Source of the DNA: Moraxellaceae bacterium
Lineage (GTDB): Bacteria; Pseudomonadota; Gammaproteobacteria; Pseudomonadales; Moraxellaceae
Length of the DNA stretch: 64,000 nt
Assembly (NCBI GenBank): GCA_030680295.1
Contig: JAUXVU010000018.1
Coordinates: forward strand, 558,001 to 622,000
Reading direction: 5' to 3'
In this document: piece by piece, positions 1 to 64,000 of the stretch
How positions within the stretch are numbered: the first letter of the stretch is position 1
Layout of the letters: the number at the start of each line of letters is the position of its first letter
Program-made: the position numbers and the translations under genes
Notes under the pieces: generated by a model
Told to the model about the DNA's origin: nothing
The model's input: only the letters and a program-made list of their open reading frames with translations
Databases searched by the model: none

Positions 1-784
1 TAAGTGTGGCTGTGCCTGTTTCAAAAGCCGTAAGGGCTTGCAGCACAGCCTCGCGATTAGCAAGAAAAATGTCATGCCACATACGCGGATCCGAAGCAGC
101 AATCCGAGTAAAGTCGCGAAAACCGCCGGCAGCATACCGAAACACGTCCAAGTTGTCGCTCTCAGAGGCCAATGTATCCACTAACGAGAACGCCAAAAGG
201 TGTGGCAGATGGCTGGTTCGTGCCAACACTTGGTCATGTTTGGCCACTGTCATCTCTAAAACGTCAGCACCGGCTCGCTGCCAAAGCTCACGCACTAACT
301 CAACTGCAGATGAGTCCGTCTCGGCCAATGGCGTTAAGATGACTTTATGACCGACAAATAAGTCCACCTTGCCAGCCTGCACACCACTTTGCTCAGAGCC
401 AGCAATTGGGTGGCCCGGCACCAAGAACTTCGGCGTGGTTGACCATACGCGTAGCGCTGCTTCAACGACACTGCCCTTAGTGCTGCCAACATCGGTAATC
501 ACGGTGTTACTAGCAATGACCGACTTGATTTCACGTAGTACGGTCTCAGTTGCGTTAACGGGCATAGCCAAAACGACCAAATCCGCACCACGCACCGCAT
601 CAACCGCATTTAAATAACCAATATCAATCAAGCCTAACTGCTTGGCCTGCGCCAACGTTTCTCGGCTGCGACTACACGCCGTGATTTTTTCTGCTAGACC
701 TTGCTCACGTAATACGCGTGCAAGACTGGAGCCAATGAGCCCAAGGCCAACAAAGGCCACGTGACGCAAAGGCCAACGGCTCAA
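1..784 (-). CDS. tyrA: prephenate dehydrogenase TyrA (partial, runs off left edge)
   Basis: Converts prephenate to 4-hydroxyphenylpyruvate in tyrosine synthesis. The frame reads through from a TTG that overlaps the TGA stop of hisC. It begins SRWPLRHVAFVGLGLIGSSLA, a Rossmann GLGLIG NAD-binding motif, followed by TDVGSTKGSV and the PGHPIAGSE motif typical of TyrA. About 261 residues are visible and the frame is still open at base 1. In Pseudomonas and Acinetobacter relatives TyrA is often fused to AroA (EPSP synthase); the window ends too early to decide this. It is the last visible gene of the gyrA-serC-pheA-hisC run. The TTG start is inferred from its position; a GTG eight codons further in is the alternative. 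Confidence 0.9.
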   Translation of the reverse strand, partial: MSRWPLRHVAFVGLGLIGSSLARVLREQGLAEKITACSRSRETLAQAKQLGLIDIGYLNAVDAVRGADLVVLAMPVNATETVLREIKSVIASNTVITDVGSTKGSVVEAALRVWSTTPKFLVPGHPIAGSEQSGVQAGKVDLFVGHKVILTPLAETDSSAVELVRELWQRAGADVLEMTVAKHDQVLARTSHLPHLLAFSLVDTLASESDNLDVFRYAAGGFRDFTRIAASDPRMWHDIFLANREAVLQALTAFETGTATL

Positions 785-1905
785 CGGGACTCTCCGCTAG
801 CAGCCAATACACGCTTGATGGCGTCTGCAGCAAAGGCATTTTCTTCTGGCAGGCCAATGGAAATACGCAAATGATGCGGGAGCTCATAATTTGCCACCGG
901 ACGCACAATCACCCCTTCACGCAGCAAGGCAGCAAAAATTGGCGCGGTTGGTTTACCGAAATCCACACAAATAAAGTTCCCACGTGACGGCAAAGCACTC
1001 AGACCTAAGTCAGCCAAATAGGCTTGCCATTGTTGCTGACCTTGATCATTAAGCTCACGGCTACGCTGTACAAAATCATCATCATTTAACGCAGCGGCCG
1101 CGGCCACCAATGCCAAAGAATTAACATTAAATGGCTGACGTACTCTATTTAAAATATTGATAATTATTTTTGAGGCTGCAGCATAACCAACACGCAAAGA
1201 TGCCAAGCCATAGGCTTTAGCAAAGGTGCGGCTAACCACTAAATTAGGGTATTTAGACAACACAGACAGACCGTCTAAGGCATCCGGGTCGCTAACGAAC
1301 TCACCGTATGCCTCGTCTAGCAACACGATAATATGCCCTGACACCTTCTGCATGAAGTCAGCGAAATCTTGTGCCTCAAACCATGTGCCCGTCGGGTTAT
1401 TCGGGTTGGCCAAGAAAATCACTTTAGTGCGTTCGGTAATTGCCGCAGCCATGGCGACCAAGTCATGACCATAGTCTTTAGCCGGCACACACACGCCAGT
1501 TGCACCGCTGGCTTGCGTTGCCAATGGATACACCGCAAACGCGTGCTGAGCATAAATAGCTTCATCACCGGTCGTTAAAAAGGCTCGTGCGACCAGCTCC
1601 AGCACATCGTTTGAGCCGTTACCCAAGACAATTTGCTCGGTATCAAGCTGGAAACGCTGGGCAATAGCTGTTTTTAAAACAAAACCATTACCATCCGGAT
1701 AACGCGCCAACTCCAGTGGATCAGCCAACATGTCTGTAATGGCTTGCATAGCCAAAGGCGAAGGACCCAGTGGATTTTCGTTACTGGCCAGTTTAACAAC
1801 ACGTGTTAAGCCTAATTCGCGCTGTAACTCGTCAATAGGTTTACCCGGCTGATACGGCGCCAATGTGCGCACGCCAAGATTGGCTTGTTGCAGAAAATCA
1901 GTCAC
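781..1905 (-). CDS. hisC: histidinol-phosphate / aromatic aminotransferase HisC
   Basis: Class I/II PLP-dependent aminotransferase of 374 residues. ANPNNPTG lies at residues 166-173, D197-E-A-Y in the PLP pocket, and the Schiff-base lysine is K230 in SRTFAKAYGLASLRVGY. SNENPLGPSP near the N-terminus is typical of HisC. The start is GTG, directly after the pheA TAA stop, so translation is probably coupled. Lying between pheA and tyrA, it may serve phenylalanine and tyrosine transamination, as inferred for the second HisC copy of pseudomonads, rather than or as well as histidine synthesis. The rest of a his operon is not in the window. Confidence 0.93.
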   Translation of the reverse strand: MTDFLQQANLGVRTLAPYQPGKPIDELQRELGLTRVVKLASNENPLGPSPLAMQAITDMLADPLELARYPDGNGFVLKTAIAQRFQLDTEQIVLGNGSNDVLELVARAFLTTGDEAIYAQHAFAVYPLATQASGATGVCVPAKDYGHDLVAMAAAITERTKVIFLANPNNPTGTWFEAQDFADFMQKVSGHIIVLLDEAYGEFVSDPDALDGLSVLSKYPNLVVSRTFAKAYGLASLRVGYAAASKIIINILNRVRQPFNVNSLALVAAAAALNDDDFVQRSRELNDQGQQQWQAYLADLGLSALPSRGNFICVDFGKPTAPIFAALLREGVIVRPVANYELPHHLRISIGLPEENAFAADAIKRVLAASGESR

Positions 1906-3003
1906 TTACAGTACTGCCTTGGGGTAAGACCCCAACCATTTAATGGCGCGCATATGTGGCTCAAGCTCGGTTATCACCTCTTGCACCACGGCATCATCTT
2001 GATGCCCTTCAAAGTCGATAAAAAACACATAAGTCCAAATATCATTACGGCTTGGACGACTCTCAATACGCGTTAAATTAATGCCACGACGGTGAAAAGG
2101 CTCTAACAAACCGTATAAAGCCCCAGCGGTATTTTTCACCGAAATCATGATGGAAGTTTTGTCATCACCACTGGGAGGAATAGGCTCAGGGCCAATAATC
2201 AAAAAGCGTGTGGTGTTGTTAGGGTTATCTTCAATGCGTTGATGACGCTTAGTTAAGCCATAAAGCTCAGCCGCGGTTTCACCGGCAATAGCTGCAGAAT
2301 GCCACTCACCTTTAATTCGGCGCGCAGCTTCGGCATTGCTTGAAACAGCAACACGTTCAGCTTTGGGGAAATTAGCATCTAACCATTTACGACACTGCGC
2401 CAAAGACTGCTGATGGGAATAAATACGTGAAATAGAGTCTTCACGTGTGCCTTCAGCAACCAACAAATGGTGATGAATTCTTAACTCAACTTCGCCAATA
2501 ATGCGGAGATTGGAGTCTAAAAAGCTATCTAAGGTGTGGTTAACCATGCCTTCAGATGAGTTCTCAACGGGCACAACACCGTAATTAACACTGCCCGCCT
2601 CTACCTCACGAAAAACATCATCGATATTGGCTAATGGCACAGCAACCACAGAGTGACCAAAATGCTTCAGCGCTGCGGTTTGTGTGAACGTACCCAACGG
2701 GCCTAAAAAGGCGATACGCAAAGGCTGCTCAAGCGCCAAACACGCCGACATGATTTCACGGAACAGGCGCGCCATTTCTTCATTGGCTAAAGGGCCTGGA
2801 TTACGTGACATCACCCGAGTTAAGACTTGTGCTTCACGTTCGGGACGATAAAACACTGTCGTTTCTGGGTTTTCGCGATGCTTTACTTCGGCCACAGCCT
2901 GCGCACAACGAGCACGTTCACTGATTAAATTCATCAGCTCGGTGTCTATGCGATCAATTTCGCAGCGGATGTCATCCAAGGTGGGCGTTTTATTATCGCT
3001 CAT
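1906..3003 (-). CDS. pheA: chorismate mutase / prephenate dehydratase (P-protein)
   Basis: Bifunctional enzyme of 365 residues leading from chorismate to phenylpyruvate. Domains in order: AroQ-type chorismate mutase (about 1-95, starting LDDIRCEIDRIDTELMNLI), prephenate dehydratase (about 97-280, with FLGPLGTFT, PVENSSEGMV and the NNTTRFLII threonine motif), and a C-terminal ACT domain with the ESRPSR phenylalanine-binding motif. The ATG at 3003 is preferred over a GTG one codon upstream because AAGGAC sits seven bases before this region. It is 17 bases downstream of serC and abuts hisC. The ESRP motif predicts feedback inhibition by phenylalanine. Confidence 0.95.
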   Translation of the reverse strand: MSDNKTPTLDDIRCEIDRIDTELMNLISERARCAQAVAEVKHRENPETTVFYRPEREAQVLTRVMSRNPGPLANEEMARLFREIMSACLALEQPLRIAFLGPLGTFTQTAALKHFGHSVVAVPLANIDDVFREVEAGSVNYGVVPVENSSEGMVNHTLDSFLDSNLRIIGEVELRIHHHLLVAEGTREDSISRIYSHQQSLAQCRKWLDANFPKAERVAVSSNAEAARRIKGEWHSAAIAGETAAELYGLTKRHQRIEDNPNNTTRFLIIGPEPIPPSGDDKTSIMISVKNTAGALYGLLEPFHRRGINLTRIESRPSRNDIWTYVFFIDFEGHQDDAVVQEVITELEPHMRAIKWLGSYPKAVL

Positions 3004-3020
3004 CACTTTAGTCCTTAAGG

Positions 3021-4100
3021 TTACCCGTGACGACGCTCAAAGTCGGCCATAAAGTCGGTTAAAGCGCGTACTGCCTCTTCACTGACTGCGTTGTAAAGAC
3101 TAGCGCGCATACCACCAACGGAACGGTGACCCGCTAAATTAAGCAAGCGTGCTGCTTCTGCTTCCGCCAAAAAGGTTTTTTCCAAGCTAGCGTCCACCAA
3201 GGTAAACGGCACGTTCATGCGTGAACGATAACGCTTATCCACGGGATTGCCATAAAAGTCAGAACCATCAATGGCGGCATATAACGCATCGGCTTTGCGG
3301 CGATTAACAGCGGCCATTGCCGTCAAACCACCATTGGCTTTTAACCACTTAAAAACTAAACCGGCTAAGTACCAAGCAAAGGTGGGCGGTGTGTTGTACA
3401 TCGAACCATTTTTGGCGGCGACCGAATAATCCAGCATGGTGGCCGTGCCAGGAATGACTTGTCCGATCAGGTCTTCACGCACAATCACGACCACAATACC
3501 GGCTGGCCCAATGTTCTTTTGAGCGCCGGCATAAATTAGACCAAACTTAGAAATATCAATAGGTTCAGACAGAATGCTCGACGAGAAATCCGCAACTAAT
3601 GGCAGCCCAACATCCGGCACAAAATCAAACTCAACCCCATGAATGGTTTCATTGGGTGTGTAGTGCAAATAGGCTGAGTCCGGATTGATTTTCCACTGAC
3701 TGACATCGGGCACGGTGCGGAAGTTGTTAGCTTCATCACTCGCCACCACGTTCACCTGCGTATAACGCTTGGCTTCACTGATGGCTTTGTCAGACCACAT
3801 ACCCGTGTTGACATAGTCAGCGCTGTGTTTATCTCGCAGCAGATTCATGGGGATCTGGGCAAACTGTTGTGACGCCCCGCCCTGCAAAAACAACACTTTG
3901 TAATTGCTGGGAATATTCAGCAAGTCACGCAAGTCTTGTTCGGCCGTTTCTGCCACTGCCGTGAAGTCAGCACTGCGGTGGCTCATCTCCATAATGGAGC
4001 AGCCACGACCATGCCAATCAACCAGTTCATCTGCCGCTTGTTGCAGCACTACATCAGGCAGCGCCGCAGGGCCTGCGCAAAAGTTATACGCTCTCGTCAT
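3021..4100 (-). CDS. serC: phosphoserine aminotransferase SerC
   Basis: PLP enzyme making 3-phosphoserine from 3-phosphohydroxypyruvate for serine synthesis, and 4-phosphohydroxythreonine for vitamin B6. It has 359 residues. The conserved N-terminus [15 protein letters not shown] fixes the start at the ATG at 4100, which lies inside the last 17 bases of gyrA; upstream in-frame residues do not look like SerC. The PLP lysine is K195 in [23 protein letters not shown] and the late RSRMNVPF motif are also present. No strong Shine-Dalgarno precedes this ATG, which suggests translational coupling to gyrA. Confidence 0.94.
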
Positions 4101-6714
4101 CTTGCACCGACGTGTTAGGTTCAGGGGTAACTGCACTGGCTTCAACCACGACATCGGCATCGACTGCTTCGTCGAGATCGTCTAAATCTTCATCAAGACT
4201 GACTACACCCACTAAATGCTCATTCGTATCTAAGCGAATCAGCGTGACACCTTGTGTATTACGTGACAACACAGAAATCTCACTGACGCGAGTACGAACT
4301 AACGTGCCCTGATCTGAGATCAGCATCAGCTCTTTACCGTCATGGACCTGCACCGCACCAACTAACTCGCCATTACGATCACTAGTTTGCATGGCGATAA
4401 CACCTTGGCCACCACGGTTATGTACAGGGAAGTCTTCCAGCTCGGTACGCTTACCAAAGCCGTTGCTGCTGGCAGTCAGAATATGCGCGCCATCATCTGG
4501 CACAATCAATGACACAACTCGCGCACCTTTAGGCAGGCGGATACCACGCACACCCATGGCTGTTCGGCCCATGCCACGCACATCGTTTTCGTGGAAACGT
4601 ACAGCCTTACCTTCATTGCTAACCAGCATAATGTGGCGATCGCCATTGGTGACTGCAGCACCAACCAAGACATCATCACCGACCAAGTCGATGGCAATTA
4701 AGCCTGATGTGCGCTGACGAGCAAATGCACGCGCTTCCACTTTTTTCACCGTGCCGTCACCGGTCGCCATAAAGACATAATGGCCTTCCGGATATTCACG
4801 TAACGGCAGAATGGTGGTGATGTGCTCAGACTCTGCCAATGGCAAAATATTCACAATCGGCTTGCCTTTAGAGCCACGGCCAGCCTGTGGCAACTCATAC
4901 ACTTTTAACCAATACACTTTACCAGCGGAGGTAAAGCACATGACCGTGTCATGGGTGCTCGCCACCAACAAGTGTTCGATGTAATCCTCGTCTTTCATGC
5001 TGGTTGCAGACTTGCCACGACCACCACGGCGCTGCGCACGATAGTCACCAACTGGCTGGGTTTTGGCATAACCGGCACGAGAAATGGTCAACACCACGTC
5101 TTCTTCGGTAATCAAATCTTCCAGTGTGAGGTCTAAGCGCGAGGCTAAAATTTCGGTACGACGGCCATCACCATAAATTGACAACATATCGCGCAATTCT
5201 TCACGAATGACGTTCAACAGACGCTCAGGCTCAGCCAAAATCAATGCCAGTTCGCGGATTTTTTCCAGCAATTCACGATATTCCGCTACCAGCTTGTCTT
5301 GCTCAAGACCAGTCAAACGGTTCAAACGCAGTTCGAGAATGGCTTGCGCCTGTTCTGGCGACAACTTGTAGCGTCCATTAACTAAGCCAAAACCATCAGG
5401 CAACGCATCAGGACGGCAAGCATTTAAGTCGCCAGCAGCTTCTAACATGCCCACTACTTCACCCGGCAGCCAATCTGCCGAAATCAGGCGCTCACGCGCT
5501 TCGGCTGGGCTAGGTGACAGCTTAATCAGCTCAATAACAGGATCAATATTAGCCAGCGCAACGGCTAAGCCTTCTAAAATATGCCCACGTTCACGCGCTT
5601 TACGCAGTTCGAAAACGGTACGGCGGGTCACCACTTCGCGACGGTGACGCACAAATGCTTCCAGAATATCCTTAAGATTCATAATCTTAGGCTGACCATC
5701 TGAAAGCGCTACCATGTTAATACCAAACACACTTTGCAGCTGTGTTTGCGCAAACAGGTTATTGACGACTACTTCAGCAACTTCACCGCGCTTAAGCTCA
5801 ATGACAATGCGCATGCCGTCTTTATCAGACTCATCACGCAGCTCAGAGATACCTTCGAGCTTTTTCTCTTTGACCAGCTCAGCAATCTTTTCAATCAAAC
5901 GTGCTTTGTTTAATTGATAAGGAATTTCTGTAAATACAATAGTTTGGCGAGAAGTTTTAGCATCCGTTTCGATATGGTGGCGAGCACGCATATAAATACG
6001 GCCACGACCGGTACGGTAGGCCTCAACAATGCCGGCACGACCATTAATAATGGCGGCTGTTGGGAAGTCCGGGCCGGTGATGTGCTCCATCAAACCGTCA
6101 ACATCAATGTCTGGATTATCAATAATAGCCAGCGTGGCATTAATCACTTCGGTGATGTTATGCGGCGGGATATTGGTCGCCATACCTACCGCAATACCAC
6201 TTGAACCATTAATTAACAGGTTCGGGATTTTGGTCGGCATGACCTCAGGAATCATTTCAGTGCCGTCGTAGTTTGGCACCCAATTAACCGTTTCTTTTTC
6301 CAAGTCGGCTAATAAATCATGGGCAATACGCGACATACGCACTTCGGTATAACGCATGGCTGCAGCAGAGTCGCCATCAACCGAACCGAAGTTGCCCTGC
6401 CCATCAACCAGCATATAACGCAACGAAAATGGCTGAGCCATACGTACGATGGTGTCATAAACAGCGGAGTCACCATGAGGGTGATACTTACCGATGACAT
6501 CACCGACCACACGGGCGGACTTTTTATATGCTTTGTTCCAGTCATTACCCAACTCGTGCATAGCAAATAGCACGCGGCGATGAACAGGTTTGAGGCCATC
6601 ACGGACGTCCGGCAAGGCGCGCCCCACAATCACGCTCATGGCGTAATCTAAGTAGGACTGCTTGAGTTCGTCTTCAATGTTGACCGGAAGAATTTCCATA
6701 CCAACGTCGGTCAT
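4084..6714 (-). CDS. gyrA: DNA gyrase subunit A
   Basis: Cleaves and rejoins DNA in the GyrA2B2 heterotetramer to introduce negative supercoils. It has 876 residues. The N-terminal breakage-reunion domain is nearly identical to E. coli over the first 100 residues, so numbering transfers directly: catalytic tyrosine Y122 in [10 protein letters not shown], and S83 and D87 in [10 protein letters not shown], both the fluoroquinolone-sensitive residues. The GyrA box reads QRRGGRG and opens the C-terminal beta-pinwheel. The tail after about residue 840 is very acidic ([14 protein letters not shown]), as in other gammaproteobacterial GyrA. It leads the serC-pheA-hisC-tyrA run and is divergent from ubiG. 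Confidence 0.98.
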
Positions 6715-6802
6715 ACGCTTTTCTCTTTTTTAAGCCGTCGTTAAACCACGAATGTTAGCACAGTCATGGCCTTGACGTACCACGCGGCAGCATCTTTGCC
6801 GC

Positions 6803-6808
6803 TATACT
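6803..6808 (+). promoter_or_regulatory. possible -10 box upstream of ubiG
   Basis: TATACT lies about 48 bases before the ubiG ATG in the 141-base gap between the divergent gyrA and ubiG starts. No convincing -35 hexamer is found at 16-18 bases upstream, so this is a weak candidate. Confidence 0.3.
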
Positions 6809-6855
6809 ATTGGTCACAAATCGACGTAATAACCGAAGATGATCAGGAATTAACC

Positions 6856-7566
6856 ATGACCCAGCCTGCGAACAATGTAGACCCCGCCGAAATCGCAAAA
6901 TTTGAAGCGTTAGCGTCTCGTTGGTGGGATAAAACATCGGAATTTAAGCCTCTGCATGACATCAACCCGCTGCGACTGAACTGGATTGATGAACGTGTCG
7001 GCTTGGCGGGCAAAAAGGTATTAGACGTGGGCTGCGGCGGTGGCATTCTGGCCGAGAGTATGGCCAAACGTGGCGCTGATGTATTAGGCATTGATATGGG
7101 TGAGGCGCCACTCGCGGTAGCCACCCTGCATGCGCAGGAACAAAAAGTCGACAACGTTAAATACCGTCAAGTCACCGTTGAACAGCTTGCCGACGAGCAA
7201 CCGGCCAGTTTTGATGTCGTGACCTGTTTAGAAATGCTGGAGCATGTGCCGGACCCAGCAGCCATTGTGGCGGCCTGCTACCGCTTGGTAAAACCAGGTG
7301 GGCAGGTGTTTTTCTCCACCATTAATCGCAACCCGAAATCGTGGTTGTTTGCCATTGTGGGTGCGGAATATGTACTGCGCCTTCTACCTCGTGGCACACA
7401 CGACTATCAGAAGTTTATTCGTCCTGCCGAACTGGGCCGCTGGATTCGCCAAGCGGGCTTGCAGCTCAATGACATGACTGGTCTGCACTTTAATCCGCTG
7501 ACCAACCGTTATTGGTTAGCGCCAAATGTTGATGTGAACTACATGATGGCGACGATGCGCAAATGA
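6856..7566 (+). CDS. ubiG: ubiquinone biosynthesis O-methyltransferase UbiG
   Basis: SAM-dependent O-methyltransferase acting at two steps of ubiquinone synthesis. It has 236 residues. [13 protein letters not shown] (about 55-67) is motif I of the class I methyltransferase fold, followed by [28 protein letters not shown] and [12 protein letters not shown], all characteristic of UbiG. The start at [20 protein letters not shown] matches family N-termini, and CAGGAA lies upstream at good spacing; longer in-frame starts add unrelated residues. It shares a 4-base ATGA overlap with mupP. Confidence 0.96.
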
Positions 7567-8240
7567 GTCTGCCAGCTGCCGTTTTTTTTGATCTTGATGG
7601 CACCTTGGTCGATACCGCTCCTGACTTTCATGCCATTGTGAATCGTCTACGGGCGGAGCTTGAGTTACCGCCGATAAACTATGCAGCAGTTCGCGCCTGT
7701 GTTTCTGATGGCGCCAGCGCCGTAATTAAGGCCGCCTTTCCTGGCTTTAGTCACAACGAGGCCAAATTAATTGAACTGCGCGATGCCTTTTTAGCCGACT
7801 ACCAAGAAAACCTAGCGCAACACTCCTGCCTGTTTGAAGGCTTGCCCGCCTTTTTGACACAGCTGGAGTCATTAAATATTCACTGGGGTGTGGTGACCAA
7901 TAAACCCAGCCGCTTTACCACTCCACTCATGCTTGGCCTAAACCTTGCCCAGCGCTCCGCTGCTACCGTTTGCGCTGACGAAGTAAGCCAAACCAAGCCA
8001 CATCCAGAACCCATGTTTAAAGCGGCCAACATTGCTGGTGTCAACGCAGCACACTGTATTTATGTTGGAGATCATATACGCGACATCGAAGCAGGACGTC
8101 GTGCCGGCATGTTCACCATTGCTGCCGGCTGGGGTTATATCCATCAAGAAGATGACATTAAAAGCTGGGGTGCCGACTTGATTTGCGGCAGCGTTTCAGA
8201 CCTTAGCCATTGGCTGACTACATTGACCAAGCAAGATTGA
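7563..8240 (+). CDS. mupP: HAD phosphatase, probably MupP (MurNAc-6-phosphate phosphatase)
   Basis: HAD-superfamily hydrolase of 225 residues. The nucleophile motif is D10-L-D12-G-T, motif II is VVTNKPSRF, and the later motifs are KPHPEPM and [15 protein letters not shown]. It resembles phosphoglycolate phosphatase Gph, but position and sequence (ubiG before, YciK-type SDR after; GYIH.ED...WGAD near the C-terminus) match MupP of Pseudomonas. MupP dephosphorylates N-acetylmuramate 6-phosphate in the peptidoglycan-recycling bypass that ends in UDP-MurNAc. The partners amgK and murU are not in this window, so the function is inferred from family and context. Gph is the alternative. Confidence 0.85.
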
Positions 8241-8259
8241 TTAAGTAATAGGATTTGTA

Positions 8260-9015
8260 ATGAACAACTATCAGGCCAGCAAGGACTTATTAACGGATCG
8301 CGTTATTTTGGTAACGGGCGCCAGTGCCGGCATTGGTCGTGCTGCTGCCTTAGCGTATGCCGCACATGGCGCTACAGTAGTTTTGATGGGCCGACGCCTG
8401 CCAGAGCTTGAGCAGGTCTATGATGACATTGTGGCTCTTGGTCACCCCACGCCAGCCATTATGACCTTGGATTTGAGTATGGCTAATAGCCATGAATGCC
8501 AGCAAGTAGCTGAAGCCATTGAAGCCAGTTTAGGGCGACTTGATGGTGTGCTGCATAACGCCGCAGTACTGGGAGACATTACCCCGCTCGAAATGTATGA
8601 CCCAGACACATGGGACTTTGTTATGAAGATCAATCTTCGTGCACCGTTTGTGCTAACTCAGGCACTGTTACCGCTTCTGAAGCAATCAAATGACGCCAGC
8701 ATCATCATGACTACCAGCAGTGTTGGTCGCCGCGCACGAGCATTTTGGGGAGCTTATGCCATCTCTAAGTGTGGTATCGAAGGCATGGTGCAAATGTTGG
8801 CTGACGAACTCGCTAACACCAGTCAGATTCGTGTTAATGCGATTAACCCCGGTGCTACACGAACCAATATGCGCGCCAGCGCTTATCCCGGCGAAGACCC
8901 GATGACGGTAAAGACACCGGAACAAACGTTGCCACTATATTTGTACTTAATGGGGGCTGACAGCATAGGCATAACTGGCCAATCGTTTGATGCGATTGCG
9001 AGCAAAATGGCCTAA
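8260..9015 (+). CDS. YciK-type short-chain dehydrogenase/reductase
   Basis: Classical SDR of 251 residues. The cofactor motif TGASAGIG is at 19-26, NAAV after the fourth strand at 100-103, the catalytic serine is in TTSSVG (about 153), and Y166-x3-K170 is in YAISK. AGGAT precedes the ATG. It is 19 bases after mupP and probably in the ubiG operon. The YciK group is widespread in gammaproteobacteria but its physiological substrate is not established, so I leave the symbol empty. Confidence 0.88.
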   Translation: MNNYQASKDLLTDRVILVTGASAGIGRAAALAYAAHGATVVLMGRRLPELEQVYDDIVALGHPTPAIMTLDLSMANSHECQQVAEAIEASLGRLDGVLHNAAVLGDITPLEMYDPDTWDFVMKINLRAPFVLTQALLPLLKQSNDASIIMTTSSVGRRARAFWGAYAISKCGIEGMVQMLADELANTSQIRVNAINPGATRTNMRASAYPGEDPMTVKTPEQTLPLYLYLMGADSIGITGQSFDAIASKMA

Positions 9016-9022
9016 TCGCTTA

Positions 9023-9046
9023 GCGTCATTTATTTACAGATGACGC
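9023..9046. other. hairpin between convergent SDR and DUF2721 genes
   Basis: GCGTCAT and ATGACGC form a perfect 7-bp stem with a 10-base loop, spanning the gap between the two convergent stops and entering the DUF2721 3' end. There is no U-tract, so it may be an RNA 3'-end structure rather than a classical intrinsic terminator. Confidence 0.4.
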
Positions 9047-9459
9047 CAGCCTTTGGCATCTTCCGGGCGCAGCTCTTCGATATCAGCCAAATGCATTTCC
9101 AAGGCACGACAGGAAATCAGAATTTCCCGCAACGACATCGCCATGGCAACAAACATCAGCAGCAAGCTGATGATGAAGCTGACGATCGCTGCAGTTTGCA
9201 TACCCAACAAAACAAAACCAATGCAGACAATGCAAACTGTGAGGCTGCACACCCCACAAGCCTGCATATCACGAATCAACAATAGACGATTACGCAGGTT
9301 GCCTAACTGCGACAGAATCAGCGGATCCGGCTGATCTTTATAACGATCATGAAGGCTGCGAATTAGCGACGCCAACCCCAAAAAGCGATTGGTAAACGCC
9401 AGCAACAGCAATGAAATCGCCGGAAACAAAATCGATGGGGTGCCTAAATCAATCGTCAT
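9034..9459 (-). CDS. DUF2721 family membrane protein
   Basis: Small membrane protein of 141 residues. The first hydrophobic stretch is ILFPAISLLLLAFTNRFLGLA; two closely spaced segments (about 68-88 and 92-110) surround a short turn. The FPAISLLLLAFTNRFL and LASLIRSL pattern is what I associate with DUF2721. Function is unknown. It starts nine bases after the rluB stop and ends convergent to the SDR, so it is the last gene of the scpA-scpB-rluB run. Confidence 0.75.
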   Translation of the reverse strand: MTIDLGTPSILFPAISLLLLAFTNRFLGLASLIRSLHDRYKDQPDPLILSQLGNLRNRLLLIRDMQACGVCSLTVCIVCIGFVLLGMQTAAIVSFIISLLLMFVAMAMSLREILISCRALEMHLADIEELRPEDAKGWRHL

Positions 9460-9468
9460 AACATGACA

Positions 9469-10356
9469 TCACTCTGGTTTTGTACGGCCATCACGGCGCT
9501 GCTGACGCAAAAAGCCACCTTTACGATTGGCCTCAACCTTACGAGCGGGCAATGGATTCTCTTTCAGCTTTTCTGAACGACGCTTAGCCATACCAAACAG
9601 GCCTGTGCCTTCACGACGTGGGCGCAGTTCTACTTCTGACAACAACTTATCAATATCAGGTTTGTCTAATTCTACCCAGCGACCTGTACGCAAGTGACGG
9701 GGCAATACTTGGCTGCCATAACGTGTTCTTAACAAACGACTCACTTTCAGCCCTTGGGTTTCAAACAAGCGACGAACTTCACGGTTACGGCCTTCTTTCA
9801 CTACCACTTGCCACCAACGGTTAAAGCCTTCACCGCCTAATTCACTAACGGACTCAAACTTGGCAAAACCATCTTCTAAATCAACACCCGCACATAATTG
9901 TGACTGCATCTCTGGGGTTAACTCACCCATGACACGCACGGCGTATTCACGCTCAATACCACTCGATGGGTGCATTAAACGGTTCGCGAATTCACCGTCA
10001 TTGGTAAACAACAACAAACCACTACTGTTGATATCTAAGCGTCCCACCATGACCCAGCGCTCATCGGTCAGCTTGGGCAAGTGATCAAATACGGTGGGAC
10101 GACTTTCCGGATCATGACGTGAACAAATCTCACCTTCCGGCTTGTAATAGGCAATGACGCGACGGCGTAATTCGGAGGCCAAGGAGAAATGCACCAAACG
10201 ACCGTCTAGGCGTAACTCATCACCCATGACGATACGATCACCGATGCTGGCAATGGTGCCGTTAACACTGACACGGCCATCGATAATGGCTTGTTCCATG
10301 TGGCGGCGTGAGCCTAAGCCCGTGCGGGCTAGGACTTTCTGTAATTTTTCACTCAT
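9469..10356 (-). CDS. rluB: 23S rRNA pseudouridine(2605) synthase RluB
   Basis: RsuA/RluB-family pseudouridine synthase of 295 residues. An S4 RNA-binding domain occupies about 1-60 (EKLQKVLARTGLGSRRHMEQAI), then the catalytic domain with D108 in GRLDINSSGLLLFTNDG. The C-terminus is a basic tail rich in K and R, common in RluB and probably RNA-binding. The start at MSEKLQ overlaps the scpB stop by eight bases; upstream in-frame sequence is not family-like. The scpA-scpB-rluB linkage is common in proteobacteria. Confidence 0.92.
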   Translation of the reverse strand: MSEKLQKVLARTGLGSRRHMEQAIIDGRVSVNGTIASIGDRIVMGDELRLDGRLVHFSLASELRRRVIAYYKPEGEICSRHDPESRPTVFDHLPKLTDERWVMVGRLDINSSGLLLFTNDGEFANRLMHPSSGIEREYAVRVMGELTPEMQSQLCAGVDLEDGFAKFESVSELGGEGFNRWWQVVVKEGRNREVRRLFETQGLKVSRLLRTRYGSQVLPRHLRTGRWVELDKPDIDKLLSEVELRPRREGTGLFGMAKRRSEKLKENPLPARKVEANRKGGFLRQQRRDGRTKPE

Positions 10357-10915
10357 GACTTGCGGTTTCCAGCTCTGCGGCAATCTCGGAGAGATCACGA
10401 ATATCGGCAAGCGCTGGCAGTTCTGCCAGGCTCTTTAAATTAAAATCGTCTAAAAATTGTCGTGTGGTCGCAAAAAGCGCTGGTCTGCCCGGCACTTCTT
10501 TATGGCCAGCCACACGAATCCATTCACGCTCTAATAGTGTTTTGACAATTTGTGTGCTCACGGTCACACCACGAATGTCTTCAATTTCAGAACGAGTAAT
10601 GGGCTGCTTGTAGGCAATAAGCGACAAGGTTTCTAACAAAGCACGTGAATAACGCTGAGGACGTTCATCCCATAAACGACTGACCCAAGGTGCGACATCT
10701 GCACGCACTTGAAAACGCCAGCCACTGGCCACCTGCTGTAGTTGCACTGCACGGTCTTCATGCTCAATTGCAATCGTTGATAACACAGCGCGCAAACTAC
10801 CGGCATCCGGACGTACCGGCTCCTCAAACAGGGCTTGTAGCTGCTCAATTGTCAGTGCTCGACCCGCTGCAAAAAGCGCCCCTTCAACAATCGATTTTAA
10901 GGTTTCAGGCGTCAT
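10349..10915 (-). CDS. scpB: segregation and condensation protein B
   Basis: ScpB is a winged-helix dimer that binds ScpA and the Smc ATPase heads in the condensin-like complex. It has 188 residues from MTPETLKSIVEGALFAAGRAL. ALLETLSLIAYKQPITRSEIEDIRGV and LLEREWIRVAGHKEVPGRPALFATT are strongly conserved ScpB segments. The start overlaps the scpA stop by 11 bases, and eight bases overlap rluB at the other end. smc is in the same window but 9 kb away, in another operon. Confidence 0.94.
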   Translation of the reverse strand: MTPETLKSIVEGALFAAGRALTIEQLQALFEEPVRPDAGSLRAVLSTIAIEHEDRAVQLQQVASGWRFQVRADVAPWVSRLWDERPQRYSRALLETLSLIAYKQPITRSEIEDIRGVTVSTQIVKTLLEREWIRVAGHKEVPGRPALFATTRQFLDDFNLKSLAELPALADIRDLSEIAAELETASHE

Positions 10916-11828
10916 CAAATGCACCCTCCTGCTCAATGTCATCTTCACCCAAGTCCTGACCTAGGTCCAACGCCTGGCCTTGGGCCTCGCCGACACGAGC
11001 ACGCACATGAATATCAGCGCGCTCATGAGTTTGTACTAAATCAATCAAGCCTTCCTTCACCAGCTCTAACACCGCCATGAAAGAAACAACAACGCCTAAG
11101 CGCCCTTCTTCGACATTAAATAAAGTCACAAACGGGACAAACCCGCCGGGACGTATGCGCTCCAGAATATTCGACATACGCTCACGCATGGATAGAGTTT
11201 CGCGTGAAATATGGTGGGACTCATACAGGTCAGCACGGCGTAATACGTCTTGCAAGGCCAGTAATAACTCACTGAGCTCAACATGTGGCGGCGGTGTAAC
11301 ACGGCTAAAGTCGGGCTGCTGAGCAACTGCGACAAAAAAGTCGCGGCCTTCACAGGGCATGCCTTCAAGGTGTTCCGCTGCGCGTTTAAAACGCTCGTAT
11401 TCTTGTAATCGACGAATAAGCTCAGCTCGTGGATCACCTTCGTCTTCACCCTCGGCATTGATCTGTCGCGGCAATAAATAACGCGACTTAATCTCGCCCA
11501 ACCAAGCGGCCATGAGCAAATACTCAGCGGCCAAATCAAAGTTTAGGCGCTGCATGAGGTCAATATATTCGAGGTACTGATGGGTAATTCGTGCAACAGG
11601 GATATCCAAGATATCTAAGTTTTGCGCACGAATTAAGTAAAGCAAAAAGTCCAACGGGCCTTCAAAGGTTTCCAAGAAAACCTGTAGCGCATCGGGAGGA
11701 ATATAAAGGTCATGCGGGATTTGAGTGACAGCCTCGCCTTTGACGCGAGCAACAGCGTGCAGCGTCGCTAGCGGCGTGCTTTCTGGTATTACCTCAGGCG
11801 TTTCTTGCGTTTGCACTTCTTCTGTCAT
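10905..11828 (-). CDS. scpA: segregation and condensation protein A (kleisin)
   Basis: Kleisin subunit bridging Smc heads. It has 307 residues from MTEEVQTQETPEV. The N-terminal Smc-contacting region carries the hallmark FEGPLDFLLYLIRAQNLDILDIPVARITHQYLEYI in which short segments such as FEGPLDFLLYLI are diagnostic. LAAEYLLMAAWLGEIKSRYLLP follows. The C-terminal winged helix is near 220-290. An acidic, Pro/Glu-rich 45-residue leader precedes the conserved part; the start could lie further in. The C-terminus is also acidic (DLGQDLGEDDIEQE). It begins 52 bases after trpS. Confidence 0.93.
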   Translation of the reverse strand: MTEEVQTQETPEVIPESTPLATLHAVARVKGEAVTQIPHDLYIPPDALQVFLETFEGPLDFLLYLIRAQNLDILDIPVARITHQYLEYIDLMQRLNFDLAAEYLLMAAWLGEIKSRYLLPRQINAEGEDEGDPRAELIRRLQEYERFKRAAEHLEGMPCEGRDFFVAVAQQPDFSRVTPPPHVELSELLLALQDVLRRADLYESHHISRETLSMRERMSNILERIRPGGFVPFVTLFNVEEGRLGVVVSFMAVLELVKEGLIDLVQTHERADIHVRARVGEAQGQALDLGQDLGEDDIEQEGAFDDA

Positions 11829-11880
11829 GATTTTTGCTCTCTGCTTGCCGCTTCCCAGCGGTAATAGCATTACATCCCGC

Positions 11881-13098
11881 TTATCGACGGTATGCAAGCC
11901 CTAATGCTTGTCGCACGTCGGCCAATGTGTCTGCGGCAACATCACGAGCACGCTCAGCACCTTCTGACAAAATGCTGCGTAATAGATCTGGTGACTCTTC
12001 AAACGCCATTCCACGCTCACGCATTGGAATCAATTCGGCATTTATAGCCTCGATAACAGGGCGTTTGCACTCTAAACAGCCAATGCCTGCACTACGGCAA
12101 CCTTGTTGCACCCACTGCTTAACGCTGTCATCCGAATAGACTTCATGTAACTGCCATACCGGGCAAACATCCGGGTTACCTGGATCCGTGCGACGAATAC
12201 GCGCAGGGTCAGTCGGCATTTTGCGGATTTTGGCATCCACATCTTCTGGTGCTTCGCGCAATGAGATGGTGTTGCCATATGACTTAGACATTTTTTGGCC
12301 ATCTAAGCCGGGCATTTTAGCCGCTGGCGTCAGCAAAGCCTGAGGCTCGGGCAGAATGATTTTGCCTGAACCTTCTAATGAGCCCAGCAAACGCTCTTTA
12401 TCACCAAGGGTGATATTTTGCTGGTCGCGCACCAGAGCCTGAGCTACCTCTAAGGCATCTTCGGCACCGGTTTCTTGGTAACGCTTACGCAAATCAAGAT
12501 AGACCTTGGCCGCTTTTTTGCCCATTTTGGTAATAGCAGCATTAACCGCTTCTTCAAAGCCAGGCTCACGACCATACAAATGATTAAAACGACGAGCTAC
12601 TTCACGGGTTAATTCAACATGTGACACTTGGTCAGCACCTACCGGCACCAAACCTGCGCGATAGAGCAAAATGTCCGCACTTTGCAGCAAGGGGTAGCCT
12701 AAGAAACCATAGGTTGCTAGGTCTTTTTCTTTCAGCTTTTCTTGCTGGTCTTTAAAAGTAGGTACACGTTCTAACCAGCCTAAAGGCGTCATCATCGACA
12801 GCAGCAAATGCAGCTCAGCATGCTCTGGCATGGTGGACTGTACAAACAGTGTCGCAGACTTAGGATTGACACCAGCCGCCAGCCAATCAACCACCATGTC
12901 TAATGTGGCTGACTCAATCGCCGCTGGGTTGTCGTAATGTGTGGTGAGTGCGTGCCAATCGGCCACAAAAAAGAAGCACTCATATTCATGCTGTAGCCGT
13001 ACCCAGTTCTTCAACACTCCGTGGTAATGGCCCAAATGCAGACGCCCAGTGGGGCGCATACCTGACAACACACGTTGTTGCGAAGCGACAGAACTCAA
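11881..13098 (-). CDS. trpS: tryptophanyl-tRNA synthetase
   Basis: Class I aminoacyl-tRNA synthetase of 405 residues. The HIGH motif is HLGH at 21-24 and the KMSKS motif is exact at 269-273. GADQVSHVELTREVARRFN is the tryptophanyl-adenylate region. Residues about 180-262 hold an insertion absent from the short E. coli-type enzyme but recalled from pseudomonad TrpS. CLECKR near the C-terminus is also seen in that longer form. I saw no tryptophan-rich leader or T-box upstream. It leads toward scpA-scpB-rluB. Confidence 0.95.
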   Translation of the reverse strand: MSSVASQQRVLSGMRPTGRLHLGHYHGVLKNWVRLQHEYECFFFVADWHALTTHYDNPAAIESATLDMVVDWLAAGVNPKSATLFVQSTMPEHAELHLLLSMMTPLGWLERVPTFKDQQEKLKEKDLATYGFLGYPLLQSADILLYRAGLVPVGADQVSHVELTREVARRFNHLYGREPGFEEAVNAAITKMGKKAAKVYLDLRKRYQETGAEDALEVAQALVRDQQNITLGDKERLLGSLEGSGKIILPEPQALLTPAAKMPGLDGQKMSKSYGNTISLREAPEDVDAKIRKMPTDPARIRRTDPGNPDVCPVWQLHEVYSDDSVKQWVQQGCRSAGIGCLECKRPVIEAINAELIPMRERGMAFEESPDLLRSILSEGAERARDVAADTLADVRQALGLAYRR

Positions 13099-13142
13099 CG
13101 GCTAACTCCTACAGAAAAGCAAAAACGGATTATAGCCTGAGC

Positions 13143-13763
13143 TTAGGCAAAATCAGTGCTATCGCCTGCACCTTGACGAAGTATTTCTGGTGCATCACCG
13201 GTTAAATCAATCACCGTGGTCGACATTAAGGTGCCAAACCCTGCGTTTAACACCAATTCAACCTGACGCTGCAGCAGGTCATTAATCATTTCCGGGTCGT
13301 CCATAGGCTCAGTGTCGCCGGGCATAATCAAGCTACAGGTCAATAATGGTTCCTGCAAAATCTCCATTAAACCCAATGGAACTGGGTGCGCGGGCACACG
13401 AATGCCTATGGACTGACGCTTGGGGTGCATAAGCCGTTTGGGCACTTCACGCGTTGCATTCAAAATGAAGGTATAGGTGCCAGGCGTATGCGCTTTGAGC
13501 AAACGAAAGGTCGGGTTATCCACTTTGGCATAAGTGCCAATCTCGGATAAGTCACGACACATCAAGGTCATATGATGTTGATCGTCGAGCTTACGCAGTC
13601 GACGCATGCGCTCTAGCGCATCACGATCACCGATTTGGCAGGCCAAGACATAACTGGCATCGGTAGGCAGCACAATTAACCCACCTGCCTGCAAACGCTC
13701 CGCCGCTTGTTTTAACAAGCGTGGTTGCGGATTGTCCGGGTGTATATGCCAATGCTGGGTCAT
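13143..13763 (-). CDS. Sua5/YciO/YrdC family protein (YciO-like)
   Basis: A 206-residue protein with the Sua5/YrdC dsRNA-binding fold: GGLIVLPTDASYVLACQIGDRDALERMRRLRK near the N-terminus and PGTYTFILNATREVPKRL in the middle. RSIGIRVPAHP-like sequence is present as QSIGIRVPAHP. The family includes TsaC for t6A synthesis, but this length and the linkage to the PHP gene match YciO, whose own role is poorly defined. It starts within a 4-base ATGA overlap with the upstream PHP-domain gene, so the two are co-translated. Confidence 0.85.
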   Translation of the reverse strand: MTQHWHIHPDNPQPRLLKQAAERLQAGGLIVLPTDASYVLACQIGDRDALERMRRLRKLDDQHHMTLMCRDLSEIGTYAKVDNPTFRLLKAHTPGTYTFILNATREVPKRLMHPKRQSIGIRVPAHPVPLGLMEILQEPLLTCSLIMPGDTEPMDDPEMINDLLQRQVELVLNAGFGTLMSTTVIDLTGDAPEILRQGAGDSTDFA

Positions 13764-14608
13764 TGCAACGTTTCTCCTAACCAACGTGTCCATACGGGTT
13801 CACAGCCACTGGGCAAATTGGCAAATCGACCCAGGGCAATCCACGGTGCGGGCTTGCCGTGATAGTCACTGCCTTGCGAAGCTAACAAGCCAAACTGACG
13901 CGATAACTGCGCTAAATACTTAATCATTTCTGGCTTTTCAGTTGCGGTAGCCACTTCCATCGCCTCACCACCTGCGGCAACAAAATCAGCCAACAAAGCA
14001 CGCAACTTAGTGCGTGTTAAGGGATAACGCCCAGGATGAGCAATAACCGCTACCCCACCCGCCTGTTTAATCCAGTTAATCACCTCAGACAAACTGGCCC
14101 AAGGCATGGGTACAGACGCTGGTTTGCGTGGACCTAAATACTTATCAAATGCCTGCTGCACATGCGTGACATGGCCCTTTTCCAACAGCCACTGACCGTA
14201 ATGTGTACGGCTGATAGCATCTGGGCTATTGGCTAAAGCTAACGCGCCTTCATACGCACCAGGCATGCCTAGTTCACTGAGTCGATCGCCGATAGCTTTA
14301 GCACGATCGGCTCTGGCTTGTGCTTGTTGCGCCAAACCACGCTGAAGACTGGGCTCAGTTGGGTTTATACCCAGACCAACAATATGAATACTTTGGCCAT
14401 TCCAAATGGTTGATAGTTCAACACCTGGCACCAGCTGAATGCCATGCTCATCAGCCGCGGCTTGTGCCTCTACCAGCCCATCAACACTGTCGTGATCGGT
14501 TAATGCCAGCATGGTAATACCGGCGCGCGCCGCCAAAGCAACCAAATCCGCCGGCGCTAAACTGCCGTCGGAGTAGTGACTATGGCTATGTAAATCCACC
14601 AGTGGCAT
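13760..14608 (-). CDS. rnm: PHP-domain phosphoesterase (RNase AM / YciV type)
   Basis: Polymerase-and-histidinol-phosphatase domain protein of 282 residues. Metal ligands are visible in VDLHSHSHYSDG at the N-terminus, ALTDHDSVDGL, PGVELS, AVIAHPGRY and QGSDYHG near the C-terminus. E. coli YciV (RNase AM) is a 5'-3' exonuclease on short RNA and acts on 3',5'-nucleotides. GGAAA lies six bases before the ATG at 14608. Divergent from yciB, with 71 bases between starts. Confidence 0.88.
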   Translation of the reverse strand: MPLVDLHSHSHYSDGSLAPADLVALAARAGITMLALTDHDSVDGLVEAQAAADEHGIQLVPGVELSTIWNGQSIHIVGLGINPTEPSLQRGLAQQAQARADRAKAIGDRLSELGMPGAYEGALALANSPDAISRTHYGQWLLEKGHVTHVQQAFDKYLGPRKPASVPMPWASLSEVINWIKQAGGVAVIAHPGRYPLTRTKLRALLADFVAAGGEAMEVATATEKPEMIKYLAQLSRQFGLLASQGSDYHGKPAPWIALGRFANLPSGCEPVWTRWLGETLQ

Positions 14609-14679
14609 GCGTGTTTCCTTGGCGTGGCTTTGCTGCTGCATTAAGATGCCTGACTTTATAACAGAACTGGACTAGGTGA

Positions 14680-15228
14680 ATGAAAGCTTTGCTCGATTTC
14701 CTGCCGATTGTGGCGTTTTTTATTGCGTATAAAACCAGTGGTGTATTGGTAGCCGCTATTACCTTAATGATTGCCGTGGGTATTATTTATGGCGCCATCT
14801 GGTTAAAGACCCGCAAGCTCGAAACTGGCCAGTGGATTACGGTAGGCGCCACCTTCATTTTAGGCGGACTTACCGTTGCCTTAAACAATGAAGCTTTTTT
14901 ACAGTGGAAAGCGCCCGGCGTGTATGTCTTATTGGCATTGATCTTCTTGGGCAGCCAGTACATTGGCCACAAACCATTAGCTGAACACATGATGGGTGCC
15001 GCATTAAACCTAAACGATGCCCAATGGCAAAAGCTGAACCTAAGCTGGGTTGCTTTTTTCTTAATCTCGGCCGTAGCAAACGCTTATATCGTGGTTTATC
15101 ACCCAGAGTTTTGGGTGGACTTTAAGCTGTTTGGCAGTTTGGCCATGACCTTTATTTTTATTATTTTGCAAGGCATTTGGTTGGTGCGTATTGGCGCTAT
15201 CAAAGAGACCAAGCAGCCCAACGAATAA
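14680..15228 (+). CDS. yciB: inner membrane septation protein YciB (IspZ family)
   Basis: Inner-membrane protein of 182 residues with about five transmembrane segments (for example 7-40, 55-68, 79-92, 118-135, 148-168). KALLDFLPIVAFFIAYK at the N-terminus and SQYIGHKPLAEHMMGAAL, LNLSWVAFFL and FWVDFKLFGS are family signatures. The Shigella homologue IspZ affects septation; in E. coli YciB links to envelope and division proteins. It is 12 bases upstream of yciI, as a yci cluster. Confidence 0.92.
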   Translation: MKALLDFLPIVAFFIAYKTSGVLVAAITLMIAVGIIYGAIWLKTRKLETGQWITVGATFILGGLTVALNNEAFLQWKAPGVYVLLALIFLGSQYIGHKPLAEHMMGAALNLNDAQWQKLNLSWVAFFLISAVANAYIVVYHPEFWVDFKLFGSLAMTFIFIILQGIWLVRIGAIKETKQPNE

Positions 15229-15240
15229 GTAGGACAGACT

Positions 15241-15540
15241 ATGTGGTATGCCATTATTGCTGAAGACAAAGCAGGCTCCCTAAGCCAGCGCTTAGCAGCC
15301 AGGCCAGCGCATATTGAGCGCTTAAAACAGCTACAAGCTGAAGGTAGATTATTAGTAGCTGGGCCTCATCCAGCCATTGATAGTGAAGACCCAGGTCCCG
15401 CAGGTTTTACTGGCAGCTTGATCATTGCAGAATTTGACAGCTTAAGTGCGGCACAGGCATTTGCTGATGCCGACCCTTATGTCGCTGCTGGTGTTTATGC
15501 TCAAGTCACGGTAAAGCCGTTTAAACGTGTCCTGCCCTAA
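15241..15540 (+). CDS. yciI: YciI family protein
   Basis: Small ferredoxin-like fold protein of 99 residues. [10 protein letters not shown] at the N-terminus, [24 protein letters not shown] in the middle, and [21 protein letters not shown] at the end are YciI features. The His and Asp residues (H23, D77) are the usual candidate active-site pair. Biochemical role is unsettled. Its last 14 bases overlap the GTG start of the MnmC2-like gene. Confidence 0.9.
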
Positions 15541-16700
15541 ACCTGATGTATTGGTTATAGGTGCCGGCATTGCTGGCGCCAGTGCGGCGTGGACGTTGGC
15601 AGAGCGCGGCTTAAATGTCACCGTTTTAGAAGCCAATAAGCCGGGTCATGGCGGCTCAGGCAACCCCGCTGCTTTGCTCTACCCCAAACTGGTGAAGGCC
15701 GCAGACTTAAGCAGCAACTTACACAGCTTTGCCTATTTACACACATTGTCTGTTTTACAAGATCCCCGTTTGGCCACGCATTTTCAGCAGACGGGAGTTC
15801 TGTGGCTACGCCCTCACGATGAAGACCAGCACATTATTGATGATCAGCATCCTTGGAATCAGCACTATGTCTGGCCACTGAGTGCTGAACAGGCATCAAT
15901 ACAAGCAGGCATTAACATTACGCATAATGCCTACTGGCTTCCTCAAGCAGGTGTCATTAACCCACAGGGAATGCTCAGTGCCTTGTTATCGCATCCATTA
16001 ATTAATCTGGTGAGCGAAACTGAAGTCTTATCCGTCCATGATGACGGCCAACAATGGCATGCAGCATGTGAACATCATCGTTTTACCGCACCCTACTTAG
16101 TCATTGCTAACGCAGGTGAGGCGCAAAGGTTAAAACCGACCGCAAGCTTGCCAATCAAACCCGTGCGTGGCCAGATTTCATCCTTTACCTATGAAAGTGG
16201 GCCTAAGGTGGCCATTGCTTATGGTGGTTACCTTGCACCGACGGCGGCCAACGAGTTCTGCCTAGGCGCGACTTTTCAACGCGGTCGAACAGATTGCAGC
16301 CCGAGTACTGAAGATCAGCTTAGTAATCGAGATGCCTTGGCACAATGGCTGCCGCAGTTGATGGATAAACTACCCAATGTGTCGTTATGGCGAGCCCGAG
16401 CGAGTTTACGCTGGCAAACGCCAGACTATCTGCCATTGGTGGGTGCCTTGCCCGACATGCAGGTGCTGAAAGACAAATTAACGACTGAGTCTTGGGCGCG
16501 AAACCCGCAATGGCCCACCAACATGCCGCAACGCCTGCAGGTAAGCTTAGGCCATGGTTCAAAAGGCTTTAGTCAGGCTTGGGTAGCAGCCGAGCTTATT
16601 GCCAATAACTTAACTGGCACAGCTCCGGGCAAATTTGAACCGTTTTACCTTGCTTTGCGACCTGACCGATTTTTGCTAAGGCAATGGCGCCGGGGCCAGC

Positions 16701-16723
<23 letters not shown>
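15527..16723 (+). CDS. stand-alone MnmC C-terminal oxidase domain (FAD-dependent)
   Basis: FAD-binding DAO-type oxidoreductase of 398 residues. [17 protein letters not shown] (12-28) is the dinucleotide-binding motif. [34 protein letters not shown] and [19 protein letters not shown] correspond to the C-terminal (MnmC2) half of bifunctional MnmC. That half oxidises carboxymethylaminomethyl-uridine to aminomethyl-uridine at tRNA position 34. The N-terminal methyltransferase half (MnmC1) is absent: the gene starts at the FAD motif and upstream lies yciI. The GTG start overlaps yciI by 14 bases. Another DAO-family role cannot be excluded but the C-terminal motifs argue for MnmC2. Confidence 0.82.
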
Positions 16724-20045
<3,322 letters not shown>

Positions 20046-20076
20046 GTCACTGCTCGCTTTAAAGCTAATTTTTTCA

Positions 20077-23000
20077 TTATTGCGATGCCAATGCAGCGGC
20101 CTCGTCCAAATTAACGGTAACCAAGCGTGAAACACCCGGCTCTTGCATAGTCACGCCCATTAACTGTTTTGCCATTTCCATCGCAATTTTATTATGAGTA
20201 ATGTAGATAAACTGAACTTGTTCAGACATTTGTTCAACCAATCTCGCGAAGCGTCCAACGTTAGCATCATCTAGCGGTGCGTCAACCTCATCAAGCATAC
20301 AAAATGGCGCTGGATTAAGCTGAAAAATAGAAAAAACCAACGACAATGCAGTTAGCGCCTTTTCACCACCCGACAACAGATGAATTGTGGAGTTTCGTTT
20401 GCCAGGTGGTCTGGCCATAATTGTTACGCCCGCCTCCAGCAAATCATCACCTGTTAATTCAAGATATGCCGAGCCGCCACCAAACACTTTGGGGAATAGG
20501 GCTTGAAGACCTGTATTCACTTTATCAAATGTTTCTTTAAACAGCGCCCTAGTCTCACGATCAATTTTACGAATTGCATTTTCCAGTGTTTCTAATGCTT
20601 CTCGCAAATCGGCATCTTGTTGATCCAAGTAAATTTTACGTTCAGATTGAGTTTGGTATTCATCAATCGCAGCCAAGTTGATTGCACCCAAACGGGCTAT
20701 TCTTACACCGATACGCTCCAAGTCTAACTGACAGCTATTCTCAGTGATGACCTCCGGCAGACTGGCCAAGACATCCTCTAGGATTGCTCCAGCTTCATCT
20801 AATTGCTCTTGTTGTGCCTCGCGACGAGTTAGCGCCTCTTGCCAGCTCATACGCAGGCTTTGTAATTGTTCACGAATACTTTGCACTTGCTGCTCAGCAC
20901 GCGCCTTGCCTGCTTCAGCTTCACGTAGGCTCGCCTGTATGGCTTCGACCTGATCACGCACTTCTGCCAATTGTTTTTCCGCTTCAACATGCCGTGCCAA
21001 TAGCGTATCAAGATCATCCATGCCAGCGTCTTCGGGCATGTTCAACGTCATCATTTGTTCGGCCAATGCTTCACGACGCTCTTGCAGGCTCTCAAATTGC
21101 TCATCAATCCGCTGCAGGCCATTACGTAAACCGGCGGCGCGCGCCTGCAGGTTCTGTGACTGCAATGCGGTTTGGTGCTGAGCGTCACGGCGTTCACGTT
21201 GTTGCTGACGTGCTTGATCAAAACTTAAACGCAAATGATCTCGCGTTTGCATCAATTGCTCACGTTCGCGTGTGTCATTCGTCATTTCATCGAGTGCAGT
21301 CTGCAAAAGCAAACGTGCTTCAGCCAAGCTTTCTTGATCAGCCTCAACCTGCATACGCACATCAACAAGGTCTTGGCTTAAGCGTTCACGACGAGCAATA
21401 AATTGCTCAAGTCTTACTTGGCGAGCACCAATTTGTGCTTGTACTTCCCCACAGGCCCGCTGCCGAGTCGTTAGCTCACGCTGAATCTGCTCACGTAATT
21501 GTTCTGCATTTTTTAAGGCGTCACGATGAGCTTGCTGCAAAGACTGTGCTTGCTGTAGTGAAACATCAATTTGCTCGCGCTCTGCCTGCAATGACTCAAG
21601 CTCACGACGACGCGCTAACTCACCAAGCGCTGGATCTTCTTGGCCAGCACGATAACGCAACCAATAACGCCCCAACCAATAACCTTCTGGCGTAATCAAC
21701 GACTGCTCTTCCGTTAGCTCCGAACGCTTTGCCAGTGCTTCAACTAAATTTTTTGCTGTACCAATACTGGTCAATTGCGCCAATAACCAAGACGGACCCT
21801 GTTCAATATGCTGCGCTAATGATCCAGCCTTAGCAGTAAAACTTTGAGCACTATAACGACTATCCGTCAGGCTGATTTGACCTGTTTTGAGTGATGACAA
21901 ATGATTGGCAACATCGGCAATATCACTGACTTCCACACTGTGTAGAACCGGCCCTAAAACCGTTTCAACCGCGGCTTCCCAGCCAGCAGCGACCCGCAAG
22001 CTAGCCGTAATAGGTTTAGCGTTAATTTGGCGCTCAGTGAGCCATTCATTTAAACCCTGACGTCCTTTAGCCGCCGCTTCTTGCAACGCTTCTAACGCGG
22101 ACTCACGGCCGCGCAGCGCCTGCAAAGACTGCCTTAAATTATCAACTTCAGTAGCGCTATCGAGCATAGCCTGTCGGCTATGTTGAACTTGCTCCACAAC
22201 ATCCTCAAGACGTAACTCATCTTGACTAAGTAACTCACGATCATTCTCTAACTGCTCATGAAGAGCAGCTAATTCTGACTCAAGTGGTCCTGCATTTAGG
22301 CTGGTTTGCTCTTGATCTAGTCGACTTTGACGCTCATTGTGACGACGCAAGGATTGCTCTAAATGCACAATGCGCGATTGCTCAACTTCAGCACGTTGGC
22401 GTGGCCCTTGCGACTGCTGATTAAAGTGATCCCAACGCTGCTGCCACTCATTCAATGCAGCTTCCGCTTCATGGAGCTGCGTAGTTGCCGCCTCTAGCTC
22501 GGCCGCTAATAAAGCTAGCGCGGGCTCAAGGCTCAATTGTTCAGACTGAACTGTTTCTAATGCAAGTTGATCTTGTTCGCGCAAGCTTCGCGCCTGATCT
22601 AACTGGCGCTCTAGTGCTGCCTCTGACGCTTTAAGCTCTGATAAACGTTCCTCTCGGAAACGCTGAGCCTGTTGTAAGCGCGCAATATCACCGCCAATTT
22701 GGTAATACGCACTTTGCACACGATTAAACTCATCACTTAAACCAAACTGAGTTTCACGATCATTGACTAACTTGGTTTCATATTCACGCTGCGATGCAAT
22801 AGCCGCCTCTAAAGCCACTTCAAGCTCAGCGATTTTGGCCTCTTGTAAGCCAACTTGGTCGCGCAGGCCACGCCAGCGCAGAGCCAATAATTGGCTTTTT
22901 AGTAAACGCTCTTCCTCTTTTAATTCTTTGTACTTTTCAGCGTCTTTGGCCTGTTTTTCCAAATGCTGCAGCTGACGCCCCATTTCTTCGCGAACATCAT

Positions 23001-23583
23001 TTAGACGATCTAAGTTGTCACGAGTATGGCGCATGCGATTTTCAGTTTCGCGACGGCGCTCTTTGTACTTAGAAATACCAGCCGCCTCTTCGATATACAC
23101 ACGCAGCTCTTCCGGCTTGGACTCAATCAAGCGCGAAATCATACCCTGCTCAATAATGGCGTATGAGCGTGGCCCTAAGCCGGTGCCTAAGAAGATATCG
23201 GTAATGTCTTTGCGACGGCAGCGGGTGTTATTTAAGAAGTAATCCGAACGAGCATCACGCGTCACAATACGTTTAATTGAGATCTCAGCGTATTGCGCGT
23301 ACTCACCACCCAAGGAGCTATCCGCGTTATCAAAAATCAACTCGATTGACGCCTGGCCAACGGGCTTACGCCCCATAGAGCCGTTAAAAATGACGTCCGT
23401 CATATTTTCGCCGCGCAGGTTTTTGGCTGAGCTTTCGCCCATCACCCAACGCACAGCATCAATGACGTTTGATTTACCACAACCATTTGGCCCTACCACC
23501 GCCGACAAATTAGTCGGAAAGTGTGCGCTTGTAGGATCAACAAATGATTTAAAGCCCGCTAATTTAATTGTTTTTAAACGCAT
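20077..23583 (-). CDS. smc: chromosome partition protein Smc
   Basis: Condensin ATPase of 1168 residues. Walker A is GPNGCGKSN at 31-39. Two long coiled coils (about 170-500 and 670-1000), very rich in Q, E, R and A, flank a hinge near 510-660. The C-terminal half-head carries the signature LSGGEKALTALSLVFSIF and Walker B CMLDEVDAPLDDANV. This lineage uses Smc-ScpAB rather than MukBEF, as scpA and scpB are also here. It is followed by zipA and ligA and preceded by gntR nine bases upstream. Confidence 0.97.
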   Translation of the reverse strand: MRLKTIKLAGFKSFVDPTSAHFPTNLSAVVGPNGCGKSNVIDAVRWVMGESSAKNLRGENMTDVIFNGSMGRKPVGQASIELIFDNADSSLGGEYAQYAEISIKRIVTRDARSDYFLNNTRCRRKDITDIFLGTGLGPRSYAIIEQGMISRLIESKPEELRVYIEEAAGISKYKERRRETENRMRHTRDNLDRLNDVREEMGRQLQHLEKQAKDAEKYKELKEEERLLKSQLLALRWRGLRDQVGLQEAKIAELEVALEAAIASQREYETKLVNDRETQFGLSDEFNRVQSAYYQIGGDIARLQQAQRFREERLSELKASEAALERQLDQARSLREQDQLALETVQSEQLSLEPALALLAAELEAATTQLHEAEAALNEWQQRWDHFNQQSQGPRQRAEVEQSRIVHLEQSLRRHNERQSRLDQEQTSLNAGPLESELAALHEQLENDRELLSQDELRLEDVVEQVQHSRQAMLDSATEVDNLRQSLQALRGRESALEALQEAAAKGRQGLNEWLTERQINAKPITASLRVAAGWEAAVETVLGPVLHSVEVSDIADVANHLSSLKTGQISLTDSRYSAQSFTAKAGSLAQHIEQGPSWLLAQLTSIGTAKNLVEALAKRSELTEEQSLITPEGYWLGRYWLRYRAGQEDPALGELARRRELESLQAEREQIDVSLQQAQSLQQAHRDALKNAEQLREQIQRELTTRQRACGEVQAQIGARQVRLEQFIARRERLSQDLVDVRMQVEADQESLAEARLLLQTALDEMTNDTREREQLMQTRDHLRLSFDQARQQQRERRDAQHQTALQSQNLQARAAGLRNGLQRIDEQFESLQERREALAEQMMTLNMPEDAGMDDLDTLLARHVEAEKQLAEVRDQVEAIQASLREAEAGKARAEQQVQSIREQLQSLRMSWQEALTRREAQQEQLDEAGAILEDVLASLPEVITENSCQLDLERIGVRIARLGAINLAAIDEYQTQSERKIYLDQQDADLREALETLENAIRKIDRETRALFKETFDKVNTGLQALFPKVFGGGSAYLELTGDDLLEAGVTIMARPPGKRNSTIHLLSGGEKALTALSLVFSIFQLNPAPFCMLDEVDAPLDDANVGRFARLVEQMSEQVQFIYITHNKIAMEMAKQLMGVTMQEPGVSRLVTVNLDEAAALASQ

Positions 23584-23592
23584 GATGTTCCT

Positions 23593-24288
23593 TTAGCGGC
23601 GCTGCCGTCTGGCCCAAGCCATTTCGATTTGTTTAGCTCGCAACAAGGACTCCAAAACCAAGTTTCGTTGATGTAAACAAAACTCTTCAACCAATTCCGC
23701 CGCCCGCTCACCCTGTCGCAACATGACTGCGTCTAAAACGCCCTTTAAGAAAGCGTATGACTCATCTAATTCACGCCGATTAACTTGCAGCGCCAAATAG
23801 AACGAACGCTGCATCGATGGCTGCAAGTCATCTAGCATGTCATCTAAAAATGGGTTGTTAGTGAAGTGTTGCGCACGGCGGAGGATATCAAAGCTTCCGT
23901 TATAAAAACTTTCGATATCTCGGCTTTGAACAGCTGTTTGCAGATCATTAACACCATTCATAAATGGCGCCAAGTCTTCTTGCCGCCATACTTCGGCAGT
24001 TTTGCGCACAATTAAACTGAAGATGAGCACGATGATTTCGTACAAACCTTTAATCATATGGGGTGACAACTCTGCCACCACCGCACCACGACGAGGGAAA
24101 ATTTCAACTAAGTGACGACGCTGTAAAATAAGCAGTGCTTCACGCACTGAGCCACGGCTCACTTGCAGTTCGGCAGCAATGCGCATTTCTTGAATGCGCT
24201 CGCCCTCGACCAAATCACCCGAGACGATTTGCTCACCCACATGCTGTGCAATTTGCAATGCCAAACTTTCTGTTGCGCGAAAACTCAT
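23593..24288 (-). CDS. GntR-family (FadR/FCD-type) transcriptional regulator
   Basis: A 231-residue regulator. The N-terminal winged helix is about 5-70 (IVSGDLVEGERIQEMRIAAELQVSRGSVREALLILQRRHLVEIFPRRGA), followed by an all-helical FCD-type effector domain (about 85-215). The start is placed at ATG 24288 (MSFRATES); an upstream TTG is possible. It lies nine bases before smc, a linkage I recall from Pseudomonas. It is divergent from cysI with about 217 bases between starts. A FadR-type inverted repeat lies in that gap. The effector is unknown. Confidence 0.88.
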   Translation of the reverse strand: MSFRATESLALQIAQHVGEQIVSGDLVEGERIQEMRIAAELQVSRGSVREALLILQRRHLVEIFPRRGAVVAELSPHMIKGLYEIIVLIFSLIVRKTAEVWRQEDLAPFMNGVNDLQTAVQSRDIESFYNGSFDILRRAQHFTNNPFLDDMLDDLQPSMQRSFYLALQVNRRELDESYAFLKGVLDAVMLRQGERAAELVEEFCLHQRNLVLESLLRAKQIEMAWARRQRR

Positions 24289-24371
24289 GCCCAGCAATCT
24301 CGTGTCATCAGGAGGTTAAAAACTCGAGCTATGCTAGCACAGCCAATGTCAGCCACCAGTCTAATGCATGA

Positions 24372-24382
24372 TTGTTGGACAA
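24372..24382. promoter_or_regulatory. candidate FadR-subfamily GntR operator
   Basis: TTGTTGGACAA fits the TNGTNNNACNA half-site-symmetric consensus described for FadR-type GntR regulators. It lies between divergent gntR and cysI, about 60 bases upstream of the cysI -35 box. Only six positions are fixed in the consensus, so a chance match in a gap of this size is possible (a few per cent). Confidence 0.4.
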
Positions 24383-24440
24383 ACGGTAATCAATTAATTT
24401 GATTATCAGTTTTGATGATAAAGAGACTCAGTAAATTCCA

Positions 24441-24470
24441 TTTTCACTGGTTTACAGCGACTGCTATGAT
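24441..24470 (+). promoter_or_regulatory. candidate sigma-70 promoter of cysI
   Basis: TTTTCA and TATGAT are separated by 18 bases, and TGC immediately before the -10 makes it an extended -10. Transcription would begin near 24477, giving a leader of about 29 bases before the cysI ATG. Confidence 0.55.
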
Positions 24471-24505
24471 GGCGGCCTATTTTGTATCCGCTGGGTAATA
24501 GCTCT

Positions 24506-26167
24506 ATGTATCGTTACGATGCCTTTGATCAACGAGTAGTCGATGATCGCGTGAATCAATTTCGCGACCAAACCGCTCGCTATTTAGCAGGCGATTTGAG
24601 TGAAGATCAATTTCGCCCTCTCCGCCTACAAAACGGCCTATACATTCAACGCTTTGCGCCCATGCTGCGTATTGCTGTGCCGTACGGCATGATGTCTAGC
24701 ACCCAGCTGCGTCGTATTGCTGACATCGCTCGTCGTTATGACCGTGGTTATGCGCATGTTAGTACACGCCAAAACATTCAGCTGAACTGGCCAAAGTTGG
24801 AAGATGTACCAGAAATTTTAGCGGAGCTAGCACAAGTTGAAATGCATGCCATTCAAACCAGTGGCAACTGTATTCGCAACACCACTACCGACCAATTTGC
24901 CGGTGTTGTGGCTGGCGAACTTGCCGACCCACGCCCAACCTGTGAGTTAATTCGCCAGTGGTCAACTTTCCACCCCGAATTTGCCTTCCTACCGCGTAAA
25001 TTTAAAATCGCTGTGAATGCTCATCCGGATGTAGATCGTGCAGCCACTCAGGTGCACGACATTGGTGTTTATCTGGTTAAAAATGCAGCCGGTGAGTTGG
25101 GTTATCGCATTTTGGTCGGTGGCGGCTTGGGTCGTACACCGATTGTTGGCGTCGTCATCAAAGACTTCCTGCCTCAGCAAGACCTTATTGCTTATTTAGA
25201 TGCGGTACTGCGGGTTTATAACCTGCATGGCCGTCGTGACAATAAGTACAAAGCACGCATTAAAATTTTGGTTAAAGCGTTAACGCCAGAAGTATTTGCC
25301 GAGCAAGTAGAAGCTGAGTTTGCTCACTTAAAAAATGGCCCGTTAACCGTACCAGCGGAAGAGTTTGATCGTCTGGCTAGCTTTTTTACCGAACCTGAAT
25401 ATGAAACATTGTCAGCCGAATCAGCCGCATTAAACCAAGCACGTCAAGCCGACCCTGCGTTTGATAACTGGTTGTCACGCAATACACATGCGCATAAAAA
25501 GCCAGGCTACCGCATTGTTACCCTGTCGCTAAAACGTACTGGCATTGCGCCAGGCGATATGACCAGCGAACAAATGGATGCCATTGCTGACTTGGCTGAT
25601 CGTTTTAGCTTTGGTGAGCTGCGTACCACACATGAACAAAACGTGGTGTTGTCTGATGTTCGCCAAGACGATCTGGCTGAGCTGTATCAGGCACTAAAAG
25701 GCTTGGGCTTTGACACGGCTAATATTGGCTTTTTGACGAATATTATTTGTTGCCCCGGCGGCGACTATTGCTCACTAGCAAATGCCAAATCCATTCCTAT
25801 TGCTGATCAAATTCAACGTCGTTATGACGACTTGGAAGAAGTTTATGATCTTGGCCCAATTGACCTAAATATCTCGGGTTGCATGAATGCTTGTGGCCAC
25901 CACCACGTTGGTCACATCGGCATTTTAGGTGTGGACAAAAAAGGCGCTGAGTTCTACCAAGTTAGTCTTGGTGGCAGCGCCGATCATGATGCCAGCATCG
26001 GTAATATTTTAGGCCCATCGTTTGAAGCTGACGACATGGCCAGCGTCATTGAAGAAATTTTGAACACCTATTTAGATCTTCGCCAAGACGGTGAAACATT
26101 CTTGCAGACCTACCGCCGAGTCGGTATTGAACCGTTTAAGGAGCGCGTTTATGCCAACGCTGATTAA
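24506..26167 (+). CDS. cysI: sulfite reductase hemoprotein-type (nitrite/sulfite reductase)
   Basis: Sirohaem and 4Fe-4S reductase of 553 residues that reduces sulfite to sulfide in cysteine synthesis. Two duplicated ferredoxin-like halves are visible (RQNIQLNWPKLEDVPEIL in the first). The cluster ligands are C-x5-C in CCPGGDYC and C-x3-C in CMNACGHHHVGHIG near the C-terminus. ATG 24506 (MYRYDAFDQ) is preferred over an upstream TTG. The following DUF934 gene overlaps its 3' end by 17 bases, a pair also found in Pseudomonas. No cysJ flavoprotein is adjacent, so the electron donor may be ferredoxin (inference). Confidence 0.92.
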   Translation: MYRYDAFDQRVVDDRVNQFRDQTARYLAGDLSEDQFRPLRLQNGLYIQRFAPMLRIAVPYGMMSSTQLRRIADIARRYDRGYAHVSTRQNIQLNWPKLEDVPEILAELAQVEMHAIQTSGNCIRNTTTDQFAGVVAGELADPRPTCELIRQWSTFHPEFAFLPRKFKIAVNAHPDVDRAATQVHDIGVYLVKNAAGELGYRILVGGGLGRTPIVGVVIKDFLPQQDLIAYLDAVLRVYNLHGRRDNKYKARIKILVKALTPEVFAEQVEAEFAHLKNGPLTVPAEEFDRLASFFTEPEYETLSAESAALNQARQADPAFDNWLSRNTHAHKKPGYRIVTLSLKRTGIAPGDMTSEQMDAIADLADRFSFGELRTTHEQNVVLSDVRQDDLAELYQALKGLGFDTANIGFLTNIICCPGGDYCSLANAKSIPIADQIQRRYDDLEEVYDLGPIDLNISGCMNACGHHHVGHIGILGVDKKGAEFYQVSLGGSADHDASIGNILGPSFEADDMASVIEEILNTYLDLRQDGETFLQTYRRVGIEPFKERVYANAD

Positions 26168-26651
26168 GGGCAGTGAAATTGCGCAAAACACCTATGTACA
26201 AATTGATGCCGTCGACGGCCACCTGTCATTGCCCATGCAGGATGTGTTAGTTGGTTTAAGCACTTGGCAGCAACATCGCGAGCAACTATTAGCGCACCCA
26301 CTGCGTAAGGGTGTGTTTTTGGAGTCTGACCAATTTGCCGAAAGTTTGGCGCAAGACTGCCAAAAGCTTGACCTCATTGCTGTCAACTTCCCTGCCTTTG
26401 CTGATGGTCGCGGCTACTCCACTGCGTACTTACTACGTACACGTTATGGTTATACCGGTGAGTTACGCGCCATGGGTGATGTCTTCAAAGACACGCTGTT
26501 TTATCAGCGCCGTGTTGGTTTTGACGCCCATGTGGTACCCGATGATAAAGACGCTTTAGTGGCGATTAAGGGTCTAGAAGACTTTGCTGAAACCTATCAG
26601 CATTCAGCAGATAACAAGGCATCTGTTTACGCCAGACGCCGTAACGCTTAA
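26151..26651 (+). CDS. DUF934 family protein, sulfite reductase partner
   Basis: A 166-residue soluble protein typical of DUF934: GVFLESDQFAESLAQDC, DLIAVNFPAFADGRGYSTAYLLRTRYGYTGELRA and GDVFKDTLFYQRRVGFD. It starts 17 bases inside the cysI 3' end. Family members are almost always encoded beside cysI-type reductases and are annotated as oxidoreductase-related, but the biochemical role is not established. The stop is four bases from the convergent exbD stop. Confidence 0.88.
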   Translation: MPTLIKGSEIAQNTYVQIDAVDGHLSLPMQDVLVGLSTWQQHREQLLAHPLRKGVFLESDQFAESLAQDCQKLDLIAVNFPAFADGRGYSTAYLLRTRYGYTGELRAMGDVFKDTLFYQRRVGFDAHVVPDDKDALVAIKGLEDFAETYQHSADNKASVYARRRNA

Positions 26652-26655
26652 AGCT

Positions 26656-27069
26656 TTATTTTGCAGGCACAGGGTCGGTGACAAAGCCAATTTTCGCCAA
26701 CCCTGCGCCAGCCGCTGCAGCCAATACCTGTGCTACCACGTCATATGACGTAGTTTTATCAGCACGAAAATGCACTTCATCTTCTGCTGAAAACTGACTC
26801 AACACTCTCTCTAAATCTGCCAAGCTTACAGCCTGCTGATTAACAGATACTGCACCACTTGCCTCAATAACCAATTCGATCGGCTTACCAGCCGGAGCCA
26901 CTTGCTGACTGCTGGCCTGCGGTAAATCTACTTTCACGGCCTGAGTCATCAGTGGCGCAGTAATCATAAAAATAATCAGCAACACCAACATCACATCAAT
27001 AAAAGGCACCATATTGATTTCAGCATTTGCTTCAATCTCTTCGCCTTTTTCAAATGAGCCAAAAGCCAT
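26656..27069 (-). CDS. exbD: biopolymer transport protein ExbD
   Basis: Single-pass component of the TonB energising motor, 137 residues. The transmembrane segment starts with the protonatable aspartate in INMVPFIDVMLVLLIIFMITAP. The periplasmic domain runs from about 45 to the end with the LSQFSAEDEVHFRADKTTSYDVV segment. It is two bases after exbB and ends convergent with DUF934. Confidence 0.93.
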   Translation of the reverse strand: MAFGSFEKGEEIEANAEINMVPFIDVMLVLLIIFMITAPLMTQAVKVDLPQASSQQVAPAGKPIELVIEASGAVSVNQQAVSLADLERVLSQFSAEDEVHFRADKTTSYDVVAQVLAAAAGAGLAKIGFVTDPVPAK

Positions 27070-27071
27070 GA

Positions 27072-27839
27072 TTAGTTGACTCCCTGCTCGGGCAGTTGTG
27101 CACTTCGAGCACGAGAAATTACACGATCACTGGTGTTATGAAAGTCACTCAGCAAACTGCCAGTCGCTAGGCCAGTTGATAAGAAGGCAAAGACATCATG
27201 CGCAAAGCCATTAAGGCTGACCAAGGTATTACGGTTCAAACGCACGAATACGTTATATGCAACGGCTGCCGGAATGGCGACTGCCAAACCAAGGCCAGTC
27301 ATAATCAACGCTTCACCAATTGGACCGGCAACTTGATCCAAACCACCCTGGCCGCTAGCACCAATGGCTAACAGTGCATGGTAAATACCCCACACAGTAC
27401 CAAAAAGACCAACAAAAGGTGCACTCGAGGCCACCGTGGCCAAAAACGTTAATCCACTTTCCAATCTAGCCTTATCTTGATCGATAGCACGCTTCAGTGA
27501 GCGCGTTAAAAAGTCCTCTGCGGAACCTGCCTCAATCAAGCTATTTTGATTACGAGCTTGGTGCTGCTCAACAGCGGTAAAGCCGTGGTGCACCAAATGA
27601 GAAAATGGATCGGTAATGCCTGTACTACGCAATTTACGAGCAACCGCTTCTAGACTGGGAGACGCCCAAAAATCCTTCACAAAATCACGTGAGCGGTCAC
27701 GCGTTTTAAAGTACTGCCAAGACTTGGTCATGATGTAGTACCAAGTACCAATCGACATAACGACCAATACCGTCAGCACAAACCAAGCAACACCATCCGC
27801 TTGCGCTAAAAAACTTTGAAACCCCATTGAGTTGTTCAT
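27072..27839 (-). CDS. exbB: biopolymer transport protein ExbB (MotA/TolQ/ExbB channel)
   Basis: Inner-membrane proton channel subunit of the TonB system, 255 residues. Three transmembrane segments: about 17-38, 130-155 (ATVASSAPFVGLFGTVWGIYHAL) and 175-197 (GEALIMTGLGLAVAIPAAVAYN), with a cytoplasmic loop between the first two. GLFGTVWG and EAL-T-GLG-A-IPA are conserved channel motifs. Spaced four bases after tonB and two before exbD. Confidence 0.94.
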   Translation of the reverse strand: MNNSMGFQSFLAQADGVAWFVLTVLVVMSIGTWYYIMTKSWQYFKTRDRSRDFVKDFWASPSLEAVARKLRSTGITDPFSHLVHHGFTAVEQHQARNQNSLIEAGSAEDFLTRSLKRAIDQDKARLESGLTFLATVASSAPFVGLFGTVWGIYHALLAIGASGQGGLDQVAGPIGEALIMTGLGLAVAIPAAVAYNVFVRLNRNTLVSLNGFAHDVFAFLSTGLATGSLLSDFHNTSDRVISRARSAQLPEQGVN

Positions 27840-27843
27840 CTCA

Positions 27844-28509
27844 TCACCGTGTCAAATTAAACGTAATGGGCACAATCACCCACTCAGAAATTGCAATATC
27901 ACCACGCCTTGCAGGCACAAAGCGCCAACGTTTGACTGCGTCTAACGCTGCCTGATCTAAACGAGAATAGCCACTGGATTGATGTAGTTGTACTTGTAAA
28001 GCATTGCCCGTCTCACTCACTTGTACTCGTAGTAACACCCTTCCCGCCTCATTTAAACGGCGTGACTGCATTGGATAGGCAGGGGAAGGATTATTCAAAT
28101 AAGCCGCGTCAAAACGGGGGGCTACGACAGACGAATTCAATGCAGCAGCACTTTCATTTGCGGCTGCTGCAGAAGCTTGAACCACTTCATTTACTGGCTC
28201 TGGTTTAGGCTCTGCCGGTTTGGGCTCGGCCTTAACAGGTGCTGGCGCATCTGTCTTAACGCGTTTTACTTCGGCTTTTTTAGGCTCTGGTACGACTGGT
28301 TTTGGTATAGGCGGCTTAGGCACTGGTTGCGGCTGAATCACTTCCGCGGCAGCGGGCAGCATACGCACTGAAAGACTAGCAACTTGAGGAGGGACCACCT
28401 GAGTACTTTGCCAATAAATGCCTGCAAAAACTGTCGCATGCAACAAAACGGCAACCGCTAAGCCGATGGCATTAGCAGGTTTGGTCAGTTCAGTTGAGTG
28501 GTTCGCCAT
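27844..28509 (-). CDS. tonB: energy transducer TonB
   Basis: Transmits proton-motive force from ExbBD to outer-membrane receptors. It has 221 residues. An N-terminal transmembrane anchor (about 14-34) is followed by a Pro/Lys/Glu-rich spacer (PQPVPKPPIPKPVVPEPKKAE) and the C-terminal domain with NPSPAYPMQSRRLNEAGRVLLRV and SSGYSRLDQAALDAVKRWRF. The ATG at 28509 is chosen because two upstream in-frame ATGs fall in or right next to the predicted -10 box. No clear Shine-Dalgarno is seen. Confidence 0.92.
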   Translation of the reverse strand: MANHSTELTKPANAIGLAVAVLLHATVFAGIYWQSTQVVPPQVASLSVRMLPAAAEVIQPQPVPKPPIPKPVVPEPKKAEVKRVKTDAPAPVKAEPKPAEPKPEPVNEVVQASAAAANESAAALNSSVVAPRFDAAYLNNPSPAYPMQSRRLNEAGRVLLRVQVSETGNALQVQLHQSSGYSRLDQAALDAVKRWRFVPARRGDIAISEWVIVPITFNLTR

Positions 28510-28525
28510 AACAGTCATGGCCGGC

Positions 28526-28554
28526 ATGATAATTTAAATGAGAATGATTACCAA
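28526..28554 (-). promoter_or_regulatory. candidate tonB promoter
   Basis: On the minus strand, TTGGTA (28549-28554) and TATCAT (28526-28531) are separated by exactly 17 bases. Transcription would start about ten bases before the chosen tonB ATG. Confidence 0.55.
28534..28552. promoter_or_regulatory. candidate Fur box in the tonB promoter
   Basis: TTAAATGAGAATGATTACC matches 13 of 19 positions of the Fur consensus GATAATGATAATCATTATC. It fills the spacer between the predicted -35 and -10, so Fur-Fe2+ binding would block RNA polymerase. Iron repression of tonB-exbB-exbD is the usual pattern in gammaproteobacteria. Confidence 0.6.
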
Positions 28555-28586
28555 GAAGATAAAGCAATTTAATGGCTTAATTTGTA

Positions 28587-30464
28587 CTACTGCTTACGTC
28601 GCCTGCGCCATAAGGTGGTTCGGCTAATGCCCAAAACCTTGGCAGCTGCCGTTAAATCTCCTTGGCAATCAGAAACCACCTGCTCGATAGACAAACTCTC
28701 GGTGCCTTCAAGCTTGGAGACTGCATGCGCAGCAGAGCGGCCAAACTCAGGCAGCATGGCAAATAATAATGGTGAGTTGAGCGTAGGCTCCATGGCATAA
28801 CAAACCACCACTCGCTCACATAAGTTTTCTAATTCGCGCACATTACCGGGCCAGTCATAATCTTCGCTGTGTTGCAAAATCCAATCTAGCAAGGGCGCCA
28901 AAGGCGCCGACATACCATGCCGCGTTAATTCACGACGCAGCAGCTGCTCGGCCAGCAACGCCATATCACTGCCACGCTCACGCAGAGCCGGCAGCTGTAA
29001 GCGCAAAATATTAAGCCGGTAATACAAATCAGCACGAAACTGACCTTGGACTACCGCCTGATCAAGGTCGACATGGGTAGCAGCAATCACGCGGATATTG
29101 ATCGGCGTTGGCTCTGTTGAGCCCAAGCGAATCACTTCGCGCTCCTGCAATACACGTAATAGTCTGGTTTGCAGGCTGATTGGCATGTCGCCAATCTCAT
29201 CCAAAAACAAGGTGCCTTTATCCGCCAGCTCAATCAGGCCTGGCTTACCACCACGACGACTGCCAGTAAAAGCACCTTCCTCATAACCAAATAGCTCACT
29301 CTCTAACAGGTTTTCTGGCAAGGCCGCACAATTCAGCGCCACAAATGGAAAGGCCTTACGGGCACTAGCACGATGAATACCTTGTGCAAATAACTCTTTA
29401 CCCGTACCGGACTCACCCTGAATTAACACCCCAGAATCTGACTCAGCAAAACGTTGCGCCAGACTTTTAACCCACTTCATTACGTCGGACTCACCAACAA
29501 TGTCATCAATCAACCAGCGCGCTTGGAATTGTTTATTCACATTGGCGCGGCGTAGACGGCGCCCCGCCTCATCAATACGGCTGGCTTCTTGAAACGTTAA
29601 TAAGGCCCCGGTGGTTTTATCACCCTCCAACAAGGGCAAACGATTAATCACCAAGTTGCGACCTTTATAAGCAACTACTTCATCACGACGGACAACACCG
29701 TCTGCTAATACATGGGCCAGCGATAAACTGGCGGCTAACGATGACAAGGCTCTGCCTTTTGCCCAGTCAGCCACCACACCAATGAGCTGCTCAGCCGCTG
29801 GGTTCATCGCCAGCACCTGCTCTTGGGCATCAACTGCAATCACCCCTTCGTTCAGGCTGGCCAAAACCTGCGTGAGCTGATCACGCTTGGCTGCCTCCAC
29901 GCGGGTTATTTCTAAACGTTCCATGGCATCATCAATGGCTTGTCGGATGGCCGTCTCGGAATAAATCAGTACCCCCGGCAGCCCATAATGATTAGCCAAA
30001 TGCACAATCTGACTGGAGCCGACAATAACAACACCCGGTTGCACACTCAGCTCTTTCAGAATCAGCTCGGCATCTTGGTGATTATGATATGGACGCTGCT
30101 CTAGGCTTAAATTGAGCACTGGGCGCATGGCGGAGAACTCATCACCTAAACCCACCCGTGTGACAATCACAATGCGCTGACCAAAACGGCGGGCCTGAAT
30201 CAGCGCCTGCATGATGTCAAAACCACCGACCCTGATTTGCACCACCGGCTGACTAATCGCTGTGCGTAATGTCTTTGCGCTAGCGCCAGCGGCAACCACA
30301 GCAAACGGTCTACTAGCGCTGGCTAATGTTTGTAAGGTTTCAATCGCCTCATCAAGTGCTGCATCAACAATTCGGAAATCTGCAACTGCTGAATAGGCCG
30401 GCACAATGGCGCGAATTTGCTCCGCTAAATAACGGGTGGCAACGACTACCAATAATGGCTTCAT
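28587..30464 (-). CDS. prpR: propionate catabolism sigma-54 activator PrpR
   Basis: Sigma-54-dependent enhancer-binding protein of 625 residues. Order: PrpR_N sensor domain (about 1-180, 2-methylcitrate-binding in the family), PAS domain (about 200-300, [28 protein letters not shown]), AAA+ domain with Walker A GESGTGKE, the sigma-54 contact loop GAFTGS and Walker B LFLDEIG, then a Fis-type HTH at the C-terminus ([23 protein letters not shown] region). Divergent from prpC with 233 bases between starts; the intergenic palindrome probably also affects its own expression. Confidence 0.95.
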
Positions 30465-30484
30465 GTTTCACTCTTGAGACATAC

Positions 30485-30501
30485 GTTTCATAAATTGAAA
30501 C
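30485..30501. promoter_or_regulatory. palindromic candidate PrpR operator
   Basis: GTTTCATAAATTGAAAC is a 17-base perfect palindrome apart from its centre. Further GTTTCA or TGAAAC half-sites lie at 30465-30470 and 30515-30520, with a related GCGAAAC near 30507. The cluster is about 100 bases upstream of the sigma-54 promoter, the usual enhancer distance. Assignment to PrpR is inferred from location. Confidence 0.6.
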
Positions 30502-30596
30502 ATGAGCGAAACACTGAAACAATAAATTCCTTGCAAAATCTACGTCATAATAAATAACTACATTAAATACAATAACTTGGCGTTCATCGCTAAAAC

Positions 30597-30612
30597 TGGC
30601 ACAACATCTGCT
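30597..30612 (+). promoter_or_regulatory. sigma-54 (-24/-12) promoter of the prp operon
   Basis: TGGCACAACATCTGCT matches TGGCAC-N5-YTGCW at every conserved position, with correct GG to GC spacing. Transcription would begin near 30622, leaving about 75 bases of leader before prpC. Fits control by the divergent sigma-54 activator PrpR. Confidence 0.8.
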
Positions 30613-30697
30613 ATGCATTGAACTAGTAAAAACTACGTGTAAATTAGCGTAGACTCGATGACTCGAAAAAACCACATCCTCTGACAGGAGATTCACC

Positions 30698-31849
30698 ATG
30701 TCTGACGCACAAGTCGTGCTACCAAAAGCCAAGAAATCCGTTGCCTTATCAGGCGTTGCAGCCGGCAATACCGCGTTATGTACGGTAGGACGCACTGGTA
30801 ATGACCTGCACTACCGTGGATATGACATTCTTGAGTTGGCTGCACAGTGCGAATTCGAAGAAGTGGCTTACCTTTTAGTACATGGCAAATTACCGAATAA
30901 GGCTGAACTGGCTGGTTATAAGAAAAAACTGAAGAGCCTGCGTGGTTTACCCGCTTCCGTTAAAGCAGTTTTAGAAGCCCTGCCAGCCGCCGCCCACCCT
31001 ATGGATGTCATGCGTAGTGGTGTTTCTGCACTGGGTTGCACACTGCCGGAAAAAGATGACCACAACATTGCTGGTGCCCGCGATATTGCTGACCGCTTAA
31101 TGGCCTCTTTGGGCTCCATGCTGTTGTACTGGTACCACTTCTCTACCAATGGCAAACGCATTGAAGTTGAAACTGATGACGATTCTATTGGTGGTCACTT
31201 CTTGCATTTGTTACACGGTGAAAAACCATCGGATGAGTGGGTTCGTGCGATGCACACCTCGCTGAATCTTTATGCCGAACATGAATTTAACGCCTCGACT
31301 TTTACCAGCCGTGTTATCGCCGGTACTGGTTCAGACATGTACTCCGCCATTACGGGTGCCATTGGTGCATTACGTGGTCCTAAGCACGGTGGAGCTAACG
31401 AAGTCGCGTTTGAAATTCAAAAGCGTTACGAGAACCCAGATCAAGCAGAAGCTGACATTAAAGAACGTGTCGGCCGTAAAGAAGTCGTGATTGGCTTTGG
31501 TCACCCGGTCTACACCATTTCCGACCCACGCAACAAAGTCATTAAAGAAGTAGCACATCAGTTGTCGTTAGCTGAAGGCGACACCAAGATGTATGACATC
31601 GCCGAACGTCTTGAAAGTGTGATGTGGGACATCAAAAAAATGTTCCCGAACTTGGATTGGTTCAGTGCCGTTAGTTACCACGTAATGGGTGTACCCACTG
31701 CCATGTTCACACCATTGTTCGTGATTGCGCGCACCTCCGGCTGGAGCGCTCACGTCATCGAACAGCGTATTGACGGCAAAATCATTCGCCCATCGGCCAA
31801 TTACAATGGCCCAGAAGACTTGGCCTTTGTGCCAATTGATCAGCGCTAA
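30698..31849 (+). CDS. prpC: 2-methylcitrate synthase
   Basis: Condenses propionyl-CoA with oxaloacetate. A 383-residue citrate-synthase-fold protein, shorter than housekeeping citrate synthase. [16 protein letters not shown]-like N-terminus reads [29 protein letters not shown], a PrpC feature. Active-site histidines lie in [18 protein letters not shown] and [10 protein letters not shown], and the C-terminal [20 protein letters not shown] closes the family match. AGGAGA precedes the ATG. First gene of the sigma-54 operon. Confidence 0.95.
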
Positions 31850-31861
31850 TTCATTAGCCAA

Positions 31862-31887
31862 AAAGGGAGACGTCACAGTCTCCCTTT
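31862..31887 (+). other. prpC-acnD intercistronic hairpin
   Basis: AAAGGGAGAC and GTCTCCCTTT form a perfect 10-bp stem around a GTCACA loop, 13 bases after the prpC stop. No proper U-tract follows (CCCATTATT), so it looks more like an RNA-stability element or partial terminator that sets prpC above acnD than a full stop. Confidence 0.6.
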
Positions 31888-31920
31888 CCCATTATTGATC
31901 AACAAATTTGAGAAGCCGCC

Positions 31921-34524
31921 ATGAATAGTCAATTTCGTAAGCCCTTAAACGGCACTAATTTAGAGTACTTCGACGCACGTGCTGCCGTTGAAGCCATCAA
32001 GCCCGGCTCATGGGATGGTCTGCCCTACACTGCCCGTATTCATGCTGAAAATATTGTCCGTAAAGCCGACCCAGCCATTATTAATGATTGTTTGGTACAG
32101 CTAATTGAACGCAAGCGCGACCGCGACTTCCCGTGGTTTCCGGCACGTGTGGTTTGCCATGACATTCTTGGCCAAACCGCACTGGTTGACTTAGCCGGCC
32201 TGCGTGATGCCATTGCTGACCAAGGTGGCGACCCAGCCAAAGTAAATCCTGTAGTGCCAGTACAACTGATTGTTGACCACTCGCTGGCAGTTGAGTGTGG
32301 TGGTTATATTCCGGATGCTTTCCAGAAAAACCGCGATATTGAAGACCGTCGCAACGAAGACCGTTTTCACTTTATCGAATGGACCAAAACAGCCTTTGAT
32401 AACGTCGACGTGATTCCTGCTGGTAACGGCATCATGCACCAAATCAACCTGGAAAAAATGTCGCCGGTTATTCACAACCAAAACGGCCTTGCCTTTCCTG
32501 ACACCTGCGTAGGTACTGACTCACACACACCCCACGTAGACGCCTTGGGTGTTATTGCTGTTGGTGTTGGTGGTTTGGAAGCCGAAAACGTCATGTTAGG
32601 TCGCGCCTCATGGATGCGTCTGCCCGATATCGTGGGTGTTGAACTGACCGGCAAACGCCAACCTGGCATTACCGCTACTGACATCGTGTTGGCCTTAACT
32701 GAATTCCTGCGCCAACAAAAAGTGGTTGGTGCTTACCTCGAATTCTATGGTGAAGGTGTACCGGGTTTAACCATTGGTGACCGCGCCACTATCTCCAATA
32801 TGGCGCCTGAATACGGTGCTACAGCAGCCATGTTCTCGATTGATGAGCAAACACTGACTTATCTGCGCCTAACTGGTCGTACTGATGAACAAGTCGCGCT
32901 GGTTGAGACTTATGCCAAAGAAGCCGGGCTCTGGTCCGATAGCTTAAAAACAGCTGAATACGAGCGTGTATTAACCTTTGATCTGTCCAGCGTCGTCCGC
33001 AACATGGCTGGCCCAAGCAACCCGCACAAGCGTCTGCCAGTGTCCGACCTGGCCGCACGTGGCATTTCAGGCAACTTAGACTCAGCAAAAGCTGAAGAAG
33101 CTCAGGGCTTAATGCCAGATGGTGCCGTCATCATCGCCGCCATTACCTCCTGTACGAACACCTCTAACCCACGCAACGTGATTGCTGCGGGTCTTATTGC
33201 ACGTAATGCCCGTCAACTCGGCCTGGTTCGTAAGCCATGGGTTAAATCATCTCTAGCACCCGGCTCTAAAGTAGTTGAGTTGTACCTAAAAGAAGCCGGT
33301 TTGTTAGAAGACTTAGAAGCGCTGGGCTTTGGCATTGTGGCGTTTGCCTGCACCACCTGTAACGGCATGTCCGGTGCACTGGAACCTGAAATCCAAAAAG
33401 AAATCATTGAACGTGATCTTTATGCCACCGCCGTGCTTTCTGGCAACCGTAACTTCGATGGCCGCATCCATCCCTATGCCAAACAAGCTTTCCTGGCGTC
33501 ACCGCCACTGGTAGTTGCTTATGCCATTGCCGGTACCATCCGTTTCGACATTGAGCAAGATGTTCTGGCAGTAGTCGATGGCAAAGAAATTCGCCTAAAA
33601 GACATTTGGCCATCTGATGAAGAGATTGATGCCATTGTTGCTAAGTCGGTTAAGCCGTCACAGTTCAACCAAATCTATATCCCGATGTTCGAGAAAAAAG
33701 ATTCGGAAAAAGCGGTGTCACCATTGTATGACTGGCGCGAAATGAGCACTTATATTCGTCGCCCACCCTACTGGGAAGGCGCCTTGGCCGGTGAGCGTAC
33801 ACTCACTGGCATGCGTCCATTGGCTGTTCTGCCGGACAACATTACCACCGACCATTTATCACCTTCCAACGCCATCATGATGGACTCAGCAGCGGGTGAA
33901 TACCTGCATAAAATGGGTCTACCAGAAGAAGACTTCAACTCTTATGCTACTCACCGTGGTGATCACTTGACCACACAGCGGGCAACTTTTGCCAACCCCA
34001 AACTGTTCAACGAAATGGTGCGCAACCCCGATGGCAGCGTCAAACAGGGCTCATTGGCTCGCATTGAACCGGAAGGCAAAGTCACCCGCATGTGGGAAGC
34101 GATTGAGACCTATATGGAGCGTAAACAGCCGCTGATTATTATTGCTGGCGCCGATTACGGCCAAGGCTCATCACGTGACTGGGCTGCTAAAGGTGTACGT
34201 TTGGCCGGTGTTGAAGCCATTGTTGCCGAAGGTTTTGAACGTATTCACCGCACCAACCTGATTGGCATGGGTGTATTACCACTGGAGTTCAAGCCGGGCA
34301 CCACACGCCTGACCTTGGGCCTAGACGGTACTGAGACCTATGACGTTGTTGGTGAACGCACACCACGCGCTACGCTAACGCTGATCATTCATCGTCGTGA
34401 TGGCAAGACCGAGCAAGTGCCGGTGACCTGCCGTTTAGATTCTGACGAAGAGCTATCGGTGTATGAAGCCGGTGGTGTGTTGCAGCGCTTTGCCAAGGAC
34501 TTCTTGGAGGCAACCACGGCATGA
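31921..34524 (+). CDS. acnD: Fe/S-dependent 2-methylisocitrate dehydratase AcnD
   Basis: Aconitase-family enzyme of 867 residues that dehydrates 2-methylcitrate in organisms that lack PrpD. Cluster cysteines are in ITSCTNTSNPRN and CTTCNGMSG. Substrate and base motifs include VGTDSHTPHVDALG and the swivel-domain GADYGQGSSRDWAAKG. Family-typical length and its pairing with prpF identify it as AcnD rather than AcnA. It ends in a 4-base ATGA overlap with prpF. Confidence 0.95.
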   Translation: MNSQFRKPLNGTNLEYFDARAAVEAIKPGSWDGLPYTARIHAENIVRKADPAIINDCLVQLIERKRDRDFPWFPARVVCHDILGQTALVDLAGLRDAIADQGGDPAKVNPVVPVQLIVDHSLAVECGGYIPDAFQKNRDIEDRRNEDRFHFIEWTKTAFDNVDVIPAGNGIMHQINLEKMSPVIHNQNGLAFPDTCVGTDSHTPHVDALGVIAVGVGGLEAENVMLGRASWMRLPDIVGVELTGKRQPGITATDIVLALTEFLRQQKVVGAYLEFYGEGVPGLTIGDRATISNMAPEYGATAAMFSIDEQTLTYLRLTGRTDEQVALVETYAKEAGLWSDSLKTAEYERVLTFDLSSVVRNMAGPSNPHKRLPVSDLAARGISGNLDSAKAEEAQGLMPDGAVIIAAITSCTNTSNPRNVIAAGLIARNARQLGLVRKPWVKSSLAPGSKVVELYLKEAGLLEDLEALGFGIVAFACTTCNGMSGALEPEIQKEIIERDLYATAVLSGNRNFDGRIHPYAKQAFLASPPLVVAYAIAGTIRFDIEQDVLAVVDGKEIRLKDIWPSDEEIDAIVAKSVKPSQFNQIYIPMFEKKDSEKAVSPLYDWREMSTYIRRPPYWEGALAGERTLTGMRPLAVLPDNITTDHLSPSNAIMMDSAAGEYLHKMGLPEEDFNSYATHRGDHLTTQRATFANPKLFNEMVRNPDGSVKQGSLARIEPEGKVTRMWEAIETYMERKQPLIIIAGADYGQGSSRDWAAKGVRLAGVEAIVAEGFERIHRTNLIGMGVLPLEFKPGTTRLTLGLDGTETYDVVGERTPRATLTLIIHRRDGKTEQVPVTCRLDSDEELSVYEAGGVLQRFAKDFLEATTA

Positions 34525-35714
34525 GTCAGCAACTAAAAGTGCCTGCCACCTATATGCGTGGCGGCACCAGCAAGGGTGTGTTTTTCCGCTTACAGGACTT
34601 GCCAGCAAGCTGCCAACAACCCGGCCCAGCACGCGACAAGCTGTTTATGCGCGTGATTGGTAGTCCTGACCCCTACTCAGCGCATATCGACGGTATGGGC
34701 GGCGCTACATCATCCACATCCAAGTGTGTGATTTTGGCTAAAAGCAGCGTGCCCGAGCACGACGTAGATTATCTCTACGGCCAAGTTTCCATCGACAAAG
34801 CCTTTGTCGACTGGAGCGGCAACTGCGGTAACTTGTCCACGGCAGCCGGTGCCTTTGCCATCCATGCAGGATTGGTTGATCCATCACGTATTCCGGAAAA
34901 CGGTGTCTGTATGGTTCGCATTTGGCAGGCCAATATTCATAAAACCATTATTGCTCATGTACCGGTCAGCAATGGCCAAGTGCAAGAAACAGGTGACTTC
35001 GAACTCGATGGCGTGACCTTTCCGGCAGCTGAAATTGTGCTGGAGTTCATGGACCCATCCGATGATGGCGAAGATGGCGGCTCGATGTTCCCTACCGGCA
35101 ATCTGGTGGATGAATTAGACGTTGCTGATGAAGTCGTCAAAGGCGGCAAGCTCAAAGCCACTTTGATTACTGCCGGCATCCCTACTGTGTTTGTGAATGC
35201 ACAAGACATTGGTTACACCGGCACAGAATTGCGTGAAGCCATTAACACAGACCCGGCAGCACTGGCTCGTTTTGAAGCCATTCGCATTGCCGGTGCTTTG
35301 CGTATGGGTCTGATTAAAACGCCAGAAGAAGCGGCCACACGTCAGCACACGCCCAAGGTTGCCTTTGTAGCACCAGCAACAAACTATGTGTCATCCAGCG
35401 GCAAAACCGTGAACGCCGATGACATCGACTTAGTGGTTCGTGCGCTGTCCATGGGCAAGCTACATCACGCCATGATGGGCACTGCTGCGGTGGCGATTGG
35501 TACTGCTGCTGCCATTCCCGGCACGCTGGTTAATCTGGCTGCTGGTGGTGAGGCGCGTGAAGCCGTTCGTTTTGGTCACCCATCCGGCACCTTGCGTGTC
35601 GGTGCAGCGGCTGGCCAAGTTGATGGCCAATGGCGTGTCACCAAGGCCATCATGAGCCGAAGTGCGCGGATATTAATGGAAGGTTTTGTACGTGTCCCTG
35701 CCGACACGTTCTAA
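34521..35714 (+). CDS. prpF: 2-methylaconitate cis-trans isomerase PrpF
   Basis: Isomerises the AcnD product so that an aconitase can hydrate it. It has 397 residues and a diaminopimelate-epimerase-like fold. VPATYMRGGTSKGVFF at the N-terminus, DGMGGATSSTSKC, DWSGNCGNLSTAAGAFA and RFGHPSGTLRVGAA are diagnostic. Translationally coupled to acnD. With acnD it replaces PrpD; no prpD is present here. Confidence 0.95.
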   Translation: MSQQLKVPATYMRGGTSKGVFFRLQDLPASCQQPGPARDKLFMRVIGSPDPYSAHIDGMGGATSSTSKCVILAKSSVPEHDVDYLYGQVSIDKAFVDWSGNCGNLSTAAGAFAIHAGLVDPSRIPENGVCMVRIWQANIHKTIIAHVPVSNGQVQETGDFELDGVTFPAAEIVLEFMDPSDDGEDGGSMFPTGNLVDELDVADEVVKGGKLKATLITAGIPTVFVNAQDIGYTGTELREAINTDPAALARFEAIRIAGALRMGLIKTPEEAATRQHTPKVAFVAPATNYVSSSGKTVNADDIDLVVRALSMGKLHHAMMGTAAVAIGTAAAIPGTLVNLAAGGEAREAVRFGHPSGTLRVGAAAGQVDGQWRVTKAIMSRSARILMEGFVRVPADTF

Positions 35715-35735
35715 CGAAAATTACAGGAAAAAATC

Positions 35736-36596
35736 ATGTCTACTAAAAAGACTTTAAAAGCGCTAGCTGAAGCTCGTCGTGGCTTAATTGTGCCCGGCGC
35801 ATTTAACGCGCTGTCCGCCAAAGTCATTGAAGACTTAGGCTTTGAAGCCATTTATGTTACCGGCGCTGGTGTGACCAATATGTGGTATGGCATGCCCGAT
35901 CAAGGTTTTATGGGCCTAGCAGAAATTGCCGATCACACCGCCCGTATTCGTGATGCCGTCAACCTGCCATTGATTGTCGACTGCGACACCGGCTTTGGTA
36001 ATGCCATGAATGTGTATCACAGCGTACGCACGTTAGAGCGCGCTGGTGCTGACTGCATTCAGTTAGAAGACCAAGTGGCACCTAAGCGTTGTGGTCACTT
36101 TAATGGCAAAGAAGTCATCAGCACTGCTGAAGCCGTCAGCAAAATCAAAGCAGCTGTTGATGCTCGTCGTGACAGTGACTTGATGATTATGGCGCGTACT
36201 GACGCCTGTGCCATGCTGGGTTTTGAAGCGGCCGTTGAACGCGCACAGTTATTTGCCGAAGCCGGTGCCGACATTTTATTTGTTGAAGCCGTCACCACCG
36301 CTGAAGAAATTCGCTCCCTGCCTACGCTCATCAATAAACCCCAGCTGATGAACATGGTCATTGGTGGCAAAACGCCAATTTTTAACGCTGAAGAACTGGG
36401 CGACTTAGGTTATGGCATTGTGCTTTATGCCAACGCCGGACTTCAGGGTGCACTGGCAGGCATGCAAAAAGTGCTCACGGTATTACGTGACGAGAAACAA
36501 GTCTTAGAAGACCCGAACTTGGTGGCACCATTTGCCGAGCGTCAGCGCTTGGTAGACAAACCATTCTGGGACTCATTAGAGAAGCGTTACACCTAA
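35736..36596 (+). CDS. prpB: 2-methylisocitrate lyase PrpB
   Basis: Cleaves 2-methylisocitrate to pyruvate and succinate, the last step of the cycle. It has 286 residues and belongs to the isocitrate lyase/PEP mutase superfamily. The flexible-loop signature is K117-R-C-G-H121, the metal-binding segment is VDCDTGFGN (81-89), and YVTGAGVTN is near the N-terminus. AGGAA precedes the ATG. Its stop overlaps the ATG of the following hydrolase by one base (TAATG). Confidence 0.96.
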   Translation: MSTKKTLKALAEARRGLIVPGAFNALSAKVIEDLGFEAIYVTGAGVTNMWYGMPDQGFMGLAEIADHTARIRDAVNLPLIVDCDTGFGNAMNVYHSVRTLERAGADCIQLEDQVAPKRCGHFNGKEVISTAEAVSKIKAAVDARRDSDLMIMARTDACAMLGFEAAVERAQLFAEAGADILFVEAVTTAEEIRSLPTLINKPQLMNMVIGGKTPIFNAEELGDLGYGIVLYANAGLQGALAGMQKVLTVLRDEKQVLEDPNLVAPFAERQRLVDKPFWDSLEKRYT

Positions 36597-37684
36597 TGAA
36601 ACCAGTATCTACACTGAGTCGTCGTGTACGTGACAGACTGCCGATGCGTGCTATACGCAATTTAAGTGACCGTCTGTTGCGTGCCGATGAGCTAAGTCTG
36701 GCCGAACAAACGCCCTTTCAGGTCATCGCTGAAGAAGACATCGTCAAGCTGCGTTATTACCCACCGGCAGCAGGCCAACAGCCTGATAAACAGCCGGTGG
36801 TTATTGTGCCGCCATTGGCGGTGAACATGCTGATCTATGACCTGTTCCCAGAGCGTAGTTTGGTGGCTTATCTGCGCGACCAAGGACACCCTCTGTACCT
36901 GATCGACTGGGGTCGCCCCGGTCGTGGACAGGCCCATTTTCGTTTCAGCACCTATCTGACACGCTTTATGCCTGCCCTGCTTGCAAAGGTGCGTAGCCAT
37001 AGTGGTCAACAAGTATTGTCACTGCATGGCTGGAGCTTGGGTGCAGTACTAAGCTACTGCTATACCGCATTGGGAGATCCGCACATCGACAAGTTGGTGT
37101 TGCTAGGTCCCCCCTGCGACTATCACGCTGGCACCGGCGGCGCACAGAATCGTTTGTTAGCAAGGCAAGTGCGTCGAATTGAAAAGTTCACCGGTCGACA
37201 AGTGCATAACAGCCGTCGTGAGTTATGGCATGTGCCGGGCTGGGCCAATGCGCTGGGCTTTAAACTCATGAGCCCTGGCGGCACTATTCGCGGTTATCAA
37301 GAGCTGCTGCAAAATCTGAATGATCGTGACTATGTGGCTGCACACGCCACCAATGCCGCATTTCTAGATGATATGGTGGCCTACCCCGGTGGTTTTGTGC
37401 AGGACATTGTGCGTTTTTTGATCACGGATAATGTGTTGGCGCAAGGTCGTCTGCCGATTCGTGGCTGTGATGCCAAACTCGAGTCCATTAGCGCTAACGT
37501 ACTGATTGTGGTGGGTGATAAAGACCCCATCATCACACCGGTTGCTAGCAAACGCTTGGTGGAACTTATGCCAAAAGCAAATTGCCAACTAATAGAGGTG
37601 CCGGGCGGACATATGAGCATCGTCAGCGGTAGCGCAGCACCAACCGCCATTTGGCCTGTGGTGGCTCAGTTTTTGTCGCTTTAA
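36596..37684 (+). CDS. PHA-synthase-like alpha/beta hydrolase with serine nucleophile
   Basis: A 362-residue alpha/beta-hydrolase with clear likeness to polyhydroxyalkanoate synthases: VVIVPPLAVNMLIYDL, PLYLIDWGRPGRG and VLSLHGWSLGAVLSYCY. The nucleophile elbow is G-W-S147-L-G, so serine stands where PHA synthases have cysteine. Asp308 or Asp310 (VVGDKDPI) and His339 (GGHMSI) complete a triad. A hydrolase, depolymerase or transacylase role is therefore more likely than polymerisation. It overlaps the prpB stop by one base and looks like the last gene of the propionate operon. Substrate unknown. Confidence 0.75.
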   Translation: MKPVSTLSRRVRDRLPMRAIRNLSDRLLRADELSLAEQTPFQVIAEEDIVKLRYYPPAAGQQPDKQPVVIVPPLAVNMLIYDLFPERSLVAYLRDQGHPLYLIDWGRPGRGQAHFRFSTYLTRFMPALLAKVRSHSGQQVLSLHGWSLGAVLSYCYTALGDPHIDKLVLLGPPCDYHAGTGGAQNRLLARQVRRIEKFTGRQVHNSRRELWHVPGWANALGFKLMSPGGTIRGYQELLQNLNDRDYVAAHATNAAFLDDMVAYPGGFVQDIVRFLITDNVLAQGRLPIRGCDAKLESISANVLIVVGDKDPIITPVASKRLVELMPKANCQLIEVPGGHMSIVSGSAAPTAIWPVVAQFLSL

Positions 37685-38106
37685 ATTTGCAACGCTAAAG
37701 CGACAACCACCAAATAGCGACCCAATTTAGCCACCGTGACAACCAAGGTAAAACGCCACAGTGGTTCGCGTAACACCCCCGCTATGACCGTTAGCGGGTC
37801 GCCAATCACTGGCATCCAACTCAGCAGCAATGACCAACGCCCATAACGCTGATAGTGTCGCTCTGCTTTTGCCAACTGAGCGGCATTGGCGGGAAACCAT
37901 GCTCGATCTTTAAACCGTGACACATAGCCGCCCATCCACCAGTTCACTACCGAACCCAGAACATTGCCGACAGTAGCTACCAGCACCAAGGTCCAGAGTA
38001 AATATCGGTCACTCATGACCAAGCCTGCCAGTACGGCCTCCGAGCCCATGGGCAACAAGGTGGCCGCTACAAACGCCACAGCAAAAAGACCTAAATAAGC
38101 GCTCAT
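37681..38106 (-). CDS. YqaA-family (DedA/SNARE-associated type) membrane protein
   Basis: A 141-residue membrane protein with about four hydrophobic segments. GSEAVLAGLV, VATVGNVLGSVVNWWMGGY, YQRYGRWSLLLSWMPVIGDPLTVIAGVLR are typical of the YqaA branch of the VTT/DedA superfamily, which is linked to lipid scrambling and envelope homeostasis. Four bases overlap the convergent hydrolase. It follows the KtrB-like gene by 15 bases. Confidence 0.86.
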   Translation of the reverse strand: MSAYLGLFAVAFVAATLLPMGSEAVLAGLVMSDRYLLWTLVLVATVGNVLGSVVNWWMGGYVSRFKDRAWFPANAAQLAKAERHYQRYGRWSLLLSWMPVIGDPLTVIAGVLREPLWRFTLVVTVAKLGRYLVVVALALQI

Positions 38107-38121
38107 TAAGCTGTCACCGCA

Positions 38122-39462
38122 TTAACCAATATGCACATCCCCATCCGGGTGTCGTACCCGCAACACACTGGGCTTGGCTAACAAAAAGACTAAGGTCAGC
38201 GGGCCGATACGGCCAATAAACATGCACACCATCAATATCCATCGGCCAGGTTCCGAAATATATTCGGTAATACCCATGGACAAACCAACGGCACCAAGTG
38301 CCGATACAACCTCAAAGAAAAGCTGTAAAAAGCCAAGATGGCTATCCGTAACACTAATTAAAAAGAGAGCAGTCAACACGAACATCATGGCAATAAAAGC
38401 CAACGCTAATGAACGAAGAATCACACTTGGTGGAATGCGACGACCAAAAGCTACAGGGGCATCACGGCCACGCAAAAATGCGCGAGTAGACAATACCAAT
38501 ACCATAAACGTAGTGACCTTAATGCCACTAGCTGCTGAGTTAGTACCACCACCGATAAACATTAAAACAATGACTAATATAGAAACAGTTAATGTCACAC
38601 CACCCATGTTAATCATGCTTAAACCAGCTGATCGTGGGGTAATGGCATGGAATACTGCAACCCAAAACTTTTCTTGTGTATTAAAGACTCCTAAAGTTTC
38701 TGGATTGTGCCACTCAAATAGAACCACAATCAAAAATGTGAAAAGTAGCAAACCAGCAGAACCTGTGAGCATTAGTTTAGAGTGCAGACTCAATCGAGCC
38801 CATGACTTAAAGGAGCGCAATTCAGCTAAAACAGTAAAGCCTAGTCCGCCAATAATAATTAAACCGCCCATAATGACGGTGATTGGCCACTCTCCTGCCC
38901 ATCTAGCAAGCGAATCACCATAAAGTGAGAGTCCTCCACCATTAAAACTAGAAATGGTAAAAAAAATGCTCTGGTAAAACCCTTGAGCCAACCCCAATTC
39001 AGGCACGAAATACAAAAATAGAAGTAATGCACCAATCCCTTCAATAATAAAAACCAGCGCAACAATGCGTTTAACCAACCAACCCAAGTCGCTAACTCGT
39101 GTGTAATTCATCGCCTCGCGTACCAAGCGCTGCTCACCAATCCCTAGTTGCTGGCCAAGCATCATCAGCACCAGTGCAGCAAAGGTCATAATGCCAATCC
39201 CACCTGCCTGCATTTGCAACATCAAAATAATTTGACCAAACAAGGTCATGCGTGAACCAATATCAACTACACCTAAACCAGTCACCGTAGCGGCACTGGT
39301 GGACATAAAAAAGGCATCAGACCAAGTAATAGGGGATGTCGTTGCCCACGGCGTTTTCAACAACAGAGCACCAACCACAATGAGCGCCAAAAAGCTCAAC
39401 GTAATCAGCGAAGAAGGGTTAAGCCCCCGCTTTTTTTGCTCCGACAAACGAAAAGACTTCAC
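38122..39462 (-). CDS. TrkH/KtrB-type potassium transporter membrane subunit
   Basis: Membrane pore of a K+ uptake system, 446 residues with about ten hydrophobic segments. The first selectivity filter is SAATVTGLGVV; other pore-loop-like stretches are ISSFNGGGLSLYG, FHAITPRSAGLSM and VSALGAVGLSMGI, giving the fourfold TrkH/KtrB repeat. Size and a single-domain TrkA partner suggest a Ktr-type rather than Trk system. GTG start in a 4-base overlap with the upstream nucleotide-binding gene. Confidence 0.9.
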   Translation of the reverse strand: MKSFRLSEQKKRGLNPSSLITLSFLALIVVGALLLKTPWATTSPITWSDAFFMSTSAATVTGLGVVDIGSRMTLFGQIILMLQMQAGGIGIMTFAALVLMMLGQQLGIGEQRLVREAMNYTRVSDLGWLVKRIVALVFIIEGIGALLLFLYFVPELGLAQGFYQSIFFTISSFNGGGLSLYGDSLARWAGEWPITVIMGGLIIIGGLGFTVLAELRSFKSWARLSLHSKLMLTGSAGLLLFTFLIVVLFEWHNPETLGVFNTQEKFWVAVFHAITPRSAGLSMINMGGVTLTVSILVIVLMFIGGGTNSAASGIKVTTFMVLVLSTRAFLRGRDAPVAFGRRIPPSVILRSLALAFIAMMFVLTALFLISVTDSHLGFLQLFFEVVSALGAVGLSMGITEYISEPGRWILMVCMFIGRIGPLTLVFLLAKPSVLRVRHPDGDVHIG

Positions 39463-40112
39463 AATATTTTCTTCGCGAACTTCAGCAAGTTATCCAACAT
39501 TCCACAAAGTACAATTTGATCGTCTGGCTGAAGTAACAGGCCGTGATATGGAGGAGGCAGCAGTCTGCTACCACGCTTAACAGCCATCAGCGTAACTTCT
39601 GCTAAGTCTAATTCCGTGTCGTAATTTGTTTTGCATGCAATGGCTTCATTAACTTTAATTTCCACTACAAACCAGCCATGGCCTAGGGCAATGTAGTCCA
39701 GCATTTGCGGGTGCGTTAGATTCTGTGCCACACGCACACCAATTTCGTTTTCCGGATGGATAATGCGATCGGCTTGCATACGCTGCAAAATGAGATGGTG
39801 AGCATCACTTAAGGCTTTTACCCAAACTTGCTTACAACCTGCACTCTTAAGCGCCAGCGTGGTCAGAATACTGGCTTCAATATTTTCACCAATCGCCACC
39901 ACCACACCGTTATACGAGGCAAGACCTAGCTCTTCAATAACACGCTCATCGGTGCCGTCTGCCACTAAAGCCTGCGTTAACTTATCGGCAAATTTATCGA
40001 CATAACGCGGATCGACATCAATACCTAACACTTCATGCTGCAAGCGCACCAATTCGACGGCAACGGTGCCGCCAAAATTACCCAAGCCAATGACGGCAAA
40101 TTTCTGCTTCAC
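39459..40112 (-). CDS. TrkA/KtrA-type RCK regulatory subunit
   Basis: Cytosolic gating ring subunit of 217 residues. GLGNFGGTVAVEL is the Rossmann nucleotide-binding motif; an RCK_N domain (about 1-125) is followed by an RCK_C domain (about 135-217). A single RCK pair, as in KtrA, not the duplicated TrkA. GTG start; three bases after the MFS transporter stop. Confidence 0.91.
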   Translation of the reverse strand: MKQKFAVIGLGNFGGTVAVELVRLQHEVLGIDVDPRYVDKFADKLTQALVADGTDERVIEELGLASYNGVVVAIGENIEASILTTLALKSAGCKQVWVKALSDAHHLILQRMQADRIIHPENEIGVRVAQNLTHPQMLDYIALGHGWFVVEIKVNEAIACKTNYDTELDLAEVTLMAVKRGSRLLPPPYHGLLLQPDDQIVLCGMLDNLLKFAKKIL

Positions 40113-40115
40113 GGC

Positions 40116-41468
40116 CTATCTCCCGCCCTGTGTATTTTTATGTTGTGTTGACCAGCGTTCGGCTGCCGCAATACCACGTAACTCATTAACGGGCATAACC
40201 AATACCATAGCGGCAACAAACAGTATTAGGCAAAACAAAATCGCGTTTTCTAGGCCAAAAACGTTTTGCAAAATACCAATGCCCATAATACCAAACACCG
40301 CTGCAAGCTTGGCCGAGGTTCCCCATAGGCCAAAAAATTCTGCCGACTTATCCGGTGGTGTTAACACACCCACCAAGGCCCGCCCTGCTGATTGTGCTGA
40401 ACCAAGGCTCAGGCCAGCCATGCAACCAGCAATCAAAAAGACATGCTGAGCTTGCCATTCACTGTCCATCAGTGAGTTCACAAACGCAGTGACATCCGGC
40501 GTTAACCAAATGGCTAAAATGGCAAACACCCACAGGCCTTGTGATAACTGATAGGTTAATTTGGCACCAATACGGCTCTGTATAACCCCAAAACCAATCG
40601 CGCCGATCGCTGCGGTAATTTGCACAATAATAAACATATACGTGCGCACACTATCGTCCCACTGGATGACCTGTGCACCGTAAATAAAGGCAAAACTAAC
40701 AATGACGGCAATGCCTGCCATGGAAAAAAATACTGAGATTAGCAACTGACGCAGATCACGGAACTGCTGCACATCTACCCACGTGTCACGCATACGCTGC
40801 CAACCCATTTGCAGCGCACTCGTGCCCACCGGCAAGGTACTGGCAACGCCACGTTCTTTTAACCAGATAAACGTAGGTATACAGGCAATAACAATAAACG
40901 CCGCTGAAAAAGGTCCGACCCAGCGTATGGTGTCGTAATTCTCGGCACTGGTTTCGCCTAAAAACACCAAGGTAAAGGCCGTTGCCACTAAACCACCGAT
41001 ATAACCTAAGCCCCAGCCAAAGCCAGAAATCCAACCCATGGCACTACGTGGTCCTAAGCCGGGTAAAAAGCTGGCGATAATGCCTTCCCCTAAGGCATAG
41101 GCAAAGTTACTCACGATGATTAATAACATTGCCAAAACAATCCAGCCCGGCTCAACAAAATACAAAAGGCCAGTACCCACCACCATCAGTGCGGTGGTCA
41201 TTAATAAGTAACGTTTGCGTTGGGCCGCATGATCCATAATGGCGCCACATAAGGGATTAACCAGCGCCACAGCTAAGGCACTAACTCCCAGCGCCATACT
41301 CCACAATAAGTTGCCCAATCGATAGTCAGGCGCATCACCGACAATGACACGCGTAAACAAATCACCAAAGACGACCGTTATGATGAGCAATGTGTATGCC
41401 TGATTGGCAAAGTCGAACATAGCCCAGCCGAAGATTTCACGCTTCGGCGCTAAAACTGCATCAGACAT
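40116..41468 (-). CDS. MFS transporter, UMF1 (Atg22-like) family
   Basis: A 450-residue polytopic protein with about eleven or twelve transmembrane segments. The N-terminus EIFGWAMFDFANQAYTLLIITVVFG and the segment ANFAYALGEGIIASFLPGLGP-like sequence identify the UMF1/Atg22-like branch of the major facilitator superfamily. DHAAQRKR is the loop 2-3 motif. Substrate unknown. It leads the KtrA-KtrB-YqaA run with only three bases to ktrA, so it is likely co-transcribed with K+ uptake. Confidence 0.86.
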   Translation of the reverse strand: MSDAVLAPKREIFGWAMFDFANQAYTLLIITVVFGDLFTRVIVGDAPDYRLGNLLWSMALGVSALAVALVNPLCGAIMDHAAQRKRYLLMTTALMVVGTGLLYFVEPGWIVLAMLLIIVSNFAYALGEGIIASFLPGLGPRSAMGWISGFGWGLGYIGGLVATAFTLVFLGETSAENYDTIRWVGPFSAAFIVIACIPTFIWLKERGVASTLPVGTSALQMGWQRMRDTWVDVQQFRDLRQLLISVFFSMAGIAVIVSFAFIYGAQVIQWDDSVRTYMFIIVQITAAIGAIGFGVIQSRIGAKLTYQLSQGLWVFAILAIWLTPDVTAFVNSLMDSEWQAQHVFLIAGCMAGLSLGSAQSAGRALVGVLTPPDKSAEFFGLWGTSAKLAAVFGIMGIGILQNVFGLENAILFCLILFVAAMVLVMPVNELRGIAAAERWSTQHKNTQGGR

Positions 41469-41525
41469 TCAACCCCCTAGGGTTTAAGATAACAATCACA
41501 CTGATTAAACCACGCAAGGATAGAT

Positions 41526-42788
41526 ATGAAGCAGGGATCCTCGGTACTTTTTTTCTCACTCATGCTAACCACTATTAGCGGTTGCACAACGGCAACGTCG
41601 GTTGCGGCCACCAACCCTATCTCCCAGACTGACCCACGTGATGCCGAGTTGCAGCAATGTTTGGCCGGTCTGCGCGGTGATGCCATGCAGGGCAAGATCA
41701 GCAGTGACACCTGGCAGCGATACACCCGCTCTATTGCCGGTGACTATAGCGTATTGGAGCGTCTAAACCATCAGCCCGAGTTTAAAACACCATTATGGGA
41801 CTATATGGCTGGTCTGGTGGATGACGAACGTGTTGATATGGCCAAGCAGCAGTTAGCTGAGAACTTAGAGCTGCTGACGCGTATCGAACAAGCCTACGGC
41901 GTACCAAAAGAAATTGTGGTCTCGGTTTGGGGCGTGGAAAGTAACTTTGGCCGCAATATGGGCCGAACTGAAATTGTGCCTTCATTAGCAACTCTGAGCT
42001 GCTTCGGTCGCCGCCAACCTTTTTTCCGTGGTGAACTGTTTGCCACCTTACGCATTCTGCAGTCCGGTGATATTCCACTGGAAAGACTGCGAGGCTCATG
42101 GGCCGGCGCATTTGGCCAAACCCAATTTATGCCCAGCACATTTGAGCGCCTAGCCGTTGATTTTGATGGTGATGGTCGTCGCGACTTAATTGATTCAACC
42201 GCCGATGCCCTAGCCTCTACAGCAAACTTCTTAAAGCGTGGCGGCTGGCGCACTGGTCAGCCTTGGGGTGTTGAGGCTCGCATTCCAGCAGCACTCGACA
42301 TCAGTGGTGAAGGCCGTCGTAACAAACGCAGCCTTGCCGACTGGCATAACCGCGGTGTACGCAGTGTTGATGGGCGTGCATTAACCGAGGCTTTAGGCCT
42401 GCCAGCCGACACACAAGCAGGTTTAATTAGTCCAACCGGCAAAGAAGGCCCGGTGTTTATTACGCTGCGTAACTTTGATGCGCTTTATGGCTATAACGCG
42501 GCGGAGAGTTATGCCCTCGCCTTAGCGCATTTGGCTGATCGCATGCAGGGTGCTGGCGGTTTCACCACTCCTTGGCCAACCGATGATCCACCGCTATCGC
42601 GTCAACAACGTCGTGACCTGCAAACGCTGTTACTAGCACGCGGTCACGCCATTGGCGAAGTGGATGGCATTTTAGGAACATTGAGTCGCGCTGCCATTCG
42701 TCAAGAACAAGAGCGCTTAGGACATGAGACTACAGGGCGTGGCGGCATGAAGCTGCTAAACGCCCTGCAAGCAGACAGCAGCCGTTAA
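41526..42788 (+). CDS. lytic murein transglycosylase, MltB family lipoprotein
   Basis: A 420-residue exported protein. Lipobox ISGC at about 17-20. The MltB-type catalytic domain has the glutamate in VSVWGVESNFGRNMG and the GAFGQTQFMPSTFERLAVDFDGDGRRDL motif. A C-terminal peptidoglycan-binding domain (about 355-415, LSRQQRRDLQTLLLARGHAIGEVDGILGTLSRAAI) targets it to murein. AGGA before the ATG. Divergent from the MFS gene with 57 bases between them. Confidence 0.93.
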   Translation: MKQGSSVLFFSLMLTTISGCTTATSVAATNPISQTDPRDAELQQCLAGLRGDAMQGKISSDTWQRYTRSIAGDYSVLERLNHQPEFKTPLWDYMAGLVDDERVDMAKQQLAENLELLTRIEQAYGVPKEIVVSVWGVESNFGRNMGRTEIVPSLATLSCFGRRQPFFRGELFATLRILQSGDIPLERLRGSWAGAFGQTQFMPSTFERLAVDFDGDGRRDLIDSTADALASTANFLKRGGWRTGQPWGVEARIPAALDISGEGRRNKRSLADWHNRGVRSVDGRALTEALGLPADTQAGLISPTGKEGPVFITLRNFDALYGYNAAESYALALAHLADRMQGAGGFTTPWPTDDPPLSRQQRRDLQTLLLARGHAIGEVDGILGTLSRAAIRQEQERLGHETTGRGGMKLLNALQADSSR

Positions 42789-42796
42789 GGCTGCTG
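42776..42796. terminator. convergent hairpin at mltB-type 3' end
   Basis: CAGCAGCC and GGCTGCTG form a perfect 8-bp stem over GTTAA, spanning the two convergent stop codons. No good U-tract on either side, so termination strength is uncertain. Confidence 0.4.
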
Positions 42797-43072
42797 GTCT
42801 TCATAACGGATGCGAATGCCACCAACGCGCGGGGCCATCACGTTGTAGAGCTTGCACAAAACAAAACTCAGCACATAAATAACGGCGAAATACATAAATG
42901 GCGCCATCACGAGTTGTAATGTCGGAGGACTTACTCCAAAGCCAGCACCACGCAATCCAATGGCTGTAATGGCCAGCTGAATCAAGGTAAGAATAAACAC
43001 CAGCACAAATATCACCAAGGCTGAAATTAATGCTGTTTTATGTGCGGCAATCGACTTAATTTCACGTTCCAT
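42785..43072 (-). CDS. small two-helix membrane protein
   Basis: A 95-residue protein with two hydrophobic segments (about 15-40 and 54-75) and a basic N-terminus. The end, LYNVMAPRVGGIRIRYED, resembles the LYN..A...GGI pattern of DUF3566-like proteins, but I am not certain of the family. Function unknown. It follows the glutaredoxin gene by 15 bases and overlaps the convergent transglycosylase stop by four bases. GAGAG lies upstream of the ATG. Confidence 0.72.
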   Translation of the reverse strand: MEREIKSIAAHKTALISALVIFVLVFILTLIQLAITAIGLRGAGFGVSPPTLQLVMAPFMYFAVIYVLSFVLCKLYNVMAPRVGGIRIRYEDQQP

Positions 43073-43087
43073 ACATGCACTCTCTCA

Positions 43088-43318
43088 TCACTGGGTAAAT
43101 CGTAAAACATCAAGTAACGAAAACGGCCAGTTTAGCTCAGCACCGTCATCGCGTAACAATACCGGAATCCTCTCGCCATAACGCTCAACTAACGCATCGT
43201 CTAAGGCAATATCTTTTAACTGCCATGACAACGCTCTGGCTGAGTTGGCCTGTACCAACAACGCCTGCGCCTGCTCACATAAATGGCAGGCGCTAGTGCC
43301 TAATAACACCAAACTCAT
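43088..43318 (-). CDS. glutaredoxin-like protein (DUF836 type)
   Basis: A 76-residue thioredoxin-fold protein. C-x2-C active site in TSACHLCEQA, cis-proline region GERIPVLLRDDGAEL, and WPFSLLDVLRF at the end. This short glutaredoxin-like group is common in gammaproteobacteria next to rlmKL or similar genes; partner unknown. ATGA overlap with rlmKL. Confidence 0.86.
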   Translation of the reverse strand: MSLVLLGTSACHLCEQAQALLVQANSARALSWQLKDIALDDALVERYGERIPVLLRDDGAELNWPFSLLDVLRFTQ

Positions 43319-45489
43319 GCACTTACCTGAGCTTTATGACGTAACTGCCAGCAACGATGAATTTTCGGATTGCGGGCAAAGTCAAAACCAATGGTGTCAG
43401 CACTAATATCCACCACCTCGTAATCAGCAGATAAGGACTCATCGAACTGAAACTTGCGGAAGTTATTCGAGAAGTACAGCGTGCCTTCTGGATGCAGACG
43501 CGCCATGGATAAATGCAGCAGCGCAACATGATCACGCTGCACATCAAAAATATCATCCATACGTTTTGAGTTAGAAAACGTTGGCGGATCAACAAAGATC
43601 AGGTCGTAGTCATCTTGCTCTTGACGCAACCAAGCCATCACATCCGCCTGCACCAGTCGATGATGCTCATCAGGCAGACCATTTAAGGCCAAGTTACGAC
43701 CAGCCCATGCCAAATACGTTGGTGACAAATCCACGGTGGTGGTGCTCCATGCACCGCCTAACGCCGCATGTACAGATGCCGTGCCGGTATAAGCAAACAG
43801 GTTCAAAAAGTGGCCGTCTTTGGCTTCTTCCGCCAATCGCAACCGCAATGGGCGATGGTCTAAAAACAGTCCAGTATCAAGATAGTCAGTCAGGTTCACC
43901 AACAAACGTGCACGCCCTTCTCTGACTTCAAAGAATTTACCGGCCTTGCCCTGTTTGCTGTATTGCTGATTACCGCTTTGGCGCTCACGCACCTTCAAAA
44001 ATACTTTGTCGCGATGTAGGCCCATCACCTTACGAATCGCAATCAGTGCCAACTTAAAACGAGCCACTGCTTTTTCTGGATCCACAGTTTTTGGTGGCGC
44101 ATATTCCTGCACATGCAAACGACCATCATAGACATCAATCGCCAAATTAAACTCAGGCAAATCGGCATCATACAAACGGAAGCAACGTACATTTTCACTG
44201 GCTGCCTGCTTTAAAAAGGCTTTCAGGTTTTTTTGCAGGCGATTGGCAAAGTCCATGGCCTCTGCCGGCAGGTCATCCATGCTGCCATCAAAGCTCAACG
44301 GCAGTTCTTGCTCTGTCGGCAGCACCTCGCCATAACGCGCAAAAATGGGCAAAGCACCGTTGTATAAACGCAAGGTAGCGCGATGATCTAAACCTAATGC
44401 ATCGGCGTGAATAATGTCGGCCGCCAACACTACGGCATGCCAGCCCGGCACATGCTGGCGTAACTGGCGGCCAATGGCGCGGTACAAATCACGAATCGCG
44501 CTGTCTTCGCTTAGACGTTCGCCATAGGGTGGGTTGGTGGCCACCAAACCAGGCTGCTCCGCCCACTCCGGCGACATATCCCACTCTGCCACACTGAGTT
44601 GCGCCAATTCCAACCAAGCGGCAATACCGGCTGATTGTGCATTACGCTGCGTAGCGTCTAGTGCTTCGGCGTCAATATCAAAACCTAATAATTCAGGCGC
44701 TGGTTTTTCTAAACCGGCTAAACGTCTGGCCACGGCTTCATCACGCAGGCTGCGCCAAACATCGGGCTGATGCCCTGCCCAGCCATCAAAACCAAAACGA
44801 ATCCTAGCCAAGCCAGGAGCAGCATCAGCCCACATCAGGCCGGCCTCAATCAATACCGTGCCTGAACCACAAAGAGGGTCAAACAAACGACCATTACCGC
44901 GTTCTGGCCAGCCCGCCAACATCAGCATGGCCGCCGCTAAGTTTTCTTTTAATGGCGCACCCGTTTGCGCCACGCGATAACCGCGCTTATGCAGACTATC
45001 GCCGGAAAAATCTAAGCTAACCGAAATGCGCTCGGCTTCAATAAACACATGCAAAGTCACATCGGGTGATTCAGTATCAACCGATGGACGAGCACCTGTG
45101 CGATCACGAAAGCGATCAACAATGCCGTCTTTAAGCCGTAATGAGGCAAAACGTGTATGGGTACTCACCCCTTTGGCGACAGCAGCGCGCACAATAAACG
45201 TCGCGTCTTCTTTCAGCACGTCTTCCCACGGGTGTTTCATGGCAGCGTGATAAAGCTTGTCAGGGTCACCGGAGTTAATGCTAAACAATGGCATCAATAC
45301 CCGTGACGCCAAGCGTGACCATAGGCAAATACGGTAAGCCGTGGCTAAGTCGCCCTCGACTGCAATTGCGCCCTTTAGACGACGATGGCCTGTGGCGCCT
45401 AATTTGCTGAGTTCATCGGCCAGCAAATCATCTAGACCATCGGCACCGGTAATGACCCACTCACGTTTTTTATTCAAGACATCACTCAT
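43315..45489 (-). CDS. rlmL: bifunctional 23S rRNA methyltransferase RlmKL
   Basis: A 724-residue fusion. N-terminal THUMP domain (about 50-160) and RlmL methyltransferase ([17 protein letters not shown], catalytic NPPYGERL) make m2G2445; the C-terminal RlmK part ([36 protein letters not shown]) makes m7G2069. The fused architecture is the gammaproteobacterial form. Four-base overlaps with both pyrD upstream and the glutaredoxin gene downstream. Confidence 0.95.
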
Positions 45490-46520
45490 TTCGCACGCTC
45501 AGCATAGGCTTGCGCAACACCACGTGCAGCAGCGCCAATCACTGGCGGGCCCTCAAAAATAAAACCGGTGTAGAGCTGCACAAGGCTGGCTCCCGCATGA
45601 ATTTTTTCCGCTGCCGAGGCGGCATCGGAAATGCCACCCACACCAATGATTGGCATGGTGCCATCTAAGGCTTCACTTAAGGCTTTGATAACTTTGGTTG
45701 AAGCCTCACGTACAGGACGACCGCTAAGACCACCCACCTCGTCACCATTAGGCATACCCACCACTGCATCACGAGCAATTGTCGTATTGGTGGCAATCAC
45801 ACCATCAATGGCTAAGGCTTTAAATACTTTCGCCATGCCATCAACTTCTTCCAACGTTAAGTCCGGCGCAATTTTGACCAAAAACGGCACATAACGACCA
45901 TGCTGTGTCGCCAGCTGTGCTTGCCGTTCTTTTAATGCCGCCAGCAGACGTGTTAACGCCTCTTCACCCTGCAGACTACGCAAGCCTTGGGTGTTAGGTG
46001 ATGAAATATTTACCGTGATGTAGTCGGCATGGTCGTAGACACGGTCTAGGCAATAGACATAGTCATCCGCTGCATGTTCAACCGGAGTGTCAAAGTTTTT
46101 ACCGATATTAATGCCCAAAACGCCGTCATAACGCGCGCGTTCAACATTGCGCACCAAGTGATCAACACCTTCGTTATTAAATCCCAAACGGTTAATCACT
46201 GCGCCCGCTTGTGGAATACGGAAAATACGTGGCTTGGGGTTGCCCGGCTGTGGCCTTGGTGTGGTGGTACCAATTTCAATAAAGCCAAAACCTAAGGCGG
46301 CTAAGGCATCAATATAGTCGCCATTTTTATCCAACCCGGCAGACAAACCGACCGGATTGCGAAACTTTAGCCCCAGCATCTCGATGGGTTGTTCCGGCAC
46401 TTTTGGCCAGAGGCGTAATAAGCCTAAACGCTCAGCCCAAGCCAAACTGTCTAAGGTCAGATGATGCGCACGCTCGGGATCAATACGAAACAGTGCCGAA
46501 CGAACTAAGGGGTACCACAT
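45486..46520 (-). CDS. pyrD: dihydroorotate dehydrogenase (class 2, quinone)
   Basis: Membrane-associated FMN enzyme of pyrimidine synthesis, 344 residues. N-terminal amphipathic quinone-binding extension ([23 protein letters not shown]), FMN site [19 protein letters not shown], and the class 2 catalytic serine in [13 protein letters not shown]. The ATG at 46520 matches family N-termini; an upstream TTG adds two residues. A good -10 box lies 30 bases upstream. ATGA overlap with rlmKL. Confidence 0.95.
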
Positions 46521-46549
46521 AAACAATCTCTCAGATCAAACAATGGGGC

Positions 46550-46555
46550 ATTATA
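46550..46555 (-). promoter_or_regulatory. -10 box of pyrD promoter
   Basis: Exact TATAAT on the minus strand, just after the pepN stop region and 29 bases before the pyrD ATG. The -35 region inside the pepN 3' end is poor. Transcripts would start near 46543 and carry a short leader in which a small ATCT/AGAT hairpin encloses the GAGAG ribosome site. Confidence 0.5.
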
Positions 46556-46561
46556 CGCGGA

Positions 46562-49198
46562 CTAACCACGCAAACGGGTCAGCGTTTCACGGCTATCAGC
46601 CGATAAACTCGCGCTTAATAAATCATCTAAGGCCATCTGCACATGCTGCTGACGCTGAGCATCTAACTTGCGCCAAATGCCAAATGCGCCCGCCAAACGT
46701 GAGGCCAACTGCGGATTATGCGCATCAATTTTGAGCACCTGTTTAGCCAACCAGCGATAACCTTCCCCATCTTCACGATGGAACGCTAACGGATTATTCA
46801 TCGCGATTTGAGCAACCACTGCCCGCACTCGATTAGGCACGGTCCAGTCAAAATCCGGATGCTCTAACAACGCATCCGCCTCAAACAAGGTATTGGCATG
46901 CGGACTTTGCACTTGTGTAGCAAACCACTGATCTAGCACCAAGGCCTCGTGACACCAGCGCTGATGAAACAGTGCCAGGGCTTGTTCTGCTTGCGGTAGT
47001 TGATGGTGCACTAAACACGACAAACCGGCCTGCTCTGCCGTCATATGCGCTGCATTTTGCACCCAGTCCAAGGCGATCACCGCGGCCTTTTCCGGCTGCA
47101 ATCTGGCTAGGCCATCTAAGGCCATTTTTGCTAATGCACGTTGGGCAATCGCTGCGGCATCATAACGATAGTCTTGTTGCATGGCAGACTGCGCGACAAT
47201 ATCGCCCAACTGCTGAGTAAATGGCTGCAACAAGGTCTGCAGCAAACGCTCACGTAACGCATATAAACGTACAGGGTCATGTGGGCCTAGGGCTTCAGCG
47301 ATATAACTTAATGCCGGCAGCTCAAACAATTTGGCGGCTAAGGCAGGATCGGTTTGCAGCAAGGCCGGCCATGCACGTGCCAAGGCTTGTTGTAACACCT
47401 GCTCTGTTGCCTCAGCTTCAGCTAAATCACGATAACGCGCCAACAGGCAGCGAGTGACTAACTCCTGCATCGCTGCCCAGCGATTAAAGCCATTGTTATC
47501 AACCGCCAACACCGTCGCTAAATCACTATCGGGACAGGCATAGTCCAACTTCACCGGCGCGCTAAAGTCGCGCAAAATCGATAACACCGGTTGCTCGCTG
47601 ACGTGCTCAAACACCCACGTCTGCTGCGCGCTATCGAGCATTAATAAAAACTCATCAGCGGCTTGGCCTGCCAACACCGGCTGCATAAGCCCACTGGCAT
47701 TGAGCAGCGACAGCTTGACCGGAATCGGCAGTGGGCGCACTTCAATGCCCAATGGATTGGCCTGATCCTGCGCCAAGGTTAAGCTGAACTGCTGCGTTGA
47801 GGCATTAAATTCTGTTTGTACTGAAAGCTTAGGTGTACCCGGCTGCTGATACCAACGCAGCCATAAATCCATAAACTGACTAACATCCAAATCATTGGCT
47901 GCAGCCATGGCGCTTAAAAAATCTTCCACTGTTGCAGCACGACCATCATTGTCGGCAAAATAACGATCACTGCCACGACGGAAGCCTTCTGCCCCCAGCA
48001 CCGTATGCAGCATACGGGCAATTTCAGCGCCTTTTTCGTAGACCGTTAAGGTGTAGAAGTTATTAATTTCAACAAATGAATCCGGGCGAACCGCATGCGC
48101 TAATGGACTGGCGTCTTCGGCAAACTGATGGGCCCGTAAATAAGCCACATCTTCTAAGCGCTGCACTGAAGCCGATAACTGGTCAGCCGAGAACTGCTGA
48201 TCGCGTAATACCGTAAAGCCTTCCTTCAGGCATAACTGAAACCAGTCACGGCAGGTGACACGGTTGCCACTCCAGTTATGAAAATACTCATGCGCCACCA
48301 CTGACTCAACCCGTTGAAAGCCGGCATCGGTAGTGGTTTTGGCATGCGCCAACACACAGCTGGTATTAAAGATGTTTAAACCTTTGTTCTCCATGGCGCC
48401 CATATTGAAATGAGACACCGCCACAATCATGTAAATATCAAGATCATATTCACAGCCATAGACCTGCTCATCCCAGCGCATAGACGCTTTTAGTGAAGCC
48501 ATGGCGTGATGGCATTTGTCTTGATCTTCAGCCGCCGTATAAATTTTCAGCGCTACTTTTCGGCCGGAACGAGTGGTGAACTCGTCATCTAAACAAGCTA
48601 AATCCCCTGCTACCAAGGCAAATAAATAACTGGGCTTGGGGTGTGGATCCACCCAGGTTGCCCAATGACGACCATCGTCATAGTCACCACTGGCCACACA
48701 GTTGCCATTCGACAACAGCACCGGGCATTCGGTTTTGTCAGCAATAATGGTGGTGGTAAAAGCGGCTAATACATCGGGGCGATCCGGATAGAGAGTGATT
48801 TTACGAAACCCTTCTGCTTCACATTGAGTGCAATACAGGCCATGCGACTGATAAAGCCCTTCCAGTGCCAAATTTTTAGCTGGCTGAATACGCACCTTGG
48901 TTTGCAACACACCACTGTTATCACTGGTGGGAAACACCCAAAGCTCATCTTGCCAAAACCACTCGTTGGACCCTAACGGTCTGTCGTTCCAACTAACTGA
49001 CAACAATTCTAGGTTCACACCATAAAGTTCTAACGGTGCATCAGCTGATGCCTGTGGGTGGCGTGTTAACTGCAAACGTGCAGTAACCTCGGCCACGCCT
49101 TGAATCAGCTCAACGGTTAACTCCACGGTGGAAACATTAAAATTCGGTACGCGGTAATCGCGCAGATAAATGGTTTTTGGCGGTTGTTGCACTCTCAT
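46562..49198 (-). CDS. pepN: aminopeptidase N (M1 family)
   Basis: Zinc aminopeptidase of 878 residues, close to E. coli PepN. GAMEN exopeptidase motif in HFNMGAMENKGLN, zinc site HEYFH with downstream E in CLKEGFTVLRDQQF. The C-terminal helical domain is full length. The start MRVQQPPKTIYLRDY overlaps the upstream DUF2797 stop by four bases (ATGA); longer in-frame starts add residues that do not fit. Confidence 0.95.
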   Translation of the reverse strand: MRVQQPPKTIYLRDYRVPNFNVSTVELTVELIQGVAEVTARLQLTRHPQASADAPLELYGVNLELLSVSWNDRPLGSNEWFWQDELWVFPTSDNSGVLQTKVRIQPAKNLALEGLYQSHGLYCTQCEAEGFRKITLYPDRPDVLAAFTTTIIADKTECPVLLSNGNCVASGDYDDGRHWATWVDPHPKPSYLFALVAGDLACLDDEFTTRSGRKVALKIYTAAEDQDKCHHAMASLKASMRWDEQVYGCEYDLDIYMIVAVSHFNMGAMENKGLNIFNTSCVLAHAKTTTDAGFQRVESVVAHEYFHNWSGNRVTCRDWFQLCLKEGFTVLRDQQFSADQLSASVQRLEDVAYLRAHQFAEDASPLAHAVRPDSFVEINNFYTLTVYEKGAEIARMLHTVLGAEGFRRGSDRYFADNDGRAATVEDFLSAMAAANDLDVSQFMDLWLRWYQQPGTPKLSVQTEFNASTQQFSLTLAQDQANPLGIEVRPLPIPVKLSLLNASGLMQPVLAGQAADEFLLMLDSAQQTWVFEHVSEQPVLSILRDFSAPVKLDYACPDSDLATVLAVDNNGFNRWAAMQELVTRCLLARYRDLAEAEATEQVLQQALARAWPALLQTDPALAAKLFELPALSYIAEALGPHDPVRLYALRERLLQTLLQPFTQQLGDIVAQSAMQQDYRYDAAAIAQRALAKMALDGLARLQPEKAAVIALDWVQNAAHMTAEQAGLSCLVHHQLPQAEQALALFHQRWCHEALVLDQWFATQVQSPHANTLFEADALLEHPDFDWTVPNRVRAVVAQIAMNNPLAFHREDGEGYRWLAKQVLKIDAHNPQLASRLAGAFGIWRKLDAQRQQHVQMALDDLLSASLSADSRETLTRLRG

Positions 49199-50013
49199 AA
49201 GGTCGTCACTTCCCATTCATAACCGGTAAATTTGCGTACATTCAGCACACCGGTATCAAACAATAAATATTGGCCTTTAATGCCGGTAAGCACGCCGCTG
49301 GCGGGTGCTTTGTCTGGATTAAAGGATTTGGCCTTCGTTGCAAACGCTTGTACGGGATAATCCAAGGTTGTCTCGGTTGCCTGTAAAAGCTCAATCTGAC
49401 CCGGAAATTTAGCCTGCAAGATCGCCAGCTCATCAGCACATAAAGCCAGCAAACGATCGCGCTCAGCCGACAAATTTATCGGCTCGACATCACCTTTCAC
49501 CAAGGCCTGCCAGCGTGTTTTGTCCGCCACATGCACACCTAAAGTCGTTTCAATCAAACCCGATAAACGACGACTGCTGACACGAAATACCGGCAGCGCG
49601 GCCACCGCACCTTGATCAATCCAACGAGTTGGAATCTGCGTTTCACGGGTAATGCCCACTTTGACACCGGTTGAGTTGGCCAGATACACCACATGCGGAA
49701 TCATGCAATGCGTTTGCCCCCACTCCGGTTCACGGCAGGTGCCCAAATGATAGTGACAGGTTTCTGGCTTCATGATGCACATGTCGCACGCCGCCAGCTT
49801 GGTAAAGCAGGGGTAACAATAACCTTGGTTAAATGATTTACTACTGGCGCGGCCACAGGCTAGGCAAGCAATACCGCTACTGGCTTTGATCTCAATCGCC
49901 TTGCCCAAGTATTGATTCATGGGCAGCAATATCTCACCCAGTGGTAAATAATAGTCCAGTGTGGATGTAGACTGATTTCGTTCAGCCCGCATTTTGCTTA
50001 CAGTACCGCGCAT
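49195..50013 (-). CDS. DUF2797 family Cys-rich protein
   Basis: A 272-residue protein with a block of paired cysteines (about residues 76-125): CLAC, CYPC, CDMC, TCHYHLGTC, HC, which looks like two zinc-binding modules. After it comes HVVYLANSTGVKVGIT, then RWIDQGA and a later conserved glutamate in LSGLIETTLG, a spacing that recalls the GIY-YIG nuclease fold. Function is unknown. GGAAAA precedes the ATG at 50013. It is translationally coupled to pepN and divergent from the next gene with about 26 bases between starts. Confidence 0.82.
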   Translation of the reverse strand: MRGTVSKMRAERNQSTSTLDYYLPLGEILLPMNQYLGKAIEIKASSGIACLACGRASSKSFNQGYCYPCFTKLAACDMCIMKPETCHYHLGTCREPEWGQTHCMIPHVVYLANSTGVKVGITRETQIPTRWIDQGAVAALPVFRVSSRRLSGLIETTLGVHVADKTRWQALVKGDVEPINLSAERDRLLALCADELAILQAKFPGQIELLQATETTLDYPVQAFATKAKSFNPDKAPASGVLTGIKGQYLLFDTGVLNVRKFTGYEWEVTTL

Positions 50014-50039
50014 TGAATTTTCCAAAAGGCATGAATGTG

Positions 50040-50516
50040 ATGATGATAGCGCAGCCCGCCCGACTTCTGGCAGAAGAAGCACTGACCTCGTTACCAAATA
50101 ACGACAATCTCAGCGCGTTATGGGTTGCGAGTGCTGCCTATCAAACCAATTTTGAACGCTCACCCTGGCATTGGCAGTCCAGTCAGCAGCTTTTGCAGCA
50201 ACCTTGGCAGCAGCGCCACGATTTAGCTGTAGCTTGGATAGACGGCGACTTAAGCTCGACACAGGCGCTTAATTTGTTATCAGCCCTACGCGACCTGCAT
50301 GCACGTAAGTTATTGGCCTTTGTTGCCATGGATCAACTGCAGTGGAAAGAGGACACGCTGCTGGCCTTAGGCCTGCAACGACAAGCCCGTTTTGAGCACA
50401 ACCATGTGCTGTTTGAGGCTTGGAGCTTCGACATTAAAACCTATAAAGCAGTACCCGACTGGCTGAATCCACGGTTTTGGGCAAACCCTGAAAACTGGAA
50501 TAAGTTTCGCTGGTAA
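50040..50516 (+). CDS. conserved small protein of unknown function (DUF6231-like)
   Basis: A 158-residue soluble protein. PWQQRHDLAVAWIDGDLSS and DLHARKLLAFVAM suggest an alpha/beta fold; the C-terminus is Trp/Asn-rich (DIKTYKAVPDWLNPRFWANPENWNKFRW region). The position between the DUF2797 and DUF1315 genes is conserved in Pseudomonas, as I recall, and the protein resembles what is now called DUF6231. The start could be 50031 or 50043; 50040 gives about ten bases from AAAAGG. Confidence 0.72.
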   Translation: MMIAQPARLLAEEALTSLPNNDNLSALWVASAAYQTNFERSPWHWQSSQQLLQQPWQQRHDLAVAWIDGDLSSTQALNLLSALRDLHARKLLAFVAMDQLQWKEDTLLALGLQRQARFEHNHVLFEAWSFDIKTYKAVPDWLNPRFWANPENWNKFRW

Positions 50517-50523
50517 GCAGTTG

Positions 50524-50793
50524 TTAATGAATGAATTTTACGTTATTTGGCTGCTCTTCCGGATTATCACAAACCTCGCCTTCTTTGCTTTCTTTAGGAA
50601 TAAATCCGCTGCGCTCATGTTCAGGCAGGTTTTTCATTTCCCATGCAATGATGGCCTGCATACAGGTCTCCGTTTGCTCACGCGTTAACCGCTTACCGTC
50701 CGGCCATTTGCCCAGCTCAATGGCAGAGCGAAACTTATCAATCATGTCCGGTGTTAACACGGCTAACATACGCTGCATCACAGCATCACTCAT
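50524..50793 (-). CDS. DUF1315 (YeaC-like) family protein
   Basis: An 89-residue protein with the YeaC/DUF1315 pattern: LTPDMIDKFRSAIELGKWPDGKRLTREQTETCMQAIIAWE and LPEHERSGFI. Function unknown. It follows nadK by seven bases and faces the small plus-strand gene, with seven bases between the stops. Confidence 0.88.
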   Translation of the reverse strand: MSDAVMQRMLAVLTPDMIDKFRSAIELGKWPDGKRLTREQTETCMQAIIAWEMKNLPEHERSGFIPKESKEGEVCDNPEEQPNNVKFIH

Positions 50794-50800
50794 AACAACC

Positions 50801-51679
50801 TCAATCTGGTATTAAATGACTATGCCAGCCCAACTTGGTTCGGCAGGCCTCATAAAAATCATGTCCTGGTGGGTGCAGCAAACGCAATTTAAATGGGTGT
50901 TTGCGCACATATAACCAGTCGCCTTTGGCCAATGACTGGCCTGACTGGCCATCAGCACTCACTACCGGTGGTATATCGGACAACAGCAGTATTTTAATCT
51001 CACTGCTGCCATCAACCACAATGGGACGACTGCTTAACGTATGCGGGTGCATAGGCACCAAACCAATAGCGTCTAAACGCGGATGTAAAATAGGACCACC
51101 GCCCGATAAAGCATAAGCAGTTGAGCCTGTTGGTGTGGTGACAATTAAACCGTCTGAGCGCAGGCGATAGACAAACTGCCCTTCGACATAAAGCTCAAAC
51201 TCAATCATGTGAACGGTTTTGCCGGTGTGCAAAATAATGTCATTTAAGGCTAACAGCTCTGTGCCACGCTCATTACCACGACGCACTTGCGCCGCTAACA
51301 AGAAACGAGTGTCCTCAGCGTAATCACCATTTAATACAGCACCGAGCTTTTCATCGAGTTGATCTGGCGCCACATCGGTCAAGAAGCCTAGTCGCCCACG
51401 GTTGATACCAAGCACCGGCGTGCCAAAACGCACCAGCTCGCGTGCTGCATGCAACATTGAGCCATCACCACCCACCACAATCACTAAATCGCAGGCCTCA
51501 CCCATGGCAGCACGTGAGCAGCACTGCACCGCGGTATTACCCAACAAAGCCGCCGTGTCTTCGTCAAAAATAACGTGCAGACCACGCTGGGTTAAAAATT
51601 GATGCACATGGCTCAAGGTATCAGCCACCGCCAAATTTCCCGGACGCCCAATCAATCCAATATTGCGAAAATGATCCAT
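50801..51679 (-). CDS. nadK: NAD kinase
   Basis: Phosphorylates NAD to NADP. It has 292 residues. GGDGS in VIVVGGDGSMLHAARE and the second motif TPTGSTAYALSGGGPI are definitive. RPIVVDGSSEIKI lies in the C-terminal domain. ATG 51679 (MDHFRNIGLIGRPG) is preferred to an in-frame GTG three codons upstream. Confidence 0.96.
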   Translation of the reverse strand: MDHFRNIGLIGRPGNLAVADTLSHVHQFLTQRGLHVIFDEDTAALLGNTAVQCCSRAAMGEACDLVIVVGGDGSMLHAARELVRFGTPVLGINRGRLGFLTDVAPDQLDEKLGAVLNGDYAEDTRFLLAAQVRRGNERGTELLALNDIILHTGKTVHMIEFELYVEGQFVYRLRSDGLIVTTPTGSTAYALSGGGPILHPRLDAIGLVPMHPHTLSSRPIVVDGSSEIKILLLSDIPPVVSADGQSGQSLAKGDWLYVRKHPFKLRLLHPPGHDFYEACRTKLGWHSHLIPD

Positions 51680-51815
51680 GAAATCCACTTCTTAATCAGA
51701 TGCTGGCAGTCTACTCACTGGCCTGACGTTTGACTACGCAAGCCAACTACTAGACGTATGGAATAACAACAGATAGAGTCAAAACTAACTCCAATATACA
51801 AAATATGAATTCATT

Positions 51816-52886
51816 ATGTCATCTAAAGTGCCTGCCTCTAAAGTACCGATGCGCATTGGTGACGCTAGCCTGCAAATGCTCAGCATGATGATGCGTGCCA
51901 GTGAGTTACCGACGTCTCAATGGGATGATGTCATTAAGCGTTATGTCCGCGCCCCGCTACCACCATTAGACACTCCCGGTGCGATCTGTGACCTGACTGA
52001 CATCATGCGTTTGGGTGAAGCACTGACACGTATTAGTCCAGTGGGTGATCGCTTAGGCCTAGTCATGGGACAAATGTGCCAAGACACCGATCTTGGCCTT
52101 GCTGGGCAAATTGCTCGCACTGCCCCTAACTTACAAGAAGCATTAAAACAGTTTGTGCACTATCACCCGCTAAGTGCACGCTGCTATCGCGGCAACCCTA
52201 GCCTTTATTTAGGTCATGCACCGGCATTACGCTTTTACTCAATCGCGCCCTACAGCCGCTATAACCGCTTTGTTGTCGACTCCACCTTATGTTCATGGCA
52301 GCAGTTGATAAACCAATTATGTGTATGTGGCCGTACTGACGCTATCCTCGCGGTAGATATTGAATATGACGTGTGTGACTACGCTACTGATGTGCGCAAT
52401 ACGTTCGCCTTACCCACGCAGTTTGGCCAACGTCACAATCAATTACTGATCAACCCACAGGCTCTGTTATGGCCCGTACTCACAGCACAGGCCGAACTTC
52501 ATCATCAATTAAAACAACTGGGTGATCAGTTATTGCATCAATTAGCGGCCAACGCCACCTTAACTGGGCGGGTAAAACACTGGCTGGGGCCAAGACTACA
52601 AGGCCAATCACCAACACTCGAAGCGGCTGCCGAAGCCATGGGCATGGCGGCATGGACATTGCGCCGTCGGCTACAGGATGAAAACAGTAGTTATCAGCAT
52701 TTGCTGGATGATTTACGGCGGGACTTGGCGGTTGCCCACATACGCGAGACCACCTTAAGTTTTGGTGAGGTGGCGTTTATGTTGGGATTTTCTAGCCCTG
52801 GGGCGTTTCAGCGGGCTTTTAAGCGTTGGACTAGCGATACACCGGGGGATTTTCGCAAACGTTACAACCAAACTCGCGTAACTTAG
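51816..52886 (+). CDS. AraC-family transcriptional regulator
   Basis: A 356-residue regulator. The N-terminal arabinose-binding-like domain (about 30-220; GLAGQIARTAPNLQEALKQFVHYHPL) and the C-terminal AraC/XylS HTH (about 260-350; TLEAAAEAMGMAAWTLRRRLQDENSSYQHLLDDLRRDLAVAHI ... LSFGEVAFMLGFSSPGAFQRAFKRWTSDTPGDFR) are clear in shorter pieces such as LGFSSPGAFQRAFKRW. This architecture resembles OruR/ArgR-like and other long AraC proteins. The regulon is not evident; neighbours are nadK and a pterin-enzyme homologue. Confidence 0.9.
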   Translation: MSSKVPASKVPMRIGDASLQMLSMMMRASELPTSQWDDVIKRYVRAPLPPLDTPGAICDLTDIMRLGEALTRISPVGDRLGLVMGQMCQDTDLGLAGQIARTAPNLQEALKQFVHYHPLSARCYRGNPSLYLGHAPALRFYSIAPYSRYNRFVVDSTLCSWQQLINQLCVCGRTDAILAVDIEYDVCDYATDVRNTFALPTQFGQRHNQLLINPQALLWPVLTAQAELHHQLKQLGDQLLHQLAANATLTGRVKHWLGPRLQGQSPTLEAAAEAMGMAAWTLRRRLQDENSSYQHLLDDLRRDLAVAHIRETTLSFGEVAFMLGFSSPGAFQRAFKRWTSDTPGDFRKRYNQTRVT

Positions 52887-52966
52887 AGTTCGGTTGCATC
52901 GTCGTTTAGCAGGTCATCATTTAGAAAGTCGTCAGACTCCCAATAATCTTCTCGTTCCATATCCAT
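52883..52966 (-). CDS. putative 27-residue acidic small protein
   Basis: A short open frame, MDMEREDYWESDDFLNDDLL then NDDATEL, 11 of 27 residues Asp or Glu, only one Arg. GAGAGAAC precedes the ATG at usable distance. A 10-bp hairpin ends just upstream. Its stop overlaps the convergent araC-type stop. I do not recognise a family. The acidic, non-repetitive sequence and ribosome site favour a real gene, but ORFs of this size arise by chance. Confidence 0.4.
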   Translation of the reverse strand: MDMEREDYWESDDFLNDDLLNDDATEL

Positions 52967-52975
52967 TATCGTTCT

Positions 52976-53009
52976 CTCTGTTGTTGTTTGCTTAACCATA
53001 ACAACAGAG
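52976..53009 (-). other. hairpin upstream of the small acidic ORF
   Basis: CTCTGTTGTT and AACAACAGAG form a perfect 10-bp stem with a 14-base loop. On the minus strand it ends at the purine-rich ribosome site of the 27-residue ORF. It has no U-tract on either strand, so it is not an obvious terminator of the araC-type gene. Confidence 0.55.
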
Positions 53010-53047
53010 CCAGATGACCATATGATGACAGTATTGGCTGATTAGGG

Positions 53048-53641
53048 CTATTTGACCTGCAAAGTCACCTCAGGATTTTGTCGACGCTGCCCCGCCAAAA
53101 TTTGCTGCCACAACGTCGGCTCAGGCCATTCCGCACACACTTGATCAGAAAACACGATACGCTCTAGCGGTAACTCGCCCATGCGTGGGTTTGTTATATC
53201 TTCTCGGAAACACTGGGCATACCCAGTGGCCGTCTCATGCACAATGACTGAGTGCAGCGTGACATCTTGCTCACCATTAACCATGTCTGTTAGCGCTAAA
53301 ACACGATCAACCATGGCAAAAATAACGCGGGAAAACTGCTCGGCCGAAGGTGAGATCGGCAATGACACCCAGCGCGCACTAAATTGCTTACACGCAGCAA
53401 TGTATTTAGGGTCGTCTTTATCCCAAAACGCCACGGCATGATCAAAGCTATCAATCAGGTTGCGTATATCACCCTTCATCAAACCAAAGTCGTAGACCAT
53501 CTGGCCATGATCTAAAGCCTGAGCAGAGAGCAAAACCTCTACTTGATAACTGTGGCCATGAATCGAGCGACGGCAGCGGTCGCTGCTGCAGTTGCGCACG
53601 ATATGGGCGTTTTCAAAGCGAAACAACTTACGAATCAGCAT
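53048..53641 (-). CDS. 6-pyruvoyl-tetrahydropterin synthase / QueD-family protein
   Basis: A 197-residue member of the PTPS/QueD fold, longer than classic QueD of about 120. Zinc histidines are in ENAHIVRNC and IHGHSY. A cysteine precedes HGH by one more residue than in E. coli QueD. DH of the catalytic pair is in SFDHAVAF, and HETATGYA is the late pterin-anchoring glutamate motif. May make 6-carboxytetrahydropterin for queuosine or a pterin; no other que genes are here. Confidence 0.8.
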   Translation of the reverse strand: MLIRKLFRFENAHIVRNCSSDRCRRSIHGHSYQVEVLLSAQALDHGQMVYDFGLMKGDIRNLIDSFDHAVAFWDKDDPKYIAACKQFSARWVSLPISPSAEQFSRVIFAMVDRVLALTDMVNGEQDVTLHSVIVHETATGYAQCFREDITNPRMGELPLERIVFSDQVCAEWPEPTLWQQILAGQRRQNPEVTLQVK

Positions 53642-53777
53642 GCCTAAGCTCTGGCGGTTAATGTTTGACTAGTCTACCAAAGCCAGCGGTCTGTCAGTGG
53701 GCTTTTTCGGTCGCATCTTGTTTTCCGGAAGTGTAGAATCCAACACGTTAAATTTGTCGCCCACCTAGGAGTTTTTT

Positions 53778-54764
53778 ATGAAGCAGCCCGTTCGTGTTGC
53801 CGTTACCGGTGCCGCTGGTCAAATCGGCTATAGCCTGTTATTCCGTATTGCCTCTGGCGAAATGCTAGGCAAAGACCAACCGGTTATTTTGCAAATGTTA
53901 GAAGTGCCATTCGAAAAAGCCCAAGCCGCTCTGAAAGGCGTGATGATGGAGCTGGAAGATTGCGCATTCCCATTGCTGGCAGGCATGGTGGGTACTGATG
54001 ACCCGAAAGTTGCATTCAAAGATGCTGACTATGCATTGTTAGTTGGCTCACGTCCGCGCGGCCCTGGCATGGAGCGTTCGGAATTGCTGTCAGTCAACGG
54101 TGAAATCTTCATCGGCCAAGGCAAAGCATTAAACGAAGTTGCTTCACGCAATGTAAAAGTACTGGTTGTTGGCAACCCAGCTAACACCAACGCCTACATC
54201 GCCATGAAGTCTGCACCTGATCTGCCAGCGAAAAACTTCACTGCCATGTTGCGTTTAGACCACAACCGCGCGCTGTCACAACTGGCTGCCAAAACTGGCA
54301 AAGCCGTTGCTGACATCGAAAAAATGGTTGTTTGGGGTAATCACAGCCCAACCATGTACGCTGACTACCGTTTTGCCACCATCAAGGGCGAAAGCGTAAA
54401 AACCATGATTAACGATGCCGAATGGAACCGCGACGTGTTCCTGCCAACAGTCGGCAAACGTGGCGCCGCCATTATCGCCGCTCGTGGCCTGTCTTCAGCA
54501 GCTTCTGCTGCTAACGCGGCCATCGACCACATGCGCGACTGGGCCCTAGGCACCAATGGCAAGTGGGTCACCATGGGTGTTCCTTCTGATGGCTCTTACG
54601 GCATCCCAGAAGGCATCATGTACGGCGTGCCAGTCACCTGTGAAGGTGGTGAGTACAAGCGTGTTGAAGGTCTAGAAATTGATGCTTTCAGCCGCGAACG
54701 TATGGATATCACACTGAACGAACTGCTGGAAGAGCGTGACGGCGTAAGCCACCTGCTCGGCTAA
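53778..54764 (+). CDS. mdh: malate dehydrogenase
   Basis: NAD-dependent TCA-cycle enzyme of 328 residues, the cytosolic-type group found in Acinetobacter and related bacteria. [24 protein letters not shown] at the N-terminus, substrate arginines in [29 protein letters not shown], and the catalytic histidine in [20 protein letters not shown] precedes the ATG. Followed by a strong terminator. P. aeruginosa lacks this gene as I recall, which helps place the organism. Confidence 0.96.
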
Positions 54765-54777
54765 TTTCAGCTGATGT

Positions 54778-54808
54778 AAAAAAAGCCCGCATTTATGCGG
54801 GCTTTTTT
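54778..54808. terminator. bidirectional intrinsic terminator after mdh
   Basis: AAAAGCCCGCAT and ATGCGGGCTTTT form a long stem with a two-base loop, followed by T-runs in both directions. Serves mdh and the convergent rraA-like gene. Confidence 0.93.
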
Positions 54809-54827
54809 ATTGCTTTACCATCTACCG

Positions 54828-55307
54828 TTAAAGCAGCGCCTTAGTCGATACAATCACGCCATTGTTATCGGCATAAACGTAATCACCGGGCATAAACGTC
54901 ACACCTGCAAAGGTCACCGGCACATCGGTTTCACCAATGCCCTTGCGCACACTTTTAAGCGGAATCGATGCTAAGGCTTGAATGCCCAGATTGAGTTCAG
55001 CAAGTGCATCCACATCACGCACACAACCATAAATAATCACACCGGACCAACCGTGCTTCACCGCACTCTCGCCAATCAAGTCGCCCATTAAGGCGCAACG
55101 CATAGAACCACCGCCATCAACCACCAGCACTCGACCATTGCCGGGCATTGCCAACAATTCTTTAACGCGGGAGTTATCTTCGTGACATTTGACTGTGACA
55201 ATTTCACCACCAAAGGCATTCACACCGCCAAAATTCATAAACATGGGTTCACAGACGCGCACATCCAGCGGGTTTTCATCACATAAATCACAGGTCACAA
55301 AACTCAT
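54828..55307 (-). CDS. RraA-like protein (RNase E inhibitor / HMG aldolase fold)
   Basis: A 159-residue RraA-fold protein: [39 protein letters not shown] and [16 protein letters not shown] are family hallmarks. It could inhibit RNase E or act as 4-hydroxy-4-methyl-2-oxoglutarate/oxaloacetate aldolase; G-D-x-x and the R of YGCVRD in the aldolase site are present. Ten bases after the NAD-binding gene. Confidence 0.88.
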
Positions 55308-55317
55308 AAATTTCTCC

Positions 55318-55983
55318 TTATATTGAACGATTAGCTAAAGCTTCCATCTGCTCACTAGTGAAACGGTGTACACCATTGGCCGAATCACGTGCAGCAGACA
55401 CCATGGCCTTGGCCACTGTTGAAGCGGAAATAGCACGATATTTACGCAATGGTCCAAGCATCAACAGTGATAACGGTTTGAGCACAACCTCGCCAAGGGT
55501 TTCACCTAGGCGAAACTCTTCACGGCTACCGGTCAACAACGATGGTTGTAACAACACCAGTCGGTCAAAGCTCATGGTTTCAAGTGCAACTTCGACTTCA
55601 CCTTTCACCCGGCTATAAAACATAGACGCTTTGGGATGCGCACCAATTGCTGAAATACTTAAAAACTGAGTAGCGCCGGCGCGCTTAGCCAGCTGGGCAG
55701 TCGCAAATACGGCATGCTGATCCACAGCCCTGAATGCCGCTGTGTTACCGGCTTTTTTGATGGTGGTGCCTAGGCAGTTAAAGGCAGTATCAACTTCACT
55801 ATTTAGGCTAAAGCCACCTAAGTTGGTCACGTCAACTTCATGCACCTGCATTTTTGAGTGGGTAAAAGGCAGTGGTCGGCGAGATAACACATGCACTTGT
55901 GCAACGTCGTCGCAGGCTAATAACTCAGCCAATACGATTTGCCCAACTAAACCGGTGGCACCTGCTATCACTACATTACGCAT
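55318..55983 (-). CDS. atypical SDR / NAD(P)-binding protein (Htatip2-like)
   Basis: A 221-residue Rossmann protein. [15 protein letters not shown] is the cofactor motif; [15 protein letters not shown] and [24 protein letters not shown] resemble the oxidoreductase HTATIP2/YbjT group, with YSRVKGE holding a Y-x3-K pair. Substrate unknown. Upstream of rraA-like and probably in the same transcript. Confidence 0.82.
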
Positions 55984-56057
55984 GACGCTAACACTCCAAG
56001 AAAAGACAACTTTACCGCGGACTTAGCGTTTGTCACAATCGCCAAATATCTAGGTAA

Positions 56058-56750
56058 ATGAACATGTATTTTTTACACCGACCCTCTTTGTCAGCACTCG
56101 TACTAATTTGCTGTGTTTCGACGACGGCGAACGCTCAATACTTATATCAGTTTGAGTCAAAAAGTGGTGAGCGCTTATTAACCAATCAGGTTGATCAAGG
56201 CAAACGCCCCGTTGGTGCCGGCAATCAGCATTTCACACGGCAAGTCAAAGTCACTTGGTATCCAGACACCAACGTTCATCGTTATGGCAACTGGGGCGAC
56301 AATGAGGCCGCTGTTCGCCCCAGCATGAGCAAAAACCGTAACGCCTTTGATGAGCTAATTCGCCAAGCCGCTAATAAGTACCAGCTTGATTTTGGCCTCA
56401 TCAAAGCCATCATTCATACCGAGTCAGGCTTTAACCCGAATGCCAAGTCTGGTCCGGGCGCACAAGGCTTAATGCAACTGATGCCGGCAACCGCCGCACG
56501 ATATAACGTGGCCAACGTCTGGGACCCTGCTCAAAATATTGAGGCTGGCAGCCGACACTTTCGCCACTTACTTAATCGGTATGATGATTTGACCTTAGCA
56601 CTAGCGGCTTATAACGCGGGCGAAGGCAATGTCCGAAAATACAACGGGGTGCCACCGTTTGCGGAAACACGCGATTACATTCAACGTGTTACCGGACGTT
56701 ATCAGCGCTTATATGGTGGTGGTACACGCTTAGGCGCCGTCACACCGTAA
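56058..56750 (+). CDS. lytic transglycosylase, SLT domain
   Basis: A 230-residue exported protein with a signal peptide (cleavage likely after TTANA at about 26). The SLT domain (about 95-215) carries the catalytic glutamate in IIHTESGFNPNAKSGPGAQGLMQLMPATA, plus LALAAYNAGEGNVRKYNG. A short DUF4124-like N-terminal region (YLYQFESKSGERLLTNQ) precedes it. The 3' end overlaps the convergent Rieske gene by 11 bases. Start ATG could be two codons later. Confidence 0.92.
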   Translation: MNMYFLHRPSLSALVLICCVSTTANAQYLYQFESKSGERLLTNQVDQGKRPVGAGNQHFTRQVKVTWYPDTNVHRYGNWGDNEAAVRPSMSKNRNAFDELIRQAANKYQLDFGLIKAIIHTESGFNPNAKSGPGAQGLMQLMPATAARYNVANVWDPAQNIEAGSRHFRHLLNRYDDLTLALAAYNAGEGNVRKYNGVPPFAETRDYIQRVTGRYQRLYGGGTRLGAVTP

Positions 56751-57060
56751 TGGTTTCGCTATCCACACCAATACGGTTGCCATCAAAAACTAAGGGGTAA
56801 TGTACTAAACAAGGCCCGGGCCCTGGCAGCCGACATTGGCCACTGAGCACATCAAACGACCAGCCATGCTGCGGACAGCGCAACACCGTACCGTTTAAGT
56901 CACCATCTGCTAAGGCATGGCCACGATGCGGGCATTGATTACGTATCAGCTTGGGCTGACCCTCAACTTGCAGCAATAACAACGGCACACCATTAATGAC
57001 AAACTCGCGACGGTAACCGTCTTCCAGAAACATCAATTTTTCTAAGGCCACGAAGGTCAT
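56740..57060 (-). CDS. Rieske [2Fe-2S] protein
   Basis: A 106-residue single-domain Rieske ferredoxin. Cluster ligands are CPHRGH and CPQHGW with the usual separation. No signal peptide, so cytoplasmic; similar to the small ferredoxin subunits of non-haem iron enzymes. GGTGGAA precedes the ATG. No oxygenase gene is adjacent. Confidence 0.9.
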   Translation of the reverse strand: MTFVALEKLMFLEDGYRREFVINGVPLLLLQVEGQPKLIRNQCPHRGHALADGDLNGTVLRCPQHGWSFDVLSGQCRLPGPGPCLVHYPLVFDGNRIGVDSETITV

Positions 57061-57102
57061 TTTTCCACCGCTCTGATATTGCCAATAAAAAACATCACCA
57101 GA

Positions 57103-57139
57103 AAAAACGGCCCTGTGAATTCACACAGAGCCGTTTTTA
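57103..57139. terminator. bidirectional terminator between ppsA and Rieske gene
   Basis: AAAACGGC/CTGTG pairs with CACAG/GCCGTTTT over a short loop containing GAATT, with one mismatched pair. Flanking A and T runs fit termination of ppsA on the minus strand, 15 bases after its stop. Confidence 0.85.
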
Positions 57140-57153
57140 TTCACACGTTTTGC

Positions 57154-59526
57154 TTACTTACCATGCGACTGCGCAAGGAAGAACCACGTATCCAACACTG
57201 AGTCTGGGTTCAACGACACTGAATCAATGCCCTGCTCCATTAACCACTGTGCCAAATCTGGGTGATCCGATGGGCCTTGGCCACAGATACCGATGTACTT
57301 ATCGGCAGCGCGACAGGCTTGAATTGCACGTGACAGCAAGAACTTCACGGCTGGATCACGCTCATCAAACAGGTGCGACACAATGCCGGAGTCACGGTCC
57401 AGACCCAATGTGAGCTGAGTCAAATCGTTTGAACCAATCGAGAAACCGTCAAAATGTTGCAGGAACTCTTCAGCCATGATGGCGTTGGTTGGCAGCTCAC
57501 ACATCATGATGATGCGCAGACCATTTTCACCACGCTTCAAGCCCTTGGCAGCCAGCAGCTCGATAACTTTAGCTGCACCTGATGGTGTACGAACAAACGG
57601 AATCATGATTTCGACGTTAGTCAAACCCATGGTGTCGCGTACTTTTTTCAAGGCGCGCACTTCCAGTTCAAAACAGTCACGGAAGTTATCCGAGATATAA
57701 CGGCTGGCGCCACGGAAACCCAACATCGGGTTTTCTTCGTGTGGCTCATAAAGTTTGCCGCCAATCAGGTTGGCATATTCGTTGGACTTAAAGTCCGACA
57801 TACGCACAATCACTTTTTTCGGGTAGAACGCCGCGGCCAATGTCGCGATGCCTTCAGTCAGTTTTTCAACATAGAAATCGACTGGTGAAGCATAACCTGC
57901 AGCACGCTGATCAACTGCCTGCTTAATGTCACGTGGCAAGCTGTCATAGTTAATCAAGGCTTTCGGGTGAACACCGATCATGCGGTTAATAATAAACTCT
58001 AAACGCGCCAAGCCAACGCCTTCGTTTGGCAGTGTCGCAAAGTCAAAGGCACGGTCAGGGTTACCCACGTTCATCATAATTTTGAACGGCAGCTTAGGCA
58101 TGGACTCAATCGAGTTCTTCTGCACTTCAAACGCCAACAGACCTTCATAAATAAAGCCAGTGTCGCCTTCAGCACAAGACGCCGTCACTTCCATACCATC
58201 AGTTAAAACATCGGTCGCATTACCACAACCGACAATAGCGGGCACACCCAGTTCACGCGCAATAATGGCAGCGTGGCAAGTACGACCACCACGGTTAGTG
58301 ATAATCGCGCTGGCGCGCTTCATGACCGGTTCCCAATCAGGATCGGTCATGTCAGAGACCAACACATCGCCGTCTTGGACTTTGTCCATTTCTTTGATGG
58401 AGCGCACCACACGTACCACACCAGAGCCAATGCGCTGACCAATTGAACGGCCTTCGCACAATACTTTGCCTTCTTGCTTGAGCAAGTAGCGCTCCATGGT
58501 GCCGACATGCTGACGGCTTTTTACAGTCTCTGGACGAGCTTGAACGATGTAGACCTTGCCATCATCGCCATCTTTAGCCCACTCGATATCCATCGGTGCG
58601 CCGTAATGCTTTTCGATAATCAGTGCCTGACGTGACAGTTCTTCCACTTCCGCATCGGTAATGGCAAAACGTGCACGATCCGCTTTATCAACATCAACAA
58701 TCTTAGTAGAACGACCAGCAGCACCGCTGTCGGCATAAATCATTTGCTGCGCTTTGGTGCCTAAGTTACGACGCAACACCGCTGGACGACCGGCTTCCAA
58801 AGTTGCTTTGTGCACGTAGAATTCGTCTGGGTTTACTGCACCCTGCACCACCATTTCGCCCAAACCAAATGAGGCAGTGATAAACACCACATCACGGAAA
58901 CCAGATTCAGTGTCTAAGGTAAACATCACACCAGCAGAACCCGTTTCTGAACGCACCATGCGTTGGATACCGGCAGACAAAGCCACCAGTTTGTGTTCAA
59001 AACCTTGGTGTACACGGTAAGAAATTGCGCGGTCATTAAACAAGGAAGCAAACACTTCTTTAATGGCAATCAAAACATTGTCAAAACCACGAATGTTCAA
59101 GAAGGTTTCTTGCTGGCCAGCAAAAGAAGCATCTGGCAAATCTTCGGCAGTAGCAGATGAGCGAATAGCCAACGGCATATTCGGGTTGCCACCGGTTAGT
59201 TCGTCAAACTCAGTACGAACAGCGGCTTCTAATTCAGGCAATAACGGGGTATCAACCACCCATTGACGAATTTTTTTACCTGCTTCAGCCAGTGCCAAGA
59301 CGTCATCAACATTTAAGTTGTCGAGTACATCGTTAATACGCTGGTTAAGCCCGCTTTGTTCCAAAAAGTCACGATAGGCTTGTGCAGTAGTGGCAAAGCC
59401 ACCTGGTACGGATACGCCAGCATTGCTTAAGTTGCTGATCATTTCACCCAGTGAAGCGTTTTTACCGCCGACGACTTCAACGTCATGCTTGCCTAGGTTT
59501 TGAAACTTAATAACGAGCTTATTCAA
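57154..59526 (-). CDS. ppsA: phosphoenolpyruvate synthase
   Basis: Converts pyruvate to PEP for gluconeogenesis; 790 residues. N-terminal ATP-grasp domain ([37 protein letters not shown]), phosphohistidine domain with the swivelling histidine in [20 protein letters not shown] (about 420), and the C-terminal PEP-binding barrel ([18 protein letters not shown]). The start is a TTG (LNKLVIKFQ) eight bases after AAAGGGAG; upstream in-frame sequence has no family match. Divergent from its regulator ppsR. Confidence 0.95.
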
Positions 59527-59834
59527 GGTGGTACTCCCTTTGTCGTAAAAACGGTCGCCGTGGATCACACGGTCGCGACCAGTGCCTGAAAGATTCTACC
59601 TGATGGTTCGTGCAAATGCGCTGACCTGTCGCCTATCCCCGACGAAGGTTGTAATGCCTATAAACAGCCATGGCAAAGGCTTCCAAATCAGCGATAAACT
59701 ATTGTTTTATATCAAATGATACGACACACTCAGGACACAGATTTGGCAGCAAAACCACACTTCTTATCATTCACAAAAAATATAAGACACATTTTTACAG
59801 TGAATAATGCTAGTTAAACTCACTTGGAGCCATC
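59527..59834. other. ppsA-ppsR intergenic region
   Basis: A 308-base non-coding gap between divergent starts, holding both promoters. The ppsA leader side has CGGTCGC repeated directly at 59552-59558 and 59570-59576, and an inverted GGTCGC/GCGACC and CCGTG/CACGG nest that can form alternative hairpins. The ppsR side is AT-rich; no convincing -35/-10 pair was found. Confidence 0.6.
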
Positions 59835-60665
59835 ATGACCGACAATCTTAAGCGCACTGTTTTCTTTGTTTCAGATGGCACCGGCATCACTGCAGAAACC
59901 CTTGGCCGCAGTTTATTGGCACAATTTGAAAGCATGACCTTTGAAGAAGTCACCGTACCTTTTGTCGACACTCTGGAAAAAGCCGCGCATTTAGTGCGAG
60001 AAATCAACAAGGTCGCTGAAATTGAAGGCTCCCGCCCCATCATTATTGACACCATTGTCGACAAATCCATTCGCAGTGAAATTGCTCAAGCCAATGGTTA
60101 CATGATGGATGTGTTTGAAACATTCGTGGATAGACTACAAGACGAGCTCTGCAGCAAACCCGTTAATGCAGTGGGCAAGTCACACTCCATTATTAATAAC
60201 GCAACCTATAATGTGCGCATTGATGCCGTGCACTTTGCGCTGGACAACGACGATGGTGCTAAAACACGCTATTACGATAAAGCTGACTTAATTTTGGTCG
60301 GCGTATCACGCTCTGGCAAAACCCCAACATCCCTTTATATGGCCCTGCAATTTGGTATTTTTGTTGCCAACTATCCGCTCACCGAAGATGACTTTGACGA
60401 CCTGCGCTTACCGGCCAGTCTGCGCGAACATAAACGTAAGATTTTTGGCTTAACCATTGACCCACAACGACTATCAGCCATTCGTAACGAGCGCCGCGCC
60501 AATTCCACTTATGCGTCATTAAACCAATGCCAAATGGAAACACGCGCCGTTGAAGCAATGTTTAACCGCGAAGGCGTGCCATATATTCAAACTACGCATT
60601 TGTCGATCGAGGAAATTTCAACGCGCATCATGGCGCAAGTTGGCATTAAGCGCCGCGCCGTTTAA
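59835..60665 (+). CDS. ppsR: PEP synthase regulatory protein PpsR (kinase/pyrophosphorylase)
   Basis: DUF299-family bifunctional enzyme of 276 residues that inactivates PEP synthase by ADP-dependent phosphorylation and reactivates it by phosphorolysis. P-loop G156-VSRSGKT163, N-terminal [19 protein letters not shown], and the C-terminal QIT-type end ISTRIM. GGAG precedes the ATG. Divergent to ppsA, the common arrangement. Confidence 0.95.
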
Positions 60666-60693
60666 ACCAACAGCGCAGCGCTTAAAGGATTGA

Positions 60694-62970
60694 TCAGACC
60701 GCCGGATTGGCGGTCTCTTTTTCTGTCATGGCAACCGCTTCAATGACCAGCTTGTCATCCGACACCGAAATGTGGACACGACCACCCTTCGCCGCCAATT
60801 TGCCAAACAAAATCATTTCCGCCAACGGTTTCTTCAACTGCTCTTGAATTACTCGTGCCATCGGCCTTGCGCCCATCAGCGGATCATAACCACGGTCTGC
60901 CAACCAAGCTCTAGCCTCAGCATCCACTTCAATTTGCACATGTTTGTCATCTAACTGAGCCTGCAGCTCAACCAAGAACTTATCGACCACATTAATCACC
61001 ACCGATGGATCTAGCGGTGCAAACTGAATAATGCTGTCTAAACGATTACGGAACTCTGGTGAGAAGGCTTTTTTCAGCGACTCCATGGCATCCGTACGGT
61101 GATCTTGCAGCGTGAAACCGATGCTGGCACGACTGGCCACTTCGGCGCCCACGTTGGTTGTCATTACCAAAATCACATGACGGAAGTCGGCCTTACGACC
61201 ATTGTTATCGGTCAACGTGCCGTGATCCATCACCTGCAATAACAGGTTAAAGACATCCGGATGTGCTTTTTCCACCTCGTCGAGTAGCAACACACAGTGT
61301 GGATGCTTGACTATAGCATCAGTAAGCAAACCGCCTTGGTCATAACCCACATAGCCGGGAGGCGCACCAATCAAGCGTGACACGGTATGGCGCTCCATGT
61401 ACTCGGACATGTCAAAACGCACCAGCTCAATGCCTAGGGTGCGCGCCAACTGACGTGTCACTTCGGTTTTACCCACACCGGTGGGGCCTGAGAACATAAA
61501 GCTGCCAATGGGCTTCTCTGGCGCCTTCAGACCTGCACGTGACAACTTAATGGCCGATGCCAAGCTTTCAATCGCTGGGTCTTGGCCAAACACGGTCATC
61601 TTCAGATCACGTTCCAGGTTACGCAGCGACTCTTTATCGTTCGAGGACACCGCTTTTGCTGGAATCCGCGCGACTTTAGCAACCATCTCTTCGATCTCGG
61701 CCACACCAATCGTTTTCTTACGACGGCTGGGTGGTTGCAGACGCTGATAAGCGCCCGCCTCATCAATCAAATCAATGGCTTTATCAGGCAGATAACGTTC
61801 ATGGATGTAACGGTCAGACAACGTAGCCGCCATCAGCAACGCTTTGTCGGCATAACGCACATGATGGTGATCTTCAAAACGCGACTTCAAACCGCGCAAA
61901 ATGCGATAAGTTTCATCCACGGTTGGTTCAGACACATCAATCTTGTGGAAACGACGTGACAGCGCGCCATCTTTCTCGAATAAGTTTCGATACTCTTGGT
62001 AAGTGGTTGATCCCATACACTTTAATGTACCATTTGCCAGCGCAGGCTTGAGCAAATTGGACACATCCAAAACACCACCGCCAGCCGAACCGGCACCAAT
62101 AATGGTGTGAATTTCATCAATAAATAAAATCGCACCTGGCGCTTCAGCCAACTCATTTACCAGCGCTTTAAAACGTTTTTCAAAATCGCCACGGTACTTT
62201 GTACCCGCCAACAAGGCGCCGATATCTAAGGAATAGACAACGGCATCAGCAATGGCTTCTGGCACACGATCCTCAACAATCAACCATGCCAAGCCTTCAG
62301 CAATCGCTGTTTTACCCACGCCTGGCTCACCTACTAACACAGGGTTATTTTTACGACGGCGGCACAGCACCTGGATCGCCCGCTCAATTTCCTGTTCACG
62401 ACCAACCAACGGGTCAATACGCCCTTTTTTGGCTAACTCGTTTAAGTTCACGGTGTAATTAGACAATGCAGAGTCAGGCTTGGTGTCATTAATCGTGGCT
62501 GGCTCAATGTCGTCATTATCGGACTGAGATTCATCTTCTTGCGGCACACCATGCGACAAGTAGTTCACTACGTCTAAGCGACTAACACCCTGCTGACGCA
62601 GCAAGTACACAGCATGCGACTCTTGCTCAGAGAAAATCGCGACCAACACATTGGCGCCCACGACTTCACGCTTGCCCGATGATTGGACATGAAAAACAGC
62701 ACGTTGCAATACACGCTGGAAACCCAAAGTTGGCTGTGTTTCACGACCACCATCAGGTACCGGCAATAAAGGAGTGGCTTCATCAACATACGTCTGCAGC
62801 TCAAGGCGCAGCGCGATCTCGTCTGCACCGCAAGCTTTAAGCGCCTGTAGTGCCGACTCGTTATCCATTAGCGATAACAGTAAATGCTCGACGGTGATGA
62901 ATTCATGGCGCTTTCCGCGAGCATCACGAAATGCCAAATTCAGGGTCAGCTCTAATTCACGGCTCAACAT
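60694..62970 (-). CDS. clpA: ATP-dependent Clp protease ATP-binding subunit ClpA
   Basis: AAA+ unfoldase for ClpP, 758 residues. N-domain (1-145) binds ClpS; two AAA domains with Walker [14 protein letters not shown] and [13 protein letters not shown]. The ClpP-docking loop is near 610-620. No middle domain, so ClpA not ClpB. Ends [17 protein letters not shown]. It follows clpS by 21 bases. Confidence 0.96.
60696..60722 (+). terminator. ppsR terminator inside clpA 3' end
   Basis: AGACCGCC and GGCGGTCT form an 8-bp stem over GGATT, followed by CTTTTTC on the plus strand. It lies 30 bases after the ppsR stop but wholly within the last codons of convergent clpA. Confidence 0.72.
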
Positions 62971-62991
62971 GCCTGCCTCTCCTTGCCCACG

Positions 62992-63339
62992 TTAAATAAT
63001 GGGCTCTGCTTGACACAACAGCGGATGTTCATGCTGTCGTGCATATTCGACCACCATGGCCGCTTTTGTTTCCGCCACATCACGAGAAAAGTTACCAATT
63101 CCCGCTTTACCCATATGATGCACTTGTAGCATCACTTGCGTTGCCAGCTCCACATTCAGCCCAAAGAAGCGCTCTAAGACCTCAATCACAAACTCCATCG
63201 GCGTATAGTCATCATTCAAGATAATGACCTGATAACGTCTTGGTCGCTTTAATTGTGGCAAGCGATCTGCCAACAACATAGCCCCTTGACGCTGCTCATC
63301 CGACGAATTGTTACTGTCGTCTTGATCTGAGCTGAACAT
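62992..63339 (-). CDS. clpS: ATP-dependent Clp protease adaptor ClpS
   Basis: N-degron adaptor for ClpAP, 115 residues from [10 protein letters not shown]. The core has [24 protein letters not shown] and [26 protein letters not shown]-end-rule pocket D and H residues are in [10 protein letters not shown] and VHHMGKAG. The start is uncertain: an ATG 13 codons upstream (MLNKVAIA) is also open, but typical ClpS length favours 63339. Upstream of clpA, divergent from cspD. Confidence 0.9.
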
Positions 63340-63564
63340 AGGCCCACCGGGCAGTGCTATAGCAACTTTGTTAAGCATGTAACGTGTCGTATCAATCATG
63401 TGCATGACAAGACTTTAACAGAGACTGACCTAAACCAAGCTCTGCTTCCAGTAAGTGAATGAAAACCCCGACGTTTCGCCAGACCAACGGCCTTGACCGA
63501 AACCTCTGAGGGCGCAAAATACGTAACAAAATATAGTAAATCATCACCTATCACGACATAACAA

Positions 63565-63583
63565 GAGGTGCTCAAGCACCCTC
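63565..63583 (+). promoter_or_regulatory. hairpin abutting cspD ribosome site
   Basis: GAGGTGC-TCAA-GCACCCTC folds into a 5-bp GC-rich stem with a tetraloop, extended by two pairs past a bulged C. It ends at the first base of the CGGAG ribosome site of cspD. It could shape access to that site at low temperature. Confidence 0.5.
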
Positions 63584-63592
63584 GGAGCATTT

Positions 63593-63853
63593 ATGCCCAC
63601 GGGAACGGTGAAGTGGTTCAATGCCAGCAAAGGTTTTGGCTTTATTTGCCCCGATGAAGGCGGCCTAGACCTATTCGCCCATTTTAGCCAAATACAGATG
63701 GATGGGTTTCGTAGCCTACGCGCCGGGCAAATCGTCAGCTTTGAAGTATGCAGTACGAATGCAGGCCTGCATGCAAACAACATCAAAATAATTCAGCAAC
63801 CCAGTGGTAAGTTACAGCAAATCAAAGAGCCAAACGGCAACATTCCAGCCTAG
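63593..63853 (+). CDS. cspD: cold-shock domain protein CspD
   Basis: An 86-residue cold-shock-fold nucleic-acid-binding protein. [24 protein letters not shown] with RNP1 KGFGFI; RNP2 is LFAHFS where most Csp have VFVHFS. A 17-residue C-terminal extension past the fold fits CspD, which in E. coli is growth-phase and stress induced. Context icd-cspD-clpS-clpA supports the name. Confidence 0.92.
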
Positions 63854-63863
63854 CGCTTAAAAT

Positions 63864-63890
63864 AAAAAAGGCCCACGAAGGGCCTTTTTT
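63864..63890. terminator. bidirectional terminator between cspD and icd
   Basis: AAAAAAGGCCC and GGGCCTTTTTT form an 11-bp stem over ACGAA, with T-run tails on both strands. Confidence 0.94.
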
Positions 63891-63905
63891 ATTCAGCACA
63901 TGTAA

Positions 63906-64000
63906 TTACATATGGCTGATGATCGCATCGCCAAACTCTGAACAACGCAACAATTTGGCATCTGGCATCAGACGCTCAAAGTCATAGGTTACTGTTTTAG
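63906..64000 (-). CDS. icd: isocitrate dehydrogenase (NADP), C-terminal fragment
   Basis: Only the last 31 codons are in the window. The visible end, [20 protein letters not shown] then [10 protein letters not shown], closely matches the C-terminus of dimeric E. coli-type Icd (VTYDFERLM and CSEFGDAI). This excludes the monomeric type. TCA-cycle enzyme; runs off the right edge. Confidence 0.9.

Follow-up and report, generated by a model that had tools for sequence, protein, structure and literature searches.

A PhaC-related gene with a serine elbow at the end of a rebuilt propionate operon in a Moraxellaceae bacterium

Introduction

Propionyl-CoA enters the methylcitrate cycle as its substrate and can also feed 3-hydroxyvalerate. 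In the window analysed here, a stretch of 64,000 nucleotides from a Moraxellaceae bacterium (assembly GCA_030680295.1, contig JAUXVU010000018.1), a propionate (prp) operon ends in a gene, termed abh, for a relative of the polyhydroxyalkanoate (PHA) synthase PhaC. What might such a protein act on, and why does its gene lie behind prp genes? An earlier reading of the sequence alone (hereafter the sequence-only reading) took it for a PHA or acyl-thioester hydrolase regulated by PrpR that would couple storage polymer turnover to propionate catabolism. We instead favour, with an even chance of being right, a storage-lipid or acyl-ester hydrolase that was captured by the prp operon and is perhaps under PrpR.

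The prp operon and its last gene

The operon and its surroundings contain the following features.

28587–30464, minus strand: prpR, sigma-54 activator, divergent (TIGR02329 above cut-off)
30597–30612, plus strand: sigma-54 (-24/-12)-like site TGGCAC-N5-CTGCT upstream of prpC, one mismatch
30698–31849, plus strand: prpC, native to the genus (NCBIfam model above cut-off; 81–85% identity in six congeners)
31921–34524, plus strand: acnD, native to the genus (NCBIfam model above cut-off; 88–92% identity in six congeners)
34521–35714, plus strand: prpF, native to the genus (NCBIfam model above cut-off; 84–90% identity in six congeners)
35736–36596, plus strand: prpB', divergent PrpB-like lyase, 1-base overlap with abh (TIGR02317, 275 bits against a cut-off of 354)
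36596–37684, plus strand: abh, Ser-elbow PhaC-like alpha/beta hydrolase, 362 aa (open reading frame, family models, fold prediction)
37034–37036, plus strand: codon of Ser147 (GWSLG), predicted nucleophile
37523–37525, plus strand: codon of Asp310 (GDKDP), predicted triad residue
37610–37612, plus strand: codon of His339 (PGGHM), predicted triad residue
37681–38106, minus strand: membrane-protein gene, DedA-like by our own label, converging on abh with a 4-base overlap

The abh frame is intact, with an ATG start and no internal stop, and at 36596 (TAATG) the last base of prpB' is the first base of abh. A window scan found no terminator-like site on the plus strand at this junction, which lends slight support to read-through because the terminator and promoter scans were at chance level (11 vs 9.6 and 5 vs 6.9, respectively). 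From this layout we infer that prpB' and abh are co-transcribed and translationally coupled, and regulation of abh by PrpR is plausible. It is its position that argues for the sigma-54-like site, because the pattern was not enriched across the window (52 found vs 62.5 expected at ≤2 mismatches). Downstream, the converging membrane-protein gene, which gave only weak sub-cut-off matches to UptA models, marks the operon end. By family models, neither direct neighbour of abh (prpB' and the membrane-protein gene) is PhaE/PhaR-like.

The sequence-only reading had described abh as the last gene of the prp operon, overlapping prpB by one base. The overlap and the position held, with prpC, acnD and prpF upstream and prpR divergent, but the supposed prpB is a divergent PrpB-like gene. 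Its product shared 35% identity with the canonical PrpB of G006, a congener, and had the loop NMVIGGKTP vs NITEFGDTP in canonical PrpB. It may act on another substrate or have taken the place of the usual lyase. The best relative found (62%) lies in genome G042 among other genes, outside a prp cluster, and G042 gave no abh match at 1e-45. In the genome of the window, a search at 1e-60 matched prpB' alone, but a canonical prpB might score too poorly to pass this limit.

A PhaC-type fold with serine at the elbow

The kinship of abh with PhaC is, judged by family models, far above chance. The best NCBIfam model by score was TIGR01836 (class III PhaC; E = 4.9e-40, residues 26–360), with 137.6 bits, below its cut-off of 365.3. 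TIGR01838 (73.2 vs 622.65) and TIGR01839 (40.9 vs 855.4) also stayed below theirs. Pfam PhaC_N exceeded its cut-off (27.6 vs 23.7 bits, covering 55 of 173 model positions), as did Abhydrolase_1. The PhaZ models fell short, with 22.2 vs 300.75 bits for TIGR01849 and 23 vs 27 for PF06850, the latter match being to the PHB depolymerase C-terminus. The 'acyl-CoA synthetase' model NF005898 matched residues 36–360 with its hydrolase part only (E = 1.3e-35; 122.5 bits vs a full-length cut-off of 925), and with 362 aa abh has no fused C-terminal acyl-CoA synthetase.

Where PHA synthases have Cys as the elbow nucleophile, abh has Ser147. We aligned 82 sequences, namely the window protein, the Cys paralogue of the same genome and 80 named homologues, the best 80 of 175 stretches from a scan for relatives that took one genome per species. 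Position 147 was Ser in 81 of the 82, the sole exception being the Cys paralogue; Asp310 was conserved in 81 and His339 in all 82. In an alignment of seven rows, including two PhaC annotated as class III and an actinobacterial fusion protein, the Asp310 and His339 columns corresponded to the Asp and His of the PhaC triad and were invariant.

An AF2 model of abh, built from a 40-sequence alignment, had a mean pLDDT of 92.2, and its best PDB fold matches were PhaC structures (Z 30–33). Next came acid lipases (dog and human gastric lipase and lysosomal acid lipase, Z 26–27), which unlike abh are animal enzymes and share 12–14% identity with it, followed by monoglyceride lipases (about 23.7); PHB depolymerase was also matched (Z 21.3). 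This ranking is one among Foldseek's own candidates and does not exclude families missing from them. Together, sequence and prediction point to a PhaC-type fold with Ser-Asp-His at the PhaC triad positions. The sequence-only reading had noted PhaC kinship, the landmarks YLIDWG and PPLAVN (here within VPPLAVN) and Ser for Cys in GWSLG, all of which were found, and with PhaC as the best fold (Z 33) abh does not cluster with generic alpha/beta hydrolases that are devoid of such kinship. Because the nucleophile is Ser, a hydrolase seems the better assignment than a polymerase.

A native operon, rebuilt and ending in a foreign-looking gene

The genus of the window was represented by seven genomes, and the six congeners were compared with it. 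All six have canonical prpB-prpC-acnD-prpF at their prp locus. A GntR gene precedes prpB in five (the sixth stretch ends at prpB), tonB-exbB-exbD follows the block in five (the remaining stretch ends), and the far side, visible in two, carries trkH in both. Neither prpR nor an abh-type gene was seen in the prp stretches of the six. In the window, by comparison, prpC-acnD-prpF is inverted between tonB and trkH (26656–40112 vs L165–L170), GntR and canonical prpB are gone from the locus, and a sigma-54 prpR, the divergent prpB' and abh are present. The prpC-acnD-prpF block is 81–92% identical to that of the congeners and therefore native, and the inversion, with these losses and gains, indicates that the operon was rebuilt in this lineage.

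No prp gene lay beside any abh homologue in the 80 named loci (best 80 of 175; flanks up to 8 kb, some shorter). Five of the six congeners carry a Ser homologue (47–50% identity to abh), far from prpF or on another contig and with no prp gene in the stretches around it; the sixth had no match. Linkage of prp genes and abh was thus found in one genome only, that of the window, and seems to reflect a single rearrangement peculiar to this lineage. The sequence-only reading was right that abh is not a standard prp gene, and the conserved prpB-hydrolase linkage that it had proposed to survey is rejected by these counts (0/80 named loci and 0/5 Ser-bearing congeners). The Ser gene has no consistent neighbours across lineages in the named loci (best 80 of 175); psd-, LysR- or acyltransferase-like neighbours, identified by eye from the first part of each sequence, do recur, but chiefly inside Alcanivorax or Marinobacter.

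Two trees were built, both midpoint-rooted. The first, by maximum likelihood, had 95 rows, many Marinobacter and Alcanivorax rows, duplicate fetches and rows of <250 residues being left out; the second included annotated class I/III PHA synthases and the actinobacterial row. The gammaproteobacterial Ser-elbow rows formed one clade (100/99 in the 95-row tree, 96/99 in the second) adjoining a Cys clade with a GWC elbow, and the annotated class I/III PHA synthases grouped apart (100/99). The neighbouring Cys proteins are PhaC-like. Because of the midpoint rooting, it is likely, but no more, that Cys was ancestral to Ser.

Within the Ser clade of the 95-row tree, the window protein grouped with Sinimarinibacterium, a Nevskiales bacterium, Algiphilus and Oceanococcus (100/100), and the proteins of the congeners lay on the Moraxellaceae side near Agitococcus, with a weak join (90/20). 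Forcing the window row together with the five congeners was rejected (AU p = 0.0002), and so was forcing it together with all nine Moraxellaceae-side rows. A search with the abh protein found no second Ser copy in the window's genome, which together with the foreign placement fits replacement of a native gene by a foreign one. The prpB'-abh pair was probably joined locally, because none of 20 genomes bearing an abh relative had a close prpB': 19 had a PrpB relative at 1e-40, 39–45% identical to prpB', and one had none. A foreign pair from a single donor is not supported, since these 20 genomes and G042 lack a matching pair. Composition was uninformative as evidence of transfer (GC 0.531 for abh, 0.539 for prpF and 0.496 for the window), and a phage origin was rejected as abh had no match in phage records.

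These results bear on a rival that concerns the operon link and is compatible with any enzyme reading, namely that abh is a passenger, a lipid hydrolase gene placed behind prpB' by rearrangement with no functional link to propionate. The single occurrence of the linkage, the six congener prp loci that have no such gene, the grouping of this copy away from the congeners and the lack of a second Ser copy in the genome all speak for it. Against it, abh is tightly coupled to prpB' through one shared base and its active site is intact and conserved, which suggests that the cell at least tolerates its expression with the operon. We consider that it could well be true, its chance falling slightly short of even.

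Two side observations arose among the relatives. One, in G445 of the class-wide genome set described below (L225, 1501–2481), has the elbow GWGGGG; its nucleophile is lost with most of the sequence kept, and it was not counted as Ser. G445 has the wax ester/triacylglycerol synthase WS/DGAT. Two Acinetobacter baumannii 'plasmids' of about 3.7–4.0 Mb (L191, L234) that carry abh relatives look like misfiled chromosomes.

The Ser clade follows WS/DGAT

For the favoured reading, a storage-lipid or acyl-ester hydrolase, the company of the Ser gene across genomes matters. Bacterial synthesis of wax esters and triacylglycerol (TAG) by WS/DGAT is well described. In an order sample of 145 genomes, 21 had an abh relative at 1e-30, of which 15 had the Ser form; a Cys relative was also present in 13 of the 15. 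WS/DGAT (TIGR02946) was found in 57 of the 145 genomes and in all 15 Ser genomes (Fisher p = 2e-7), and by genus in 11/11 Ser genera vs 35/91 (p = 9e-6). A class-wide sample of 369 genomes, which shares two Ser genomes with the order sample, had WS/DGAT at 1e-90 in 19 genomes, including six of the seven with the Ser gene (p = 5e-8); the seventh was G377. These statistics ignore kinship and are confounded by shared ancestry. Class I-type PhaC (1e-100 to the class I model) was present in 38 of the 145 genomes and in only 3 of the 15 Ser genomes. The Ser clade follows WS/DGAT rather than PHA synthase.

Of the 57 WS/DGAT genomes of the order sample, 42 had no Ser gene at 1e-30. The Ser gene did not lie beside WS/DGAT in the 80 named loci (best 80 of 175) within the flanks examined, nor in five Ser loci of the class-wide sample, whose flanks reached about 1.5 kb at most. 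None of the 38 genomes with class I-type PhaC came from family f43, of which the search covered at least four genomes. Some Ser proteins of f43 are identical to named Alcanivorax rows, and on this ground we assume that the family is Alcanivoracaceae.

The Cys paralogue of the window's genome (L002, L163; G000:C6:462941-464035), with the elbow GWCMGG, lies between valS and an acyl-CoA synthetase gene, and with the latter may represent the actinobacterial fusion protein in split form. An acyl-CoA synthetase gene is directly downstream of all six GWC copies in the genus, this one included. Ten GWC-elbow loci outside the genus were compared, and in six of them WS/DGAT immediately precedes the Cys gene in the same orientation (with it: G101, G111 twice, G037, G031 and G193; without: G069, G377, G396 and G280). 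Five of the ten (L208, L227–L230) were assigned by elbow and 51–63% identity to the paralogue rather than by tree, and for several the flanks measured about 1.5 kb. More distantly related Cys proteins lie behind a fadA-like gene (L203, L204) or beside two hotdog thioesterase-like genes (L209, L213), all named by eye from sequence starts.

Nearest described systems

Among described proteins, the closest to abh is a mycobacterial one, BCG1721 (identical to Rv1683), through its lipase domain; PMC10699116 presents it as a bifunctional acyl-CoA synthase/lipase at lipid inclusions. According to that paper, its overexpression raised TAG in non-replicating cells and led to more TAG breakdown on reactivation, the latter impaired by S150A; because TAG also rose, the protein is not simply a lipase as portrayed there. 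PMC6572852 and PMC5571309 describe BCG1721/Rv1683 alike. PMC10699116 places the lipase C-terminally and PMC11980559 N-terminally, and the N-terminal placement fits residue 150 and our alignment. From its architecture, we infer that Rv1683 is a member of NF005898.

A Tsukamurella protein (L232), the actinobacterial fusion protein of our alignments, passes the NF005898 cut-off (1529.8 bits vs 925). It is 28% identical to abh and has Ser155 and the Asp and His at the abh triad columns, followed by an AMP-binding ligase. In the second tree it fell with the Ser and GWC clades (95/90), a closeness that is unsure because its branch is very long (4.46). The BCG1721/Rv1683-type lipase domain (NF005898/PRK07868) thus resembles abh in residues 36–360 being alignable, in the Ser-Asp-His columns and in the neutral-lipid context shared with the Ser clade, whereas abh is stand-alone, lacks the fused acyl-CoA synthetase and is gammaproteobacterial. 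Class III PhaC (TIGR01836) shares the PhaC fold and a nearly full-length alignment with abh, but abh has Ser instead of Cys, has no adjacent PhaE/PhaR-like gene and stands apart in the tree.

Other enzymatic readings

It is unlikely, but deserves attention, that abh is no lipase and instead adjusts the pool of acyl-CoA (possibly propionyl-CoA) as an acyl-CoA thioesterase or an acyl-transferase. PhaC enzymes use acyl-CoA, the methylcitrate cycle starts from an acyl-CoA as noted above, and the fadA-like, acyl-CoA synthetase and thioesterase-like neighbours of the relatives (L203 and L204, L163, L209 and L213) would suit such a role. The only relative that we found with a tested role, BCG1721, affects TAG; moreover, WS/DGAT is the commonest neighbour of the sister clade outside the genus (6/10), and prp linkage was not found elsewhere (80 named loci, best of 175, and five congeners).

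Much less probable is a hydrolase of PHA or PHA oligomers coupling polymer turnover to propionate. The sequence-only reading had proposed such a coupling, and the PhaC fold, the 23-bit PHB depolymerase match and the flow of propionyl-CoA into 3-hydroxyvalerate are in keeping with it. However, no class I-type PhaC was found in the window's genome, where a search with the abh protein for class III/IV PhaC gave the Cys paralogue alone. As the PhaZ models were below cut-off and the Ser form tracks WS/DGAT (15/15) and not class I-type PhaC (3/15), we rejected coupling to PHA as the main reading. That abh is a PHA synthase working with a Ser nucleophile is hardly credible despite kinship and fold, since Cys is needed for efficient PHA polymerisation, Ser is kept across the clade although 13 of the 15 Ser genomes also hold a Cys relative, and the direct neighbours are not PhaE/PhaR-like.

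Proposed role and meaning

In the favoured reading, abh is a storage-lipid or acyl-ester hydrolase that the operon captured. It would cleave esters by means of its serine and belong to a family that is related to PhaC and linked with neutral-lipid (wax ester/TAG) and acyl-CoA metabolism; from the sequence comparisons, its substrate would probably be storage lipids. Its Ser nucleophile would form an acyl-enzyme and hand the acyl group to water, as in a lipase or an acyl-ester (possibly acyl-CoA) hydrolase. A copy of the Sinimarinibacterium/Algiphilus/Oceanococcus type would sit behind prpB' at the end of the rebuilt prpCacnDprpF operon and, co-transcribed and perhaps under sigma-54/PrpR control, would let the release of stored acyl chains rise while propionyl-CoA is burned, e.g. 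from odd-chain fatty acids. A functional tie to propionate is possible because odd-chain acyl chains yield propionyl-CoA. A physiological link remains a guess, and simple capture by the operon is about as likely.

A bolder version, which we regard as speculative and probably wrong in some part, holds that a Cys-to-Ser switch in the PhaC lineage gave rise to the intracellular wax ester/TAG lipases of wax-making Gammaproteobacteria, parallel or related to BCG1721/Rv1683, and that in the window such a lipase came under a propionate regulator, with 2-methylcitrate signalling driving the mobilisation of stored (odd-chain) lipid. If true, it could explain some Alcanivorax strains that are annotated with 'phaC' and make no PHB. 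PMC5174103 reports an annotated phaC2 (ABO_1418) in Alcanivorax and no PHB accumulation. Alcanivorax carries the Ser gene, and ABO_1418 itself may belong to this family, with either Ser or Cys at the elbow.

The texts surfaced by our literature search, seen as excerpts, named no enzyme for Gammaproteobacteria that mobilises wax-ester or TAG stores. The Ser clade, with its kinship to PhaC and its tendency to occur where WS/DGAT does, offers a concrete candidate for this step that can be put to the test. A PhaC-like annotation in Alcanivorax, Marinobacter or Moraxellaceae need not imply PHA. In the window itself, a native prp operon has been rebuilt and now includes a regulator and a lyase that are new to it, as well as a hydrolase of lipid type. 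On the Novosphingobium plasmid pNL2 (L233, 3607–5056), a gene annotated phaE adjoins a class III-like PhaC that is annotated only as an alpha/beta fold hydrolase.
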